DNA of 64,000 nt from Martelella mediterranea (GTDB lineage: Bacteria; Pseudomonadota; Alphaproteobacteria; Rhizobiales; Rhizobiaceae), in the NCBI RefSeq assembly GCF_021021415.1, contig NZ_JAINWJ010000007.1, positions 1 through 64,000 on the forward strand, given 5' to 3'. How positions within the stretch are numbered: the first letter of the stretch is position 1; every line of letters begins with the position of its first letter. The notes under the pieces are model-generated. The model did not search any database. It worked only from the letters and a program-made list of their open reading frames with translations, and was not told the origin of the DNA. Of this stretch, positions 1-64,000 are shown piece after piece. A program made the translations under genes and the position numbers.

Positions 1-1135
1 CCGGGCGTGCCGGGGTTGCCGGCAAGGTCGGTATAGGAGCCATTGCCGACGGAGACCGTGACATCGCCGGTGGCTTCCGGGGTGACCGTCGCCGTCCAGG
101 TGGTGTCGTTGACCTTGGTCAGGTTCGACAGCGTGCCATTGCCAACGCTGACATCGCTGCCATCGAAGCCGGTTACGGGCTCGGAGAAGGTGAAGGTCAC
201 ATTGCCGGTCTGGCCGTTGTTTTCGATATCAACCACGACCGAGGGGCCGTCGACGTCGAAGGTCTCCGTGTCGGTGCCTTCGGAGCCAACATTACCGGCC
301 GTGTCGGTGTAGGAACCGTCGGTGACGGTGGCCGTGACTTCGCCATTGCCGGTCGGGGTGATCGTCGCCGTCCAGACCTGGTTTCCGTCGGCATCTTCCG
401 ACCAGGTGCCGTTCGTGCCGAGATCGGCGTTCTCCAGATCGAGGTCGGCTGCGGGATCGAAGCTGTTACGATCGGTATCCGGCGAGAAGGTCAGCACCAG
501 CGTGCCGTCCTGACCGTTATCGGTGATCTCGACGCCGACCGTCGGTGCGGTGCGGTCGAAGGGCTCACTGTCGGAGCCGGGCGTGCCCGGATTGCCGGCA
601 AGGTCGGTATAGGAACCATCGCCGACCGAAACAGTGACATCGCCGGTTACTTCCGGGGTGACCGTGGCGGTCCAGGTGGTGTCGTTGACCTTGGTGAGGT
701 TCGAGAGCGTGCCGTTGCCAACGCTGACATCGCCAGCCTCGAAACCGGTAACCGGCTCGGAGAAGGTGAAGGTCACATTGCCGGTCTGGCCGTTGTTCTC
801 GATATCAACCACCACGGACGGGCCGTCGACGTCGAAGGTCTCGGTGTCGACGCCTTCGGAGCCTTCATTGCCGGCCGTGTCGGTGTAGGAGCCATCGGTG
901 ACGGTGGCGGTCACTTCGCCATTGCCGGTGGGCGTGATCGTGGCGGTCCAAATCTGATTGCCGTCGGCATCTTCCGACCACGTACCGCCGGCCGGATCGA
1001 GGTGGGCGTTTTCCAGCACCAGATCGGTGGTCGGATCGAAGCTTGCGCGATCCGTATCCGGCGAGAAGGTCAGAACCAGTTCACCATTGTGGCCGTTATC
1101 GGCTATGTTAACGCTAACATCGGGCTCAGTAAGAT
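1..1135. repeat. Tandem 576-bp coding repeat in the adhesin gene
   Basis: The stretch from 1 to about 559 recurs at 577 to about 1135 with a period of 576 bp (192 codons); for example GGCAAGGTCGGTAT occurs at 21 and again at 597. Each unit encodes one pair of unlike Ig-like modules. The nucleotide match is high, with mostly scattered single-base differences, so the copies are recent or kept alike by recombination. More copies probably continue past the window edge. Confidence 0.85.
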
Positions 1136-1847
1136 CGAGCGTGGCTGTTTCCGTATCCGTCACCGGATTGCCGTCTTCGCCCGGAACCGGATTTCCATCC
1201 GGGTCAGTCACAGTACCGACGATCTCAACATCGCCCTCGGCAATGCCGTCGCGCGGTATGTCGTAGCTCCAGCTACCATCCTCGCCGACGGGGATCGGCT
1301 CCGACTTCACGATGTTGCCGTCGCCGTCCGGATAAGAGACCACCACGTACTCACCGGTGCTGTTGCCGGTGACTCGCACCTGGCCGGCTTCTGGGTCATC
1401 AACGACGTCTTCCACATCAACAGCCGGAAAGACTGGAGCTGCGTCATCGTCACCGCCGCCGCCAGCGAAGGCAAGGCCGCCGGCTGAGGCGGCGCCAAGG
1501 CCGCCAAGCGCGCCCCAGGGAAAGGCGCCGACGCTGTCCGCGCCGATTTCGGCAAAGGCGAAGTCGCTCCACGGACCCGAGGCATACTGGCCCCACCAGG
1601 CGATGCCGTCATCGTCGACCAGAACCAGTTCGTTGCGCTCATCGCCGAATTCGACGAAGAAATCGCCGATGGTGATCGTCTTGCCGTCGGCGGTCGCGAT
1701 CATCAGATCGTCGCCGCTCTGTTCGAAGGAAGTGACGCTTTCCGGGGCGAGCGGCAGCTTTACGACAGAGGCTTCGTCAAGCCGCAGACCCTGGGTGGAC
1801 TGACGATGCTGTGATCCGTCGTCCTTGTCGACAATGATTGCGTCCAT
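1..1847 (-). CDS. BapA-type repetitive surface adhesin, 5' part (3' end outside window)
   Basis: This open frame runs from an ATG at 1847 to the window edge without a stop, giving 615 visible codons. GAGGA lies 9 bases before the ATG. Residues 1-110 resemble the N-terminal prefix domain of BapA/LapA-like adhesins, and a Gly/Ala-rich linker follows at about 112-135. From about residue 140 there are tandem Ig-like (bacterial cadherin-like) modules of roughly 95 residues, rich in Asp, Thr and Val, with no Cys seen. Two module types alternate; one opens with VDGPSVVVDI, the other with a TFSPDTDR stretch. Members of this family are exported by type I secretion and mediate surface attachment and biofilm formation. 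The C-terminal secretion signal and transporter genes would lie beyond the window. Family assignment is firm; the ligand is unknown. Confidence 0.85.
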   Translation of the reverse strand, partial: MDAIIVDKDDGSQHRQSTQGLRLDEASVVKLPLAPESVTSFEQSGDDLMIATADGKTITIGDFFVEFGDERNELVLVDDDGIAWWGQYASGPWSDFAFAEIGADSVGAFPWGALGGLGAASAGGLAFAGGGGDDDAAPVFPAVDVEDVVDDPEAGQVRVTGNSTGEYVVVSYPDGDGNIVKSEPIPVGEDGSWSYDIPRDGIAEGDVEIVGTVTDPDGNPVPGEDGNPVTDTETATLDLTEPDVSVNIADNGHNGELVLTFSPDTDRASFDPTTDLVLENAHLDPAGGTWSEDADGNQIWTATITPTGNGEVTATVTDGSYTDTAGNEGSEGVDTETFDVDGPSVVVDIENNGQTGNVTFTFSEPVTGFEAGDVSVGNGTLSNLTKVNDTTWTATVTPEVTGDVTVSVGDGSYTDLAGNPGTPGSDSEPFDRTAPTVGVEITDNGQDGTLVLTFSPDTDRNSFDPAADLDLENADLGTNGTWSEDADGNQVWTATITPTGNGEVTATVTDGSYTDTAGNVGSEGTDTETFDVDGPSVVVDIENNGQTGNVTFTFSEPVTGFDGSDVSVGNGTLSNLTKVNDTTWTATVTPEATGDVTVSVGNGSYTDLAGNPGTP

Positions 1848-2453
1848 GATGCTTTTCCTCGAAGTTCGGTCAAAATGATAGCGCAACCACATCTCTCGGA
1901 TGTAATAACGCAGCTCTTTTGGCGCACATATTGAAATTGTTATGGAGACCCATGTGGCGACTTATGCCTTGCCACGTTAGCGGGGGTGACTATCTCAACT
2001 TCGCGCGTCGTGCAAGTGGCATAGTGACACTTTTATGAACCGGAGCTGAATTTTTGGGCTCCAATAAGCCGATGCTTTTCAATGACAAATTGGCTTGCGC
2101 GCAATCTTTCTCCATTAAAAGCCTTTGGAATCAGCAGTTTTTGTCATTTGATTAAAACAGACTATATGAAAGTACATGGAAGAAATTTAATGTTCGTCCA
2201 ACTGAAAAAAATTGTTAAGAAGACAAAGGAATAGTCCTTGCTGCGGGTCGCCAGCCCCAAAAAATCGTCCACACGTAGACTAAACCTATAATTGCGTCAT
2301 AAAACCGAGGACATTTCCGGCTCTTCGCACGGTCAGAGTCTGTCCGTGCGGCGAAAGGCAGCGACCGCCAGGCGAGATGAGCCTGCAGCGGTTGTGTCAC
2401 AACCGTCACCAAACCGGCACTGATGATCGACAGCGGTTCGAACAAGCCAACGC
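1848..2453. other. AT-rich non-coding stretch upstream of the adhesin gene
   Basis: These 606 bases are clearly richer in A+T than the surrounding genes. They separate the adhesin start (1847) from the stop of the M48 peptidase gene (2454), both on the minus strand. The stretch must hold the adhesin promoter. I see no convincing gene, tRNA or strong hairpin. The only open frame of note (2215-2445, minus) begins with TTG and has no recognisable motif. Confidence 0.6.
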
Positions 2454-3203
2454 CTACAGTTCCGCCGCGAGCTTTTCGGCGCGGGCGATGCGGATGTCGG
2501 AGGCCGGATGGAAATTGGTATAGCCAGATCGGCCAGCCGCCTTATCATCAGCCTGCATGATTTTCAGGAAACGCGCGACAGCGGCGGGGTCGTATCCCGC
2601 CTTCGCCAGCAAGCGGATCGCCATGGCATCGGCCTCCAGTTCCTGTTGGCGCGAAAGCTCGGCAACGCGCGCTCTCCTTTCAGCCAGAAGCGCCTTCACT
2701 TTTTCGCTGTCGGGAAGCAGCTCGGCGATCTGGTCGCTCGAAACAGCCGCCTGCGTGCCGGCACTGGAGCGCGCCGCAGCATGGCCGGAAAGCTTGTGGG
2801 CAATTTCATGGGCGATAACGGCGGCCACTTCCGAGTCATCGTCGGTCAGTTGCAATAGTTGCCGCGTCAGATAGATATCGCCGTCCGGCCCGAGAGCGGC
2901 ATTGGCAGTGGAGGCGTTCACAACCCGAATTGAAATCGGCGCTGTGCCGGCAGCAGCAGTCAGCTTTTCGCTGATCGCATCCACATCGCCCGATGCCTGC
3001 GCGTCTTTGAGCGCCCCGCCGGGCTTCGCCGCCGGATTGCTGCGAATTGTCTCCTCACGGCTTTGAGGTTGCCTCTCGGAAAGGGGTGAACCGATATTTT
3101 CGGATTGACATCCAGTCAGGCCCGCCAGAACCGCCAGAACCGGAATCCAGAGCCGCGCTCGGTGACTGCTGGTTGCCTGCAAAAGCCAACCAACGCTCGG
3201 CAT
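2454..3203 (-). CDS. M48-family metallopeptidase, lipoprotein
   Basis: A 249-residue zinc peptidase anchored as a lipoprotein. The chosen ATG at 3203 gives a positively charged N-terminus, a hydrophobic segment and the lipobox LTGC (Cys32); an upstream in-frame start at 3269 would bury this signal behind 22 extra residues. The zinc-binding HEIAH motif is near residue 132 and a third ligand, the Glu of ELEADAMA, near 189. This is the arrangement of BepA/LoiP-like peptidases, which act on envelope proteins at the outer membrane. The protein is shorter than BepA and lacks its TPR part. It has its own promoter region (3204-3377) and no obvious operon partner. The substrate is unknown. Confidence 0.85.
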   Translation of the reverse strand: MPSVGWLLQATSSHRARLWIPVLAVLAGLTGCQSENIGSPLSERQPQSREETIRSNPAAKPGGALKDAQASGDVDAISEKLTAAAGTAPISIRVVNASTANAALGPDGDIYLTRQLLQLTDDDSEVAAVIAHEIAHKLSGHAAARSSAGTQAAVSSDQIAELLPDSEKVKALLAERRARVAELSRQQELEADAMAIRLLAKAGYDPAAVARFLKIMQADDKAAGRSGYTNFHPASDIRIARAEKLAAEL

Positions 3204-3377
3204 ATCATGTATTCCCGTCATTCCGATAAACGTTCTCCACAAAAAGCACGTGCCGAATTTGCACAGCATCAGTGTCGCATATATCGGAGGTTTCTTCGCA
3301 GTTTATTGACGCCAACACCTGCTTTTTTTGCTGCACAATCACCTGTCATGTCCGGAAATTCTTTCCAGCACGCCGAC

Positions 3378-4211
3378 TCAGATCGCGGCCCGGAAGGCCG
3401 CCAATTTCTCGGCAACCCGGCTCTGAAATTCCGGATCGGCCAGCGGGATTTCCTGTTCCAGCGCCAGGAACGCGTCGATCAGCGCCGTGGCGACGATGAC
3501 GCCGTCGGCCACGCTTGCGACACCCGCGGCCATTTCCGGCGTCTTGACGCCGAAGCCGACCATGACGGGGAGCCGGACCTGCCGGCGGCAGCGTTCCACC
3601 GCTTCGGCAATCGCGTCCTGCGAGGCCGATGGGCCGCCGGTGGGGCCGACCACCGGTATGCAGTAGAGAAAACCGCCAAGCCCCGGCTGGTCCGCGGCAA
3701 AATCCTTGGCCTCCAGCGTTGGCGCCGCCAGCGGGATCATGTAGAGCCCGTGGCGGGCGAGCGCCTTCAACAGATCGCCCGCCTCGCGCAGCGGCAGGTC
3801 GGCGGCGATGATGCCGTCGATCCCGGCCTCGGCTGCCTTTTCAGCGAACCGCTCGTAGCCGAGCGCGATGATCGGGTTGGCATAGCCCATCAGCACCAGC
3901 GGTGTTGTGTCGTCCTCTTTGCGGAAAGCGGTGCAAAGCTCAAAGGTCTTTGAAAGATTGCCGCCGGCCGCCATCGCGCGCCGGTTCGCCTTCTGGATCG
4001 TCGCGCCATCGAGGATCGGGTCGGAAAACGGATAGCCGATCTCGATCAGGTCGATGCCGGCCTCCACGAATGTCTTCAGCCGGGCGAGGCTTTCCTCGAA
4101 GGTGGGGTCGCCGCCGACCGTGAAGGTCGCGAATGCCGTTCGCTTTTCCTTTCTAAGGCGGGCGAACATGGCGTCGATGCGGTTTTCGCGTTTGTCGGTC
4201 TTGCGCGCCAT
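3378..4211 (-). CDS. Tryptophan synthase alpha-like lyase, copy 1 (last gene of the operon)
   Basis: A 277-residue TIM-barrel protein that is clearly TrpA-like. The acid-base pair of TrpA is kept: Glu57 in LIEIGYPFSDP and Asp68 in ILDG, with the same 11-residue spacing as E49/D60 of Salmonella TrpA. The phosphate-binding region is partly changed: VGPTGG in loop 6, GFGVKT intact, and VATAL where TrpA has a GS pair. The ATG at 4211 has AGGA 8 bases upstream and follows the stop of the beta-like gene directly; ATG 4220 is an alternative overlapping start. TrpA cleaves indole-glycerol phosphate to indole and glyceraldehyde 3-phosphate. Here the gene lies in a sugar importer/kinase operon rather than with trpF, accD or folC, so I infer a related retro-aldol cleavage in a catabolic pathway, not tryptophan synthesis. 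Confidence 0.85.
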   Translation of the reverse strand: MARKTDKRENRIDAMFARLRKEKRTAFATFTVGGDPTFEESLARLKTFVEAGIDLIEIGYPFSDPILDGATIQKANRRAMAAGGNLSKTFELCTAFRKEDDTTPLVLMGYANPIIALGYERFAEKAAEAGIDGIIAADLPLREAGDLLKALARHGLYMIPLAAPTLEAKDFAADQPGLGGFLYCIPVVGPTGGPSASQDAIAEAVERCRRQVRLPVMVGFGVKTPEMAAGVASVADGVIVATALIDAFLALEQEIPLADPEFQSRVAEKLAAFRAAI

Positions 4212-4212
4212 A

Positions 4213-5400
4213 TCAGTCATCCTGCCAGAGAAAATCGATGTCCTTGTCGCCCGAAGACGGCGCCATCACCACGACCGTCTCATGCGGCTCCATGGTCCGC
4301 GCCACATGCTCTGCAGCGGCGAGCGCGTGTCCCGCCTCCAGGCAGAGCAACACGCCCTCGGTCTCGGCGAGACGGCGCACGGCGGCGCGGGCCTCGCTAT
4401 CCGTCACCGAAACGGTCTCGACCCGGCGGCGATGGACGAGATCGGCAAGCTGCGGCGCGGAACCCGGATAGGCAAGCCCCGGCGCGATCGAGGCGGCCGG
4501 CAATATCTGCCCTTCCGCGTCGGACAGAACCAGGGTCTCCGCCCCGTGGAAGATGCCGCGCTGGCCGTGCGACAGCCTCGCGGCGTGGAGCGCACCCGGC
4601 TCTCCGGTGCCCGCCGCTTCCACCGCGACCAGCCGGATGGAGAGGTCATCGACGAAGGACGAGAACAGGCCGATGGTGGAGGAGCCGCCGCCGACGGCGG
4701 AAAACACCGCTGCCGGGAAGATGCCGCCCTCGATGAGTTGGAGCCGGGTTTCCTTGCCGATGACCGACTGGAAGGCCGCGACCATCTCGGGATAAGGATG
4801 CGGGCCGATCGGCGCGCCGGCGAGATAGGCATCGGTGTCGGAATGGCCCATCCAATGACGGATCGCGGCGCTGGTGGCCGCACTCAGCGCCCGGTCGGCA
4901 TCGTCGACGATCTCGAGCTTCGCCCCGAACAGGCGCATTTTCTTCACCGCCGCGGCCTGCTGCGCGGCATCGCGCGTGCCCATATAGATGGTGCAGCCCA
5001 TGCCGAAACGCGCGGCGGTGGCCGCTGCGGCGATGCCGTTCTGACCCGAACCGGTGTCGGTGACGACGGCGGAAAGCCCCATGCGGCGCGCCAAAAGGCA
5101 CTGGCCGACCGCCGAATTGGCGTAATTGCCGCCATTGAAGGTCAGGTCGTCGCGCTTGAGCACGATTCGCGCGCCACCGGCGCGCGACGGAAAGGCCGGG
5201 ATATCGAACAGCGGCGTCGGGCGGCCGACGAAGCGGTTGAGAAGGAAGGTCAGTTCCGTATGGAAGGCCGGATCCGCCCACGCCTCGCGAAACGCCGCCT
5301 CCAGCCTGTCGAGCACCGGAAGCAGGACGGGCGCGACGAACTGGCCGCCGAACGTGCCGTAGCGGCCCGGCCGCGCCTCCCGCTTTTGCATGCGCGCCAT
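4213..5400 (-). CDS. Tryptophan synthase beta-like pseudoenzyme lacking the PLP lysine
   Basis: A 395-residue protein collinear with TrpB from the N-terminal RYGTFGGQFV stretch to the C-terminal GDKD. In TrpB the cofactor lysine sits in GAHKINN (K87); here the aligned segment is GGNYANS and Tyr93 (codon TAC at 5122-5124) takes its place. Other PLP-site residues also differ: E109 aligns with Asp115, H115 with Asn121 (GSGQNG), GGGSN with GGGSS, and the S377 region LSGRGDKD with PSSGDKD. No frame break or stop is present, so the gene looks selected for. The start at 5400 has GAGG 6 bases upstream and lies 1 base after the permease stop. It may serve as a non-catalytic partner of an alpha-like lyase, or carry out PLP-free chemistry. 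Alignment is from memory of TrpB. Confidence 0.85.
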   Translation of the reverse strand: MARMQKREARPGRYGTFGGQFVAPVLLPVLDRLEAAFREAWADPAFHTELTFLLNRFVGRPTPLFDIPAFPSRAGGARIVLKRDDLTFNGGNYANSAVGQCLLARRMGLSAVVTDTGSGQNGIAAAATAARFGMGCTIYMGTRDAAQQAAAVKKMRLFGAKLEIVDDADRALSAATSAAIRHWMGHSDTDAYLAGAPIGPHPYPEMVAAFQSVIGKETRLQLIEGGIFPAAVFSAVGGGSSTIGLFSSFVDDLSIRLVAVEAAGTGEPGALHAARLSHGQRGIFHGAETLVLSDAEGQILPAASIAPGLAYPGSAPQLADLVHRRRVETVSVTDSEARAAVRRLAETEGVLLCLEAGHALAAAEHVARTMEPHETVVVMAPSSGDKDIDFLWQDD

Positions 5401-5401
5401 G

Positions 5402-6334
5402 TCAGCCTCTTTCCTTACCCGCGCGGCGCACGAGCACGGCGGCGAGAATGATGGTTCCGGTGATGATATCCTGCAGGAAGGTGGAGACCCCGAGAATGGT
5501 GAGCCCGTTGCCGATGACGGCGATGATCGCCGCCCCCACCAGCGTGCCCGGAACATTGGCCTCGCCCTCGCGAAACGCGGTCATGCCGAGGAACACCGCC
5601 GCATAGGCCGAGAGCAGATAGCCGCCGCCGCCCGTCGGCCCCGCGGAGCCGATGCGCGCGGTGAGCAGAATGCCGACCAGCGCGGAGAACACGGCAGACA
5701 CAATGAAGGCGAACATGGTGTTGGAGACAATCCGCACGCCCGCAAGCCTTGCTGCCTCGCGATTGCCGCCGATCGCATAAAGCCGCCGCCCGATCTCGAA
5801 CTTGTCGAGGATCAGCCAGGCGAGGATCGCGATACCGATCAGCCACCAGGTCAGCGTCGGCAGGCCAAGGGTGCGGCCGCGGCCGATATCGCGGAAGGCA
5901 GCGGGTATGTCGCCGAACAGCGTCGCGCCCTCGCTGAGCCAGAAGGTGATGCCGCCAACGATCGTGCCGACCGCAAGCGTGGCGATGAAGGACAGCACCT
6001 CGAAGCGGGCGACCACGAAGCCGGAGACCATGCCGAACACGGAGGCCGCCGCCAGCACGATGACGCAGGCAAGCGGCGCCGGCACGCCGGCCTTGAACAG
6101 CACCACCACAAAAATCCCGCCAAAGGACACGATCGAGGCGGTCGAAAGGTCGAACTCGCCGACCGCCATGACCACGGTCGCGCCGATCGCGACAATGGCG
6201 AGCAGGGTCATCTGCTGGGTGATGTTGATCAGGTTGTTCGCCGAACCGAAGGCGTTCGGAGACGCGATCGAGAAGGCGATAATGATGACGACAAGCGCGG
6301 CAAGCGTGCCGTAACGTCTGACAAGGCCGGTCAT
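5402..6334 (-). CDS. Ribose-type sugar ABC transporter permease
   Basis: A 310-residue inner-membrane permease of the RbsC/XylH/AraH family (BPD_transp_2). It has about eight to ten hydrophobic segments and a conserved cytoplasmic stretch around GGNREAARLAGV, typical of the coupling region in this family. The start overlaps the ATPase stop by four bases (ATGA), so the two are translationally coupled, and the beta-like gene follows one base after its stop. It would form the membrane channel of a single importer with the adjacent ATPase and binding protein. The sugar cannot be named from the sequence; family members carry pentoses, hexoses, polyols and nucleosides. Confidence 0.92.
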   Translation of the reverse strand: MTGLVRRYGTLAALVVIIIAFSIASPNAFGSANNLINITQQMTLLAIVAIGATVVMAVGEFDLSTASIVSFGGIFVVVLFKAGVPAPLACVIVLAAASVFGMVSGFVVARFEVLSFIATLAVGTIVGGITFWLSEGATLFGDIPAAFRDIGRGRTLGLPTLTWWLIGIAILAWLILDKFEIGRRLYAIGGNREAARLAGVRIVSNTMFAFIVSAVFSALVGILLTARIGSAGPTGGGGYLLSAYAAVFLGMTAFREGEANVPGTLVGAAIIAVIGNGLTILGVSTFLQDIITGTIILAAVLVRRAGKERG

Positions 6335-7845
6335 GCAGCGGGGTCTTTCCGTGATTGATGTTGAAAGGCGGCGTCGATAATGCGCTCGGGCGTGAGCGTC
6401 TCGCCGGCAAGTTCCGCGGTCACCTCGCCCCCGGCCATCACGAGAACGCGGGCGGACAGCGCCAGCAACTCGTCCATGTCCGAGGTCGTCATCAGCACCG
6501 CCGCGCCCTCATCGGCGAAACGGCGCGCGACCGCGTGGATTTCCGCCTTGGCGCCGACATCGACGCCGCGCGTCGGCTCGTCCAGGATAAGGAGCCGGAT
6601 CGGCCGCCCGAACCAGCGGCCGAAGAGAAGCTTCTGCTGATTGCCGCCCGACAGTGTCAGCGGCTTGGCGAAGGGCGATCCCATCTTGACCGACAGCGCC
6701 TCGCGCACCTCCTGCGTGCGGCGCTTCAGCGCGGCAACGCTGGTCCAGGGCAGGCCGGATGACGCCCGCACCGAGGCCAGATTGGCGATAGCGAGGTTTT
6801 CGGCAATCGTGCGGCTCACGATCAGCCCCTCATGGCGGCGATCCTCCGGCACATAGGCCCCGCCGCGCTTGATCCGGTCGTCGATCCGGCCGGGACGCAA
6901 CGGTTTGTCCTCAAGGCTGATTGCGCCCACGCCGTGCGAAGTCGCGCCCCAGATGATCTTCATCAGCGAAGACCGGCCCGCGCCGATAAGCCCGTAAAGG
7001 CCGAGAATTTCGCCGGCCCGGATGTCGAAGGAAACCCGTGAGCCGTGGTCGCCGAAAGGCAGATCGCGGACCTTCAGCACGGTCGGCGCGTCGACCGTCA
7101 TCGGCCCCGGCGTCAAACGCACCTCTTCGCGTCCGGACATCAGGCGCACGAGACCGGCGCGGTCGATATCGCCGATGGCCCCTGCCCCGGCGGTCGCCCC
7201 GTTTCTGAGCACCGTGAACCGGTCGCAGATTTCCATCACCTCATCCAGCCGGTGCGAGATGAAGATGACGGCGACGCCGCGTTCGGCAAGTCGCGCCACA
7301 GCCCGGTAAAGCCTGCGCGCCTCGCCATCGGACAGCGAGGCCGTGGGCTCGTCCATCACGACCAGCCGCGCCGGTTCGCCGATCAGCGCGCGGATGATCT
7401 CGACAAGCTGTTTCTGGCCGGTCGTCAGCCGCGCCGCGGGCACGTCAAGCGGCAGGTCGGGCGCGATATCGCGCGCGGTCTCGGCGATCTCGGCGGCCAT
7501 TTGCCGGCGGTCGATGAACAAGCCGCGTTTCGGGTAGCGCCGGCCGACGAACGCATTTTCCACCGCGGTGAAATGCGGCACCAGGCTCAATTCCTGATGG
7601 ATGAAGCGAAAGCCGAGGGCCTCGGCATGGCGCACGTTCTCGATCTCGACCGGCTTGCCATCGATGCGAATCTCGCCCGCATCCGGGGCGATCAGGCCGG
7701 AAAGCGTCTTGATCAGCGTCGACTTTCCGGCGCCGTTTTCGCCCAGAAGCCCGTGCACGGAGCCGGCCTCGACCGCAAGGTCGGCGCCGGCCAGCGCGCG
7801 CGCGCCGCTGAAGCGCTTTTCAAGCCCCTTGATGCTCAGCAACAT
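6331..7845 (-). CDS. Ribose-type sugar ABC transporter ATPase (two fused ATP-binding domains)
   Basis: A 504-residue ATPase with the duplicated architecture of RbsA/XylG/MglA. The first domain has a full Walker A (GENGAGKST, residues 35-43), the signature-like LTTGQKQ, and Walker B VVMDEPTASL. The second has the degenerate Walker A usual for this family (GLIGAGRSSL, about 285), the signature LSGGNQQK, and LLILDEPTRGVDVGAK. It powers uptake through the neighbouring permease. A 70-base gap with a hairpin separates it from the binding-protein gene upstream, so it is probably expressed below the binding protein, as is usual. Confidence 0.93.
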   Translation of the reverse strand: MLLSIKGLEKRFSGARALAGADLAVEAGSVHGLLGENGAGKSTLIKTLSGLIAPDAGEIRIDGKPVEIENVRHAEALGFRFIHQELSLVPHFTAVENAFVGRRYPKRGLFIDRRQMAAEIAETARDIAPDLPLDVPAARLTTGQKQLVEIIRALIGEPARLVVMDEPTASLSDGEARRLYRAVARLAERGVAVIFISHRLDEVMEICDRFTVLRNGATAGAGAIGDIDRAGLVRLMSGREEVRLTPGPMTVDAPTVLKVRDLPFGDHGSRVSFDIRAGEILGLYGLIGAGRSSLMKIIWGATSHGVGAISLEDKPLRPGRIDDRIKRGGAYVPEDRRHEGLIVSRTIAENLAIANLASVRASSGLPWTSVAALKRRTQEVREALSVKMGSPFAKPLTLSGGNQQKLLFGRWFGRPIRLLILDEPTRGVDVGAKAEIHAVARRFADEGAAVLMTTSDMDELLALSARVLVMAGGEVTAELAGETLTPERIIDAAFQHQSRKDPAA

Positions 7846-7872
7846 GTTGATTGTCCCGCGAAAGGTGAAAGG

Positions 7873-7898
7873 CGGAGCCGCGGCTATCGGCGGCTCCG
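7873..7898 (-). other. Intercistronic hairpin between binding-protein and ATPase genes
   Basis: CGGAGCCG (7873-7880) and CGGCTCCG (7891-7898) form a perfect 8-bp stem around a 10-base loop, 17 bases past the binding-protein stop. No T-run follows on the minus strand, so it should not stop transcription fully. Such hairpins often protect the upstream message and keep binding protein in excess over ATPase and permease. Confidence 0.6.
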
Positions 7899-7914
7899 GT
7901 TTCGAAACGGCCCG

Positions 7915-8832
7915 TCAGGGGCAGGTCACGCCAAGCGATTCCGGCGTGATCATCACCGCCGGCACGTAGATTTCATCGCTTTCGGCAGCGCCGCCGGCGA
8001 GGATTTTCTCGAGCTCTTCAGCGCCAACCGCCGCCATGCCGGGGAAGTCCTGGCGGAAGGTGGCCTTAAAATGGGTGCAGGACTTGATCATGTCGACCGC
8101 CTGTTCGTTGCCATCGATGCCCATGATGATCAGCTTGGACTCCGGCAGTTCCGATTCCGTCGCCAGTTCCGCGCCGATGCCCGGATCGTCGAAAGCGGCC
8201 CAGACGCCGTCGATCTGGTCGCCATATTGCCGCAGGATGTTTTCCATGGCGATGCGGCCGTCATCGACCGGGCCCGGCACCTTGACGAAGTGATCGGCGA
8301 TCACCTTGATATCCGGATATGCCTTCAGCGTCTCATCCAGTCCGAGTTCGCGCTGATGCACGCCCGGATGGGCGGAGTGATAGAACTTGACGATATTGCC
8401 CTTGCCGTCCAGCGCCTTGAACAGCGCTTCGGAAAGCTGGGTTCCGAGCTCGAAATTGTTGGAGGTCACGTTGACATCGACATTGTCGTGCTTCGAGCCG
8501 TCAAGCGAGATCACCGGAATGCCGGCCTCGGCAGCCATCGCGACCTGGTCGCCGACCTGGGCGGGATCCGTCGAGATCAGCACGATGGCATCAGCCTTGG
8601 CGTTGACCGTGTCTTCCATGCGCGAGGCGAGCTGGCCGAAATCGTTGCGGGTGTCGATGATGGTGACATCCCAGCCGCGCTTCTCGCCTTCCGCCTTGAA
8701 GCTCTGCGCCATCTCGTTGGTCGGGATCGAGCTGATATAGGGGGTGAGAATGGTGACGTCCGTCGCGAACGCGGCGGTCGTGCTGGCAAGTGACAGCGCG
8801 AAGGCTGCAAGTGTGGACTTGATCATTTTCAT
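7915..8832 (-). CDS. Sugar ABC transporter periplasmic binding protein (ribose/LacI-fold type)
   Basis: A 305-residue secreted binding protein. Residues 1-23 form a standard signal peptide ending near AAFA, and the rest matches the two-lobe Peripla_BP_4 fold of RbsB-like proteins, with ADAIVLISTDP and GIPVISLDG in the first lobe and a QIDGVWAAFDDPGIGA stretch in the second. GAGGAA lies upstream of the ATG. It delivers the operon's substrate to the permease and ATPase encoded downstream. The pathway ligand is unknown; because the same operon has a kinase and TrpA-like lyases, a sugar or sugar-conjugate bearing a glycerol-like end is a reasonable inference. Confidence 0.92.
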   Translation of the reverse strand: MKMIKSTLAAFALSLASTTAAFATDVTILTPYISSIPTNEMAQSFKAEGEKRGWDVTIIDTRNDFGQLASRMEDTVNAKADAIVLISTDPAQVGDQVAMAAEAGIPVISLDGSKHDNVDVNVTSNNFELGTQLSEALFKALDGKGNIVKFYHSAHPGVHQRELGLDETLKAYPDIKVIADHFVKVPGPVDDGRIAMENILRQYGDQIDGVWAAFDDPGIGAELATESELPESKLIIMGIDGNEQAVDMIKSCTHFKATFRQDFPGMAAVGAEELEKILAGGAAESDEIYVPAVMITPESLGVTCP

Positions 8833-8874
8833 TCTACTGTTCCTCTTCCTTGTTTGATTTTCATGCGTGACCCG

Positions 8875-10350
8875 TTAGCGGAGCGGGTCGCCCATATCGA
8901 TGATTCCGATGGGTTTGAGTGCGTCGATGGCCTTGGTATAGGCCTCGAACATGCGATCATAACGGCGCGCGCGCTTCGGGTCCGGTTCGAAGATGGTCTG
9001 GACCGATGTCATCGCCGGCACCGCCTCGGCAATGGTCGGAAACGCGCCGACGCCGACGGCGGCCATGATGCCCGCGCCAAGACAGCCGACGTCATTATAG
9101 GAGAAGCGGTGGAGGGCCACGCCGAGACAATCGGCGCGGATCTGGCTCCATAGATCCGACCGCGCCCCGCCGCCGCCGTAAAGCAGCCAGTCGGGGCGGT
9201 AACCCGCAGCCTCGGTCAGCGCATTGAACAATTGCCGGGCCGAGAGCGCCACGCCCTCCAGCACCGCCAGCGCGAATTCCGGCCCGCTGGTCCGGCTGTC
9301 GAGACCGATGAAGGAGCCGCGGATATCGGCATCCCACAACGGCGCGCGCTCGCCTTCCAGATGCGGCAGGAACAGGATCGGCCGGCCATCGCGATCGGCC
9401 TTTCCGGCCAATTCGGCGACGTCTCCGGGCTCGATGCCGACCGTGCGGCTCCACCAGCGGAGCGAATCCGCGCCGCTCTGGGTCGGGCCGGCATTGACGA
9501 CAAGATCGTCGACCGTTGCGAAGGTGACGATGCCCGGCGCGCCGACGCGTTTTGAGCCGGCAAGCGCCAGAATTTCGCTGGTGCCGCTGACATACATGCC
9601 CTGGCCTGCGCGAAACACGCCGCAGCCGAACAGATTGCCCCAGGCATCCATGGTGCCGACAATCACCGGCGCGCGGCGGGCATGGCTGCCAAGCCGCATC
9701 TCGCCGGCGATATCGGTGAAGAAGCCGAGCGGCGGCAGGCGTTCGGCGGCGCCCTCGACGCGGGCGATCAGCGGATCGATATAGGTGAGGTCGAGACCGA
9801 CATGGCCGAAGGAGGCGATCGGATCGGCAACCGCCTTCCCGGTCAGCCGCAGCAGGCAGTAATCCTTGGGCGACAGCACATAGCGGGTTTTCTCCCAGAG
9901 ATCGGGATGATGTTTTTGAAACCACATCATCTTGGGAAGTGCGTGGCTCGCGCCGATCGGCATTTCCGCGCCCCACCAGGCCTTCTTGTCCTCTGCCGAA
10001 ATCGTCCGGTCCAGCGCCTCGGCCTCGCGCGCGGCGCGCACGTCCTGCCAGACAATTGCCGGCGCCAGCGGTTCACCGGCCGCGTCCACGAACACATCGG
10101 TATTGACCTGGCTGCAAAGCCCGACGGCAACCACCCGGTCTGGATCACGGCCAACGAGAAGCCCGTCAATCGCATCGCGCACGCCATCGAGCCAGTGTTG
10201 CGGGTCCTGCTCGACGATGCCAGGGCCGGGCCGTTCCGTCGGATAGTTCCGGCTCCAGTGATCGACGACCGCGCCGCCGAGCGTGAACAGTCCCGCCTTG
10301 ACGGCGGTCGAGCCGATATCGAAGCCGATCACATAGGCATCGTCACGCAT
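8875..10350 (-). CDS. FGGY-family carbohydrate kinase
   Basis: A 491-residue kinase of the FGGY family (xylulokinase/ribulokinase/glycerol kinase fold). The N-terminal phosphate loop is GFDIGSTAVKAG (residues 9-20), followed by the substrate-lobe residues WQDVRA, and the C-terminal lobe has VSGTSEILAL and LLYGGGGARSDLW for adenine and phosphate binding. Length is normal for xylulokinase-like members. Its start overlaps the stop of the first alpha-like gene by 8 bases, which implies coupled translation. It would phosphorylate the imported compound; the phosphate would then be the handle bound by the TrpA-like lyases, whose family uses a glycerol-phosphate substrate. Substrate specificity cannot be read from the sequence. 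Confidence 0.9.
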   Translation of the reverse strand: MRDDAYVIGFDIGSTAVKAGLFTLGGAVVDHWSRNYPTERPGPGIVEQDPQHWLDGVRDAIDGLLVGRDPDRVVAVGLCSQVNTDVFVDAAGEPLAPAIVWQDVRAAREAEALDRTISAEDKKAWWGAEMPIGASHALPKMMWFQKHHPDLWEKTRYVLSPKDYCLLRLTGKAVADPIASFGHVGLDLTYIDPLIARVEGAAERLPPLGFFTDIAGEMRLGSHARRAPVIVGTMDAWGNLFGCGVFRAGQGMYVSGTSEILALAGSKRVGAPGIVTFATVDDLVVNAGPTQSGADSLRWWSRTVGIEPGDVAELAGKADRDGRPILFLPHLEGERAPLWDADIRGSFIGLDSRTSGPEFALAVLEGVALSARQLFNALTEAAGYRPDWLLYGGGGARSDLWSQIRADCLGVALHRFSYNDVGCLGAGIMAAVGVGAFPTIAEAVPAMTSVQTIFEPDPKRARRYDRMFEAYTKAIDALKPIGIIDMGDPLR

Positions 10351-11122
10351 TGAGGCCGCTCCTCAGATCACGCAACAGCGCTCTGAGCGCATCGCCGCCG
10401 GCAAGCGCCGCGCGCAGCACCTGCGACCCGACGATCACGCCATCCGCGCCGAGCTCCATTGCCTGGCGCGCCTGCGCGCCGCCGGAAATGCCGAAACCGA
10501 GAAGGATCGGCCGCGTCGCGCCCGCCGCGCGCAATTGCGCGATGCGGTCCGCATTGCCGGGATCGAGCGTCTCGCGGGGCCCGGTCGCGCCCGCATGGGC
10601 CTGCAACATGATGTAGAAGCCGGCCTCACGCGCGCGCTCAATGGCCTTTTCGTCCAGCGGCAGCGAGACAAAAGGCGACAGGGCAACGCCGTTATCGGTA
10701 GCTGCCCGCTCCAGCCGCATGGCCAGCGGATCGTCGGCCCTTGCCACCACCAGAAGACTGTCGAGGCCGCGCCATAGGTCCGTCTCATGAAGCCCGGGAT
10801 GGGCCGGATCGGCATAGGTCATCAGCAGCGCGCGCGGCGGGTTTTGGAATTTCGCCAGCCGCTCCAGCACAGCATCGAGGTCCGTCCGCCAGCGGCCGCG
10901 ATCGGCGCGCAGCATCGACTGGCGCACATCCGGACCGTCGAGGAACGGATCGGGCGAGGCCATGCCGATCTCGATCACGTCAACGCCCTCGCCGGCATAG
11001 ATGTCCAGAAGGTCCGGGGAGACCTGCCGATCCCCCAGCGGAAAATAGCAGCTCAAAAGCGGCCTTTCCGGCAAGGCGCGACCGCGCGCCCTGGTTGCCT
11101 CGATCTCTGTTCCGGCATTCAT
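10343..11122 (-). CDS. Tryptophan synthase alpha-like lyase, copy 2 (first gene of the operon)
   Basis: A 259-residue TIM-barrel protein of the TrpA family, quite different in sequence from the copy at the other end of the operon. The catalytic pair is kept: Glu51 in VIEIGMASPDP and Asp62 in FLDG. The canonical FSDP is replaced by SPDP. Loop 6 reads AGATGPRE and the phosphate-binding C-terminal part GFGIS and VIVGSQVL is close to true TrpA, so it probably still binds a phosphorylated substrate. I start it at ATG 11122; TTG at 11128 has a slightly better spaced AGGA and is an alternative. As first gene it lies behind the operon's promoter region. I infer a retro-aldol lyase acting after the kinase; whether the two copies pair with each other or with the beta-like protein is open. 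Confidence 0.82.
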   Translation of the reverse strand: MNAGTEIEATRARGRALPERPLLSCYFPLGDRQVSPDLLDIYAGEGVDVIEIGMASPDPFLDGPDVRQSMLRADRGRWRTDLDAVLERLAKFQNPPRALLMTYADPAHPGLHETDLWRGLDSLLVVARADDPLAMRLERAATDNGVALSPFVSLPLDEKAIERAREAGFYIMLQAHAGATGPRETLDPGNADRIAQLRAAGATRPILLGFGISGGAQARQAMELGADGVIVGSQVLRAALAGGDALRALLRDLRSGLNA

Positions 11123-11524
11123 CGCCAATCTGCCTTCCTGCGCATTTTCCGATCTCGCGTCATTGCCGGGGAAGATGCGGCAATGTCATGCGATTGTCAT
11201 CCCGCGCACGGGGTTTCAGCCGCACCAGAAGGTGATTTATGCAGGATGTGGATAAGGCGGGTCGCCGCTGAGCCAAGCGGCAGCGGCCGTCAGTGCCTGC
11301 TCTTTCGGTCAGACGAGCGCAAGATGCCGAAGAATGCGCGGAATGCATATTCCGCTCTTGCGAAAGGAACGCAATCAGTCCTTCTTCGCAGAGGCGGCTT
11401 TGTCGGTGAGGCTTGAATCCCCGCCTTCACCGGAAAACTGATTTCCGCAAAAGCCGCATCCGATAAAGGCCGGCAACCCTAGTTTTCCGGCCTTCGGCGC
11501 GTTCCTGCCATAAACAAAGCCGCA
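11123..11524. other. Promoter region of the TrpAB-like operon
   Basis: These 402 bases between the operon's first gene and the APC permease stop contain no supported gene. The part next to 11122 must hold the operon promoter and contains the inverted repeat at 11161-11185. I saw no strong terminator for the permease gene (stop at 11525), nor any local regulator gene, so the operon's regulator probably lies elsewhere. Confidence 0.55.
11161..11185. promoter_or_regulatory. Inverted repeat upstream of the TrpAB-like operon, possible operator
   Basis: CATTGCCG (11161-11168) and CGGCAATG (11178-11185) are perfect inverted copies 9 bases apart, about 40 bases upstream of the first start codon. Position and size suit an operator bound by a dimeric regulator, or a leader hairpin. 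No regulator can be assigned. Confidence 0.4.
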
Positions 11525-13132
11525 CTACTCCCGCGTCATCGCGTCCTCGATGTCGTCGCCGTCATATTCCTGGCGTTCAATCTCGTGCTGTTCGTGGCGG
11601 AAGCGGTCGAAGACCTCCTGGGAGACGCGGCCGCGGACGGCCATCAGGAAGATCACAACGGCAAACAGGCCGACAAGAACGGAATCGAGCGGGTGCGGAA
11701 TGACGCCGAGGCCGCCGCCATAGCCGCCGAGATAGGAGATGACGGCGATGCCGGCCATGTAGACGCCGAACCAGACCGCGCTCTTCGGCTCCAGATCCTC
11801 CCGGCCGATCACCGCGAAGCGCATCAGGAACAGCAGCGCGCCGACGGCCAATAGTGCCAGCAGAAGCCAGATCGTGCTCCAGCCGGACCAGAAGATCATC
11901 AGGCTCGCGATCACGAAGGCGACGGCGCCGATGAAGCCTGCGGCGGGCACCACGAAGGGACGGTGCGCATTGGGCGCGAGATAGCGGAAGGCCACCATGG
12001 AAACCGGGCCGGCGATGAACGACAGCACGACCGCCGCGCTGTTCAGCGCCAGGATCTGCTGGAACGGCAGCACGATCAGCATGAACAGCGCCACAACATA
12101 GTTCAGGATCAACGCCCAGAGCGGCACGCCAAATTCATTGAGCTTGGCGAACAGGCGCGGGAACACGCCATTGTTCGACATCGCCAGCGCCAGACGCGCA
12201 TTGGAACTGACCGAGACGAGGCCGCTGCCGGCGGGCGAGATCACGGCGGCGACGTTCAGCATGCTGAGCAGCCACAAGACGCCGATCGAGGTTGCCAGCG
12301 CGCCAAGCGGACCGAGTTCATGGGTCGCCTCGATGGTCTGCCAGCCGCCCGCAAGCGATGCCGGGTCTATGGCGCCGACGAAGGCGATCTGCAGGCCGAC
12401 ATAGATCGCAAGGCAGATCAGCACCGACAGGATCAACGCCAGCGGAATGACCCGCTGGGTGTTGCGCACCTCGCCCGCAAGGTCGATCGCATGGCGGAAG
12501 CCGATGAAGGCGAACACGACCCCGCCGGTGGAGACGGCGGCGAAAATGCCGGGAACGCCGAACGGCGCGAAGCCGCCGGCGGATGTGAAATTCGAGGACT
12601 CGAACCGGGACGCGACGATGACCACGATGAACACCACCGGCACGAACAGCTTGAACCATGTCATCGCCGTGTTGATGCGGGCGAACCAGGCCACGCCGAA
12701 GACGTTGACGACCGTCAGCACCGCGAGGAACACGGCGGCGGCGAGATAGCCGGAGACGGTCAGCCCGCCGGCGCTGTTGGTCAACCACGGCAGATAGGAT
12801 GAGGCATAGCCGAGCGAGGCCTTCACCTCGATCGGCGCGGTGGTGCAGTAGCCGACCCAGGCGCTCCAGCCCATGGCAAGCGCCAGCAGCCGGCCGTGGG
12901 AGAATTGCGGGATGCGGGCGATGCCGCCGGCAATCGGAAACAGGGTGGAGTTTTCCGCATAGGTGAGCGCGATCAGCAGCATCGCCACCGCGCCAATCAG
13001 CCAGGCTATGATGGAGGCGGGCCCCGCAAGCTGCGCCGTATCAAGCGGAGCAAACAGCCAGCCGGAACCCAGTACACCGCCGACCGCGACAAATGTCAGT
13101 CCGATCAGCCCGATTTCGCGTCGCATTGCCAT
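11525..13132 (-). CDS. APC-family amino acid permease
   Basis: A 535-residue integral membrane protein with about 12 to 14 hydrophobic segments. The first helix carries the substrate-binding turn of the APC superfamily (TFVAVGGVLGSGWL), and the loop FIGFRHAIDLAGEVRNTQRVIP matches the conserved intracellular segment that in homologues reads as FxGFE...EExxNPxRxIP; here the Glu pair is altered. A charged tail rich in Glu and Asp ends the protein. GGGGGA precedes the ATG. It probably exchanges or imports an amino acid or related compound. It stands alone; a strong hairpin separates it from the upstream gene. Confidence 0.85.
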   Translation of the reverse strand: MAMRREIGLIGLTFVAVGGVLGSGWLFAPLDTAQLAGPASIIAWLIGAVAMLLIALTYAENSTLFPIAGGIARIPQFSHGRLLALAMGWSAWVGYCTTAPIEVKASLGYASSYLPWLTNSAGGLTVSGYLAAAVFLAVLTVVNVFGVAWFARINTAMTWFKLFVPVVFIVVIVASRFESSNFTSAGGFAPFGVPGIFAAVSTGGVVFAFIGFRHAIDLAGEVRNTQRVIPLALILSVLICLAIYVGLQIAFVGAIDPASLAGGWQTIEATHELGPLGALATSIGVLWLLSMLNVAAVISPAGSGLVSVSSNARLALAMSNNGVFPRLFAKLNEFGVPLWALILNYVVALFMLIVLPFQQILALNSAAVVLSFIAGPVSMVAFRYLAPNAHRPFVVPAAGFIGAVAFVIASLMIFWSGWSTIWLLLALLAVGALLFLMRFAVIGREDLEPKSAVWFGVYMAGIAVISYLGGYGGGLGVIPHPLDSVLVGLFAVVIFLMAVRGRVSQEVFDRFRHEQHEIERQEYDGDDIEDAMTRE

Positions 13133-13227
13133 AGAAAATCCCCCTTAGCTCAATGCGCTTCAACGAGTGCAGCCGACCACCCCTGCTGGCTTACTACAGC
13201 GAATATGCAATTTTCGGCTTCAATTAT

Positions 13228-13275
13228 TTGAACGGGCGCGAAACCGAGTCAATCGGTTTCGCGCCCTGCGTTCAA
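13228..13275 (-). terminator. Strong hairpin after the FMN glutamate synthase-like gene
   Basis: GGGCGCGAAACCGA (13234-13247) pairs perfectly over 14 bp with TCGGTTTCGCGCCC (13253-13266) around GTCAA; TTGAACG and CGTTCAA extend it across a small bulge. It lies about 80 bases past the stop at 13348 and the minus strand continues CAAATAATT, a weak U-tract. It is probably the terminator of that gene. Confidence 0.65.
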
Positions 13276-13347
13276 ATTCATCGGCATTGCGTCCAAATTG
13301 CAACCGGGGCCTATCGACTACCGGCGCTGCCGAAGGGCCCGTCAAGT

Positions 13348-14964
13348 CTAGCTGGCGCTGGCGCGCATCCGCACCAGATCGGCCGTGGGGCGGAAACTGT
13401 CCGGGCTCGCCGCCCGCCACCAGTCGGCGTAGAGCGTGGAATCGGGATCGTCCACCAGCACGCCTTCCGGCAGGAAGGTATGCAGCTTGTCCAGCGGCAC
13501 GGCGTCATGCGAGCCGAGACGGTGTATGATGTGATGCGGCTGCAGGTCCTGCGGATGGGCATAGCCGCAGGCGGCAACGATTTCCGACAGCGCCTCGACG
13601 GTCTTCTTGTGGAACCGGGCGGCATTGGCGCCCTGCTCTTCCGGCACAAGCGCGCGCTGGCGCCATTTGTCCTGGGTGGTGACGCCGGTGGGACAGGTGC
13701 CGGTGTGACAGCGCTGCGCCTGAATACAGCCGACCGACATCATGAAGGCGCGGGCCGCATTGCACCAGTCGGCGCCGAGCGCGAGGTTGTGCGCAAGCCC
13801 CATGCCGGAAAACACCTTGCCGCTGGCAGCAAGACGGACATGCTTCTTTACGCCCGCGCCGACAAGCGCGTTGCGCATGATGATCAGCCCGTCCCAGAGC
13901 GGCATGCCGACCCAGTCGGCAAGCTCCAGCGGGGCAGCGCCCGTGCCGCCCTCGGCGCCGTCGATCACGATGAAATCGGGATAGATGCCGGTCGAAAGCA
14001 TGGCCTTCACCAGCGCAAAGGGCTCATGCGGCTGGCCGACGCAGAACTTGATGCCGACGGGCTTGCCGCCGGAAAGATCACGCATTTTGGCCGCGAATTC
14101 CAGCATCTCCACCGGCGTCGAAAATGCCGAATGACCGCGCGGCGACAGACAGTTCTGGTAGACCGGTACGCCGCGCACCTCGGCGATCTCGGGCGTCACC
14201 TTGGAGCCGAGCAGCATGCCGCCATGGCCGGGCTTGGCGCCCTGGCTGACCTTGATCTCGGTCATCTTGACGGCGTCATTGGCGGCCTTGTCGCGAAACT
14301 TCTCGGGATCGAAATGGCCATCCTTGTCGCGCGCGCCGAAATAGCCGGAGCCGATTTCCCAGACCACATCGCCGCCATGTTCGAGATGGTAGCGGCTGAG
14401 CCCGCCCTCGCCGGTGTCCTGGTAGAACCCGCCGGTCTTCGCGCCGATATTCATCGCGCGCACGGCATTGGCGGAAAGCGCGCCGAAGCTCATCGCCGAG
14501 ATGTTGAGGATCGACGCCTCATAAGGCTTGGACGACTGCTCGTTGCCGACCGTGACGCGCGGCGAGCGATCCGGATCGGTATGCGGCGCCATCGAATGGG
14601 AGATCCAGTGGTGCGGATCCTCGTAGACCTCGAGTTCCGTACCGAAGGGCACCGTGTCGGAAAGGCCGTGCGCCCGGGTGCGGATCAGTTGCCGCGCGGC
14701 ATAGGAATAGGGTGTGCCGTGGGTGTCGTCCTCCACCGCATAGGCGCGGATGAAAGGCCGCAGCGACAATGCGATCCAGCGGATACGGCCGGCAACGGGA
14801 TAGTTGCGGGTAATGGTCCAGGACGACTGGAACCAGTCATAAAAGGCGATCGCCAGCAACGGAATCGTGATCAGCAGGATCCAGAACCAGCCCGTGGCAA
14901 TCGCAATGACGGTGAAAAAGGCGGCGACGATCGGCACGATGCACCGCATGAGCATATCCAGCAT
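13348..14964 (-). CDS. Membrane-anchored FMN-binding glutamate synthase-like protein
   Basis: A 538-residue protein. Residues 1-45 hold two hydrophobic segments that should anchor it in the inner membrane. The rest is the FMN-binding (beta/alpha)8 domain of glutamate synthase (Glu_synthase), with ISAMSFGALS, SQGAKPGHGG and the Cys cluster CIQAQRCHTGTCPTGV near residue 410 that binds a 3Fe-4S centre in GltB. The amidotransferase domain of GltB is missing, so it cannot make glutamate from glutamine by itself. Such stand-alone proteins are common in proteobacteria and their reaction is not settled. GGGGAGG sits 5 bases before the ATG. It is monocistronic as far as the sequence shows. Confidence 0.88.
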   Translation of the reverse strand: MLDMLMRCIVPIVAAFFTVIAIATGWFWILLITIPLLAIAFYDWFQSSWTITRNYPVAGRIRWIALSLRPFIRAYAVEDDTHGTPYSYAARQLIRTRAHGLSDTVPFGTELEVYEDPHHWISHSMAPHTDPDRSPRVTVGNEQSSKPYEASILNISAMSFGALSANAVRAMNIGAKTGGFYQDTGEGGLSRYHLEHGGDVVWEIGSGYFGARDKDGHFDPEKFRDKAANDAVKMTEIKVSQGAKPGHGGMLLGSKVTPEIAEVRGVPVYQNCLSPRGHSAFSTPVEMLEFAAKMRDLSGGKPVGIKFCVGQPHEPFALVKAMLSTGIYPDFIVIDGAEGGTGAAPLELADWVGMPLWDGLIIMRNALVGAGVKKHVRLAASGKVFSGMGLAHNLALGADWCNAARAFMMSVGCIQAQRCHTGTCPTGVTTQDKWRQRALVPEEQGANAARFHKKTVEALSEIVAACGYAHPQDLQPHHIIHRLGSHDAVPLDKLHTFLPEGVLVDDPDSTLYADWWRAASPDSFRPTADLVRMRASAS

Positions 14965-15224
14965 GCAACCTCCCCTTGTAGTAAGCCAGCGTTATCAGAC
15001 TCTGTACGCTTTTGCCACCGGAACCGAAAGACATTATGACGGCAAATCCGGCGAGAACGACACTCTCACCCACTACAACAAGTTTTCCAACACAGGATGA
15101 GCGGCGACGCAATGGCTGTCCTAATTTTCGCCTAACCGGCCATCCTTCCGTTTCGGACGACCGCCTTATATGTAAGAAGGTGCGCTCAGTACTGTCGCCA
15201 GAACCGTTACCGCAGGAGGAAAAC

Positions 15225-16397
15225 ATGCCGCCCGCTATCCGCCGCATCGCCACGGTTACATGCGCCGCGCTGCTGCTGCAGACCGCGCCTGCCCATGCCG
15301 AGGACCGCGAAATCGAAACGCTCAGGAGCCTGATCGAAACGCCCGAAAGCGCCGCCGGCCTCGTGTCCGAAAGCTTCGCAAAAGCCGTTCCGACCGCGCA
15401 GTTGACGGCCATACTTCAAAGCCTCCACGACAAGGCCGGTGCGGTGACCGCCATCACCGAGGATGACGAAGGTTACCTTATCCGCGCGGAGGCCGGCGAC
15501 ATACCCGCCGAAATCGAACTCGACGCTTCGGGCAAGATCACCGGCCTGTTCTTCCACCCGTTCCAGCCGAGCGGCGGAGGCATTGAGGATACGCTTGCCG
15601 ATATCGCCGCCCTGCCCGGCACGGTTTCCTATCTGGTGATAGCGGAGGGCGAAACGCTCCACGAGAAGAATGCGGAGACCCCGCTTGCGGTCGGATCGAC
15701 CTTCAAGCTCGGCGTGCTCAAGGTTCTCATGGACGATATCGAGGCCAGCAAGCGCCGATGGTCGGATGTGGAAACGCTCCGGCCAGAGGACCTATCGCTT
15801 CCCTCCGGCAAGCTGCAGACCTTCCCGCCGGGCTCTCCCTTCACGCTCCACACGCTGGCGGCGCTGATGATCTCGGAAAGCGACAACACCGCGACCGACA
15901 TGCTGATGCGCATTCTCGGTCCCGAGCGCGTTGCCACTGCCCTTGGGCTCGACGACGTGCTCACCACCCGCGCCCTGTTTACCCTGAAGGCCGATCCCGC
16001 TCTTGCCGAACGCTACAGAACCGCCGATGGCGCGGAGCGGGCGGAACTGCTCGCCGAGATTTCCGATGCTCCCCTGCCGGCCGCCAGAGATGCAAGCGGA
16101 CACGCAATCGAAGGGGTCGAATGGTATCTTTCGACGGAAACGCTTTGCCGGCTCTCGGGCGATGTCAAAGCGGCGGATATCTTCGCAATCAACAAGGGGC
16201 CGGTTCGCAGTTGGCAATACGTGGCCTACAAGGGCGGCAGCGAACCCGGCGTCCTGAACCTGACGGCGGCGCTGACCGGCGAGGACGGTCGCGGCTATTG
16301 CATCTCGGTAACGGTGAACAGCGACGATGAAATCGACGAAGCGACCGTAGCGGGGGCATTCGCGGCGCTGGCGTCCCAGCTCAAGGCCTCGCGCTGA
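15225..16397 (+). CDS. Exported serine hydrolase of the class A beta-lactamase fold
   Basis: A 390-residue secreted protein. AGGAGGA precedes the ATG at 15225, and residues 1-25 form a signal peptide ending AHAED; longer upstream reading is not supported. Residues 27-120 form an N-terminal alpha/beta domain of the kind found in ORF12/Cpe-like beta-lactamase-fold proteins. The catalytic set of the penicillin-recognising fold is complete: Ser158-x-x-Lys161 in GSTFKLG, Ser219-Asp-Asn221, and Lys336-Gly-Gly in YKGGSE. It could be a D-Ala-D-Ala peptidase, an esterase or a weak beta-lactamase; the KGG rather than KTG triad makes the last uncertain. It is transcribed away from the FMN enzyme gene and ends head-on with truB. 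Confidence 0.82.
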   Translation: MPPAIRRIATVTCAALLLQTAPAHAEDREIETLRSLIETPESAAGLVSESFAKAVPTAQLTAILQSLHDKAGAVTAITEDDEGYLIRAEAGDIPAEIELDASGKITGLFFHPFQPSGGGIEDTLADIAALPGTVSYLVIAEGETLHEKNAETPLAVGSTFKLGVLKVLMDDIEASKRRWSDVETLRPEDLSLPSGKLQTFPPGSPFTLHTLAALMISESDNTATDMLMRILGPERVATALGLDDVLTTRALFTLKADPALAERYRTADGAERAELLAEISDAPLPAARDASGHAIEGVEWYLSTETLCRLSGDVKAADIFAINKGPVRSWQYVAYKGGSEPGVLNLTAALTGEDGRGYCISVTVNSDDEIDEATVAGAFAALASQLKASR

Positions 16398-16420
16398 AGG
16401 CGAGGCCCCGAGCGGATTGC

Positions 16421-17353
16421 TCAGCCGAATACGCGCCTGGGCTTGAACTGGCCCTCGGCGATCTCGCCGATCGCCACCAGCTTGCCGGCAAGCGAGGCGT
16501 AGGCGTCCGGCTCCTCCACCGGCGCATGGGCGCCGCGCAGGATGATCGGGTTGCCGAGCTTCAGCCGGCGGGCCTGATCCTCGTTCACCGGCACATGGGG
16601 AAGGCTGGCAAGCGCTTCCGATGTGTCAACGAGATATTCTTCCAGAGCGGCGAAGCGCTCCTCATCGTCCTCGATCTCCTCGAGCGCGGTCAGTTCCGAT
16701 AGCGGCACCAGCATATCCTCGGAAAACGGCGCCACGAAAGGGCGGCGCAGCGACGAGATATGGCCGAAGCAGCCGAGATCGCGGCCCATGTCGCGGGCAA
16801 GCGCGCGCACATAGGTGCCCTTGCCGCATTCCACCTCGAATTCCGCGGTGTTTTCGTCCGGGCAGCCGAGCAACGTCAGGCGGTGGATTTCGACCTCACG
16901 GGTCGGGATATCGACCGTCTCGCCCTCGCGGGCCAGATCATAGGCGCGGTTGCCGTCGATCTTGATGGCGGAAAACTGCGGCGGCACCTGTTCGATCACG
17001 CCGGTGTATTTTTCGATCAGCGCCTCGATATCAGCCCGCTGCGGGCGTTTGTCGGAGCTCTCGCTGACCTCGCCCTCGAGATCGTCCGTGGTGCGCTCCT
17101 CGCCCCAGGTGACGGTGAATTCGTAGATCTTGCGGCCGTCCATCACGTAGGGCACGGTCTTGGTGGCGTCGCCGAGCGCGATCGGCAGCATGCCGGAGGC
17201 GAGCGGATCAAGCGTGCCGGCGTGTCCGGCCTTCTGCGCCTTGAACAGCCATTTGATCTTGGAGACGGCCTCGGTCGAGCCGTAATCGATCGGCTTATCG
17301 AGGATCAGCCAGCCGGAAATCGGACGGCCCTTGGGTTTTCTCTGTCGCGCCAT
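16421..17353 (-). CDS. truB: tRNA pseudouridine(55) synthase
   Basis: A 310-residue TruB that makes pseudouridine at position 55 in the T-loop of tRNAs. The catalytic aspartate lies in the conserved [14 protein letters not shown] block near residue 50, and the family blocks [13 protein letters not shown]-like KIYEFTV and [12 protein letters not shown] are all present. I start it at the ATG at 17353, four bases after the rbfA stop; an in-frame start inside rbfA (17380) would add nine residues. It forms an operon with rbfA. In many alphaproteobacteria the pair stands between infB and rpsO-pnp; here neither neighbour is present, a local rearrangement. Confidence 0.96.
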
Positions 17354-17357
17354 TTTC

Positions 17358-17768
17358 TTATTCTTCGCTATCGTCTTCATCGCGATCGAGATCGCGCGCC
17401 ACTTCGGGGGAATGCAGGAGTTCGTCGATCTTGCGGAAATTCTCGAAGCTTGTGTCGTCGCGGAACCTGAGTTCGGGAATGTTCTTCATCTGCCGGATTT
17501 CGCGCGTGATCCGACCGCGCAGGAACTTGGCATGGTGGTTGAGCGCCTTGACCACCGCGTCATGATCGGTCTGGCCGAGCGGCGTGACATAGGCCGTCGC
17601 GACCTTGAGATCCGGCGACATCCGCACTTCGGAAATGGAAATCACGGTGGTCTCGATCAGCGGGTCGAGAAGGTCGCCGCGCTGCAGCACCTTGGTGATG
17701 GCGGCGCGCACCTGTTCGCCAACGCGAAGCATGCGCTGGGAGGGCGCCGAGGAGGTAGCTCTCGTCAT
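17358..17768 (-). CDS. rbfA: 30S ribosome-binding factor A
   Basis: A 136-residue RbfA with the KH-type fold and conserved blocks [30 protein letters not shown] and [19 protein letters not shown]. It binds free 30S subunits and helps mature the 16S rRNA 5' end, important in the cold. The ATG at 17768 has AGGA 7 bases upstream and fits the usual N-terminus; a longer reading to 17924 has no support. The acidic C-terminal tail ([11 protein letters not shown]) is common in alphaproteobacterial RbfA. truB follows directly. Confidence 0.95.
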
Positions 17769-17894
17769 AAAAGTCCTGGTTCGTTCGTGTTCTATTCGAT
17801 CCGGTCTGACGGGGTTCGAACCCGGCCGGACGCCATGGGACGCTCGTTTACCGCTTCGCTGCCGGAAGGTCAATCGGGCGCGCTCAGATGCAAA

Positions 17895-17923
17895 TGCCGC
17901 GCGGGCCCTCCACCCGCGCGGCA
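17895..17923 (-). terminator. Terminator hairpin of the first siderophore-binding protein gene
   Basis: TGCCGCGCGGG (17895-17905) pairs perfectly with CCCGCGCGGCA (17913-17923) around a 7-base loop, 26 bases past the stop at 17950. The minus strand continues with TTTG, a short U-tract. It isolates the iron gene from rbfA downstream. Confidence 0.65.
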
Positions 17924-17949
17924 CGACACGTCAACAAGACCGGAAATGG

Positions 17950-18855
17950 TTACTGAACGTCGTAAATCCGGGCGATATCGTCGAGCATCAGGTCAGCCGC
18001 GATCACCCCGCCGGCGGTGTTCCAGATCGCGTCGGAAACGCCGTGGACCTTGCCGGCCTTGACGGCGGAGAGCGATTGCCAGAGCGGGTCCGCCAGAACC
18101 TCTTCCTCGAGCGCCTTGCCCTCGCCATTGCCGACCTCCCAGGTGAAATAGAAGATCCGGTCGCCATCCATGTCGGGAATGCTCTCCTTGCCGGTGCGGA
18201 TCGCGAATTCCTCGACATTCTGGTTTTCAGGACGCTGGAACCCGATGTCCTTCAGCAACACGCCGGAGAAACTGTCGAGCTGGTAGATGCGGATCTGGCC
18301 CGGCAGGAAGCGGATGACGGAGACTTCCTCATTCGTCGCGTCGCCGAGTTTTTCCCGGAGATCGGCGACCTTGGCATCATATTCGGCGATCACCTCCTCG
18401 CCCTTGTCGGAAAGGCCTAGCGCCTCGGCATAGAGCTCGAAATTGACCTTCCAGTCGCCGCGCAACTCGCTCGACATCACCGTCGGCGCGATCGCGGAAA
18501 GCTGGGGATAGATATCCTCCTGACGCTGGCGGTTGCCGATGATCAGGTCCGGCTGCAACGCCGCGACCAGTTCCAGATTGACCGCGCTTTCGGTCCCGAC
18601 CGGCTCGGCATCGCCCATCTGCGCCTCGATGTGATCCCACCACGGATCGCCCTGCCAGGAATTGACCGCGCCGACCGGGTGAACGCCAAGCGCAAGCAGC
18701 GCCTCGGTGCCCTCATTGGTAAGCACCACGATGCGCTCCGGCAGGTCCGGAACGGTGACGGTGCCCATGGCATCGCTCACCTCGCGGGCGGCAAGCGGGG
18801 TTGCGAGCAGGATGGCAAGGGCAGCCATTGCTGCCAATCGTATCGATCGAACCAC
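17950..18855 (-). CDS. Iron-siderophore ABC transporter periplasmic binding protein (first of two)
   Basis: A 301-residue secreted binding protein of the FecB/FhuD/BtuF fold (Peripla_BP_2). It begins with GTG at 18855, with GGAG six bases upstream, and a signal peptide ends near LAAREV. Conserved blocks are RIVVLTNEGTEALLALG, the NLELVAALQPDLIIG segment at the lobe boundary, and a C-terminal SAVKAGKVHGV. It is divergent from the FecCD-type permease operon and shares with it an intergenic region bearing two TGA-N9-TCA sites, so RirA control is likely. It resembles the second binding protein at 21737-22666 throughout (IPDMDGDRIF and IPDMDGNRIF blocks), so the two are paralogues serving one transporter. 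The ligand is probably a ferric siderophore; which one is unknown. Confidence 0.9.
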   Translation of the reverse strand: MVRSIRLAAMAALAILLATPLAAREVSDAMGTVTVPDLPERIVVLTNEGTEALLALGVHPVGAVNSWQGDPWWDHIEAQMGDAEPVGTESAVNLELVAALQPDLIIGNRQRQEDIYPQLSAIAPTVMSSELRGDWKVNFELYAEALGLSDKGEEVIAEYDAKVADLREKLGDATNEEVSVIRFLPGQIRIYQLDSFSGVLLKDIGFQRPENQNVEEFAIRTGKESIPDMDGDRIFYFTWEVGNGEGKALEEEVLADPLWQSLSAVKAGKVHGVSDAIWNTAGGVIAADLMLDDIARIYDVQ

Positions 18856-18869
18856 TGAAACTCCCTAGT

Positions 18870-18884
18870 TGAATATTGTACTCA
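18870..18884. promoter_or_regulatory. RirA iron-responsive operator, site 1 (TGA-N9-TCA)
   Basis: TGA-ATATTGTAC-TCA, 15 bases upstream of the GTG of the binding-protein gene at 17950-18855. It matches the rhizobial IRO consensus TGA-N9-TCA exactly. A second site lies 18 bases away on the permease side. Confidence 0.7.
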
Positions 18885-18902
18885 TCTTTTGGGTTTTAAA
18901 GT

Positions 18903-18917
18903 TGACCATTTCAATCA
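18903..18917. promoter_or_regulatory. RirA iron-responsive operator, site 2 (TGA-N9-TCA)
   Basis: TGA-CCATTTCAA-TCA, 33 bases before the preferred start of the permease gene at 18951. With site 1 it gives each divergent promoter its own operator. The site abuts an upstream in-frame ATG (18921), which favours the downstream start. Confidence 0.7.
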
Positions 18918-18950
18918 GCAATGTCAATCGTCGCTGCGAAAGGGAAGCCC

Positions 18951-19943
18951 GTGCGAAAGACGCTGCTGCTGTTGAGCCTGACATTGCTGATCGCCGCGAT
19001 TGCAAGCCTGCATCTCGGCGTGCGGCTCTATGGACCGGCGACGGTGTGGTCGGCCTTTTCCGGCGGCAATGACACAGCGGACATCATCATCCGCACGCTG
19101 CGCCTGCCGCGCACGCTGAACGCGATGGCGACCGGCGCGGCGCTTGCCGTCTCAGGCCTGCTGATGCAGGCGACCACCCGCAACCCGCTCGCCGAACCCG
19201 GCCTTCTGGGCGTCAATGCCGGCGCGGCCTTCGCGGTCGCCTTCGGCCTGGTGCTGTTCGGCGTGGTCTCGGTCGGCGCGATCGGCCTGCTCGCCGTCTG
19301 CGGCGCGCTTGCCGCCACCGCGCTGGTCTTCGGCCTGTCCGCAGCGCTCGGGCCGCAGGCGGGGCCAACGGGCATATTGCTGATCGGCGTCACGGTTGCC
19401 GCCATGCTTGCCTCGCTCACCCAGCTTGCGCTGCTTCTCGATGAAACCGCGCTTGAAACGCTGCTGTTCTGGCTCTCCGGCGGCTTTGCCGATCGCCCGC
19501 TTGCGCTGCTCTGGGTGGGTGTTTCGGCACTCGCGGTCGCGCTTTCCGGTTGCGCCCTTCTCGGCCCGTCGATCGATGCGCTGCGGCTTGATGACCAGAG
19601 TGCGGCCGGTATCGGCGTCGACGTGGCGCGCACGCGCATTGCCGCGCTTGCGCTTGCGGCGCTGCTTTCCGCCGGCGCGGTTGCCATGTCCGGCCCGGTC
19701 GCCTTTCTCGGACTGATCGCGCCGCATATCGCGCGCCGGCTTGCGCCGGGCCGCCCTGCCTTTCTCGGCATGGCCGTGCTCGCCATGCTGACGGGCGCGG
19801 TCATCGCGGTGCTGGCCGATATACTGGCCCGCCTGATCGTCGCCCCCGGCGAAGCGCCGATCGGCGCGGTGCTTGCCTTTGTCGGGGTGCCGTTCCTGAT
19901 CGTGCTGTTGCGCGCGAAACGGCTGCGGGAGGTTGGCGTATGA
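18951..19943 (+). CDS. Iron-siderophore ABC transporter permease (FecC/FecD type), first subunit
   Basis: A 330-residue inner-membrane permease of the FecCD/BtuC family with about ten hydrophobic segments. Family blocks present are LRLPRTLNAMATGAALAVSGL near the N-terminus, NPLAEPGLLGVNAGA, and GPVAFLGLIAPHIAR before the last helices. I prefer GTG at 18951, because AGGGA lies 6 bases upstream and the IRO ends at 18917; ATG 18921 would add ten residues. Its stop overlaps the next permease start by four bases. The two permeases form the heterodimeric channel. Confidence 0.92.
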   Translation: MRKTLLLLSLTLLIAAIASLHLGVRLYGPATVWSAFSGGNDTADIIIRTLRLPRTLNAMATGAALAVSGLLMQATTRNPLAEPGLLGVNAGAAFAVAFGLVLFGVVSVGAIGLLAVCGALAATALVFGLSAALGPQAGPTGILLIGVTVAAMLASLTQLALLLDETALETLLFWLSGGFADRPLALLWVGVSALAVALSGCALLGPSIDALRLDDQSAAGIGVDVARTRIAALALAALLSAGAVAMSGPVAFLGLIAPHIARRLAPGRPAFLGMAVLAMLTGAVIAVLADILARLIVAPGEAPIGAVLAFVGVPFLIVLLRAKRLREVGV

Positions 19944-20953
19944 ACGCCCCTGCCCTCCGCCTGACCGTGCTTGCCGCGTTGCTGGCGCTCTGCGTGATTG
20001 GTGCGACCGGTCTCGGCTCGAGCTTCATCGGGCCGGATCGGGTGATCGCCGCCCTCCTCGGCGAAGGTAGCCGTATAGACACCGTCATTGTCTGGACCCT
20101 GCGCCTGCCGCGGGTGGCGCTGGCGGTGGCGGCGGGCATGGCGCTCGGCCTTGCCGGCGCGATCCTGCAGCGGGCGCTCAGAAACCCGATGGCCGCCCCC
20201 TCGATCCTCGGCATCACAGATGGCGCGGCGCTTGGCGTCGTCACCTTCCTGTGGCTGTTTTCCGATCAGGCCAATGTGCTCACCGTCTCGATCCAGTGGC
20301 AACCGCTCGCCGCGATCATCGGCGCGCTCGCCTTCGCCGCTCTTGTGGGGCTGCTGACGCTCGCCGATACCCGCCGCCGCGATCCCGTGCGCGTGATCCT
20401 CTACGGCATTGCGCTCTCAGCACTCGCCAAGGCCGCCGTCACGCTGATGATGATCATCGGCCCGGTCTATCGCGCCAGCCAGGCCTTGCAATGGATCACC
20501 GGCTCGGTCAGCGCCGCCCACTGGTTCGATGTCGGCGTGGTGATGCTCGGCCTCGCGGCGGCTGTCCCCGTGCTGATCTTTATGCGCCTGCCGATGCGCC
20601 AGATCGTGCTCGACGCCCAGACGGCGGCGACCACCGGTTTTTCGGTCGACCGAAACCGGATCGCGCTGATGGTGCTTTCGGTTCTGCTGACGGCGCTGGC
20701 GATCTCGCAGGTCGGCGCGATCGGTTTCGTCGGGCTTATCGCGCCGCACGCCGCGCGGCTCTTTCACGGCCAGTTCGCCGCCGGCTATCTGGTCGCGACC
20801 GCCCTGATCGGCGGCATGCTGGTGCTGGTTGCCGATACGCTCGCCCGCACCATCGCCAGCCCGCTGGAACTGCCGGCGGGCGCGGTCACCGCGCTGATCG
20901 GCGCGCCGCTTTTTCTCATGCTTATCCTCAGGAGCCAGCGCAGCAATGTCTAA
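19940..20953 (+). CDS. Iron-siderophore ABC transporter permease (FecC/FecD type), second subunit
   Basis: A 337-residue FecCD-family permease, homologous to the subunit just upstream. It shows LRLPRVALAVAAGMALGLAGA, NPMAAPSILGITDGAALG and GAIGFVGLIAPHAAR, which include the segment that contacts the ATPase. The start overlaps the preceding stop (ATGA) and its stop overlaps the ATPase start by 8 bases, so all three genes are translationally coupled and probably made in equal amounts. Confidence 0.93.
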   Translation: MNAPALRLTVLAALLALCVIGATGLGSSFIGPDRVIAALLGEGSRIDTVIVWTLRLPRVALAVAAGMALGLAGAILQRALRNPMAAPSILGITDGAALGVVTFLWLFSDQANVLTVSIQWQPLAAIIGALAFAALVGLLTLADTRRRDPVRVILYGIALSALAKAAVTLMMIIGPVYRASQALQWITGSVSAAHWFDVGVVMLGLAAAVPVLIFMRLPMRQIVLDAQTAATTGFSVDRNRIALMVLSVLLTALAISQVGAIGFVGLIAPHAARLFHGQFAAGYLVATALIGGMLVLVADTLARTIASPLELPAGAVTALIGAPLFLMLILRSQRSNV

Positions 20954-21740
20954 GCCGCTTGCCGAAATGTCCACGCTTTCCGCCCATTATGACGGGTTCA
21001 CCGCGCTCGATGCGATCGACCTCACGCTGCCGGAGCAAAAGATCATCGCCTTTTGCGGGCCGAACGGCAGCGGCAAATCCACCGCGCTCAAGGTGTTGCG
21101 CGCGCTCCATGCGCCAAGCAGCGGCGAGGCGGAGGTGGCAGGTCAAGCGCTTGACGACTGGACGCCGCGCGCGCTGGCCCGCGAAATCGCGATGCTCAGC
21201 CAGTCGCCGGATGCGCCGGAAGATATGACCGTGTTCGATCTCGCCATGCTCGGCCGCTATTCCCGCCGCAGCCGGTTTTCCGGCCCGTCGGCCGAAGACC
21301 GACGCGCGGTCGAAAACGCGCTCAGAACCACGGGCATGGAGGCGCTTGCCGGGCGCAGCATCGGCCAGCTTTCGGGCGGACAGGTGCAGCGCGCCTGGAT
21401 CGCGATGACGCTGGCGCAGGACGCGCCGCGCATCTTCCTCGACGAGCCGACCAACCATCTCGATATCGCCCACGCGCTCGAAATCCTGGATCTGCTGGTG
21501 ATGCTGAACCGGCGTGAACAACGCAGCTTCGTGATCGTGTTGCACGATCTGAACCACGCGCTGCGCTATGCCGATCACGTTGTGCTGTTCGAAAACGGCG
21601 GCATCGCCGCCGAAGGCGCGACCCGCGACGTGCTGACCGAAGAGCGGATCAGTTCCGTATTCGATATCGACTGCCGGATATTGCCGCTGCCGGAAACCGA
21701 CCTGCCGGTGATCGTGCCGCTTTCGCGACAGTCGACTTAG
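20946..21740 (+). CDS. Iron-siderophore ABC transporter ATPase (FecE/FepC type)
   Basis: A 264-residue single-domain ABC ATPase. Walker A is GPNGSGKST (about residues 38-46), the Q-loop is in MLSQSPDAPEDM, the signature is LSGGQVQRAWIAM, Walker B RIFLDEPTNHLD, and the switch His is in VLHDLNHALRYADHV. It energises the two FecCD-type permeases. Its TAG overlaps tail-to-tail with the TAA of the second binding-protein gene, which is transcribed towards it, so the cluster has no room for a terminator between them. Confidence 0.94.
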   Translation: MSKPLAEMSTLSAHYDGFTALDAIDLTLPEQKIIAFCGPNGSGKSTALKVLRALHAPSSGEAEVAGQALDDWTPRALAREIAMLSQSPDAPEDMTVFDLAMLGRYSRRSRFSGPSAEDRRAVENALRTTGMEALAGRSIGQLSGGQVQRAWIAMTLAQDAPRIFLDEPTNHLDIAHALEILDLLVMLNRREQRSFVIVLHDLNHALRYADHVVLFENGGIAAEGATRDVLTEERISSVFDIDCRILPLPETDLPVIVPLSRQST

Positions 21741-22666
21741 TCCGAGGCTGCCTCCGCCGGCGGCAGTTCCACGCCGTAGACCTCGGCGAGGTCGTCCAGC
21801 ATTTCCTGCGCGGCGAACCAGCCGCCGGCCGTTGCCCACACGCCGTCATCGACCTCATGGACCCGGCCATCCTGTACCGCCGAAAGCCGCGACCAGAGCG
21901 GGTCGGAGAGGAACTCCTCAGCCATCGCATCGCCCTTGCCGTCGCCGGTGTCATAGGTCAGCCAGAATATCCGGTTGCCATCCATGTCGGGAATGCTTTC
22001 GCGACCGACCGCGAGCGACAGTCCATCGGCATCCTGTTGGGGCGGACGGGTGAAGCCGGCATCGGCCAGGACATGGCCAAGGAAGCTGCCCTTGAGGTAG
22101 AGATAGGTCTGTCCCGGCACGAAGCGCACCACGGACAGGCTCTCGCCGGCATTGTCGCCGAGACCGTCCTTCAGGGCCTCAACCCGCGTCTCGTAGCTGG
22201 CGAGCGCCGCCTCGCCCTCGCCCTCGCGGTTCAGCACATCGGCGACGAAGGCGAAATTATCCTTCCAGGCGCCAAGCCCTTCGATGAACACCGTCGGCGC
22301 AATCGCCGAGAGCTGACCGTAAATCTCCTCGTCGCGCTTGCGGCTGCCGATGATCAAGTCGGGCTCGAGCGCGGCCACCAGTTCGACATTGACGGCAAGC
22401 TCTGTTCCGAGCACCTCGGTTCCCTCAAGCCTGTCGCCAAGATGCGGATACCACGGATCGCCATACCAAGATTGCGGCGCGCCGACCGGGGTGACGCCGA
22501 GCGCGAGTGCGGCCTCGGTCGTCTCGTTGGTCAGCGTGATCACCCTGAGCGGCGCGTCCGGCACCTCCGTCGTGCCCATGGCATGGTCGATCACCTGCCC
22601 GGCGAATGCGACGCCGCCGGAAAGGGAGATGGAAAGAACGGCGGATGCGAGAATGCGCGACTGCAT
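21737..22666 (-). CDS. Iron-siderophore ABC transporter periplasmic binding protein (second of two)
   Basis: A 309-residue Peripla_BP_2 binding protein with a signal peptide (cleavage near GGVAFAGQ). The ATG at 22666 has AGGGG about 6 bases upstream; an upstream start (22726) would put 20 extra residues before the signal peptide and would lie upstream of the iron operator. It shares TLTNETTEAALALGV, NVELVAALEPDLIIGSRKR and IPDMDGNRIF with the first binding protein. It converges on the ATPase gene and has its own TGA-N9-TCA operator at 22702-22716. Two binding proteins around one transporter suggest that two related siderophores, or the same one at different affinity, are taken up. Confidence 0.9.
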   Translation of the reverse strand: MQSRILASAVLSISLSGGVAFAGQVIDHAMGTTEVPDAPLRVITLTNETTEAALALGVTPVGAPQSWYGDPWYPHLGDRLEGTEVLGTELAVNVELVAALEPDLIIGSRKRDEEIYGQLSAIAPTVFIEGLGAWKDNFAFVADVLNREGEGEAALASYETRVEALKDGLGDNAGESLSVVRFVPGQTYLYLKGSFLGHVLADAGFTRPPQQDADGLSLAVGRESIPDMDGNRIFWLTYDTGDGKGDAMAEEFLSDPLWSRLSAVQDGRVHEVDDGVWATAGGWFAAQEMLDDLAEVYGVELPPAEAASD

Positions 22667-22701
22667 GATAACCCCTGCTGGTTGCGAACAGGCGCAATAG
22701 T

Positions 22702-22716
22702 TGAGTGAAATAGTCA
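22702..22716. promoter_or_regulatory. RirA iron-responsive operator, site 3 (TGA-N9-TCA)
   Basis: TGA-GTGAAATAG-TCA, 36 bases upstream of the ATG of the second binding-protein gene. It is an exact match to the IRO consensus in the 75-base gap before the GH43 gene's stop. Confidence 0.7.
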
Positions 22717-22741
22717 TCATTGTCAATCGAGCGGGCCACCC

Positions 22742-24409
22742 TCAATCGCGAAGCTCGTAATCGAACCAGGCGAAATCGGCGTGGTGTCCGCGGCCGCCGG
22801 TGTCATAGGCCGCCATGCCGACAAAGGCGCCGGTGAAATTATTGCCCTCGCCCACGCCCGCCTCATCGGAAAGGATCGTGGCGTCAAGCACCGGCCCGAT
22901 ATCGCGCCACGCGCCCTCGCCGCTGCGCCAGGAAAACTGCAACGCCGCCTTGTCGACCGTGACCCGAAGTTCCAGCGGTCCATCCGGCACCGGCTCGGGA
23001 TCGCAGCCGAAGACCGTCTTGCCAAACGGAAAATCGCCGAGCGCCGACATGATCCGCAACGCCCTTCTGCCGTCATCCTCGCGGCAGACGGCGAGGAAAT
23101 GGTGCTGGGCCATGTTGTACCAGCACATCAGCCCGGCGAAGGTCTGGAAGTCGATCGGATCGAACTCGATCTCGGTGGTCGCCGTGAAGCGATGCTCCGT
23201 CTGACGGCGGGCGAGCATGGCGTTTTCGAACACATTGCCCGGCGACATCCGGCCGAATATGCGCAAGTGACCCGGCCGGGCATCGAGCGAGAACATCCGC
23301 TCCGGCTCCGGGCTGCGCAGCCACTGGAAGTCGGTGGGCAGCGGGCCGGGTGCGAACCGGGTGCGCACCGCAGGCGCTTCGAACGGCGCGGGCTCAAGCC
23401 CTTTCGGCGCGGGCGTGATCAGGCTTGTCGGCGCATGGCCGCCCTCGGCGAGGTAGAGCCAGCCGTCATCGCGCCATTCCATTTTCTGGATGCCGGTTTC
23501 GCGCCCCATCTGCGAGCGGCGGCGCTCGTTTTCCTCGCCCGGCAGGCCCCGGCGAAAAGCGGCCTTGCCCTCGTCCCACGACACCTCGACCGGGCGCGAG
23601 CAGAGATGCACCATATAGGTCTCGCCCGCCTGCGTTTCGACGATATCGGCATGGCCGCAGCGCTGCAGCGGCGCGTCCGGCGCATCGAATGTGGTCAGCA
23701 CGTGGGTATTCGGATGCATCTCATAGGGGCCGAGAAGATCGCGCGAGCGGGCAAGCGTCACCGCATGCTCATAGCCCGTGCCGCCCTCGGCCGTCATCAG
23801 ATAGTACCAGCCATTACGGTGATAGAGATGCGGAGCCTCGGTCAGCTTGCGCTCGGATCCCCGGAAGATGTTGTGGATCGGACCGACGAGCTTTTGCCCC
23901 TCGACATCGTACTCCTGCAGCACGATCCCGGCGAACTGGTCGCCATGACCTTTCTGGCGGTGGTCCCAGAGCATGTTCAGCAGATATTTCCGACCATCCG
24001 GCGCGTGAAACAGCGAGGCATCGAAGCCGCTGGCATTGAGATAGACGCGGTCCGACCAAGGGCCTTCCACCGACGGCGCGGTGGTGAGGTAATTCGGCGC
24101 GTCCTTGAAGCTGCCGGAAATGCGCTTCACGTCGGTGTAGACCAGCCAGAACAGCCCATCCGCATGCGTCAGGCACGGCGCCCAGATGCCGCCGCTGTCG
24201 CAATTGCCGCGCATGTCGAGCAGGCCGGCGCGGTTCAGCGGACGCGCCGCCAACTGCCAGTTGGCGAGATCGCGGGAGTGATGGATCTGCACGCCGGGAT
24301 ACCATTCGAAGGTCGATGTCGCGATATAGTAATCATCGCCGACGCGGCAGATCGATGGATCGGGATTGAAGCCCGGCAATATGGGGTTCCTGATACCGTT
24401 ATCCGTCAT
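22742..24409 (-). CDS. Glycoside hydrolase family 43, beta-xylosidase-like
   Basis: A 555-residue two-domain enzyme without signal peptide, so cytoplasmic. The N-terminal five-bladed propeller keeps the three GH43 carboxylates: Asp17 in NPDPS (general base), the Asp of FDASLF near 131 (pKa modulator) and the Glu of TEAPHLY near 191 (general acid). The C-terminal beta-sandwich (from about 340) is the domain that closes the active site in XynB-type beta-xylosidases. GGGAGG precedes the ATG. It probably splits short xylo- or arabino-oligosaccharides after import. No transporter or regulator for these sugars sits next to it. Confidence 0.9.
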   Translation of the reverse strand: MTDNGIRNPILPGFNPDPSICRVGDDYYIATSTFEWYPGVQIHHSRDLANWQLAARPLNRAGLLDMRGNCDSGGIWAPCLTHADGLFWLVYTDVKRISGSFKDAPNYLTTAPSVEGPWSDRVYLNASGFDASLFHAPDGRKYLLNMLWDHRQKGHGDQFAGIVLQEYDVEGQKLVGPIHNIFRGSERKLTEAPHLYHRNGWYYLMTAEGGTGYEHAVTLARSRDLLGPYEMHPNTHVLTTFDAPDAPLQRCGHADIVETQAGETYMVHLCSRPVEVSWDEGKAAFRRGLPGEENERRRSQMGRETGIQKMEWRDDGWLYLAEGGHAPTSLITPAPKGLEPAPFEAPAVRTRFAPGPLPTDFQWLRSPEPERMFSLDARPGHLRIFGRMSPGNVFENAMLARRQTEHRFTATTEIEFDPIDFQTFAGLMCWYNMAQHHFLAVCREDDGRRALRIMSALGDFPFGKTVFGCDPEPVPDGPLELRVTVDKAALQFSWRSGEGAWRDIGPVLDATILSDEAGVGEGNNFTGAFVGMAAYDTGGRGHHADFAWFDYELRD

Positions 24410-24608
24410 GATGTCCTCCCGAAAGGTTCCTCAACCGCTGGCCGCAAAGAGGCCAGCAAAAACTCTCCCGCCCTGCTTAAATCGTTTCGCAGACAATTGG
24501 TATCGTCGCGTGGCCTAAATCCGCTGTTACACCGGACGGTCGACACGGGTTGACGGCGGCGGCCGTTCGCGACAAACCTCGCTGCCACTGGAAATGACGG
24601 AGACGACG

Positions 24609-25964
24609 ATGCACGCATGGGAAAAACAAGGGATGGAGAACGTCTTTCCGGGCTTTTCCGATTTCGCCTCGCTGGATGAGATCGGCCCGATCGTGCTCTC
24701 CCACGGCGACGGCATTTACGTCATCGATGTCGATGGCAGACGCTATCTCGATGCCAATTCCGGCCTCTGGAACAATGTCGCCGGCTTCAACCATCAGGGC
24801 CTGATCGACGCGCTGTGCGCCCAGGCGCAGCGCTTCCCCGGCTACCATTCCTTCTTCGGCCGGATCGCCGATGTCACGGTCGAGCTATCGCGCCGGCTGA
24901 TCGGCCTGTCGCCGTTCGAGGATGGCAAGGTCTACTACACCAATTCGGGCTCCGAGGCGAACGACACCATGGTCAAGATGCTGTGGATGATCAACCGCGC
25001 CAGGGGCGAGCCGGAGCGGCGCAAGATCATCACCCGCCACAATGCCTATCATGGCGTCACCATTGCCACCGCCTCGATGACGGGCAAGCCCTATAATGCC
25101 GAATTCGGCCTGCCGCTGCCCGGCTTTCTCCATGCCGATTGCCCGCATTTCTGGCGTTACGGCCTGCCGGAGGAAAGCGAGGAGGACTTCACCCAGCGCA
25201 TGGCGCGCAACCTCGAAGACCTGATCGAGCGCGAGGGGCCGGAAACCATCGCCGGCATGTTTGCCGAACCGGTGCAGGGCGCCGGCGGCGTGATCCCGCC
25301 CTCGAAGGGCTATTTCCAGGCAATCCGCCCGATCCTCAGGAAATACGGCATCCCGCTGATCGCCGACGAGGTGATCTGCGGCTTTGGGCGGCTTGGCGAA
25401 ATGTGGGGCAGCGATCGCTACGCCATGGAACCGGACGCGATCATCGCGTCGAAATGCCTGACGGCCGGCTATTATCCGATGGGCGCGGTCATTCTCGGCG
25501 AAGCGTTGTCAGCCGCACTGATGGAGGCGTCCGATCGCTTCGGCGAGTTCCCCCATGGCTTCACCGCCGCCGGCAGCCCGCTCGGCAGCGCGGTGGCGCT
25601 GAAGGCGCTGGACGTTATCGAGAATGAGGGGCTGATCGACAATGTCCGCGCGCTTACCCCGCACTTTCAGGAGCGGCTCGGCCGGTTCGCCGACCACCCT
25701 CACGCCGGCGAGGTGCGCGGCGTCGGGTTCATGGGTGCAATCGAAATCGTTGCGGACAAAGCCACCAAGACAGGTTTCGCCAGCAAGATCGGCATCTCCG
25801 AAAAGATCGCCAACAAGGCGCTTCAAAACGGGTTGATCTGCCGACCGCTCGGCGCCTCCGTCGTGCTGGCGCCGCCCTTCATCATCACCCGTCAGGAAAT
25901 GGACGGGATGTTCGATACGCTGGAAAAGACCATCGCAGAGGTGTTTGCCGACGTCCGATCCTAG
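24609..25964 (+). CDS. Class III (omega) aminotransferase
   Basis: A 451-residue PLP enzyme of the fold-type I class III aminotransferases (aspartate aminotransferase family). The cofactor lysine is Lys282 in IIASKCLTAGYYPMGA, the preceding Asp is in LIADEVICGFGRLG, and NSGSEAND and AYHGVT bind the phosphate. The ATG at 24609 has GGAG six bases upstream; ATG 24594 would add five residues without an SD. The closest functional groups I recall are omega-amino acid:pyruvate, putrescine and taurine aminotransferases; the exact amine donor is undecided. It is divergent from GH43 and converges on rirA. Confidence 0.9.
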   Translation: MHAWEKQGMENVFPGFSDFASLDEIGPIVLSHGDGIYVIDVDGRRYLDANSGLWNNVAGFNHQGLIDALCAQAQRFPGYHSFFGRIADVTVELSRRLIGLSPFEDGKVYYTNSGSEANDTMVKMLWMINRARGEPERRKIITRHNAYHGVTIATASMTGKPYNAEFGLPLPGFLHADCPHFWRYGLPEESEEDFTQRMARNLEDLIEREGPETIAGMFAEPVQGAGGVIPPSKGYFQAIRPILRKYGIPLIADEVICGFGRLGEMWGSDRYAMEPDAIIASKCLTAGYYPMGAVILGEALSAALMEASDRFGEFPHGFTAAGSPLGSAVALKALDVIENEGLIDNVRALTPHFQERLGRFADHPHAGEVRGVGFMGAIEIVADKATKTGFASKIGISEKIANKALQNGLICRPLGASVVLAPPFIITRQEMDGMFDTLEKTIAEVFADVRS

Positions 25965-25982
25965 ATCGGCAACGGCTAAGCT

Positions 25983-26450
25983 TCAGGCCGCGGACTGTTC
26001 GGTCTTGCGGTCTTCCTCGATGTTGAGCAGCTTGAAGATGTCCGTGCGGCGGCGCACGAGATCGGCGATCGTGTATTTCGCCAGAACCGCGAAGAAGGCG
26101 TTGAGCGCCTCGCGCAGCGCGGAATTGAAGCCGCAGCTATCCACCAGCGGGCAATCCGTTTCGGCCCCGACTTCGAAACATTCCGCCATGGCGAAATTTT
26201 CTTCCGTTACCCGCACCACATCGAACAGGGTGATTTCGGTTGCGGGACGGCCAAGGCGGACGCCGCCATTACGGCCACGAACGGTATCCATGATGCCGGC
26301 CTTGTGCAGCGGCTGGATGATCTTGAACAGGAACAGCTCGGAAACGCCGTAGGCCTTCGCGATCTCCGGCACGCGGCTCAGCTTGCCGTCATTGGCGGCG
26401 CAATACATCAGCATCCGAACCGCGTAATTTGTCTGCTTTGTCAGGCGCAT
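25983..26450 (-). CDS. rirA: Rhizobial iron regulator, Rrf2 family
   Basis: A 155-residue Rrf2-type repressor that I recognise as RirA: the N-terminus MRLTKQTNYAVRMLMYCAA and the block YGVSELFLFKI are characteristic. Its winged helix-turn-helix is followed by three cysteines (Cys91, Cys100, Cys106) that hold an iron-sulfur cluster. Known RirA proteins use the cluster to sense iron and repress uptake genes through TGA-N9-TCA operators; five such sites occur by iron genes in this window. AAAGAGGAG precedes the ATG at 26450; a longer reading to 26513 is not needed. The divergent region to the ferric-binding protein gene contains an operator, so it may also regulate itself. Confidence 0.95.
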   Translation of the reverse strand: MRLTKQTNYAVRMLMYCAANDGKLSRVPEIAKAYGVSELFLFKIIQPLHKAGIMDTVRGRNGGVRLGRPATEITLFDVVRVTEENFAMAECFEVGAETDCPLVDSCGFNSALREALNAFFAVLAKYTIADLVRRRTDIFKLLNIEEDRKTEQSAA

Positions 26451-26571
26451 GCCGTGCTCCTCTTTAGAATCTTTCCACGTTATAGCGCCTTTGGCTCTTT
26501 TGAACAATTCCAAAAGAAGAAATTTTCACTCAAGTCTTCCAGCGCATGGTTGACAGGGTCCGGCTATTACC

Positions 26572-26586
26572 TGATTACAATACTCA
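26572..26586. promoter_or_regulatory. RirA iron-responsive operator, site 4 (TGA-N9-TCA)
   Basis: TGA-TTACAATAC-TCA, 27 bases before the ATG of the ferric-iron binding protein gene and in the divergent region shared with rirA. Confidence 0.7.
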
Positions 26587-26612
26587 AGATATCAGATCAC
26601 AGGGAGAAGCAA

Positions 26613-27647
26613 ATGACAAGACTTTCAGCGATCACCCGCCTTTTGGCGACGGCAGGCATTATGGCATTCGCTGCGCCGGCGTTCTCCGCCGAGGAGGTTA
26701 ACATCTACTCCTACCGCCAGCCGGAACTGATCGCGCCGCTCTTGGAGCGGTTCGAGGAGGAAACCGGAATCCAGACGAATGTCCTCTTCCTGGACAAGGG
26801 TCTTGTCGAACGCATTCAGGCCGAAGGGGTCAACAGCCCCGTCGACGTCATCCTCACGGTCGATATCGGACGGCTGACGGAAGCGAAGGAAGGCGGCGTT
26901 ACCCAGCCGGTCGAAAGCGAACTGATCAACGCCGATATTCCCGCGCAGTACCGCGACGAAGAGGGCGAATGGTTCGCGCTGACCAAGCGCGGACGCGTGG
27001 TCTACGCCTCGAAGGATCGGATCGGCGATATTCCGATCACCTATGAGGAACTGGCCGACCCGAAATGGAAGGGCGCGATCTGCATCCGCGACGGCCAGCA
27101 TCCCTACAATATCGCGCTGATCGCCTCGATGATCGCGCACCACGGCGCCGAATATACCGAGGAATGGCTGCGCGGCTTCAAGGCCAATCTGGCGCGCAAG
27201 CCGAACGGCAATGACCGCGGTCAGGCCAAGGCCATCATGTCAGGGGAATGCGATATCGCGCTCGGCAACACCTATTATGTCGGCCTGATGATGACCAACG
27301 AAAAAGAGCCGGAGCAGAAGGACTGGGCCGAGGCCATTACCGTGCTGTTCCCCAATGCCGATGACCGCGGCACCCATGTCAACATTTCCGGCATGGCCAT
27401 GGCCAAGAACGCGCCCCATCCGGACACCGCGCTGAAGCTGATGGAATTCCTCGCCTCGCCCGAGGCCCAGGAAATCTACGCCGAGCAGGTTTTCGAGTAT
27501 CCAGTGCTGCCGGGAGCCGAGGCCTCCGAGATCGTTCAATCCTTCGGCGAAATCAATCCCGATACGCTACCGCTTTCCGATGTGGCCGCGCACCGCAAGC
27601 AGGCTTCGGAACTGGTCGACAAGGTAAGATTCAACGACGGCCCCTGA
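26613..27647 (+). CDS. Iron(III) ABC transporter periplasmic binding protein (FutA/FbpA type)
   Basis: A 344-residue secreted binding protein. Residues 1-25 are a signal peptide ending AFSAEE; AGGGAGA lies just upstream of the ATG at 26613. The mature part matches class I/II ferric-binding proteins: VNIYSYRQPELIAPLLERFEEETG at the start and the iron-ligand tyrosine pair Tyr221-Tyr222 in GNTYYVG. It binds bare Fe3+ in the periplasm. No permease or ATPase follows; instead a terminator ends the unit. A suitable two-domain permease occurs at 34514-36178, and may be its partner. An IRO upstream points to iron control. Confidence 0.93.
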   Translation: MTRLSAITRLLATAGIMAFAAPAFSAEEVNIYSYRQPELIAPLLERFEEETGIQTNVLFLDKGLVERIQAEGVNSPVDVILTVDIGRLTEAKEGGVTQPVESELINADIPAQYRDEEGEWFALTKRGRVVYASKDRIGDIPITYEELADPKWKGAICIRDGQHPYNIALIASMIAHHGAEYTEEWLRGFKANLARKPNGNDRGQAKAIMSGECDIALGNTYYVGLMMTNEKEPEQKDWAEAITVLFPNADDRGTHVNISGMAMAKNAPHPDTALKLMEFLASPEAQEIYAEQVFEYPVLPGAEASEIVQSFGEINPDTLPLSDVAAHRKQASELVDKVRFNDGP

Positions 27648-27673
27648 TTGTCAGGGAGCTCTCGCGAAAACGA

Positions 27674-27698
27674 ACGGCGGCATCGTGCCGCCGTTTTT
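27674..27698 (+). terminator. Rho-independent terminator of the ferric-binding protein gene
   Basis: ACGGCGGCA (27674-27682), loop TCG, TGCCGCCGT (27686-27694), then TTTT. The 9-bp stem is perfect and it lies 27 bases after the stop codon. Confidence 0.9.
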
Positions 27699-27755
27699 GA
27701 TTGTTTCATGATGATGGCGACCATACCGAAAGGTCAGGCTGGCCCTCAGCTGCCG

Positions 27756-29057
27756 TCAATTCAGGATGCCGTTCGCGCTCCCAAGGATGGAAATCGACGG
27801 CAGAACCTGGGAAATCAAGCGATTCCAGTTGGTTACCGGCTGGGCAGCAACAAAGACGATATCGTTTGGCCGCAACTGCAGTTCGGTCGCCAGAAGCAGG
27901 TTGGCCGTATTCTTCGCATCAAGCGACCAGGCGGTGATCTCCATCGGGCCAGCCCCCTGCAACGGGCTCTTCCGCAACAGGTATATCCGGCTCGGGTTGC
28001 CGGTCACAGGCGAAATACCGCCCTGTTCGAACATCGCGTCGGCCAGGCTCGCATAGCGATCGAAAGGCAGCGGCCAGCGGCCCTGGTTCTTCACCTCGCC
28101 GAAAACATAGACATAGTCGCGATCGACGGCATCCATGCTCAGCCGCGTCTGGAAGATGCCGCGCTGTTCGTCCAATACACTCCGCTGGAAAGCCGCCAGA
28201 GTGAGCTCCTGTTGCATATAGCCTTCGGCAAGCGCCACGGAATACTCTGTGTCGACAAAAACCCGGTCGCCATTCTGCAACAGCACTTTCGGGATATCGT
28301 TCTTGGCGAACAGTCTGTCTGCCGCGATCTGATAGGCTTTGCCATCACGATAGAGCCGCACAGTGGCATAGCTGGAATCATCCGCCTGAATACCGCCTGC
28401 TGCCGTTATTGCCTCGTCAAGATAGAGCGGCGTGAGCGTGATAGGCTCAAGCTGGGGGCTACCGACAGCGCCTCCCACCGACACGCGCTGCGAATTGAAT
28501 TCCCGTATCTCAAGGTTGAAAGTCGGGTCGATCTGGCTCGCGACGAGCTTCTGGAACAGGGCGGACTGCGCTTCCTGCAGCGTCATGCCCGCGATATTGA
28601 CGCGCCCAACGGTCGGGATCGCTATCGCGCCATCATCCTGAACGGTGTAGCCCTGTCTCGCGTTCTGAGCCGCCAGCAGCCCGTTGATCTCGTTGACCGC
28701 CGAGTCGGCATTGGGCGTCGCCAGAAGAACGACATCGCCAACACCGATGCGATAGGATTTCGGTTGCTCAAGCGGGGGCAGCTTGGTGGCGACAGCGCCG
28801 GGCTTAGCCTGAGGCTTGTAGGCGGAAATCTGCGGTACGGCTGAGCCCTGGAGCGTTGCCGTCTGATCAAATACCGAAGGCAGTGACCGCGGCTTATAGG
28901 GCGTCATGGCGTTCGCGAGCAACACATTCTGGCTGGTGACCGGCACCACCTTGACCGACGAGCTCTGCCCTACAACCGGGCGCACTTCCGACGCACTATA
29001 AATGGCGCTGCAGCCGGAAAGCAGCACTGTCAGACAAATTGTTGTTACGGCACGCAC
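27756..29057 (-). CDS. Polysaccharide export outer-membrane lipoprotein (Wza/KpsD/BexD family)
   Basis: A 433-residue lipoprotein: signal segment followed by the lipobox LLSGC (Cys16). From about residue 100 it carries the Poly_export domain (YRIGVGDVVLLATP), then two SLBB-type beta-grasp domains (RVSVGGAVGSPQ and the DYVYVFGEVKNQGRWPL block) and a final ILRPND-like LQLRPNDIVFVA. Such proteins form the octameric outer-membrane exit for capsule or exopolysaccharide. There are no glycosyltransferases or Wzc-like kinase genes nearby. The gene follows an outer-membrane barrel gene on the same strand after 223 bases, so a functional link is possible but not an obvious operon. Confidence 0.9.
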   Translation of the reverse strand: MRAVTTICLTVLLSGCSAIYSASEVRPVVGQSSSVKVVPVTSQNVLLANAMTPYKPRSLPSVFDQTATLQGSAVPQISAYKPQAKPGAVATKLPPLEQPKSYRIGVGDVVLLATPNADSAVNEINGLLAAQNARQGYTVQDDGAIAIPTVGRVNIAGMTLQEAQSALFQKLVASQIDPTFNLEIREFNSQRVSVGGAVGSPQLEPITLTPLYLDEAITAAGGIQADDSSYATVRLYRDGKAYQIAADRLFAKNDIPKVLLQNGDRVFVDTEYSVALAEGYMQQELTLAAFQRSVLDEQRGIFQTRLSMDAVDRDYVYVFGEVKNQGRWPLPFDRYASLADAMFEQGGISPVTGNPSRIYLLRKSPLQGAGPMEITAWSLDAKNTANLLLATELQLRPNDIVFVAAQPVTNWNRLISQVLPSISILGSANGILN

Positions 29058-29280
29058 CTAGAAATTCTCCGAATCGCCTTTTGTTTGCCCTGGCATTCGA
29101 GCCTTCTGAACACATGCACCGGAAACACATTACTCGATTTCAGATACGCGCGAACAGTTGAAGATGAATTAAAAAACAGCCCAACTTCATAAGTCACTAA
29201 AAAATTCGCAAGCCAAACTGCCCTAAACCGATTGCAAAGCTCCCGGTTAAATTAAGCCGTTCGATACGAACGGGATGACT
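29058..29280. other. AT-rich gap between polysaccharide-export and barrel genes
   Basis: This 223-base stretch is AT-rich compared with the flanking genes and presumably carries the promoter of the export lipoprotein gene. I see no hairpin terminator, tRNA or TGA-N9-TCA site in it. Confidence 0.4.
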
Positions 29281-30921
29281 TTAATACGCAAAACGTAAAG
29301 TGAGTCCATAGCGGGCCTCATCCTGAGCGAGCATTGTTCCGACTCCGTGCAGACCTGTTGCATTTGTAACATAGGCATCCGCGCTGAACGGCGTGTTTGG
29401 AAGGGCATAACGCGCGCCGCCCGCCCATACCGGGTCACCACCATCAAGAACCGCCGTAACCTCACCAATAAGCGCCAGATCGCGCAGCGGACGCACGGTC
29501 ACGCCGCCCCCGATGGCTTTCAAACGTTCGTCGCCATAGGCCGCGAATTTCGGCTCGACCGCCACGGAGACGGTATCCGAAAGGTCAAGGCTTGCCGGCA
29601 GCGAGGCATAGAGGACGCCGATCGTCGGCTTGTTGAAGTCGCGCCCGGCAAGGACCTGTCCGGCAAGCGAAAACAGGTCGCCATATTTCTGGTCCATCAG
29701 CCGCAATTTGCCGCCAACCATATAGGCCCATTCATCCCCCCAGGGGCTGACCGCGTCTCCAGCCATGCCGCCACCCGGATACTGCGAGAAGAACGCGTCA
29801 AGTTGTAGATCCTGGTCTGGGCTGAAGCCGAGATGGACATCCATGAAATCCCGGCTCCCGATCCCGGCCTCCGCCAGAATCCGATGCGGGGTGAGCGTAT
29901 TGGCGCTGGTCAGCGTCAATCCGTCGAACTGGCGCGCCTGTTCGAGCTGGGTGACCGGACTCAGCATATCCACGCGGTAACTGTCGAAATAGACATCGCG
30001 GGTCGCGACCCCGACCCATGGCGTGTAGCTCAACCTGATGCCGTAGGCGATCTCGTCATTGCCGGGAAACGCCAGAACGCTGGTCGCCGGCGTCTGCCCC
30101 CAGCCATTGGTCGCGAAGATATCGACGGCCGCCTTGGGGGTCACCGCAAGCTTGACGCCGGCCATCCACACCGGCGTTATCTCGAACCCGCCGGAGCTCG
30201 AAAGAGCATTGCCGTCCGTGCCATAGGGCAGCATGACGGTGGCATAGGACTGAAGGCCGGTGATCGGCTGCCAGGTGAGCCCCGCGCCGACATAGGGGAT
30301 CGTGCCGTAATAGGGCACGCCGTTGACGGTCTCCGGCAGAAACGAGACGCCGGGGGTCAGGTGAAACCTCAGACTGTCGGCAACCGTCACACTCATCGGC
30401 AATTGCAGGCTGCCCGCCATCTCCCAATTGCCGGCAGCCTCATTGGCATAGAGATCGCCCGACAGATACAGCGCTTCAAGCGACCCGGAAGCGGCGATCG
30501 AAAGACCATAGCTTTCGACCAGACCCAGCTTCAAACCGCCGCCGCCGGCAAGGAAGGTGAGGTTGTCGTCGCAGAGCGGCGTCCCGCAAAGCGGCGGATC
30601 GTCGAACGCATGGCCAAAGGCGCTGACCTGAAGCCAGTCGGCCACGGCCCAGTCGCCGCGCAAGGTATAAACCTCGGTGCCTGTTCCTGAGCCAGCAGTC
30701 GTCTGGTCGGAGCCGACCTGCAGATACACCGCGCCGCGCGGCAGGAGATAGCCGGTCTCGAAGCTTGAATAGTTGGAAGCCATCATCTCGATCGGGGTCT
30801 GATCGAGGAACAGGGCGCCCGGCCCTTCCAGCAACTGCGCCGATGCCGGCCCTACGCCGGCGCACAGGCCAGCGGCGGCCGAAAGGCAAAGTCCCGTGAT
30901 ATAAGCGGTCAGGTTGGTCAT
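29281..30921 (-). CDS. Outer-membrane beta-barrel protein of unknown function
   Basis: A 546-residue protein starting at ATG 30921, which gives a signal peptide ending ASAQ near residue 29; the longer reading to 30978 hides it. No good SD is seen for either start. The mature chain alternates hydrophobic and polar residues in many short strands, contains two Cys in a PLCGTPLC loop, and ends with the aromatic-terminated strand LTLRFAY, the signature recognised by the Bam machinery. I do not recognise a named family; the position upstream of a Wza-like gene hints at envelope or polysaccharide work. It could be a transport channel or structural barrel. Confidence 0.7.
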   Translation of the reverse strand: MTNLTAYITGLCLSAAAGLCAGVGPASAQLLEGPGALFLDQTPIEMMASNYSSFETGYLLPRGAVYLQVGSDQTTAGSGTGTEVYTLRGDWAVADWLQVSAFGHAFDDPPLCGTPLCDDNLTFLAGGGGLKLGLVESYGLSIAASGSLEALYLSGDLYANEAAGNWEMAGSLQLPMSVTVADSLRFHLTPGVSFLPETVNGVPYYGTIPYVGAGLTWQPITGLQSYATVMLPYGTDGNALSSSGGFEITPVWMAGVKLAVTPKAAVDIFATNGWGQTPATSVLAFPGNDEIAYGIRLSYTPWVGVATRDVYFDSYRVDMLSPVTQLEQARQFDGLTLTSANTLTPHRILAEAGIGSRDFMDVHLGFSPDQDLQLDAFFSQYPGGGMAGDAVSPWGDEWAYMVGGKLRLMDQKYGDLFSLAGQVLAGRDFNKPTIGVLYASLPASLDLSDTVSVAVEPKFAAYGDERLKAIGGGVTVRPLRDLALIGEVTAVLDGGDPVWAGGARYALPNTPFSADAYVTNATGLHGVGTMLAQDEARYGLTLRFAY

Positions 30922-31177
30922 ACTATCTGTCAACCGCCAGGTCCCGGCCGAAAATGTCTCTGAAATCGCCGGAACCATAGATCATCGCCATGCTGTTCAC
31001 AAGCGCCCGAAAGGTCTTCATTCATTGCCAGCACCATCCGGACGCCGCAATACCAGCAGCACAACGACTTGTTTATAACGATCACAATCGGATGTTAACG
31101 TTAACTTATAGTTGATACGGGCCCATCAGCACGACCGTCGAGGGCCTCTTTGGCGAAAAAACGATAAGATGGAGAAA

Positions 31178-31254
31178 TGGTACGGTTGGGTGGAGTTGAA
31201 CCACCGACCTCAGGTGCCACAAACCTGCGCTCTAACCAACTGAGCTACAACCGC
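31178..31254 (-). tRNA. tRNA-His (anticodon GUG), CCA encoded
   Basis: The minus strand folds as a 77-base tRNA: acceptor GCGGTTG/CAACCGT, D-arm GCTC..GAGC, anticodon stem CAGGT/ACCTG with loop TTGTGGC (anticodon GTG), T-arm GGTGG-TTCAACT-CCACC, discriminator A73 and genomic CCA. Nothing pairs as a G-1:C73 pair; the first pair is G1:U72. Absence of G-1 together with A73 is the known alphaproteobacterial departure from the otherwise universal tRNA-His identity. Confidence 0.95.
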
Positions 31255-31502
31255 ACAAGGTGACGCTTGATGGGCGACGCTTGATGGGCGCCGCGTAATG
31301 CATCGCGGCCCGTTTAAAATGCCTGAACCGAATTTGCAAGCCCCAACCTCTCTTCCCGAGAAGATTTGAGACGCCGGGCCTCCGGACATTAACCGTGGAG
31401 CGCAAAAAACCGGACCGCATTCTGGACCGTATTGGCATTTATCATTAAAAAAGCATTAAAAGGCCAAGCGCCAGGCCGACAACGCGAACCGGACAGCCGT
31501 TC

Positions 31503-34433
31503 ATGAGCAACCCGCCCTTCATCGCCTTTGCATCGCACCCTGCCCTGCGCCAGCGATTCCTGGAAGCGCGGCCGATGCTCGTGCTCGATGCGCCGGACGG
31601 CGCGATCATCTGGGCCAATGAAGCAGGCGCCAGGCTTTTCGGCTATTCCGGGGTAGACGCGGCGATCGGGACGGGCCCGAGCGACCCGATTCTTCGCCGT
31701 CAGTTTGCCGTCGCCGCCGGAAGGCTTTCCGAGCCGGGCGATAGCGAGAGCCTTACGATACACCTGACGCAACGATTCAGGCGGGTGACGAGAAAAGCGA
31801 AGGCGAGCCTGTTCATCCTCGCCAACCATCGGTATTTCCTGCTGGAATGCGAATCCGACGCAAGGGATGACGCAAGCCTCGTGCGCGGATCGCAACATCT
31901 GGCGCTCGTGGACGGTGACGGCCAGATCACGCTCCGCTCCGACGAATTCGCGGCCACAGCCATTGGCGAGGCCGATATTGCCGACATGGTCGACAGCCTT
32001 TCGCGCCGGGCCGACAGCTATATCGAGCGGCTGGTCACCAATGAAGCCGGTATCTGGCCCGTGGCGCTGGGGCGGCTTTCCAGCACGCCCGACCTTTTCC
32101 TGCTCGCCGTCTCGCCGGACCTGTCGGCGGAGATCAGGCCGCATATACGCCCAGAACGCGGCGAAGCGCCTGTGCCACAAAGACCGGCGCGCGACGTCAT
32201 CGCCGCGATTGACGAAAGCTTCGGCGCGTTGATGGAGGAAAGCCCCGCGGAATCCACTGCACCCCTCATGGAGCGTGCAGACCCGGCAATTCAACCCGCC
32301 GCTCCGGTGATAAGGAAGCAGCCCGAAATCGCGGCGGTCGAGGAGACACGGGCCCCGGAACCGGAAGTGGAACAAGGGCCGCTTCCGCGCCGCTTTGTCT
32401 GGCGCACGGATATCTATGGGCGGATCACCGAGGTCTCGAGCGAACTGGTGGAAGCCGTCGGCGAGGAAACCGGCGCAATCTCCGGCCTCACCTTCGGTGA
32501 GGTCGAATCGCGGCTTGGCGTCAAGGGCGCCGGCGCGATCGGCGACCTGCTGCAAACGACGGAAACCTGGTCGGGCCGCAGCGTCGAATGGCCGCTCGGC
32601 AACACCAATATGCTTGTGCCGGTCGATCTCGCGGCCCTGCCCACCTTTACCCGGGAGCGCCGTTTCGACGGTTTTCGCGGATTCGGCCTCGTTCGGCTCG
32701 GCGAACAGCGCGAAGCGCCGCGCCCGCCGCGCGTTCCGGAGACCCGACAGACCACAAGCGCGAAGACGCTGACGGATGACGAGCGCCATGCGCTGGATGA
32801 GATCGCAAGCCAGTTGCGCTCCGCGGCCCCTGCCGAAGACTTGCGCCCTGAGGCCACCGCCGAAGACATACAGCCGGAAACGCCGGAATCTCAGCCCCGC
32901 GGCCCGGTGATCCGCCGCACCACCGCGCCTGCCGAAAAGCCCGAAACCACAGCGGACACATCCGAATTCGATCGCAGCGAGAACCCGATTGTGATCCAGG
33001 CGGGAGAGCGCATTCTCCACGTCAATCCCGCCTTTCTGGCGGTGTCCGGCTATGGCTCGCTCGAGGCGGTGATCGCTGCCGGCGGCACCGATGCCTTTGT
33101 CGAACGCGGAAGCGACGACCGGCTGTTCCTGCGCACCGCCGATGGCGACAGGCTTCCGGTATCCTTCCACATGCAGGCGATCGCCTGGAACAATGGCCGT
33201 GCGCTGGCCCTGACATTGCGGCCGGCACAGGATTCCGACACGCTCGCAACGCCTTTGGTTGGCGCCGCGCCGAAGCCGGCGGAAGCGCCCGCCCCCAGCG
33301 CCGACAAGGACGCTGAAGTCGCGGAACTCTCCTCGATCCTCGACACCGCCACCGACGGCATAGTGATCCTGGACGGAGAGCGGCGACTGCGTTCGCTCTC
33401 CGCCTCCGCCGCCGCTCTGTTTGCCACCGACACGGCCGAGATCGCGGGCAAGCCCGTCGATATCCTGTTCGCCGAGGAAAGCCACGGCGACCTCCGCAGG
33501 CATCTCGACCGCCTGGGACAGCGGCCGGCCGGCGAGATCGCCACGGAGGGACTGGAAGTGATCGGCCGGGAATCCGGCGGAGGCCTGATCCCGCTCTACG
33601 TGACGCTCGGCCCGCTGCCGCAATCGGACGGCATCTGCATGGCGCTGCGCGACATCACCGCGCTGAAGCGCCGCGAGGACGATCTGCGGGCGGCCCGGCG
33701 CGAGGCGCGGCAGGCCGAGGATGACCGCGATGCCTTCATCTCGGCGTTGCGCTACGAAGTGCGCCAGCCGATCGATGCGATCGTTTCGCTTTCCGAAACG
33801 CTTGATCACCAGCCGTTTGGCGCGATCGGCGATCAGCGCTATCACCGCATCGCCCGCGAAATCGCGCTCAAGGGCCGTCATGCCCGGGGCGTGATCGGCA
33901 GGCTTCTGGGCGAGCCGGAGCCCGAACCCGAGATCGCTCCGCCCCCGGCCGAACCCGACATCACCCCCCGCAAGGATGAGGCAGCGCGCATCAATGACGC
34001 CGTTGCCGAGGCCGTGAGCATGGTCCAGCCGCGCGCCAATGGACGCCGGATCATCATCCGCGCCGCCCTTTCGCCGAGCGTCGGCAACGCGCCGGGTTCC
34101 GCGGAAACGCTCAGGCACATCGCCCAGGAGCTGCTGATGGGCGCGGTTCAGTTCACCCCGGCGGGCGGGCAGGTCGTTGTGTCGACGGCGCTGACGGCGG
34201 ACGGGGCCACGGTGCTGCGGTTCCGCGACAATGGCATCGCGCCCTCGCGACGGCGCGTCGGCAATGGCGGCGCGCGCTCCGAACAGGGCGGGGCGGAAAA
34301 CACCCATCTTGAAAAGGCCCGCAGGCTTGCCGAAAGTCTCGGCGCGCGCCTTGAGGTGCAGGCCGTTCCCAACGAAGGCATGCTGGTCGAGGTTTTTCTG
34401 CCAGTGCGGCAGACAAGGCCGCTGCATTATTGA
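31503..34433 (+). CDS. Large PAS-domain protein with degenerate histidine-kinase core
   Basis: A 976-residue cytoplasmic protein with no clear membrane segment. PAS-like units lie near residues 20-70, 295-350, 485-560 and 610-710, separated by Pro/Glu-rich linkers. From about 715 a coiled segment leads into a HisKA-like dimerisation helix resembling PdhS/DivJ/PleC kinases (IVSLSETLDHQPFGAIGDQRY). The phosphoacceptor is missing: SHEIRTPLNAI is replaced by RYEVRQPIDAI, with Tyr751. The ATP-binding part is also worn: the N-box Asn aligns with Gly880 (LLMGAVQFTPAGG), while the G1 Asp (RFRDNG) remains. I infer a pseudokinase, perhaps an adaptor that binds or modulates an active PdhS-type kinase. 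It lies 69 bases before the next tRNA-distal gene cluster and has no response regulator beside it. Confidence 0.85.
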   Translation: MSNPPFIAFASHPALRQRFLEARPMLVLDAPDGAIIWANEAGARLFGYSGVDAAIGTGPSDPILRRQFAVAAGRLSEPGDSESLTIHLTQRFRRVTRKAKASLFILANHRYFLLECESDARDDASLVRGSQHLALVDGDGQITLRSDEFAATAIGEADIADMVDSLSRRADSYIERLVTNEAGIWPVALGRLSSTPDLFLLAVSPDLSAEIRPHIRPERGEAPVPQRPARDVIAAIDESFGALMEESPAESTAPLMERADPAIQPAAPVIRKQPEIAAVEETRAPEPEVEQGPLPRRFVWRTDIYGRITEVSSELVEAVGEETGAISGLTFGEVESRLGVKGAGAIGDLLQTTETWSGRSVEWPLGNTNMLVPVDLAALPTFTRERRFDGFRGFGLVRLGEQREAPRPPRVPETRQTTSAKTLTDDERHALDEIASQLRSAAPAEDLRPEATAEDIQPETPESQPRGPVIRRTTAPAEKPETTADTSEFDRSENPIVIQAGERILHVNPAFLAVSGYGSLEAVIAAGGTDAFVERGSDDRLFLRTADGDRLPVSFHMQAIAWNNGRALALTLRPAQDSDTLATPLVGAAPKPAEAPAPSADKDAEVAELSSILDTATDGIVILDGERRLRSLSASAAALFATDTAEIAGKPVDILFAEESHGDLRRHLDRLGQRPAGEIATEGLEVIGRESGGGLIPLYVTLGPLPQSDGICMALRDITALKRREDDLRAARREARQAEDDRDAFISALRYEVRQPIDAIVSLSETLDHQPFGAIGDQRYHRIAREIALKGRHARGVIGRLLGEPEPEPEIAPPPAEPDITPRKDEAARINDAVAEAVSMVQPRANGRRIIIRAALSPSVGNAPGSAETLRHIAQELLMGAVQFTPAGGQVVVSTALTADGATVLRFRDNGIAPSRRRVGNGGARSEQGGAENTHLEKARRLAESLGARLEVQAVPNEGMLVEVFLPVRQTRPLHY

Positions 34434-34513
34434 GCGCGCGACGCGTATTGCCCGGGGCGGCGTGAGATCGTAAGAACGGGCATCCGCAACGGCTCGACTG
34501 AAGGCCGCACCCC

Positions 34514-36178
34514 ATGTCCGCAACAGAGATCAACACCACTACGCGCATATTCCGGCGGGTTGCGCCAGCGCCGCTCACGCTTGCGGCGGGCGCGATTGCG
34601 GCGCTGATGCTGCTGCCGCTCGCGGCGATCGTCTGGCTTGCCTTCACATCCGATCTTTCGTCGCTCGCCCATCTGGCCACGACGGTGCTGCCGGGCGCCG
34701 CGCGGCGCACCTTCTGGCTGCTGCTGCTGAACGGCCTGATCACCGGGGTGGTCGGCGTGATGACGGCATGGCTGGTGGTGTCATTCGACTTCCCCTTCCG
34801 CCGCCTACTCTCGGCGCTGCTGGTGCTGCCGCTCGCCATGCCGATCTATCTCGCCGCCTATGCCTTTGGCGAGTTCCTCGATTTCACCGGCCCGGTGCAG
34901 ACGCTCTATCGATCGATCTTCGGTTTCCAGAGCGCGCGCGATTATTATTTCCCCGATATCCGCTCGCTTGGCGGCGCGGTGCTGGTGATGTCGGCCGTGC
35001 TCTATCCTTACGTCTATCTGACGGCCCGCGCCGTCTTCGCCATGCAGGGGCGCAATGCTGCGGAGGTGGCGCGCACGCTTGGCGCGGGGCGCTGGCGGGT
35101 GCTGCGGCGCGTGCAGTTTCCGATGGCGCGGCCGGCCATCATCGTCGGCGTGACTCTGGTGCTGATGGAAAGCCTGAACGATATCGGCGCGGTGCAATAT
35201 CTCGGCGTCAATACGCTGACCTTCTCGATCTACGAGACCTGGCTGAACCGGGGCGATCTCGGCGGCGCGGCGCAGCTTTCGGCGATCATGCTGGTCTTCG
35301 TGCTCGGGCTGATCCTGCTCGAACGGCTTGCGCGGCGCAACCAGCGCTACGCGACTTCGCGCGCCAGCGGCGAGGCTGCCCGGCAGCGCCTCACCGGCGC
35401 TAAGGCCGCGCTCGCGACCCTTTCATGCGCTATTCCGGTTGTCATCGGCTTTCTGGTGCCGGCGCTGGTGCTCCTCGATTTCGCGCTGAAACGACTGGAC
35501 GATTTTGCATCCGCCCGCCTGCTGGAAGCGCTGGTGACCAGCATCACCGTGTCCGGCCTTGCCGCGATCGTGGCGGTCATCTTCGGCCTCACCCTCGCCT
35601 ATGCCGTCAGAAGCCATGCTTCGCCCAGGACCCGCAGCCTCGCCCGGCTTGCCTCGCTCGGCTATGCCATTCCCGGCACGGTGCTGGCGATCGGCGTGCT
35701 GATCCCGCTTGCCGGCCTCGATAACTGGACGGACGGGCTGATGCGATCCTCCTTCGGCATTTCCACGGGGCTTGTGCTTTCGGGCAGCGGCTTTGCGATC
35801 GTCTATGCCTGCACCGCGCGGTTTCTGGCGATGGCCGAGGGCAGCGTGGATTCCGGCTTCCAGAAGCTCTCGCCCAATCTCGACATGGCCGCCCGCACGC
35901 TCGGGCGAACGCCGCTGAAGGCGTTGTTTGCCGTGCTGCTGCCCAATATGCGCCCGGCGCTCTGGACCGCAGCGCTGCTGGTGTTCATCGAAACGCTGAA
36001 GGAGCTTTCGGCCACGATCCTGCTGCGCCCCTTCAACTTCAACACGCTTGCAACTCTCGTCTACGAGGATGCGTCGCGCGCCGAGGTCGAAAGCGCCTCC
36101 GTGCCCGCCATCATCATCATTCTGGCGGGCTTGATCCCGGTGCTGCTGGTATCGCGGTCGATGGACAGGCGAGGCTGA
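34514..36178 (+). CDS. Iron(III) ABC transporter permease (FbpB/SfuB type)
   Basis: A 554-residue permease made of two fused halves, each with about six membrane helices and an ATPase-contact loop: AEVARTLGAGRWRVLRRVQFP in the first and DMAARTLGRTPLKALFAVLLP in the second. This layout is standard for FbpB/AfuB ferric-iron permeases. The gene starts 80 bases after the PAS protein stop and could be co-transcribed with it. No binding protein or ATPase gene adjoins; the FutA-type protein at 26613-27647 is a candidate partner. No TGA-N9-TCA site was found upstream. Confidence 0.88.
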   Translation: MSATEINTTTRIFRRVAPAPLTLAAGAIAALMLLPLAAIVWLAFTSDLSSLAHLATTVLPGAARRTFWLLLLNGLITGVVGVMTAWLVVSFDFPFRRLLSALLVLPLAMPIYLAAYAFGEFLDFTGPVQTLYRSIFGFQSARDYYFPDIRSLGGAVLVMSAVLYPYVYLTARAVFAMQGRNAAEVARTLGAGRWRVLRRVQFPMARPAIIVGVTLVLMESLNDIGAVQYLGVNTLTFSIYETWLNRGDLGGAAQLSAIMLVFVLGLILLERLARRNQRYATSRASGEAARQRLTGAKAALATLSCAIPVVIGFLVPALVLLDFALKRLDDFASARLLEALVTSITVSGLAAIVAVIFGLTLAYAVRSHASPRTRSLARLASLGYAIPGTVLAIGVLIPLAGLDNWTDGLMRSSFGISTGLVLSGSGFAIVYACTARFLAMAEGSVDSGFQKLSPNLDMAARTLGRTPLKALFAVLLPNMRPALWTAALLVFIETLKELSATILLRPFNFNTLATLVYEDASRAEVESASVPAIIIILAGLIPVLLVSRSMDRRG

Positions 36179-36193
36179 CGCGCCCGCTTCCCG

Positions 36194-37258
36194 TTACCCG
36201 ATCTTCGGCGCCAGCGAGCCATCGGCGTAGCGCTTGGCCATATCCGCCATCGGGATCGCCTTGATCTTGTCGGCGTGGCCGGCTGTGCCGAAGGCCTCGA
36301 AGCGTTCGACGCAGAGCTTGGTCATCGCCTCCATGGCGGGTTTGAGATATTTGCGGGGATCGAATTCGGATGGGTTTTCGGCAAACACCTTGCGGATCGC
36401 GCCGGTCATGGCCATGCGGTTGTCGGTGTCGATATTGACCTTGCGCACGCCGTGCTTGATGCCGCGCTGGATCTCCTCGACCGGCACGCCCCAGGTCGGC
36501 TTCATCTCGCCGCCATACTTGTTGATGATCTCCTGCAGTTCCTCCGGCACGGAGGAGGAGCCGTGCATGACCAGATGGGTATCAGGAAGGCGGCGGTGGA
36601 TTTCCTCGATCACATTCATCGCCAGCACGTCGCCATCCGGCTTGCGGGTGAACTTGTAGGCCCCGTGGCTGGTGCCCATGGCAACCGCCAGCGCATCCAC
36701 CTGGGTTTCCTTGACGAACTGGACGGCCTGATCCGGATCGGTCAGCAACTGGTCGTGCTCCAGCTTGCCCTCGAAGCCGTGGCCGTCCTCTTTCTCGCCC
36801 TCGCCGGTTTCCAGCGAGCCCAGAATGCCGATCTCGCCTTCGACGGATGCGCCGGCCCAGTGGGCGAAATCCGATACGCGCTTGGTGATGCCGGCATTAT
36901 ATTCGTAATCCGCCGGGGTCGAGCCATCGGCCTTCAGCGAGCCGTCCATCATCACCGAGGTGAAGCCGTATTTGATCGCGGTCATGCAGGTTGCTTCGTT
37001 GTTGCCGTGGTCCTGATGCATCACCAGCGGAATGTCGGGGTAGAGCTCCGACAGGCCCTCGATCAGTTTGGCGAGCACCAGATCGTTGGCATAAGAGCGC
37101 GCGCCCCTGCTCGCCTGAATGATCAGCGGCGACGAGGTTTTCTTCGCCGCGGCCATGATCGCAAGGCCCTGTTCCATATTGTTGATGTTGAAGGCCGGCA
37201 CGCCGTAGCCGTATTCGGCTGCGTGGTCGAGCAACTGCCGCAAGGTAATCATGGGCAT
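36194..37258 (-). CDS. fba: Fructose-bisphosphate aldolase, class II
   Basis: A 354-residue zinc-dependent aldolase of the Calvin-cycle subtype common in rhizobia. Zinc ligands and active-site residues lie in [21 protein letters not shown], and the C-terminal [11 protein letters not shown] block; [12 protein letters not shown] binds substrate phosphate. It converts fructose 1,6-bisphosphate to dihydroxyacetone phosphate and glyceraldehyde 3-phosphate, or the reverse. I start it at ATG 37258, with AGGAG 8 bases upstream; TTG at 37264 is closer to the SD. It is divergent from a DeoR regulator with an inverted repeat in between. Confidence 0.94.
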
Positions 37259-37363
37259 CGCCAAGTCTCCTGTGATTGCACGCCGCCCTGTCGGCGGCTC
37301 ATCAAATGTTCCTTAGCCGCCCGAGTATGGCAGCTTTGTATCTTGATGATAGGAGCTGCCGCA

Positions 37364-37408
37364 AAAATAACAATACCATTTTACAAACAACACTTTAATT
37401 GTTATTTT
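37364..37408. promoter_or_regulatory. Long inverted repeat between fba and the DeoR gene, probable operator
   Basis: AAAATAACAAT (37364-37374) and ATTGTTATTTT (37398-37408) are perfect 11-base inverted copies with 23 bases between. The region is AT-rich and lies upstream of both divergent genes. A DeoR-type repressor binding two half sites on its own promoter and possibly on fba is the simplest reading. Confidence 0.55.
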
Positions 37409-37487
37409 AATCGTTATAAAATGTGATATCTATCATAAACAGCGGTGTTACATCAAAAACGCCACAACATTGGACATGGAGAGGCCG

Positions 37488-38252
37488 GTGAAAGCCGATG
37501 AAAGACGGGCGGCGATGATGGCGCTGCTGATGGAAAAGGGCACGGCGAGCGTCGATGAACTGAGTCTCAGATTCCATGTTTCGAAGATGACGGTGCACCG
37601 CGATCTCGATGAGCTTGAGGCTTCCGGACAGCTCCGCAAAGTGCGTGGCGGCGCGTCCGTCCAGTCCTCGGCGATGTTTCAGGCCGATTTCCGCTATCGC
37701 CAGAAGATGGCGGCGAACGAGAAGGCGCGGATCGCGGCAAGCGCCGCGACACTCGTGGAGCCCGGCATGACGCTGATGATCGACGATTCGTCAACGGCGG
37801 CGAACCTGACCGAGCACATCACCCACCGCCTGCCGCTGACCGTGATTTCAAACAATCTGAGTGTTATATCACAACTGGCCGGCATTGCCGGCATCGAGTT
37901 GATGGCGCTTGGCGGCCAGTACAGCCGCAAGTTCAACGGCTTTTTCGGCCTGCTGACGGAGGATGCGCTGCGGGGGCTGCGCGCCGATATCGGCTTCATC
38001 TCCGCTTCCGCGATCTATGAGGGCGCGGCCTTCCACCAGGATCCGGAAGTGGTGCAGACCAAGAGGCTGATCGTCAAGGGCGCGGAACGGCGCGTGCTTC
38101 TGGCCGATCACACCAAGTTCGGTCGCCCCGGCCTGCATTTCCTGACCGGTCTCGAAACCTTCACCGCCGTGTTCACCGGCTCGGAGCTGGCCGAAGAGCA
38201 TCGCAACGTCTTGCAGGAAAAAGGCGTCGCGCTGCATTGCGTTGACGCCTGA
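37488..38252 (+). CDS. DeoR/GlpR-family transcriptional regulator
   Basis: A 254-residue regulator. The N-terminal helix-turn-helix (SVDELSLRFHVSKMTVHRDLDEL) is that of the DeoR family, and the C-terminal part (from about 75) is the sugar-phosphate-sensing DeoRC domain with IDDSSTAANL and ISNNLSVISQL. The GTG at 37488 has GGAG six bases upstream and gives an N-terminus of the same length as GlpR; ATG 37476 has no SD. It likely senses a sugar phosphate. The inverted repeat at 37364-37408 suits self-regulation and perhaps control of the divergent aldolase gene. Confidence 0.87.
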   Translation: MKADERRAAMMALLMEKGTASVDELSLRFHVSKMTVHRDLDELEASGQLRKVRGGASVQSSAMFQADFRYRQKMAANEKARIAASAATLVEPGMTLMIDDSSTAANLTEHITHRLPLTVISNNLSVISQLAGIAGIELMALGGQYSRKFNGFFGLLTEDALRGLRADIGFISASAIYEGAAFHQDPEVVQTKRLIVKGAERRVLLADHTKFGRPGLHFLTGLETFTAVFTGSELAEEHRNVLQEKGVALHCVDA

Positions 38253-38294
38253 ATCCGGTATTCATCAGATCACGCCAAGAATTTCAGTTGTGAA

Positions 38295-38693
38295 ATGTCG
38301 ATGGATACGCGCGAGACGATTACGCTCTACGAAGCAATAGGCGGGGCCGATGCCGTGGAAAGGCTGACGCGCCGCTTCTACGAACTGATGGATACGCTGC
38401 CGGAGGCCGCGCGGTGTCGCGCGGTCCATCCCGCCGACCTTTCAGGCTCGGAAGCGAAATTTCGTGACTATCTGACCGGCTATCTCGGCGGTCCGCCCGT
38501 CTATGTCGAAAAACACGGTCATCCGCGCCTCAGGATGCGCCATATGCCGGCGCCGATCGGGCCACAGGAGCGCGACGAATGGCTGCTGTGCTTCCGGCGC
38601 GCGCTGGAGGAGACCGTGCCCGATATCCGCCTGCGCAGCGTGATCATGCCGCCGATCGAAAAACTCGCTTATCATATGCAAAACAGGAACTGA
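38295..38693 (+). CDS. Group II truncated hemoglobin
   Basis: A 132-residue globin of the TrHbO type. The family start LYEAIGGADAVERLTRRFYELM, the FRDYLTGYLGGPPVYVEKHGHPRLRMRHMP block with the proximal His, and the E/G-helix Trp (DEWLLCF) are present. Such proteins bind O2 or NO and are linked to redox or NO protection. No SD is obvious; a second ATG two codons on is possible. The DUF423 gene starts two bases after its stop codon, so they form an operon. Confidence 0.9.
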   Translation: MSMDTRETITLYEAIGGADAVERLTRRFYELMDTLPEAARCRAVHPADLSGSEAKFRDYLTGYLGGPPVYVEKHGHPRLRMRHMPAPIGPQERDEWLLCFRRALEETVPDIRLRSVIMPPIEKLAYHMQNRN

Positions 38694-38695
38694 GT

Positions 38696-39064
38696 ATGGC
38701 AGGCCTTACGCTTTCATCCCGCATCTTGCTGTTCTGCGGCGGCCTTGCCGGTGCCGCCGGTGTCATGCTCGCTGCCGCCGCCTATCACGGCGACAGCGCG
38801 GTGCTGCAATCGGCGGCGCTGGTCTGCCTTGCCAATGGCCCGGCGCTGCTGGCGCTCGCGGTATTGGCAATGCGCACCGCCGTCGCAACCGCAGCGGGGC
38901 TCGCGATCGCGCTCGGAACGCTGCTGTTTGCAGGCGATATCGCGGCGCTTTCCTATATGGGCTCCGGCCTTTTCCGCATGGCGGCACCGGTCGGGGGCAC
39001 CGCGATCATCGCCGGCTGGCTGATAGCGGCGCTCGCCGCCCTGCTGCCGGCGAGCCGGGACTGA
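38696..39064 (+). CDS. DUF423-family small membrane protein
   Basis: A 122-residue protein with four hydrophobic segments, matching DUF423 (YgdD-like): GGLAGAAGVMLAAAAYH at the start and FAGDIAALSYMG with the conserved small-residue run before the last helices. AGGA lies 8 bases upstream of ATG 38696, inside the globin gene's end. It is probably co-transcribed with the globin. Its function is not known. Confidence 0.85.
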   Translation: MAGLTLSSRILLFCGGLAGAAGVMLAAAAYHGDSAVLQSAALVCLANGPALLALAVLAMRTAVATAAGLAIALGTLLFAGDIAALSYMGSGLFRMAAPVGGTAIIAGWLIAALAALLPASRD

Positions 39065-39072
39065 CTACGCTT

Positions 39073-39444
39073 CTAAGCTTCCTGGCCATCCGGGATACGA
39101 CCGAAGCGCAGCAGATTGCCGTGCGGATCGGAGACATAGAACTCCTTCATGCCCCATTCGCGCTCGGTAAAGCCCATCGGGTGAAGGATATCGCGCATCT
39201 CGTATTCGGCATAAAGCGCATCAATGCCGCCGCCGCGGATATAGACCGAGGTGCGCTCGCAAAGCGTCTTGTCGTCGGTCAGCCAGAAATGCAGTTCAAG
39301 ACCGGGGCGGCGGAGGATGAGATAGCTCTCATCCTCGTGCACCACTTCAGAGAGCCCGAGCTTCTCGGTGTAGAAGGCCTTGGTCTCGGCAAGATTGACC
39401 GAGGGCAGAACGGGCAGGACTTCGATTTCCGCCGGATCGCTCAT
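39073..39444 (-). CDS. VOC-family (glyoxalase/bleomycin-resistance fold) protein
   Basis: A 123-residue protein with the paired beta-alpha-beta-beta-beta modules of the vicinal oxygen chelate fold: VLPSVNLAETKAFYTEKLG in the first and EWGMKEFYVSDPHGNLLRFG in the second. The latter DPxGN segment is typical of bleomycin-resistance-like proteins. Metal-ligand positions cannot be fixed with confidence. The ATG at 39444 overlaps the stop of the heme-monooxygenase gene (TGATG), so it is the last gene of a coupled cluster. Activity on a toxic small molecule is possible but not shown. Confidence 0.85.
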   Translation of the reverse strand: MSDPAEIEVLPVLPSVNLAETKAFYTEKLGLSEVVHEDESYLILRRPGLELHFWLTDDKTLCERTSVYIRGGGIDALYAEYEMRDILHPMGFTEREWGMKEFYVSDPHGNLLRFGRIPDGQEA

Positions 39445-39758
39445 CACGCACCCTCGACCGTGTTGAAGCCTTCGAAGACCGGCGGCCCGAGATATTCCGC
39501 CTTGCGTTCGCCGGCATTCCGGTGGGCATCGCGAAACTGCTCGGATTTGGTCCAGTCGGTAAACGCCTGCTCGCTTTCCCACATCGTGTGCGAGGCATAG
39601 AGCGTATAGCCTTCTTCGGCAAAGTGCTTGCCCTTCAGCAGATGGAAGGAGATGAAGCCGGCAAGTTCGGCAAGGCGCGAATCGCGCCCCTTCCAGATGG
39701 CCTCGAAAGCCTCTTCCGAGCCGGACGCGACCTTGAAGCGGTTCATTGCGATATACAT
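39444..39758 (-). CDS. Heme-degrading monooxygenase, IsdG/HmuQ type
   Basis: A 104-residue ABM-fold protein. The three residues that define IsdG-type heme oxygenases are in place: Asn6 (MYIAMNRF), Trp69 (FTDWTKS) and His79 (RDAHR). The blocks GFISFHLLKG and TLYASHTMW match rhizobial HmuQ/HmuD proteins, which open heme to biliverdin-like products and free the iron. It is flanked by overlapping genes on both sides, and the cluster's promoter region contains a TGA-N9-TCA operator, which fits a role in iron supply. A general antibiotic-biosynthesis monooxygenase is a less likely alternative. Confidence 0.82.
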   Translation of the reverse strand: MYIAMNRFKVASGSEEAFEAIWKGRDSRLAELAGFISFHLLKGKHFAEEGYTLYASHTMWESEQAFTDWTKSEQFRDAHRNAGERKAEYLGPPVFEGFNTVEGA

Positions 39759-39973
39759 TGTCTTACCTCTATCATTTTATTGCCCTGGCGGCGGATATCG
39801 GCGAGGTGAACCACCTCGGCAGACCCGCGCACCATGCCAGCCCCACGCCGAGGCGCCGGGAAAGGGATGACGGCAGCGCCGGCGCGCATTGCCGCGAAGC
39901 ATCTGACCGGCATGCCGGCCGCATCGGCCCGGTGCAGGCCGATCAGGCGAATGCCATCGATATCACAGATCAT
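39743..39973 (-). CDS. Small hypothetical protein between DUF2325 and heme-monooxygenase genes
   Basis: A 76-codon frame starting in the DUF2325 stop (TGATG) and overlapping the monooxygenase start by 16 bases. That coupling to both neighbours is the main reason to list it. The product has two Cys, no membrane segment and no family I recognise; its C-terminal part (DIRRQGNKMIEV) faintly recalls the HemP/HmuP hemin-uptake motif but lacks most of it. It may instead be an untranslated spacer. Confidence 0.35.
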   Translation of the reverse strand: MICDIDGIRLIGLHRADAAGMPVRCFAAMRAGAAVIPFPAPRRGAGMVRGSAEVVHLADIRRQGNKMIEVRQCISQ

Positions 39974-40368
39974 CAGTTTCCGCGCTCATTCATGCTGTGA
40001 AGCGCGCGCTCCAGCGAGGATTTCGAACCGTTGCGGAGCGGGATGAAGGCCTTGTTGAACTTCTTGCAGCCGGATTTGACCCGCACACAGGCGTCATGGC
40101 TGATGCAGTCGATCGGGCAGAACACGCAGTCGACCGATGGCAAGACCCGGTCGATCCGCGACACCGCCTCGCGCAGGCCGCCATCGTGATGGATCAGCTC
40201 GGCGCCGAAACCATCGGCCACCGCGCGCAGATGGGCGACCTGACAGTCGCGCCCACCGACATAGAGAAAGCTGCGGCCAGCAAGTCCATCCGGTCCCTCC
40301 GCAACGCGCGTTACCTCGCCGGATTTCTGCTCGGCCCTCGCCGATTTCCGCCGGTTTTTCTTCGCCAT
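39973..40368 (-). CDS. DUF2325-domain protein
   Basis: A 131-residue protein. A Lys/Arg-rich N-terminus is followed from about residue 33 by the DUF2325 fold: FLYVGGRDCQVAHLRAVADGFGAELIHHDGG, then a Cys cluster (VDCVFCPIDCISHDACVRVKSGCKK) that could bind metal or be redox active. GAGGAGG lies six bases before the ATG. It is the first gene of a coupled cluster ending with the heme monooxygenase and the VOC protein, and an iron operator lies upstream. DUF2325 has no agreed function; the Cys pattern and this setting suggest metal sensing or handling. Confidence 0.85.
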   Translation of the reverse strand: MAKKNRRKSARAEQKSGEVTRVAEGPDGLAGRSFLYVGGRDCQVAHLRAVADGFGAELIHHDGGLREAVSRIDRVLPSVDCVFCPIDCISHDACVRVKSGCKKFNKAFIPLRNGSKSSLERALHSMNERGN

Positions 40369-40416
40369 GACAGCCTCCTCATCAAGGGCGGTTTCACTTG
40401 GTTGCCGCGAGCTTAT

Positions 40417-40468
40417 AAAACATGATTAAAAAGGTAAAGTTTAAATATGAGAATTATAATCATGTTTT
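40417..40468. promoter_or_regulatory. AT-rich inverted repeat in the divergent promoter region
   Basis: AAAACATGATTA (40417-40428) and TAATCATGTTTT (40457-40468) are perfect 12-base inverted copies with 28 bases between. They lie in the AT-rich region between the DUF2325 cluster and the SpoIIAA-like gene, and the right arm overlaps an iron operator. Confidence 0.45.
40448..40462. promoter_or_regulatory. RirA iron-responsive operator, site 5 (TGA-N9-TCA)
   Basis: TGA-GAATTATAA-TCA, 80 bases from the DUF2325 start and 111 bases from the SpoIIAA-like start. It places the heme-monooxygenase cluster, and perhaps the opposite gene, under iron control. Confidence 0.65.
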
Positions 40469-40572
40469 TATCCGAGCCCGCGACGCCTATTACAAATCCG
40501 CAATCCTGCGCGGCGGCGCTTTCAAAGTTGCGGCTGGCGCGCTACAACACCGAGCAAAATCGGAGGACTTCC

Positions 40573-40935
40573 ATGCTTGAGAAAATCGAAAGCCTGCCGG
40601 ACAACATGATCGGCTTCACGATCCACAAGGCGCTGAGCGCCAATGACTATCAGAATGTCCTGCTGCCGGCGCTCGAAACCCAGAGCACGAAGGGTGGCGG
40701 GCTGCGTCTGCTGCTGGTGACCGGTGAGGATTTCGCCGGTTCGGATGTCGGCACCGCCATGGGCGGTCAGCCTTTCCGCCGCTCCGAACCGCTGGAGTTC
40801 AAGAGCATCGCGATCGTCAGCGCCAACAAGGGCTTTACCCAGGCGGTGCAGATGTTCGGCATGCTGTTCCATGCGGAAGTGAAGGTGTTCGCCCCCGACA
40901 ATCGCGACGAAGCCATTTCCTGGCTCTCCAACTGA
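40573..40935 (+). CDS. SpoIIAA-like (STAS-fold) protein
   Basis: A 120-residue protein matching the SpoIIAA-like/DUF3478 family: MIGFTIHKALSANDYQNVLLPALE at the start, GLRLLLVTGEDFAG in the core strand and FHAEVKVFAPDNRDEAISWL at the end. CGGAGGA precedes the ATG at 40573. The fold is shared with anti-anti-sigma and membrane-transporter STAS domains, but these stand-alone proteins have no settled role and lack the phosphorylated Ser of SpoIIAA in its usual setting. It is divergent from the iron-linked DUF2325 cluster and may share its control. Confidence 0.85.
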   Translation: MLEKIESLPDNMIGFTIHKALSANDYQNVLLPALETQSTKGGGLRLLLVTGEDFAGSDVGTAMGGQPFRRSEPLEFKSIAIVSANKGFTQAVQMFGMLFHAEVKVFAPDNRDEAISWLSN

Positions 40936-40947
40936 TCGCGAAAGTTC

Positions 40948-41808
40948 CTACCGGCAGTAACGAAAGCCGCTCTTGCGCTTTATCACGTCGAGATGCATGT
41001 GGTCCTGGTGGGTTGCATCACTCCCGGGCGAAAGCACCGTGGTGAAATAGAGGCAGGCGGCGGCGCTGACGGTGCGCTGGAAGGCGCCTGTGACGCTGCC
41101 ATCCTTCATGCGCGGCAGCATTTCCACGGTTTCGCCGCTGGAAAAGGTCAGCGAACGGATATCGATGGCATTGCCCTTGGCATGTTCGGAAATCCTGGCG
41201 CCATCCACATTGTTGCGGCTGCGGCAGACATAGGCTGACGCCTGTTCCACCTCCGTCAGGCGCGCATCCGGGGACAGCGCGATCTTCGCCGTCGGCTCGA
41301 CATAGCTTTTGGCCCATGTGGCGAGCGCAAGCGCGGTCTCGCAGCGCATCGTGCCCTCCGGCGAAAGCGCCACTCCTTCCATGACCGTGGTCACCTTCAA
41401 CGGCCGCGCCATGCCGCAGGCGCCTTCCTCGTCGATCGGCTCCAGCACTTCATATTCTGTTCCGAGCGCGGTGAGCGCCGCCGTGCAGCGGAGAAATTCG
41501 CCATCGTCTTCCTCCGGCGGTTTCGGATCGGGCGGCGGCGGGTTCTCCGCGCGTTCCTCCGGCACCGGGGGCTCCTCGGGGAGATCGTCCTCGACCTTTT
41601 CGGCGGCCTCGTCTTCCGCCGGACCGGGCTCTGCCGCTTCCGGTGTTTCTTCCGTTGCCGGCGTTGGCGCAGCCTCCGCCTCCACGGCGGCATCGCCATC
41701 CGGACGCTGTTCCGGCACCGGCGGATTGTCGGGAAGGTCGAGCGCCATCAGGCATAATGCCATCGCCGGAATGAGAGCGACGGTCAGGGGTTTCCTGGAA
41801 CTGGCCAC
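40948..41808 (-). CDS. Extensin-like C-terminal domain protein, exported
   Basis: A 286-residue protein. Starting at GTG 41808 (GAGGA upstream) gives a hydrophobic signal segment ending near residue 22; TTG 41871 would add 21 residues. Residues 25-105 are a low-complexity Pro/Glu/Ala linker. From about 115 the extensin-like domain (PF06904) follows, with conserved Cys and the C-terminal block ARISEHAKGNAIDI and HQDHMHLDV. That His/Asp arrangement resembles LAS-type zinc peptidases such as VanY/MepA, so a peptidoglycan-related activity is plausible. It is common in rhizobia; the role is unproven. Confidence 0.85.
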   Translation of the reverse strand: MASSRKPLTVALIPAMALCLMALDLPDNPPVPEQRPDGDAAVEAEAAPTPATEETPEAAEPGPAEDEAAEKVEDDLPEEPPVPEERAENPPPPDPKPPEEDDGEFLRCTAALTALGTEYEVLEPIDEEGACGMARPLKVTTVMEGVALSPEGTMRCETALALATWAKSYVEPTAKIALSPDARLTEVEQASAYVCRSRNNVDGARISEHAKGNAIDIRSLTFSSGETVEMLPRMKDGSVTGAFQRTVSAAACLYFTTVLSPGSDATHQDHMHLDVIKRKSGFRYCR

Positions 41809-41888
41809 GGGCTGTCCTCGGTTGATGTTGCCATTGGACAACGTGCAGTGGTGACGGACGGTTCCGCTCAAGCATCCGCCACAAACGA

Positions 41889-41916
41889 AAACCCGGCGGG
41901 ACGAGCCGCCGGGTTT
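41889..41916 (-). terminator. Rho-independent terminator of the pnt operon
   Basis: AACCCGGCGG (41890-41899) pairs with CCGCCGGGTT (41906-41915) around a 6-base loop, with one more A:T pair outside, and the minus strand continues with T residues. It lies 22 bases past the pntB stop. Confidence 0.88.
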
Positions 41917-41937
41917 CCAGTTATTTCAAGGCTTTGG

Positions 41938-43335
41938 CTATTCGATCGCCTTGACGATGTCCTCGGTCATCTTCTTGGCGTCGCCGAGCAGCATCATCGT
42001 GCCGTCCTTGTAGAACAGCTCGTTGTCGATGCCGGCATAGCCGGAGCCGAGCGAGCGCTTGACGAACAGGCAGGTCTTGGCCTTGTCGACATCGAGGATC
42101 GGCATGCCGTAGATCGGCGAGGCCTTGTCGTCGCGCGCCGCCGGGTTGGTGACGTCGTTGGCGCCGATGACATAGGCGACATCCGCCTGGGCGAATTCGG
42201 AGTTGATATCCTCCAGTTCGAACACTTCGTCATAGGGTACGTTGGCCTCGGCGAGCAGCACATTCATATGCCCCGGCATGCGGCCCGCGACCGGGTGAAT
42301 GGCATATTTCACCTCGACGCCCTTTTCCTTGAGCTTGTCGGCAAGCTCGCGCAGCGCGTGCTGGGCCTGGGCAACCGCCATGCCGTAACCCGGCACGATG
42401 ATGACCCTGGAGGCGTTTTCCATCAGGAAGGCCGCGTCGTCCGCCGAGCCGGTCTTGACCGTGCGGTCGATATCCGACGCCCCGGCTGCCGATGCGCTAT
42501 CGCCGCCAAAGCCGCCGAGAATGACCGAGATGAACGACCGGTTCATGCCCTTGCACATGATGTAGGACAGGATCGCGCCCGACGAGCCGACCAGCGCGCC
42601 GGTAACGATCAGCGCCATATTGCCGAGCGTGAAGCCGATGCCGGCAGCAGCCCAGCCCGAATAGGAGTTCAGCATCGAGACCACGACCGGCATGTCGGCT
42701 CCGCCGATCGGCACGATCAGCAGCACGCCCAGCACCAGCGCCAGAATGACGATCAGCCAGAAGTGGATCGGATTGGCCGTTGCCGAAAGCGACACGATGA
42801 ACAGCACCAGACCGGCCAGAAGCGCGATGTTGATGATGTGGCGCGCCGGCAGCATGATCGGCTTGCCGGACATGCGCCCATCGAGCTTCAGGAAGGCGAT
42901 GATCGAGCCGGTGAAGGTGATCGCGCCGATCGCGGCACCAATCGAAAGCTCGATCAGAGCGCGCAGATGAATATCATCCGGCGTGCCGATACCGAAGCTT
43001 TCCGGCGAGTAAAGCGCCGCGCCCGCCACCAGCACGGCGGCAAGACCGACGAGCGAGTGGAAGCCGGCGACAAGCTGCGGCATCGCCGTCATCGGAATCG
43101 TGCGGGCGATATAGGCCCCGATGCCGCCGCCGATCGCAAGCGCCAGCACGATCAGGATCAGCGCCGGGAAATCCGGCTTGGCGAGCAACAGCGTAGTGAC
43201 GATCGCGATCCCCATACCGACCATGCCGTAAAGGTTGCCCTTGCGGCTGGTGGAGGGGTGCGACAGGCCGCGCAGCGCCAGAATGAACAGCACGGCGGAG
43301 ACGAGAAACAGCAAGGCTGCAAGATTGACAGACAT
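41938..43335 (-). CDS. pntB: NAD(P) transhydrogenase subunit beta
   Basis: A 465-residue subunit of the proton-pumping transhydrogenase. The first 270 residues form about nine membrane helices (domain II part), and the C-terminal domain III binds NADP(H), with VIIVPGYGMAVAQAQHALREL and the VIGANDVTNPAAR and FVKRSLGSGYAGIDN segments. The complex reduces NADP+ with NADH using the proton gradient. It is the last gene of the pntAA-pntAB-pntB operon, 11 bases after pntAB, and is followed by a clear terminator. Confidence 0.97.
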   Translation of the reverse strand: MSVNLAALLFLVSAVLFILALRGLSHPSTSRKGNLYGMVGMGIAIVTTLLLAKPDFPALILIVLALAIGGGIGAYIARTIPMTAMPQLVAGFHSLVGLAAVLVAGAALYSPESFGIGTPDDIHLRALIELSIGAAIGAITFTGSIIAFLKLDGRMSGKPIMLPARHIINIALLAGLVLFIVSLSATANPIHFWLIVILALVLGVLLIVPIGGADMPVVVSMLNSYSGWAAAGIGFTLGNMALIVTGALVGSSGAILSYIMCKGMNRSFISVILGGFGGDSASAAGASDIDRTVKTGSADDAAFLMENASRVIIVPGYGMAVAQAQHALRELADKLKEKGVEVKYAIHPVAGRMPGHMNVLLAEANVPYDEVFELEDINSEFAQADVAYVIGANDVTNPAARDDKASPIYGMPILDVDKAKTCLFVKRSLGSGYAGIDNELFYKDGTMMLLGDAKKMTEDIVKAIE

Positions 43336-43346
43336 CGTCTATGGCC

Positions 43347-43760
43347 TCACTTCTCTTTTTTCTTGTACATCGCCAGCATGCGCTGGGTAACGAGGAAGCC
43401 GCCGAAAATATTGATCGCGACCAGGATCAGGGCGATGAAGCCCATGCCGGTAGCGATGCCGCTTGCCGAAAGGGCAACCGAGAGAAGCGCGCCGACCACG
43501 ATCACCGAGGAGATCGCGTTGGTGACCGCCATCAGCGGCGTATGCAGCGCCGGCGTCACCGACCACACCACGTAATAGCCGACGAAAATTGCCAGCACGA
43601 AGATCGCGAGCTGAAACACGAAGGGGTCGATGACCCCGCCGGTCGCGCCATGGGCGAGCGCTGCGAGCGAGCCGTCGTCGAGATTGCCGAGCGCGCTCTT
43701 GGCGTGCTCCAGCGACATCATCGCCTGATCGATCGAGCTATGAACATCATCTAACGGCAT
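43347..43760 (-). CDS. pntAB: NAD(P) transhydrogenase subunit alpha part 2
   Basis: A 137-residue membrane subunit with three to four helices (FVFQLAIFVLAIFVGYYVVW and following), equal to the C-terminal domain II part of E. coli PntA. In alphaproteobacteria such as Rhodospirillum the alpha chain is split into two genes, as here. The start overlaps the pntAA stop by one base, and GGGGGAGAGG precedes it. Confidence 0.96.
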   Translation of the reverse strand: MPLDDVHSSIDQAMMSLEHAKSALGNLDDGSLAALAHGATGGVIDPFVFQLAIFVLAIFVGYYVVWSVTPALHTPLMAVTNAISSVIVVGALLSVALSASGIATGMGFIALILVAINIFGGFLVTQRMLAMYKKKEK

Positions 43761-44911
43761 CAGGCCTCTCCCCCGGCGGGCTGACCGCCAAATTTCGGAT
43801 GAACGAGCGCGCCCTCATGCGTCAAAAGCGTGGCGGCGACAAGTTCGTCTTCCCGGTTGATTTTCAGATCGCCGGTCTCCTTGTCGACCAGCGTTTCGAA
43901 GAAGGTCAGCAGGTTCTTGGCGTAAAGCGCCGAGGCACTGGCGGCGATCCGGCCCGGCAGATTTTCGTAGCCGATGACGTTGACGCCCTCGACTTCGGTC
44001 ACCGCGCCGGCGACCGCGCCCTCGATATTGCCGCCGCGTTCCACCGCGAGGTCAACTGCGACCGAGCCGAGCTTCATCGATGCCAGCATCTGGCGGCTGA
44101 CAAGCCGGGGCGCGGGGCGGCCGGGGATCAGCGCCGTGGTGATGACGATATCCTGCTTGGCGATGTGGGAGGCCACGAGTTCGGCCTGCTTGGCCTGATA
44201 TTCGGCCGACATTTCCTTGGCGTAACCGCCGGCGGTCTCGGCCGCCTTGAACTCGTCATCCTCGACCGCGATGAACTTCGCGCCGAGCGAGGCGACCTGT
44301 TCCTTGGCGGCGGGGCGCACGTCGGTGGCCGATACCACGGCGCCGAGACGACGCGCCGTCGCGATCGCCTGGAGGCCAGCAACGCCCGCGCCCATCACGA
44401 ACACGCGCGCGGCCGGCACGGTGCCCGCCGCCGTCATCATCATCGGCATGGCGCGGTCGAACACCGCTGCCGCCTCGATCACGGCCTGATAGCCGGCAAG
44501 GTTAGCCTGCGAGGAAAGCACATCCATCGACTGCGCGCGGGTGATGCGCGGCATCAGTTCCATCGCGAAGGCGGAAACACCCTGCTTGGCCATGGCCGAC
44601 AGCGCGTCCTCATGGCCGTAGGGGTCCATGGTCGCAATCACAATCGCGCCGCTCTTGTAGCCGGAAAACTCCTGCTCGCCGGGGCGGCGGACGCGGAAGA
44701 TGACATCGGCGTCGGCCGCCGCTTCGGGGCCGGCGATCTCGGCGCCCGCAGCGCGGAACGCCTCGTCATCCATGCGGGATTTGAGGCCGGCGCCGCTTTC
44801 GACGACAACATCAAAGCCGAGGCCCTTCAGTTTCTTGACCGTGTCGGGAGAAGCGGCGACGCGCGTTTCCGCGTCCGCCGTCTCCTTCGGTACGAATAGT
44901 GTCTTGCTCAA
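43760..44911 (-). CDS. pntAA: NAD(P) transhydrogenase subunit alpha part 1
   Basis: A 383-residue soluble domain I subunit that binds NAD(H). The dinucleotide fold is seen in VFVMGAGVAGLQAIATARRLGAVV, and the family's RITRAQSMDVLSSQANLAGY and VDLAVERGGN blocks are present. It begins with TTG at 44911, with GGGAG six bases upstream; no ATG is better placed. Together with pntAB and pntB it makes the complete enzyme. Confidence 0.96.
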   Translation of the reverse strand: MSKTLFVPKETADAETRVAASPDTVKKLKGLGFDVVVESGAGLKSRMDDEAFRAAGAEIAGPEAAADADVIFRVRRPGEQEFSGYKSGAIVIATMDPYGHEDALSAMAKQGVSAFAMELMPRITRAQSMDVLSSQANLAGYQAVIEAAAVFDRAMPMMMTAAGTVPAARVFVMGAGVAGLQAIATARRLGAVVSATDVRPAAKEQVASLGAKFIAVEDDEFKAAETAGGYAKEMSAEYQAKQAELVASHIAKQDIVITTALIPGRPAPRLVSRQMLASMKLGSVAVDLAVERGGNIEGAVAGAVTEVEGVNVIGYENLPGRIAASASALYAKNLLTFFETLVDKETGDLKINREDELVAATLLTHEGALVHPKFGGQPAGGEA

Positions 44912-45014
44912 GACATGCTCCCAGATTGAAGTCGGAACGGACGGCAGCCGTCAGCGGCGCGCCGGCTTTCCGGTACGCCCTGTTCCGCAGAAAATCGAAT
45001 TTCTTCCAAGGCTT

Positions 45015-45233
45015 TCAGCGCAGGATAACGTAGCCAAGCACGCTGATGACGATGAAGATGATCAGACTGCCGATGAAACCGAAAGGCCCAAGCAGACCCG
45101 CCGCCATGGCGACCATGAGCGCGACCAGATGGATCGTGCCGTACTTCGTGCCATTGACGAACATCTTGTAGGTTTTGGCGTGTTCCGAAAAATCCGCCTC
45201 GTCTGCGGGCTGGGACATTTCGACATTCTGCAT
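45015..45233 (-). CDS. aa3-type cytochrome c oxidase subunit IV
   Basis: A 72-residue protein with a polar N-terminus (FSEHAKTYKMFVNGTKYGTI) and two hydrophobic segments. This matches the short bacterial aa3 oxidase subunit IV (PF07835), and the SEHxxTYxxF block is its hallmark. A strong AAAGGAGG precedes the ATG. It lies just upstream of the pnt genes on the same strand, a frequent arrangement in rhizobia, and both concern membrane energy coupling. The other oxidase subunits are not in the window. Confidence 0.88.
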   Translation of the reverse strand: MQNVEMSQPADEADFSEHAKTYKMFVNGTKYGTIHLVALMVAMAAGLLGPFGFIGSLIIFIVISVLGYVILR

Positions 45234-45401
45234 AGACTTCCCTCCTTTGCGGCGTCACCGCGCTCGCCGCCATCTCCGGCCGGCCAAACTCCCTCGGGGC
45301 TCCCGATTATCATACCTTGTTTCACGCTTTCAACAACGCCATCGGAAAACTCCGCCCATTCAATCGATTATTGATGAGGACAATTGACAGCATTTATTTA
45401 G

Positions 45402-45413
45402 GTTGATATCAAC
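45402..45413. promoter_or_regulatory. Perfect palindrome upstream of the MFS transporter gene
   Basis: GTTGATATCAAC, a perfect 12-base palindrome in AT-rich DNA 57 bases before the MFS start. It could be a regulator site. It is not an FNR box, because the four-base spacer between TTGAT and ATCAA is missing. Confidence 0.35.
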
Positions 45414-45469
45414 TTATATCACTCGATGACCCGCTTGCGCGGTCGTGATGGCACGGGGGCCGGATTTTG

Positions 45470-46678
45470 ATGCGCACTATTCCCTATCGCTGGATCATGG
45501 TTGCCGCGGGCGCGGTGATCGGCTGCCTCGCCATCGGCGCGATCTTCTCGCTGCCGGTCTTCCTGCGGCCGATGGCGGATGCGACCGGCTGGTCGACCAC
45601 CGGCATCTCCACGGCCATGACCATCGGCTTCATCACGTCGGCGCTTGCGAGCATGATCATGGGCTCGCTGTCGGACCGGATCGGCCCGCGCCCCGTGGTT
45701 CTCGCCGGTAGCGTGGCGATGGTCGCGGCCCTCCTCCTCGGCAGCGTCAGCCCCAGCCTGCTGGCCTTTCAAATGAGCTTCGGCCTGGTATCCGGCCTGG
45801 CGATCGCGGCGTTGATGGCCCCGATGATGTCGTCCATCGTCGGCTGGTTCGATACCCACCGCTCGCTCGCCGTGTCGCTGGTTTCGGTCGGCTTCGGCGT
45901 TGCGCCGATGACGATGTCGCCGCTTGCCGCCTTTCTGGTCGAGGGGTATGACTGGCGCACCGCGATGCAGATCATCGCTCTCGTGGTGGCCGTGCTGATG
46001 CTGCCCGCCGCCATGCTGATCCGCCGCCCGCCGCAGGTCGAGGCAAGCCAGCCCGGCATGGCCGGCGCGGAACCGGAGATCACGGTGGCGGAAGCGATCC
46101 GCTCGCCGCAATTCATCGTGCTCTGCCTCACCAATTTCTTCTGCTGCGCCACCCATGCCGGCCCGATCTTCCACACCGTCAGCTATGCGGTAACCTGCGG
46201 CATTCCGCTGATGGCGGCGGTTTCGATCTACTCGATCGAGGGCCTGGCGGGGCTCGGCGGTCGCGTCGCCTTCGGCATTCTCGGCGACCGGCTGGGGGCC
46301 AAGCGGGTGCTGGTTGCCGGCCTTCTCGCCCAGGCCTTCGGCGCGCTCGCCTATGCATTCGTCCGGGAGCTTTCCGGCTTCTACGCCGTCGCGGCGCTCT
46401 TCGGCTTCATCTATGCCGGCGTGATGCCGCTCTACGCGGTGCTGGCGCGCGAGAACTTCCCGCAGCGGATGATGGGCACCGTCATCGGCGGCACCGGACT
46501 TGCCGGTGGCCTCGGCATGGCGCTCGGCCCGCTCGCCGGCGGGCTAATCTACGATGCCTTCGCGACCTACACCTGGATGTATGTCGGCGCCTGGGGCATG
46601 GGCATCGGCGCCACGCTGATGGCGCTCACCTTCCGCTCCCGCGCAGGCCGCGGCACGGCCGCGCCGCAACCCGCCTGA
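45470..46678 (+). CDS. Major facilitator superfamily transporter
   Basis: A 402-residue protein with twelve membrane helices. The loop 2-3 motif GSLSDRIGPRPVV and its second-half counterpart GILGDRLGAKRVL mark the MFS, and the pattern GWSTTGISTAMTIGF near the N-terminus resembles monocarboxylate/oxalate-formate (OFA) type carriers. The ATG at 45470 is preferred over the TTG codon just before it. It is monocistronic; substrate unknown, probably an organic acid. Confidence 0.88.
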   Translation: MRTIPYRWIMVAAGAVIGCLAIGAIFSLPVFLRPMADATGWSTTGISTAMTIGFITSALASMIMGSLSDRIGPRPVVLAGSVAMVAALLLGSVSPSLLAFQMSFGLVSGLAIAALMAPMMSSIVGWFDTHRSLAVSLVSVGFGVAPMTMSPLAAFLVEGYDWRTAMQIIALVVAVLMLPAAMLIRRPPQVEASQPGMAGAEPEITVAEAIRSPQFIVLCLTNFFCCATHAGPIFHTVSYAVTCGIPLMAAVSIYSIEGLAGLGGRVAFGILGDRLGAKRVLVAGLLAQAFGALAYAFVRELSGFYAVAALFGFIYAGVMPLYAVLARENFPQRMMGTVIGGTGLAGGLGMALGPLAGGLIYDAFATYTWMYVGAWGMGIGATLMALTFRSRAGRGTAAPQPA

Positions 46679-46863
46679 AGCGGCGCTCTGGAGGGGCGGC
46701 CACGGCGCGCTCCTCCGCCTCCCCGCAACAAAAGTACAACGCCGCACCGATTTTCAGCCTAAAACTTCCAAAACCGCTCGTTTTTCGGTCCGTATTGTAC
46801 CAAAGGCATGTTGCGTGGCCTTGACAACTTCCATTAAGGAAGACGGACGGTTTGGAGGCCCCA

Positions 46864-47442
46864 ATGAGACCACTAATAATAATAAGCCGTACGATCGACA
46901 GGCTGAACGAATTCATCGGACATTCGGTGTCCTGGCTCCTTCTGGTAGCGATCCTGGTCAGCGCAGGCAATGCGGTCAGCCGCAAGCTGTTTTCGCTGTC
47001 CTCGAATGCCATGCTGGAGCTGCAATGGTACCTTTACGGCGCCGTGTTCATGCTGGCGACCGCCTACGCGCTCCTGAAGAACGAGCATATCCGCATCGAT
47101 ATCCTGTCAGGATCGTGGTCCCGGCGGACCCGGGACTGGATCGATCTCGTGCTCCACATCATCTTCCTGGTGCCGTTCGCGTCCATGATGGTATACCTGT
47201 CCTGGCCGTGGTTCCTGCGCTCGTTCCTTTCCGGCGAGCACTCCACCAATGCCGGCGGGCTGATCCTGTGGCCGGCGAAATCCTTCATCCTCATCGGCTT
47301 TATCCTGCTTTTGCTGCAGGCCTTTTCCGAGATCATCAAACGGGCGGCCGCGCTTTCCGGTCATCTGAAAGAAGACGAAGAACTCTATGCCGACGCCGGC
47401 AACGCCGCCCACATGATGACCGAGGACCAGCCGAATGATTGA
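46864..47442 (+). CDS. TRAP transporter small permease (DctQ)
   Basis: A 192-residue membrane protein with four helices, including LQWYLYGAVFMLATAYALL and the EHIRIDIL block typical of DctQ. GGAGG is 5 bases from the ATG at 46864. The C-terminal tail is cytoplasmic and acidic. Its stop overlaps the DctM start by 8 bases. It pairs with the large permease to import a substrate delivered by the DctP protein encoded convergently at 49277-50395. Confidence 0.93.
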   Translation: MRPLIIISRTIDRLNEFIGHSVSWLLLVAILVSAGNAVSRKLFSLSSNAMLELQWYLYGAVFMLATAYALLKNEHIRIDILSGSWSRRTRDWIDLVLHIIFLVPFASMMVYLSWPWFLRSFLSGEHSTNAGGLILWPAKSFILIGFILLLLQAFSEIIKRAAALSGHLKEDEELYADAGNAAHMMTEDQPND

Positions 47443-49207
47443 TCTCGTCGCGCACAATCTCGCGCCCATCATGTTCGTTTCCGTGATGGCGATGCTGCTT
47501 CTCGGCTATCCGGTCGCCTTCACGCTGGCCGCCGGCGGGCTGATCTTCTTCGTGCTGGGCGTCGAGTTCTCCTCGATCTCGCCGGAAATCAATCTGTTCT
47601 GGCCGCTGCTGCAATCCCATCCCGACCGGTTTTTCGGGGGGATCATGTCGAACGAGACGCTGCTTGCCGTTCCGTTCTTCACCTTTATGGGCATCATCCT
47701 CGAGCGCTCGCGCATGGCCGAGGACCTGCTGGATACGATCGGCCAGCTCTTCGGCCCGATCCGCGGCGGGGTCGCCTATGCCGTGGTTCTGGTCGGCGCG
47801 CTTCTGGGCGCCACCACCGGCGTTGTCGCGGCCTCCGTCATGGCGATGGGGCTGATCTCGCTGCCGGTGATGCTGCGCTACAGCTATGACCGTTCGTTCG
47901 CCACCGGCACGATCGCCGCTTCCGGCACGCTGGCGCAGATCGTGCCGCCCTCGCTGGTGCTGATCGTGATGGCCGACCAACTCGGCCGCTCGGTCGGCGA
48001 TATGTATATCGGCGCACTCTATCCCTCGCTGATGGTGATCGCGGCCTACTGCCTCTACGTGTTCATAACGACGCTAATCCGCCCGAAGGCGGCGCCGGCC
48101 ATGCCGGTGGAAGCCCGCACGCTCGGCAACGGCGTCACCTCGCTATTCGTGATGATCGCAATCGCGGTGGCGCTCTACTTCCTCGGTTATCACGTGCTGT
48201 TCACGGCGCTTGACGAGGCCTGGCGGTTCGTGGCGGCGCTGTTCTTCGGCGTGGTCGTGATCTATCTCGCCGCACTTGCCAACGACCGGTTCAAGCTCAA
48301 CATCCTGTCGCGGCTTTCCCAGCAGGTCATCATCGTGATGGTGCCGCCGCTGGCGCTGATCTTCCTGGTGCTCGGCACGATCTTCCTCGGCATTGCCACG
48401 CCAACGGAAGGCGGCGCCATGGGCGCGACCGGCGCTCTGGCTCTTGCGATCGCCAAGGGTCGCCTCGATTTCACGGCGCTGAAGGCCGCGCTCGACAGCA
48501 CGACCAAGCTTTCCGCTTTCGTGATGATGATCCTGATGGGTGCACGCGTCTTCAGCCTCACCTTCTACGGCATCAACGGCAATGTCTGGATCGAGGACCT
48601 GCTGACCAGCCTGCCGGGCGGGGAATACGGCTTCCTGATCGTGGTCACGATCATCATCTTCATCCTCGGCTGCTTCCTCGATTTCTTCGAGATCGCCTTC
48701 ATCATGGTGCCGCTTCTGGTGGCGCCGGCCCAGGCGCTCGGCATCGACCTGATCTGGTTCGGCATCATTCTCGGTCTCAACCTGCAGACCTCGTTCCTGA
48801 CGCCACCCTTCGGCTTCTCGCTGTTCTACCTGCGCTCGGTGACGCCGGCCGGCGAATGGCGGGACAAGGCCACCGGCGCGACGATGCGGGGCGTCAGAAC
48901 GCTGGAGATCTACAAGGGAATCGTGCCGTATATCATTATCCAGTTCCTGGCGATCCTGGCGGTGATCTTCTTCCCGAAACTGGTCACCCATTACCAGGAT
49001 GACGTTGTGCGGGTCGATCCGGACACGATCCAGATCGAAATGCCCTCCTTCGGCGAAGGCGGCGACAATTTCGGCTTCGACAGCGGCTTCGGCGGTGAAA
49101 GCAACGACCCGTTCGCCCTGCCCGACTTCGGCAGCGGCGACCAGCCCGCGGACGGCGGCTCGGATGCTTTCAACCTCGACAGTCCGCCGAATCTGAATTT
49201 CAATTGA
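47435..49207 (+). CDS. TRAP transporter large permease (DctM) with unusual C-terminal tail
   Basis: A 590-residue permease with about 13 to 14 helices; blocks such as GIILERSRMAEDLLDTIG, ATPTEGGAMGA and LQTSFLTPPFGFSLFYLR are those of DctM in the mannitol/chloroaromatic TRAP subfamily. It runs the sodium- or proton-coupled import step. From about residue 523, after the last helix (AILAVIFFPKLVTHYQ), it has a 65-residue acidic tail rich in Gly, Asp, Phe and Asn (FGFDSGFGG, NLNFN) that ordinary DctM proteins lack. The tail is low in complexity, and its side of the membrane is not certain. Confidence 0.93.
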   Translation: MIDLVAHNLAPIMFVSVMAMLLLGYPVAFTLAAGGLIFFVLGVEFSSISPEINLFWPLLQSHPDRFFGGIMSNETLLAVPFFTFMGIILERSRMAEDLLDTIGQLFGPIRGGVAYAVVLVGALLGATTGVVAASVMAMGLISLPVMLRYSYDRSFATGTIAASGTLAQIVPPSLVLIVMADQLGRSVGDMYIGALYPSLMVIAAYCLYVFITTLIRPKAAPAMPVEARTLGNGVTSLFVMIAIAVALYFLGYHVLFTALDEAWRFVAALFFGVVVIYLAALANDRFKLNILSRLSQQVIIVMVPPLALIFLVLGTIFLGIATPTEGGAMGATGALALAIAKGRLDFTALKAALDSTTKLSAFVMMILMGARVFSLTFYGINGNVWIEDLLTSLPGGEYGFLIVVTIIIFILGCFLDFFEIAFIMVPLLVAPAQALGIDLIWFGIILGLNLQTSFLTPPFGFSLFYLRSVTPAGEWRDKATGATMRGVRTLEIYKGIVPYIIIQFLAILAVIFFPKLVTHYQDDVVRVDPDTIQIEMPSFGEGGDNFGFDSGFGGESNDPFALPDFGSGDQPADGGSDAFNLDSPPNLNFN

Positions 49208-49221
49208 TCCGACTGGCCACA

Positions 49222-49255
49222 AAAAACCCCGGAAGCGCGCGCTTCCGGGGTTTTT
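49222..49255. terminator. Bidirectional terminator between convergent TRAP genes
   Basis: A fully symmetric 34-base element: AAAAA-CCCCGGAAGCGC followed by GCGCTTCCGGGG-TTTTT. Stem, A-run and T-run serve both the DctM gene (plus) and the DctP gene (minus), whose stops lie 14 and 21 bases away. Confidence 0.93.
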
Positions 49256-49276
49256 CATTCTCAGCAAACCAATCTG

Positions 49277-50476
<1,200 letters not shown>

Positions 50477-50672
50477 TCAACTCCTGCACGAGCCGCCGGA
50501 CGCGTTTTTAGGCCGCCAGATGCCCGGCTTTAAACGAAGGTCTAATAGGCGGCGGATCAATTTCGCTTATCAGGCCAATCGAAATTCGCATCGCGCCGAC
50601 AAAGGAAACATTTGACAGCGCTGCTGCCACTCGACATCACTTCACTCATTCGCAACAGGCAGGGAAAAATCC

Positions 50673-51446
50673 ATGTCCACCCCCATCATTGCCGTTCCCG
50701 CAGACACCAAGGTCATTGGCGAGATCACCTGGCATTCGGCCCAGCAGCAATATGTCGGGGCGGCGCTGGATGTGGCGGGCGTGATGAGCCTGATCTTACC
50801 GGCCTATGCCGAGGGCGCAGACATCGACGCCGTGCTCGACAGGGTGGAAGGCGTGATGATCACGGGCGCGGCCAGCAATGTCGCCCCCCAGCTTTACGGC
50901 AAAGAGGCCGAGGAAAAGGACGGGCCCTTCGATCCCGGCCGCGATGCCATCACCCTGCCGCTGATCCGCCGCGCCATTTCGCGCGGCATCCCGCTTCTTT
51001 GCATCTGCCGGGGCATTCAGGAACTGAATGTCGCGCTCGGCGGCACGCTGATCAGCGAGGTGCATGAGCTCGATGACCGCATCGACCACCGTCAGCCGCC
51101 CGAAGGCAACCGTGACGCGCTGTTCGTCATCCGCCAGCCCGTCTTTATCAGGGAAGGCACTTGCCTCGCCGATATTCTCGGCGCCGGCGAGGTGACGGTG
51201 AATTCGCTGCACCGGCAGGCGATCGGCGATCTCGCGCCGAACCTGGCGGTGGAGGCGGTTGCCGAGGACGGCACCGTCGAGGCGGTTTCGGTCATCGGGG
51301 CAACCAATTTCGCCGTCGGCGTCCAGTGGCACCCGGAATACTGGGCCCGCACCGATAGCGCGTCCCGCAAGCTGTTCGAAGCCTTCGGCGATGCCGTGCG
51401 CGCCTTTGCCCGGTCGAAGGACGGGTTCAACGCTGCCGCTCAGTAG
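50673..51446 (+). CDS. Gamma-glutamyl-GABA hydrolase-like class I glutamine amidotransferase
   Basis: A 257-residue protein of the PuuD family (peptidase C26). The nucleophile Cys lies in LLCICRGIQELNVALGGTL and the partner His-Glu in GVQWHPEYW, so the triad is complete. In E. coli PuuD frees GABA from gamma-glutamyl-GABA during putrescine breakdown; no other puu genes are adjacent, so the substrate may differ. AGGGA lies upstream of the ATG. Its stop overlaps the end of the convergent DUF4336 gene. Confidence 0.88.
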   Translation: MSTPIIAVPADTKVIGEITWHSAQQQYVGAALDVAGVMSLILPAYAEGADIDAVLDRVEGVMITGAASNVAPQLYGKEAEEKDGPFDPGRDAITLPLIRRAISRGIPLLCICRGIQELNVALGGTLISEVHELDDRIDHRQPPEGNRDALFVIRQPVFIREGTCLADILGAGEVTVNSLHRQAIGDLAPNLAVEAVAEDGTVEAVSVIGATNFAVGVQWHPEYWARTDSASRKLFEAFGDAVRAFARSKDGFNAAAQ

Positions 51447-52132
51447 AGCCAGGCAAAAGCGCGCTTCAGAAACGCCTGCCCGTCGCGCCGCACCGGCGCG
51501 CCGTGGGCAAACAGCACCTGCTCCGTCGGCCATTGCAATATCCGCTCTACCTTTTCCCGCGTTGCGGCGCGATCGCTAAAGGCGACACGAAACTTGCGCG
51601 GCACGGCGGGTTCCGCGCCCTGCATGGCGTCGAGCCGGGCCACGATCCCGCGCCATCCGGAAAACCAGCCGTGTTCGAAATGCTGGATCAGGTCGGTGAA
51701 GATTGCCGTCTTGCTGTCACGGTGAAAGAACACGACCTCGGTCATGATCCGGTTGCCGTCAAGCACGACGCGCTCGATCTCGCCCGACCATTGCGCAGCC
51801 ACAGCTTCGTCCTCCAGAAAGCCGGAGAAGGCGATGTCGCTGCGCTTTTGAGCAAGCGCACGCGGACCATATACATCGGCCGCGGGAAATGCCTCGGCCC
51901 ATTCCCTCATGAAAACATGGTGGAGCGTATTGGGCGCGACAAGGAAGCACGGCTCGCCGAGCGCCGTGGTCGCTTCGACAAGCGCAGGCGATGCCGCAAC
52001 GGGCGACCAGATCAACAGGTGGCCATCACTGAGGCGGACCACCGCCATCCGCGTGGGATAGCAAAACCCCATATTTGCTTTGACGACCGGGCCGTCCGCA
52101 ATCCACAGATTGGCGCCGAGTTGTTCCAGCAT
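51440..52132 (-). CDS. DUF4336-domain protein (metallo-hydrolase-like fold)
   Basis: A 230-residue protein of the DUF4336 family, distantly related to metallo-beta-lactamase folds. It shows LWIADGPVVKANMGFCYPTRMAVVRL at the start, VAPNTLHHVFMREW in place of the zinc motif, and TDLIQHFEHGWFSGW; the classical HxHxDH is absent. Function is unknown. It is divergent from a TetR regulator with only 50 bases between, so it is the natural target of that regulator. Confidence 0.8.
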   Translation of the reverse strand: MLEQLGANLWIADGPVVKANMGFCYPTRMAVVRLSDGHLLIWSPVAASPALVEATTALGEPCFLVAPNTLHHVFMREWAEAFPAADVYGPRALAQKRSDIAFSGFLEDEAVAAQWSGEIERVVLDGNRIMTEVVFFHRDSKTAIFTDLIQHFEHGWFSGWRGIVARLDAMQGAEPAVPRKFRVAFSDRAATREKVERILQWPTEQVLFAHGAPVRRDGQAFLKRAFAWLY

Positions 52133-52182
52133 GACATGTCATTCCTATTTACATATGGGCAAAAATACACAAATGTATAAAA

Positions 52183-52752
52183 ATGACAAGATTATCCCGC
52201 ACCGAACGTTCGCGCTCGCTGATCCTCACCGCCGCCGAGGACCTGTTTCGGCGCAAGGGCTTTGCCGCGACCACAATGGAGGAGATCGCCGAGGGCGCGG
52301 GGCTGACGCGCAAGACAGCCTATAATCTGTTCTCCTCGAAGGAGGATATCGCGCTCACGCTGATCGCACGGGACGAAGCTGATGACGGCCGCTACCGCGA
52401 CAGGATGGCAGCCGATGAGGACGCGAAGACGCTCCTCTGCGCCATATTCAACGACAGCGCCGCGTGGTGCCGCGCCAACCCCACGCTTGCAGAACTGGCG
52501 CTGCGGCCCGCCCGCCGCCCCGGTCTTGCGCCGCCCCCGGACCGGCCATCCTTTCAGGGGCTGGTGCGCGACGTCGTCGCGCTCGGGCAGGATCAGGGAA
52601 TATTCCGCCGGGACGAGGCCCCGGAATTCATGGCGCTGATCCTGCTTGCCGTCTTTGGCCAGGCCATGCTGAACGCGCTTGCCGGCACGCCGCTGACCGA
52701 GGACGGGATCGCCGACATCGTGCGCCTCGTCACCGAGGGCATCGGGGCCTGA
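52183..52752 (+). CDS. TetR-family transcriptional regulator
   Basis: A 189-residue regulator with the TetR helix-turn-helix near residues 25-45 (TTMEEIAEGAGLTRKTAYNLFSSKEDI) and an all-helical ligand domain after it. No SD is seen before ATG 52183; the message may start close to it. The 50-base AT-rich gap to the divergent DUF4336 gene contains ACAT/ATGT half sites suitable for an operator. It likely represses itself and DUF4336; the ligand is unknown. Confidence 0.87.
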   Translation: MTRLSRTERSRSLILTAAEDLFRRKGFAATTMEEIAEGAGLTRKTAYNLFSSKEDIALTLIARDEADDGRYRDRMAADEDAKTLLCAIFNDSAAWCRANPTLAELALRPARRPGLAPPPDRPSFQGLVRDVVALGQDQGIFRRDEAPEFMALILLAVFGQAMLNALAGTPLTEDGIADIVRLVTEGIGA

Positions 52753-52766
52753 CGGCATGGCGAAAG

Positions 52767-53201
52767 TCAGCGCCGCCGCCCCTTCATGCGCAATCCGTCG
52801 CGCATGTTCATCGCCATAAGCGCGATATTGACGGCGCCTAAGACGAGTTCAATAGCCTGCACGGCATAAAACGATGCGTCAAACGCGCCCGCCTCCGCCT
52901 TTGACGCGAGGAACAGCGCGCAGGGGATCAGCACGAGGATACCGTTGGCGGCAATGATCGGCATGCGCCTGCGCTTTGCCACGACCAGCGGCCCGCGCAT
53001 TTTTCCCGCAAGACGAAAGCCTGACAATCCCGCCAGCGCCAGTAGCGGCACCAGCAGCAGGAAGCCCCAGGGGATGGCGGCCTTGACCAGCGCCACCAGT
53101 TCGGGGCCGGCGAAGACCTCCGCCATAACGGTCGAGAGCCAGAATGTGGTGATGAGCACAAGCGCCAATGCGCCGGCTATGGGATGCATGGTCTTCAGCA
53201 T
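52767..53201 (-). CDS. Small integral membrane protein of unknown function
   Basis: A 144-residue protein with four hydrophobic segments (about 8-28, 42-62, 80-100, 112-132) and a basic tail. I do not recognise a named family. AGGAG is 7 bases before the ATG. It is divergent from a MarR regulator; two palindromic sites lie in the 54-base gap, so MarR control is likely. Small membrane proteins beside MarR regulators are sometimes linked to stress or drug response, but nothing in the sequence proves this. Confidence 0.7.
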   Translation of the reverse strand: MLKTMHPIAGALALVLITTFWLSTVMAEVFAGPELVALVKAAIPWGFLLLVPLLALAGLSGFRLAGKMRGPLVVAKRRRMPIIAANGILVLIPCALFLASKAEAGAFDASFYAVQAIELVLGAVNIALMAMNMRDGLRMKGRRR

Positions 53202-53223
53202 GGTCGTACTCCTGTCAATTTAC

Positions 53224-53261
53224 ATAGCAAGCTATATAACATTGCATAGTAAGCTATGCAA
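53224..53261. promoter_or_regulatory. Paired SlyA/MarR-like operators and a promoter
   Basis: Site 1, ATAGC-AA-GCTAT (53224-53235), and site 2, TTGCATAG-TAAG-CTATGCAA (53242-53261), share an AA centre and lie 22 bp apart, two helical turns. Site 1 is close to the SlyA consensus TTAGCAAGCTAA. A possible plus-strand promoter (CTGTCA at 53212, TATAAC at 53235, 17-base spacer) would be covered by both sites. Confidence 0.65.
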
Positions 53262-53711
53262 ATGCTAATGAAAAACATGAGCTTTTCAAAAGACGATTCC
53301 GCCGGCTATCTCGCCAATCATATGGCGCGCCTGTTCGAACGCGGTCTGGCCGCCCGAATCCGGCCGCTCGGGCTGACGACAGGCACCTTCCCGGCCCTTC
53401 TGGAATTATGGGAGAATGACGGACTGACGCAGAAACAGTTGGTGGAACGGCTCGATATCGAGCAGGCAACGATGGCCAACACCCTGTCGCGCATGGAACG
53501 CGACGGGTTGATCAGGCGAGAAAAAGACCCCGGCGACGGCCGCGTTCAGCGCATCCGGCTGACGGAGCGCGCGCGCGCCCTGCGCGATCCCGCGATCGCC
53601 GCCGCCACGGCGGAAAACGAAGACGCTCTCCTCGCCCTTTCGGACGAGGAGAGCGCAGAACTCATCTCACTCATGCAGAAGATCATCGCGGCCAGAAAGC
53701 AGCGCGCCTGA
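53256..53711 (+). CDS. MarR-family transcriptional regulator
   Basis: A regulator of up to 151 residues with a MarR winged helix: GLTQKQLVERLDIEQATMANTLSRMERDGLIRREKDPGDGRVQRIRLT covers the recognition helix and wing. Four in-frame ATG codons (53256, 53262, 53268, 53277) compete and none has an SD. The first lies inside the second operator, so 53277 may be the true start, giving 144 residues. The divergent small membrane protein is the probable target along with the regulator's own gene. Confidence 0.87.
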   Translation: MQMLMKNMSFSKDDSAGYLANHMARLFERGLAARIRPLGLTTGTFPALLELWENDGLTQKQLVERLDIEQATMANTLSRMERDGLIRREKDPGDGRVQRIRLTERARALRDPAIAAATAENEDALLALSDEESAELISLMQKIIAARKQRA

Positions 53712-53716
53712 GAGCC

Positions 53717-54676
53717 TTACGCTTTCGGCGCGAACGGCGTTTCCGGAACCGGTGTGACCGGGCGGCCTTCGGCGAACCAGGATCTCAGGTTGTCGGCGAC
53801 CAGTTGCGCCATGGCGCGGCGGGTAGCGACGGAGGCCGAGGCTACATGGGGCAGGACGCTGACGGTGTCGAAACTCAGAAGCTTTTCCGGCACATGCGGT
53901 TCGTCATAGAACACGTCGAGGCCCGCGCCGCCGAGCGCGCCGGCCTCAAGGGCCGCGATCAGATCATCCTCATCCACGGTCCATCCACGGCCGACATTGA
54001 TGAGGATGCCGTTCGGGCCCAGCGCTTTCAGGATATCGGCGTTGATGGTCTTGTGGGTTTCGTCGGTTTTCGGAACGATGGCGATCAGCGTATCCACGGC
54101 GTCCGCCAGCGAGGCGAGCGTCGGGTGATAGGCATAGGCCACGCCCTTTTTCGGGCTGCGGGTGTGATAGGAAATCTCGACCTTGAACGGCTCCAGCCGC
54201 GCGGCAATCTCCTCGCCGATCCGGCCGAGGCCGTAAAGGCCCACCTTGCGGCCTTTCAGCGTGAACGGCGAAAGCTCGAAGGCGCCGTCGCGCTCCCAGC
54301 GGCCGTCGCGCACCCACTTTTCGGCGAAATAGAACTGCCGCACCGTGTTGAGCAGCAGCGCCACCGCCGTGTCGGCCACCTCGTCGTTCAGCACATTCGG
54401 CGTGTGGGTGATGATGATGCCCCGGCTTGCGGCATGGTCGGTATCGATGCCGTCATAGCCAACACCCGGGCAGGTGATGATTTCGAGGTTCGGCAGCGCG
54501 TCCATCTGTGCCGCCGAAAACCCACCAAAGGCAATCACCGCGCGGATATCATCCGCACGGACGCCGAGCGCGTTCACGCCCTCCTCGGGCATGTCCAGCA
54601 GCTCGTAATCATCGGCGAGCGCCTCTTCGATGAACTTGTTCAGCTTTTGCGACAGCAGCACGACGGGTTTGGGCAT
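53717..54676 (-). CDS. D-isomer-specific 2-hydroxyacid dehydrogenase
   Basis: A 319-residue NAD(P)-dependent dehydrogenase like glyoxylate/hydroxypyruvate reductase B and 2-ketoaldonate reductases. The nucleotide loop is GLYGLGRIGEEIA (about 150), and the catalytic Arg (INVGRGWTVDE), Glu (FYDEPHVPE) and His (VLPHVASAS) are present. GGAGG is 5 bases before ATG 54676; the longer reading to 54877 has no support. It follows a LacI regulator gene by 35 bases on the same strand, so the two are probably one operon and the regulator may respond to the dehydrogenase's sugar-acid substrate. Confidence 0.92.
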   Translation of the reverse strand: MPKPVVLLSQKLNKFIEEALADDYELLDMPEEGVNALGVRADDIRAVIAFGGFSAAQMDALPNLEIITCPGVGYDGIDTDHAASRGIIITHTPNVLNDEVADTAVALLLNTVRQFYFAEKWVRDGRWERDGAFELSPFTLKGRKVGLYGLGRIGEEIAARLEPFKVEISYHTRSPKKGVAYAYHPTLASLADAVDTLIAIVPKTDETHKTINADILKALGPNGILINVGRGWTVDEDDLIAALEAGALGGAGLDVFYDEPHVPEKLLSFDTVSVLPHVASASVATRRAMAQLVADNLRSWFAEGRPVTPVPETPFAPKA

Positions 54677-54711
54677 GGGGCCTCCGAGGGTATTTTTTTC
54701 TAAATGATGAA

Positions 54712-55752
54712 TTAGACCGCGAGCGGGTTGTCCGCGGTCTCGCGATGGGGACCGGTGGATTGGCGGATGCGCATCTCCGGCTTGATCAGGTGCATGCCAT
54801 TCGGCGCGCTGGAGCCGGCGAGCCGGTCGAGCAGCGCGCGCGCGGCAAGCCGGCCGACCTCGGCCTGACCGTTCCATACTGTCGTTAGCGATGGCGTGGC
54901 GATCGAGGCTTCCTCAAGATCGTCATAGCCGGTGACGGAAATGTCGACGCCCGGCGTCAGCCCGGCGCGGGAAATGCCGTTCATCAGCCCGATCGCCACC
55001 AGATCGTTCCAGCATACCGCGGCCGTCGGCTTCTGCGGCAGCGACAGGAAATGCACTGCCGCCTCGAATCCGCCCTGTTTGGAACGCGGACCGGGAATGC
55101 GCAGGCCCGGATCGACCGGGATACCGGCCTTCTTCAGCGCATTGACATAGCCGGCATAGCGGTCGCGCCCCGTCGACGTCTGGTCTGTGCCGCCGATCAT
55201 CGCGATACAGCGATGGCCGAGACCGATCAGGTGGTTGGTCGCAAGCGCAATACCGTAGCTGTCATCGCCGCGATAGGTCGGCAGGTCGAGTTCCTCCAGC
55301 GTACGCGCCACGAAGATCGCCGGCATGCCGTTATCCTCGGCAAGTTGCACATCCGCGGCCGGCGTGCCGATCGCCGGCGACATGATCACGCCGTCACCGC
55401 CAAGCTGCAGCAGCGTTTCGATGAAGTTGCGCTGCTTTTCGACCGAATCGTAATGGTTGGAGAGGATGAATGTGTGCTGGTTGCGGTCGAGCTCGCTCTC
55501 GATCGCCTTCAGGATCTCGCCGTAGAACGGGTTCATGATGTCATGCACCACGACCCCGATAATGCCCGAACGCGAGGTGCGGAGGCTGGCCGCGCGGCGA
55601 TTGTAGATATAGCCGAGCGCGCGCGCCTGTTCCTTGATCCGGTCCCGCGTGGCCGCCGCCACCAGCGGACTGTCGCGCAATGCCAGCGAGACCGTGGCCG
55701 TGGAGATGCCCAGCGACTCCGCGATGGTGGAGAGTTTGACTTTCTGGGCCAC
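54712..55752 (-). CDS. LacI-family transcriptional regulator
   Basis: A 346-residue repressor. The LacI headpiece is residues 6-50 (LSTIAESLGISTATVSLALRD, hinge NRRAASLRTSRSG), and the sugar-binding core follows (GIIGVVVHDIMNPFYGEI, MIGGTDQTSTGRDRYAGY). It begins with GTG 55752, with GGAG six bases upstream. TTTAAA-TTT-TTTAAA at 55798-55812 upstream is a possible self-operator. It likely regulates the downstream dehydrogenase. The effector is unknown. Confidence 0.92.
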   Translation of the reverse strand: MAQKVKLSTIAESLGISTATVSLALRDSPLVAAATRDRIKEQARALGYIYNRRAASLRTSRSGIIGVVVHDIMNPFYGEILKAIESELDRNQHTFILSNHYDSVEKQRNFIETLLQLGGDGVIMSPAIGTPAADVQLAEDNGMPAIFVARTLEELDLPTYRGDDSYGIALATNHLIGLGHRCIAMIGGTDQTSTGRDRYAGYVNALKKAGIPVDPGLRIPGPRSKQGGFEAAVHFLSLPQKPTAAVCWNDLVAIGLMNGISRAGLTPGVDISVTGYDDLEEASIATPSLTTVWNGQAEVGRLAARALLDRLAGSSAPNGMHLIKPEMRIRQSTGPHRETADNPLAV

Positions 55753-55970
55753 GACATACTCCGAATTGACCTGCGGCGCCCCTCTGCGCCGCGTTCATTT
55801 AAATTTTTTAAACAAAAATCTTGGCTATTTCAACTATCCATCTACAATCGGTTTAATAGAGGCGGCTTATCAACAGGGACGGCTCATCCCCACCGCCTTC
55901 TTGCTCCTCCCTGCTGCGCTCCTTATATAGGCGCAAACGCCCTCTCAAGGTCCGCTTCAAGGATTGATCC

Positions 55971-57044
55971 ATGACCGAAACGCTCGCAAAGCCCATTCCC
56001 GTGACCGTGCTGACCGGCTATCTCGGCTCCGGCAAGACCACGCTTCTGAACCGCATCCTCTCCGAAAACCACGGCAAGCAATATGCGGTGATCGTCAACG
56101 AGTTCGGCGAGATCGGCATCGACAACGACCTGATCGTGGAATCCGACGAGGAAATCTACGAGATGAACAATGGCTGCGTGTGCTGCACGGTGCGCGGCGA
56201 CCTGATCCGCGTGGTCGAAGGCCTGATGCGCCGCCCGCGTTTCGACGGCATCATCGTGGAAACCACCGGCCTTGCCGACCCGGTCCCCGTGGCACAGACC
56301 TTCTTCATGGATGACGATGTGCGCGCCAAGACCGCGCTCGACGCCGTGATCACGCTGGTCGACGCCAAGCACCTGCCGCTGCGCCTCAAGGACAGCCGCG
56401 AGGCCGAGGACCAGATCGCCTTCGCCGACATCGTTTTGCTGAACAAGACCGACCTCGTCAGCGCCGAGGAACTCGCCAATGTCGAACGCCTGGTGCGCGC
56501 CATCAACCCGGCAGCGAAGATCCATCACACGGAACGCTCGGGCATAGACCTCAACAACATTCTCGGTCAGAACGCCTTCGACCTGCAGCATGTGCTCGCC
56601 GACGATCCCCACTTCCTCGATCATGACGACCATCACGATCATGATCACGAATGCGGCCCGGATTGCGACCACGATCATCATCACCACCATCATGACCATG
56701 ATCACGACCATCACCACCACCACGGCCTGTCCGATCATCATGACGTGACGGTGCAGTCGGTCTCGCTGCGCGGCGGCGAGCTCGATCCCAACCGGTTCTT
56801 CCCGTGGATCCAGTCGGTGACCCAGACCCAGGGGCCGAACATTCTGCGCCTCAAGGGCATTATCGCCTTCAAGAACGACCCCGAGCGCTATGTCGTGCAG
56901 GGCGTTCACATGATCATCGAGGGCGATCACCAGCGCGCATGGAAGGATGGCGAGGCCCGTGAAAGCCGGCTTGTGTTCATCGGACGCGAACTCGACCGCG
57001 ACAAGCTTGAGAAGAGCTTCCGCGCCTGCGAGGCCAAGTCGTAA
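55971..57044 (+). CDS. CobW/COG0523 GTP-binding metallochaperone with His-rich insert
   Basis: A 357-residue G3E GTPase. Walker A is GYLGSGKTT (residues 16-24), the metal motif CVCC is at 69-72, and LLNKTDL is the guanine-specificity motif. Between about residues 215 and 262 lies a His/Asp-rich stretch of some 50 residues that can hold several zinc ions; the CobW C-terminal domain follows. Such proteins pass zinc to client enzymes in zinc shortage. No Zur-like palindrome was recognised upstream. The stop overlaps the WD40 gene's start (TAATG). Confidence 0.92.
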   Translation: MTETLAKPIPVTVLTGYLGSGKTTLLNRILSENHGKQYAVIVNEFGEIGIDNDLIVESDEEIYEMNNGCVCCTVRGDLIRVVEGLMRRPRFDGIIVETTGLADPVPVAQTFFMDDDVRAKTALDAVITLVDAKHLPLRLKDSREAEDQIAFADIVLLNKTDLVSAEELANVERLVRAINPAAKIHHTERSGIDLNNILGQNAFDLQHVLADDPHFLDHDDHHDHDHECGPDCDHDHHHHHHDHDHDHHHHHGLSDHHDVTVQSVSLRGGELDPNRFFPWIQSVTQTQGPNILRLKGIIAFKNDPERYVVQGVHMIIEGDHQRAWKDGEARESRLVFIGRELDRDKLEKSFRACEAKS

Positions 57045-58030
57045 TGCCGAGCGTCGCGCCCTTCGACATCGACGACCATGTCATCGCCGCCGCCTTTCTT
57101 GGCGGCGTGCCGTTTTTCGCCACCGCTTCCGGCACGATCCACAGGCTGGACGAGGGCGAGAAGGTCACCGAGGCTCATGACGGACTGCTGACCTGCATCC
57201 GTGATCCCTTCAGCCGCTCGCTGATCACCGGCGGCGAGGATGGCCGCGTGCTGCGCATCGGCGCGGATGGCGCGATCACAGAGCTTGCCAATGAGCCGCG
57301 CAAGTGGATTTCCGTCGTCGCCGGCGGCCCCCAGGGCGCGGTGGCCTATGCCGTCGGGCGCGAGTCGCGGGTGATCGTCGATGGCAAGACTGTGAATTTT
57401 CCGGAAGAGCGCAGCGTCGAGGGCATCGCTTTTGCGCCGAAGGGCTTGAGGATTGCCGTTGCCCGCTATGATGGGGTCAGCCTGCGCTGGGTCGGCGGGG
57501 CCGCGCCCGCGATCTGGCTGCCGTGGAAGGGGGCGCATCTTGGCGTGACCTTTTCGCCCGACGGCCGTTTCCTCGTGACCACCATGCAGGAAAACGCGCT
57601 GCATGGCTGGAAGCTCGACGGCAAGCCGAAGGACGGCTTTCGCGACATGCGCATGAGCGGCTACCCCGCCAAGGTCAAGTCATGGTCGTGGAGCCCGCGC
57701 GGAAAATGGCTCGCGACCTCCGGCGCGCCGGCGGCGATCGTCTGGCCGTTTTCCGGCAAGGACGGTCCGATGGGCAAGGGCCCGCTGGAGCTCGGCACCC
57801 GCTCCGATATTCTCGTCACCCAGGTCGCGTTTCATCCGAGCGAGGAAATGCTCGCGATCGGTTTTATCGACGGCATGGTGCTGGCGGTCAGGATTTCGGA
57901 TGGCAAGGAGGCGCTGCTGCGCCGGCCCGGCAAGGGCGCGATCTCCGCGCTTTCCTGGGATGACGACGGCAAGCGGCTTGCCTTTGCCTCGGAAGCGGGC
58001 GATTGCGGTATTATCACGATCGCGGATTGA
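57044..58030 (+). CDS. WD40-repeat protein paired with the CobW GTPase
   Basis: A 328-residue protein with about six to seven WD40-like blades (for example LLTGGEDGRV-like SLITGGEDGRVLRI, GVTFSPDGRFLVTTMQENALHGW, SWSWSPRGKWLATSGAPAAIVWPF, SALSWDDDGKRLAFASE). There is no signal peptide, so it is cytoplasmic. Its ATG overlaps the CobW stop by one base, so the two are translationally coupled. I infer a protein-binding platform working with the CobW metal carrier, perhaps at a client enzyme. Its end overlaps the convergent GGDEF-EAL gene by 17 bases. Confidence 0.88.
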   Translation: MPSVAPFDIDDHVIAAAFLGGVPFFATASGTIHRLDEGEKVTEAHDGLLTCIRDPFSRSLITGGEDGRVLRIGADGAITELANEPRKWISVVAGGPQGAVAYAVGRESRVIVDGKTVNFPEERSVEGIAFAPKGLRIAVARYDGVSLRWVGGAAPAIWLPWKGAHLGVTFSPDGRFLVTTMQENALHGWKLDGKPKDGFRDMRMSGYPAKVKSWSWSPRGKWLATSGAPAAIVWPFSGKDGPMGKGPLELGTRSDILVTQVAFHPSEEMLAIGFIDGMVLAVRISDGKEALLRRPGKGAISALSWDDDGKRLAFASEAGDCGIITIAD

Positions 58031-59567
58031 GACCGCTCAGCTTTTCTAGAACCTCTTCGGCAGAAACAGGTCGGGCGTAGAAAAAGCCTTGCGCGGCGTC
58101 CGCTCCGTGGGCACATATCCAGTCCGCCTGGGCCTGATCCTCGATCCCCTCGGCAACCGTCTTCAGCCCCAGAGCCCGACACAGGTTGATCGTGGAAACC
58201 ACGATTTCCTCGCTCTGCCGGTCGCTGCCGACGCCGGCGATAAAGCTGCGATCGATCTTGACTCGGTCGAAGGGCAGTTCGCGAAGCTGCCTCAGGCTCG
58301 AATAGCCGGTGCCGAAATCATCGAGCACGACCCGCACGCCGCGCTCCTTCAGCTTGCGGATGCAGCGGCGCGTCGCCACGACGTCAACCACCAGCGCGTC
58401 CTCGGTGATCTCGATCTCAAGTCGCGCGGGCGGAAAGCCATGCCGCGAAAGCTGCGCGAACAGCTTTTCTGCGAAATCCTTGTCGGAAAGCTGGTGAGGC
58501 ACGACATTGACGGCGATCGCCGGTGCGCCCGGCCAGCTTCTGGCATCACGGCAAGCCTGCTCGAGCACGGACTCGAACAGGTCCTGAATGAGGCCCGAGG
58601 CCTCGGCAAGGGAAATGAAATCACCGGCGCTCAGAAGACCGAGTTTTGGATGCCGCCAGCGCGCCAGAACCTCCACAGTGCCGACATCGCCTTTCTCGCA
58701 GCTTCGAATCAACTGGTAGAATGGCACGATCTCGCCGTTGGCAATCGCATCCTTCAGCTCGAGCTCCAGCATCTGATGATCGCGCTCGGCATGAATAATA
58801 TCGGGATCGTAAACCACGAACCGCCGGCGCCCATCCTCCTTGGCCTTGTACATCGCGGCATCGGCCTTCTTCAGCAGCATCTCGCGATTCTGCCCGTCGC
58901 GCGGATAGACGGCGATGCCGATGCTCGCCGAGGGCGTCAGCGCGCGCCCCAGCAGCATCATCGGTTGCCCGACGGCGGCAAGCAGCCGCTCGGCGACCTG
59001 CCCGATCACCGCGTCGGAAACATCGCCATCGAGAATCGCGGCAAACTCATCGCCGCCAAGCCTTCCGAGAAAATCCTCCGGCCGCAGGCACTTCTTCAGC
59101 CGCTCGGCGACCTCCTGCAGCAGACGGTCGCCAGCCTCGTGGCCGAGATTGTCGTTGATCTGCTTGAACCTGTCGAAATCAATGAACAGCAGCGCAAATT
59201 TGTCGGACTTTCGGCGCGCGCGCGTGAGCCGCCTGTCACACTCCTCCTCAAAGGAGCGACGGTTCGGCAGGCCCGTCAGCGAATCCTGCCTGGCAAGCGC
59301 CAGCGCCAGCCGCTCGGCCTTGTGGCGCCGGTCGACTTCGGTGCGCAACCGCCGCGACCGCCGCCACAACAATAAAGCCAGAACTATGCTGGCCACCATC
59401 AACCCGGTGAACAGTTCGTCGAGTTCCCAGTCTTCATGCGCCCGGGAAAAATCGTGCAGGCGCTCGAAAGAATCCACCGCGATCAAAAAGACCATTACCG
59501 CCGCGCCGACAATGCCCATAATGAGCACATCGCTCAGATACTTCCTGTCGAACTTCGGCAACTGCAA
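58014..59567 (-). CDS. Membrane-bound GGDEF-EAL protein (cyclic di-GMP turnover)
   Basis: A 517-residue protein with two membrane helices (about 13-32 and 52-70) around a short periplasmic part, then a GGDEF domain with intact LGGDEF (about 167) and an EAL domain. In the EAL domain the signature reads EVL instead of EAL, but the metal and catalytic residues are kept: NVVPHQL, EITED, DDFGTGYSSL, KIDRSF, EGIED and QGFFYARP. Both synthesis and breakdown of c-di-GMP are thus possible. It starts with TTG 59567, with AGGA nine bases upstream. Confidence 0.9.
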   Translation of the reverse strand: MQLPKFDRKYLSDVLIMGIVGAAVMVFLIAVDSFERLHDFSRAHEDWELDELFTGLMVASIVLALLLWRRSRRLRTEVDRRHKAERLALALARQDSLTGLPNRRSFEEECDRRLTRARRKSDKFALLFIDFDRFKQINDNLGHEAGDRLLQEVAERLKKCLRPEDFLGRLGGDEFAAILDGDVSDAVIGQVAERLLAAVGQPMMLLGRALTPSASIGIAVYPRDGQNREMLLKKADAAMYKAKEDGRRRFVVYDPDIIHAERDHQMLELELKDAIANGEIVPFYQLIRSCEKGDVGTVEVLARWRHPKLGLLSAGDFISLAEASGLIQDLFESVLEQACRDARSWPGAPAIAVNVVPHQLSDKDFAEKLFAQLSRHGFPPARLEIEITEDALVVDVVATRRCIRKLKERGVRVVLDDFGTGYSSLRQLRELPFDRVKIDRSFIAGVGSDRQSEEIVVSTINLCRALGLKTVAEGIEDQAQADWICAHGADAAQGFFYARPVSAEEVLEKLSGLNPRS

Positions 59568-59682
59568 AGGCGCGTTTCCTGCTCATCAAGGCGGACATGG
59601 CAAAGCTTGAACGTCACCACAGCTACGCCCAATATCGGCTCTGTCGGCCGCTTCGATCAGAAAGACTAGCAGAAAAACGAAA

Positions 59683-59708
59683 AAAGCCGCAGCATAAACC
59701 GCGGCTTT
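59683..59708 (-). terminator. Terminator of the atp operon
   Basis: AAAGCCGC (59683-59690) and GCGGCTTT (59701-59708) form an 8-bp stem with a 10-base loop, and on the minus strand the stem is followed by TTTTCG. It lies 26 bases past the atpC stop. Confidence 0.85.
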
Positions 59709-59733
59709 AATACCAATATCTTTAAAGGCTACA

Positions 59734-60138
59734 TCAGGCGGGCAGAACAGTCTGGCCGAGATGGGTCAGTTCGCCCAGCATCTGTTCCAGAGCATTCTTG
59801 TGCTCGTGATGGCTTGCTTCGTCCAGCTCCTTGCGCAGCGTGGCGATACGATCCTCGATCGCACCGCTGGCCTCACCGACCGGGACGGCGGTCTCGGCCA
59901 GAAGCGTGCAGGATTTGCCCTGGATATCGGCAAAGCCGTGGAACACCAGAAACTGGAGTTCCTTGCCGTCATGGTTCTTGAACTTCACCAGACCCGGACG
60001 GATCGCCGCCATGGTGGGCGCATGGTTCGGCATGACCGTCATTTCGCCCTCGGAAGCCGGAATGACGACCGCATCCGTCTCCGTCGAAGCCAGAAGCTTC
60101 TCGGGGGTCACCAGTTCGAAAACCAACGTTTCAGCCAT
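59734..60138 (-). CDS. atpC: ATP synthase F1 subunit epsilon
   Basis: A 134-residue subunit of the F1 central stalk. The N-terminal beta-sandwich is clear (LVFELVTPEKLLASTETDAVVIPASEGEMTV, PNHAPTMAAIRPG) and the C-terminal helical hairpin follows (RIATLRKELDEA). ATG 60138 gives the usual MAE start; TTG 60162 would add eight residues. It couples rotation to catalysis and can inhibit ATP hydrolysis. It is the last gene of the atp operon and is followed by a terminator. Confidence 0.95.
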   Translation of the reverse strand: MAETLVFELVTPEKLLASTETDAVVIPASEGEMTVMPNHAPTMAAIRPGLVKFKNHDGKELQFLVFHGFADIQGKSCTLLAETAVPVGEASGAIEDRIATLRKELDEASHHEHKNALEQMLGELTHLGQTVLPA

Positions 60139-60207
60139 AGGGGGTCTACTTTCCGTCTTCAAAGATTACCGGTTGAACCGGGCGGCTTGCGCCGCCCCGC
60201 TTCAAGA

Positions 60208-61659
<1,452 letters not shown>

Positions 61660-61667
61660 TCAAGCTC

Positions 61668-62546
61668 TTACAGCGCTTCCGCGCCGGAAATAATTTCGAT
61701 CAGTTCCGTGGTGATCTTTTCCTGACGCTGACGGTTATAGGACAGCGTCAGCTTGTCGATCATCTCACCGGCATTGCGCGTGGCGTTATCCATCGCGGTC
61801 ATCTTCGCGCCCATCTCGCCGGCAACATTTTCCAGAAGCGCCCGGAAAACCTGCACACGGATGTTCAGCGGCACGATATCGTCAAGGATAGCCTCGGCGC
61901 TCGGCTCGTATTCGTAAAGCGCCGCACCCTCGCGCTCTTCCGCATCAGCGGGCGGAGCGGCGGGAATGAGCTGGAGCGCGGTCGGGACCTGCGAGATCAC
62001 CGACTGGAACTCCGAATAGAACAGCGTGCAGACGTCAAACTCGCCGGCTCCGAACATCTCGATGATGCGGTTGCCGATATCCTCGGCATTTTCGAAACCG
62101 ATCTTGCGAACGTCACGCAGGTCCTTGCGCTCGACAACGAGGTCGGCGAATTCGCGGCGCAGCGCGTCATAGCCCTTGCGGCCGACGCTGAAGATCTTGA
62201 CCGTCTTGCCCTCGGCAATCAGCTTGCGGGCATGCAGGCGGGCATGACGAGCGATCTGCGCGTTGAAACCGCCGCAAAGGCCGCGCTCGGCCGTGCAGAC
62301 CACCAGTAGATGGACGTTGTCCTTGCCGGTGCCCTTCATCAGCGCGGGCACTTCCTCGCCCTCGCCGACAGCCGCCGTCAGGTCAGCCATCACGGTTGCC
62401 ATACGCTCGGTGTAAGGCCGCGCGTTCTCCGCGGCCTCCTGGGCGCGCCGCAGCTTCGCCGCGGCGACCATCTGCATCGCCTTGGTGATCTTCTGCGTCG
62501 CCTTCACCGAGGCAATGCGAAGCTTCAGATCCTTCAATGAAGCCAT
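61668..62546 (-). CDS. atpG: ATP synthase F1 subunit gamma
   Basis: A 292-residue central-shaft subunit. N-terminal [28 protein letters not shown] and C-terminal [34 protein letters not shown] are the two long helices of the coiled-coil shaft. RGLCGGFN lies in the conserved globular part. It transmits rotation from the c-ring to the catalytic sites. Confidence 0.97.
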
Positions 62547-62569
62547 GGGTGTTCAGTCCCCGTCTGGTG

Positions 62570-64000
62570 TTACTCGGCCGAAAAATTCTTGGCGAATGCT
62601 TCGATGGCGGACTTCAGCTTGGCCTTCAGATCGTCGCTCAGCGCCTTTTCGGTGCGGATCGCCTCGAGAACGTCCTTGGCTTCGCCGCGCATATGCGACA
62701 GCAGGCCCGCCTCAAAGGCGCGAACCTTGCCAACCGGCAGCTTGTCGAGATAGCCGTTGACGCCGGCGAAGATCACCGCAACCTGCTCTTCCGTCTTCAG
62801 CGGCGAGAACTGCGGCTGCTTGAGAAGCTCGGTCAAGCGCGCGCCGCGGTTCAGCAGGCGCTGGGTGGCGGCATCGAGGTCGGAGCCGAACTGGGCGAAG
62901 GCGGCCATTTCGCGATACTGGGCAAGCTCGCCCTTGATCGAGCCGGCAACCTGCTTCATCGCCTTGATCTGGGCCGACGAACCAACGCGCGAAACCGACA
63001 GACCGACGTTCACGGCCGGACGGACGCCCTGGTAGAACAGGTCGGTTTCAAGGAAGATCTGGCCGTCGGTGATCGAGATCACGTTGGTCGGAATGAACGC
63101 CGAAACGTCGTTACCCTGGGTTTCGATAACCGGCAGAGCGGTCAGCGAACCGGCGCCGCGCTCATCGGAGAGCTTGGCGGCGCGCTCGAGCAGACGCGAA
63201 TGCAGGTAGAAAACGTCGCCCGGATAGGCTTCGCGGCCCGGCGGACGACGCAGAAGCAGCGACATCTGGCGGTAGGCAACGGCCTGTTTGGAAAGGTCGT
63301 CGTAAGCGATCAGGGCATGCATGCCGTTGTCGCGGAAATATTCGCCCATGGCGCAGCCGGCGAACGGCGCAAGATACTGCATCGGCGCCGGATCGGAGGC
63401 GGTCGCGGCGATCACGACCGAATATTCCATCGCGCCACGCTCTTCGAGCGTCTTCACGAACTGGGCAACGGTCGAACGCTTCTGGCCCACGGCAACGTAG
63501 ACGCAGTACAGCTTGTCGGCGTCCGGGCCGTTGTCGTGGATCGGCTTCTGGTTCAGGAAGGTATCGAGAATGATCGCGGTCTTGCCGGTCTGGCGGTCAC
63601 CAATGACGAGCTCGCGCTGGCCGCGGCCAACCGGGATCAGGGCGTCAATCGCCTTGAGGCCCGTGGACATCGGCTCGTGAACCGACTTGCGCGGAATGAT
63701 GCCGGGCGCCTTGACGTCGACGACAGCGCGGGTATCGGAGTTGATCGGGCCCTTGCCGTCGATCGGGTTGCCGAGCGCGTCGACAACGCGGCCGAGCAGG
63801 CCGGGGCCGACCGGAACATCAACGATGGCGCCGGTGCGCTTGACGACGTCGCCTTCCTTGATCTCGCGGTCGGAGCCGAAGATAACGACACCGACATTGT
63901 CGCTTTCGAGGTTGAGCGCCATGCCGCGAACGCCGCCGGCGAACTCGACCATCTCACCGGCCTGGACGTTGTCGAGACCGTAGACGCGGGCAATGCCGTC
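62570..64000 (-). CDS. atpA: ATP synthase F1 subunit alpha, 3' part (5' end outside window)
   Basis: The last 476 residues of the alpha subunit; about 33 N-terminal residues lie past 64000. The P-loop GDRQTGKTA and the blocks [30 protein letters not shown] and [17 protein letters not shown] are as in other alpha subunits. It forms the non-catalytic half of the F1 hexamer. The frame is open to the window edge, consistent with an upstream atpH outside. Confidence 0.97.

Follow-up and report, generated by a model that had tools for sequence, protein, structure and literature searches.

The window, by which we mean the whole 64,000-nucleotide stretch of Martelella mediterranea DNA analyzed here, carries on its minus strand an operon that joins a sugar-type ABC importer and an FGGY-family kinase to one homologue of the tryptophan synthase beta subunit (Tyr-TrpB) and two homologues of the alpha subunit (TrpA-like 1 and TrpA-like 2; table 1). 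The gene order TrpA-like 1, FGGY kinase, binding protein, ABC ATPase, permease, Tyr-TrpB, TrpA-like 2 is found in 10 of the 11 genomes counted as carriers. The exception, G390 (operon at L129:3122-11124), has no TrpA-like 1 and no close copy of it elsewhere in its assembly (81% complete), and its absence from this operon suggests that TrpA-like 1 is dispensable. Tyr-TrpB and TrpA-like 2 are neighbors in all 11 carriers (the two frames share 4 or 8 bases in eight and are separated by 1–2 bases in three), and TrpA-like 1 overlaps the kinase gene by 8 bases in 10/10, the start codons behind these counts having been picked by script. Neither the kinase nor the binding protein reaches the cut-off of any of its listed NCBIfam families.

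Table 1. Features of the operon in the window, with positions counted from the first base of the window.
Feature	Position	Strand	Basis
TrpA-like 2, 280 aa; 8-base overlap with the Tyr-TrpB stop	3378..4220	(-)	domain search, alignment
Tyr-TrpB, TrpB homologue, 395 aa, Tyr93 for the PLP lysine	4213..5400	(-)	TIGR00263, alignment
FNGGNYAN codons, signature motif of the clade	5116..5139	(-)	G000:C74:5116-5139
TAC codon of Tyr93, aligned with the Schiff-base lysine K87 of E. coli TrpB	5122..5124	(-)	translation and alignment
Sugar-type ABC permease, BPD_transp_2, ribose/arabinose type	5402..6334	(-)	domain search
Sugar-type ABC ATPase, two ABC stretches	6331..7845	(-)	domain search
Periplasmic substrate-binding protein, Peripla_BP_4, ribose type	7915..8832	(-)	domain search
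FGGY-family kinase, nearest xylulokinases, under the xylulokinase cut-off	8875..10350	(-)	domain search
TrpA-like 1, 261 aa; maize BX1 its closest relative of solved structure (74.1 bits)	10343..11128	(-)	structure-database match, alignment

An AraC-type gene lies directly upstream of the operon in 10 of the 11 carriers. In the window genome (G000), the upstream AraC gene and a module of putative indole oxidation genes are on another contig, C41 (locus L113:5284-10211). Compared with the related carrier G007, the operon block (window 3378-11259) begins to match 7 bases past the end of the C41 match; the G007 alignment stops at 6893 on one contig and restarts at 6901 on the other. The split of the operon from the C41 module may thus reflect either a translocation or an assembly join. 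Other surroundings differ among carriers: an acetone carboxylase gamma-type gene and a short-chain dehydrogenase/reductase (SDR) gene lie upstream of the operon in G390 (L129:695-2019), and in G669 its vicinity contains genes for a GntR/FCD regulator and for a Cys/Met-type PLP enzyme (L130:16704-18619). At the edge of the window, two plus-strand open reading frames (43-312 and 634-888) have near-identical translations, pointing to a diverged repeat that is possibly coding on the opposite strand; Tandem Repeats Finder reported nothing for this repeat.

A TrpB Homologue with Tyrosine at the Schiff-Base Position

Tyr-TrpB contains the Pfam domain PALP, shares 41–47% identity with ordinary TrpB loci and scores 404.3 bits against the NCBIfam trpB model TIGR00263 (cut-off 392.45), a score that, together with the TrpB-like predicted fold described below, bears out its collinearity with TrpB; because it passes the NCBI cut-off, automatic annotation would misname the protein tryptophan synthase. 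A preliminary description of this DNA had singled the gene out for its tyrosine at the position of the PLP-binding lysine, and the codon, coordinates and open 395-aa frame that it gave are exact on the minus strand. We aligned the 11 members of the Tyr-TrpB clade with 91 ordinary TrpB (90 loci retrieved by similarity to Tyr-TrpB and E. coli TrpB itself, the Lys-bearing paralogues L003 and L101 being excluded); residues are numbered as in E. coli TrpB, with the window residue in brackets. The Schiff-base site is Tyr in 11/11 clade members and Lys in 91/91 ordinary TrpB, and a first alignment gave 92 Lys and 7 Tyr (99 of 101 TrpB loci, L004 and L100 being unmatched at the cut-off).

The other changes at PLP contacts listed in the preliminary description recur throughout the clade: H86 to Asn (N92), E109 to Asp (D115), H115 to Asn (N121) and N236 to Ser (S241, the change from GGGSN to GGGSS) are each found in 11/11, and the S377 region is altered through S377 (Pro in nine, Gln in one, Ser in one) and R379 (Ser in ten, Ala in one). 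Among these positions we take H86, N236 and S377 to be PLP contacts in TrpB. A substitute lysine at the Schiff-base position, the observation that the preliminary description had set against its own reading, appears in none of the 11 members. The invariant lysines of the clade are K82, K154 and K386, none of them at that position; two of the three are lysines of ordinary TrpB, and the K154 site is Arg in 89 and Lys in two of the ordinary sequences. Another lysine serving as the Schiff-base residue was hence rejected on the alignment of the 11 members.

The tyrosine motif occurs in at least 11 distinct genomes: the window genome, three others of its genus (G007, G012, G003), G128, G026, G390, G669, Rhizobium setariae (L005, which is G326), Mesorhizobium ephedrae (L007, which is G171) and Pacificibacter marinus (L006), with the duplicates L127 and L128 (of L007 and L005) counted once. 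G326 and G171 are assigned to the same family as the window genome, which would place the window in the family of these rhizobia. A scan for exact FNGGNYAN, which detects identical motifs only, found it in 8/394 genomes of the family, 2/397 of the order (one being the window genome) and 1/385 of the class (the window genome). The alignment and tree that had been proposed as a check place all Tyr-TrpB members in one clade of single origin (branch support 100/100 in a 50-row tree) on a long stem of 2.34, with P. marinus the first to branch in a midpoint drawing. A protein search of a plasmid collection gave 119 records, none of which reached 60% identity, the closest being at 45%.

Selection has evidently maintained the gene. 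Nei–Gojobori dN/dS values for Tyr-TrpB are 0.043 (G000/G007), 0.075 (G000/G012), 0.146 (G000/G003), 0.027 (G128/G026) and 0.160 (G012/G003), and in each of these five pairs the value is lower than those of TrpA-like 2 (0.055–0.220) and TrpA-like 1 (0.097–0.243). The claim of a pseudoenzyme kept by selection is therefore upheld by a single-origin clade in 11 genomes, dN/dS of 0.03–0.16 and a conserved operon, and Tyr-TrpB is almost certainly a pseudoenzyme. The loss of the catalytic lysine is also what one would expect of a decaying, functionless trpBA duplicate, a reading to which we attach negligible probability given that the frame is open in 11/11, dN/dS is low, the motif is fixed and the whole operon is conserved, and that the genome keeps ordinary neighboring trpB and trpA genes elsewhere (G000:C50). 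Chance or sequencing error is excluded by recurrence of the motif in 11 distinct genomes, and a pseudogene by that recurrence together with the low dN/dS.

A third TrpB-like gene, which bears the lysine and lies beside an AraC-type regulator, is present in the window genome (L105:9629-10861; G000:C22:34673-35824) and in G007 and G012 (3/13 genomes of the genus); two members (L003 and L101) carry G232A, R141K and D305V.

Ordinary TrpB has 133 positions with a conservation of 97% or more; every one of the 11 clade members has lost 31 of them, and 19 of these 31 are fixed to one different residue across the clade. Residues that are both new and fixed in 11/11 (numbered here as in the window) are F88, N89, G91, N92, Y93, A94, S96, D115, S118, N121 and S241. 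Retained in 11/11 are T110, G111 and G113 of the carboxylate loop, G232–G234 of the phosphate loop, E350, G380, D381 and K382, with Q114 and S235 retained in 10/11. This combination reads as a pocket re-made rather than eroded, and possibly as one suited to a new ligand or a new chemistry. The AlphaFold2 (AF2) model, built from a 28-row alignment, has a mean pLDDT of 87.0 and a pTM of 0.87, and each of the 50 PDB matches listed by Foldseek is a natural, ancestral or engineered beta chain of tryptophan synthase (TMq 0.90–0.93), so the predicted structure is TrpB-like at the level of the fold.

Such a pocket admits two readings that differ from the one we prefer; the ring binding and the PLP-free chemistry suggested in the preliminary description fall under them. 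The first is that the old PLP site was rebuilt for a different ligand, be it the ring that is released, a triose phosphate or an effector, which would make Tyr-TrpB a ligand-gated regulator or product-holding subunit of TrpA-like 2. The retained carboxylate and GGG(S) phosphate loops are consistent with it, as are the new and invariant F88, N89, N92, Y93, D115, S118, N121 and S241; however, the retained residues may be structural, and the AF2 model speaks only for a TrpB-like fold, and we regard this reading as rather unlikely. The second, that Tyr-TrpB catalyzes a novel reaction without PLP on the ring from TrpA-like 2 with Tyr93, Asp115 and Asn121 as catalytic residues, would account for the invariant new polar residues that stand where catalytic ones used to be (Asp115 at the Glu109 site among them) and for strong purifying selection. 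We consider it very unlikely, since no PLP-free catalyst of fold type II was recognized in the open-licence literature among the matches listed, and free indole already has an outlet in the linked monooxygenase described below.

Two TrpA-like Putative Lyases and a Linked Candidate Indole Monooxygenase

TrpA-like residues were read in an alignment with 60 ordinary TrpA (60 of 86 found), and loop 6 of TrpA-like 1 was checked against BX1. The catalytic pair Glu49 and Asp60 is retained in 11/11 TrpA-like 2 and 10/10 TrpA-like 1, and the two proteins differ elsewhere. TrpA-like 2 retains P53, D56, N104 and D130 in 11/11 (all invariant in 60/60 ordinary TrpA) and P132 in 10/11, residues of strips that we take to face TrpB, along with Y102, Y175, T183 and F212 (11/11; each invariant in 60/60 ordinary TrpA) and G181, G184 and G213 (11/11). 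TrpA-like 1 has lost P53, N104 and D130 in 10/10, keeping D56 in 7/10 and P132 in 2/10; it retains Y102, G181, T183, G184, F212, G213, G234 and S235 in 10/10, so that the phosphate-site residues G184, G213, G234 and S235 are all present, and its loop 6 reads TGPR in 10/10 with an Arg that aligns with BX1 Arg181. It has also lost Y175 in 10/10 (Y175M) and has a gap at 107-108. Conservation of the putative TrpB-facing strips versus elsewhere (33% vs 21% for TrpA-like 1, 46% vs 25% for TrpA-like 2 and 54% vs 29% for ordinary TrpA) separates the two TrpA-likes weakly, some strip residues also lining the active site. By these residues, TrpA-like 1 looks like a lyase able to work alone and TrpA-like 2 like one adapted to a place on a beta subunit. 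The lost E. coli Arg179 was dropped as an argument against an indole-3-glycerol phosphate (IGP) lyase; this position is mostly Met or Val in ordinary TrpA.

The retained beta-facing residues of TrpA-like 2 make plausible one part of the preliminary description, that Tyr-TrpB activates an alpha-like partner, and TrpA-like 1, having lost P53, N104 and D130, is the poorer candidate for that partner. The same proposal is weakened on the beta side, where K167 (Ser, His or Asn in 11/11) and D305 (Ala in nine, Ser in two) are lost and R141 is retained in only 3/11; these are the allosteric residues that transmit activation in TrpB. D168 is likewise changed, to Ala or Ser, in 11/11, and none of these four changes was in the earlier list. 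A mere scaffold, moreover, would have no use for new residues fixed at 19 conserved positions.

A set comprising an oxygenase, an SDR, a flavin reductase and AraC-type regulators lies, by similarity, upstream of the operon in G007, G012, G003 and M. ephedrae and downstream of it in P. marinus, so that the monooxygenase gene adjoins the operon in 5/11 carriers, on opposite sides in different lineages. The window genome holds the set in the same gene order on G000:C41, outside the window; in G128, G026 and R. setariae the monooxygenase gene is on a different contig from the operon, and in G390 (81% complete) and G669 no monooxygenase gene was found. Within the genus, 4/4 carriers and 0/9 non-carriers have the gene, and overall 9/11 carriers vs 7/23 non-carriers have it (one-sided Fisher 0.0066, a value that overstates independence because of kinship). 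The 23 non-carriers are the nine of the genus and 14 genus-mates of other carriers (none from the genus of Pacificibacter), a non-carrier being a genome in which the exact motif is absent or, within the genus, one without a close match.

The oxygenase has a Smoa_sbd domain in 4/4 loci tested (L102, L104, L006 and L007), and the SDR and flavin reductase domains were confirmed in L102, the sole locus tested for them. The nearest solved relatives of the oxygenase are 7z4x, which we take to be an indole monooxygenase (624 bits), and 9lrq (536 bits), and it scores 199 bits against 9j0h (named styrene/indole monooxygenase) and 132 and 118 against two styrene monooxygenases; its score against the StyA model is 210 bits (cut-off 550). 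Linkage to this candidate indole monooxygenase gene makes indole the likely ring released by the operon.

The linkage could also be incidental, the operon degrading some other aryl- or heteroaryl-polyol. The absence of the monooxygenase gene from two carriers and its presence in seven non-carriers would fit this, as would the under-cut-off scores of the kinase and binding protein and several changes in the lyases: A59, Ala in 60/60 ordinary TrpA, is Leu in both TrpA-likes; G234 is Ala in 11/11 TrpA-like 2 (Gly 57, Ala 1 and gap 2 in the 60 ordinary TrpA); and TrpA-like 1 carries Y175M. Position 235 of TrpA-like 2 is Thr in ten and Ser in one, Thr also being found in 23/60 ordinary TrpA. From A59L and G234A, the substrate may not be plain IGP. 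However, adjacency of the monooxygenase on opposite sides in separate lineages and retention of Y102 and F212 in both TrpA-likes speak for indole, and we consider another ring unlikely.

Proposed Role and Comparison with Known Systems

The presence of an importer, an FGGY kinase and TrpA-type lyases suggests that an indolyl-polyol is taken in, phosphorylated and then split by a retro-aldol reaction. We hypothesize that Tyr-TrpB is a PLP-free partner of TrpA-like 2 in indolyl-polyol catabolism, with indole released, an account that taken whole we hold to be slightly better than evenly probable and in which we infer the complex, the activation, the substrate and the order of steps. The ABC importer would take up an indolyl-polyol, such as indole-3-glycerol, and the kinase would phosphorylate its end hydroxyl; TrpA-like 2 would then cut the C–C bond by a retro-aldol reaction to give triose phosphate and indole, and TrpA-like 1, as a stand-alone lyase of BX1 type, would make the same cut separately. 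Tyr-TrpB would form a complex with TrpA-like 2, help the lyase into its active form and allow the ring product to leave, and with PLP chemistry lost, indole would no longer be consumed with serine; a PLP-free beta subunit makes sense here precisely because it cannot consume the indole. An iif/ind-type indole monooxygenase would oxidize the indole towards anthranilate. More tentatively, as a possibility that falls well short of even, this may be a TrpB lineage without PLP in which a new site formed by the invariant Tyr93, Asn92, Asp115, Ser118 and Asn121 senses or chemically processes the ring cut from an indolyl-polyol phosphate by its own TrpA; with the importer and the kinase, it would make up an undescribed catabolic route by which C-linked indole polyols yield indole and then its further products.

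Tryptophan synthase is a textbook case of subunit activation and channeling, and a natural beta subunit without the PLP lysine, encoded beside its own alpha-like gene, makes it possible to ask to what extent activation depends on PLP intermediates. If our hypothesis is true, plants and bacteria have separately turned TrpB to assisting the release of indole, and indolyl-polyols have a catabolic route of their own. In the open-licence literature, we recognized no work on indole-3-glycerol catabolism among the matches listed and found nothing on FGGY kinases with TrpA-like proteins; on non-catalytic TrpB, only the paper on plant TSB-like proteins discussed below (PMC12727527) fits among the matches listed.

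The linked oxidation genes resemble the Acinetobacter iif operon (iifABCDE-iifR), which in the excerpted account is induced by indole and encodes an SDR, an oxygenase, a flavin reductase and an AraC-type regulator (PMC4577076); the reductase, SDR and regulators linked here carry the Pfam domains which that account gives for iif proteins. A conversion of indole to anthranilate is proposed for ipoABC/dhoAB in the excerpt of PMC12538310. Unlike iif/ind operons, the linked set is here joined, in several lineages, to an importer–kinase–TrpA-like operon.

BX1 is a stand-alone lyase for which the excerpted text of PMC11574760 describes a Glu/Asp pair and loops 2 and 6, with Arg181 binding the IGP phosphate in simulations. 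TrpA-like 1 resembles maize BX1 (1tjr) in Glu49/Asp60 and in the loop-6 TGPR with the Arg181 counterpart (10/10), and the place of BX1 Tyr58 is aromatic (Phe in seven, Tyr in three); however, the similarity is only 74 bits, D130 (BX1 Asp125), P53, N104 and Y175 are lost, and maize TrpA carries the Arg181 equivalent according to the same excerpt, so that Arg alone is no mark of a stand-alone enzyme (PMC11574760).

Tyr-TrpB shares its fold, length, collinearity and trpB-trpA gene order with TrpB1 of E. coli and Salmonella, whereas it has neither the Schiff-base lysine nor Glu109 and its pocket and allosteric residues are altered. The functional precedent is the TSB-like protein of core eudicots, a TrpB paralogue that, in the excerpted text of PMC12727527, does not synthesize tryptophan and activates TSA to release indole, having lost E190 (almost always to Ala, but to Ser or Pro in Solanaceae) and replaced D386 with Glu. 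By our own mapping of the residues given there, E190 and D386 correspond to E. coli E109 and D305. On that partial account, both are dead beta subunits in which the catalytic Glu is lost (to Asp in Tyr-TrpB), but the D305 counterpart is Glu in the plant protein and Ala or Ser in Tyr-TrpB, and Tyr-TrpB is further without the lysine itself and many PLP contacts, a different and more radical path of change. As the excerpt presents it, the plant protein hijacks a shared TSA, whereas Tyr-TrpB has its own neighboring TrpA-like gene in a bacterial operon.
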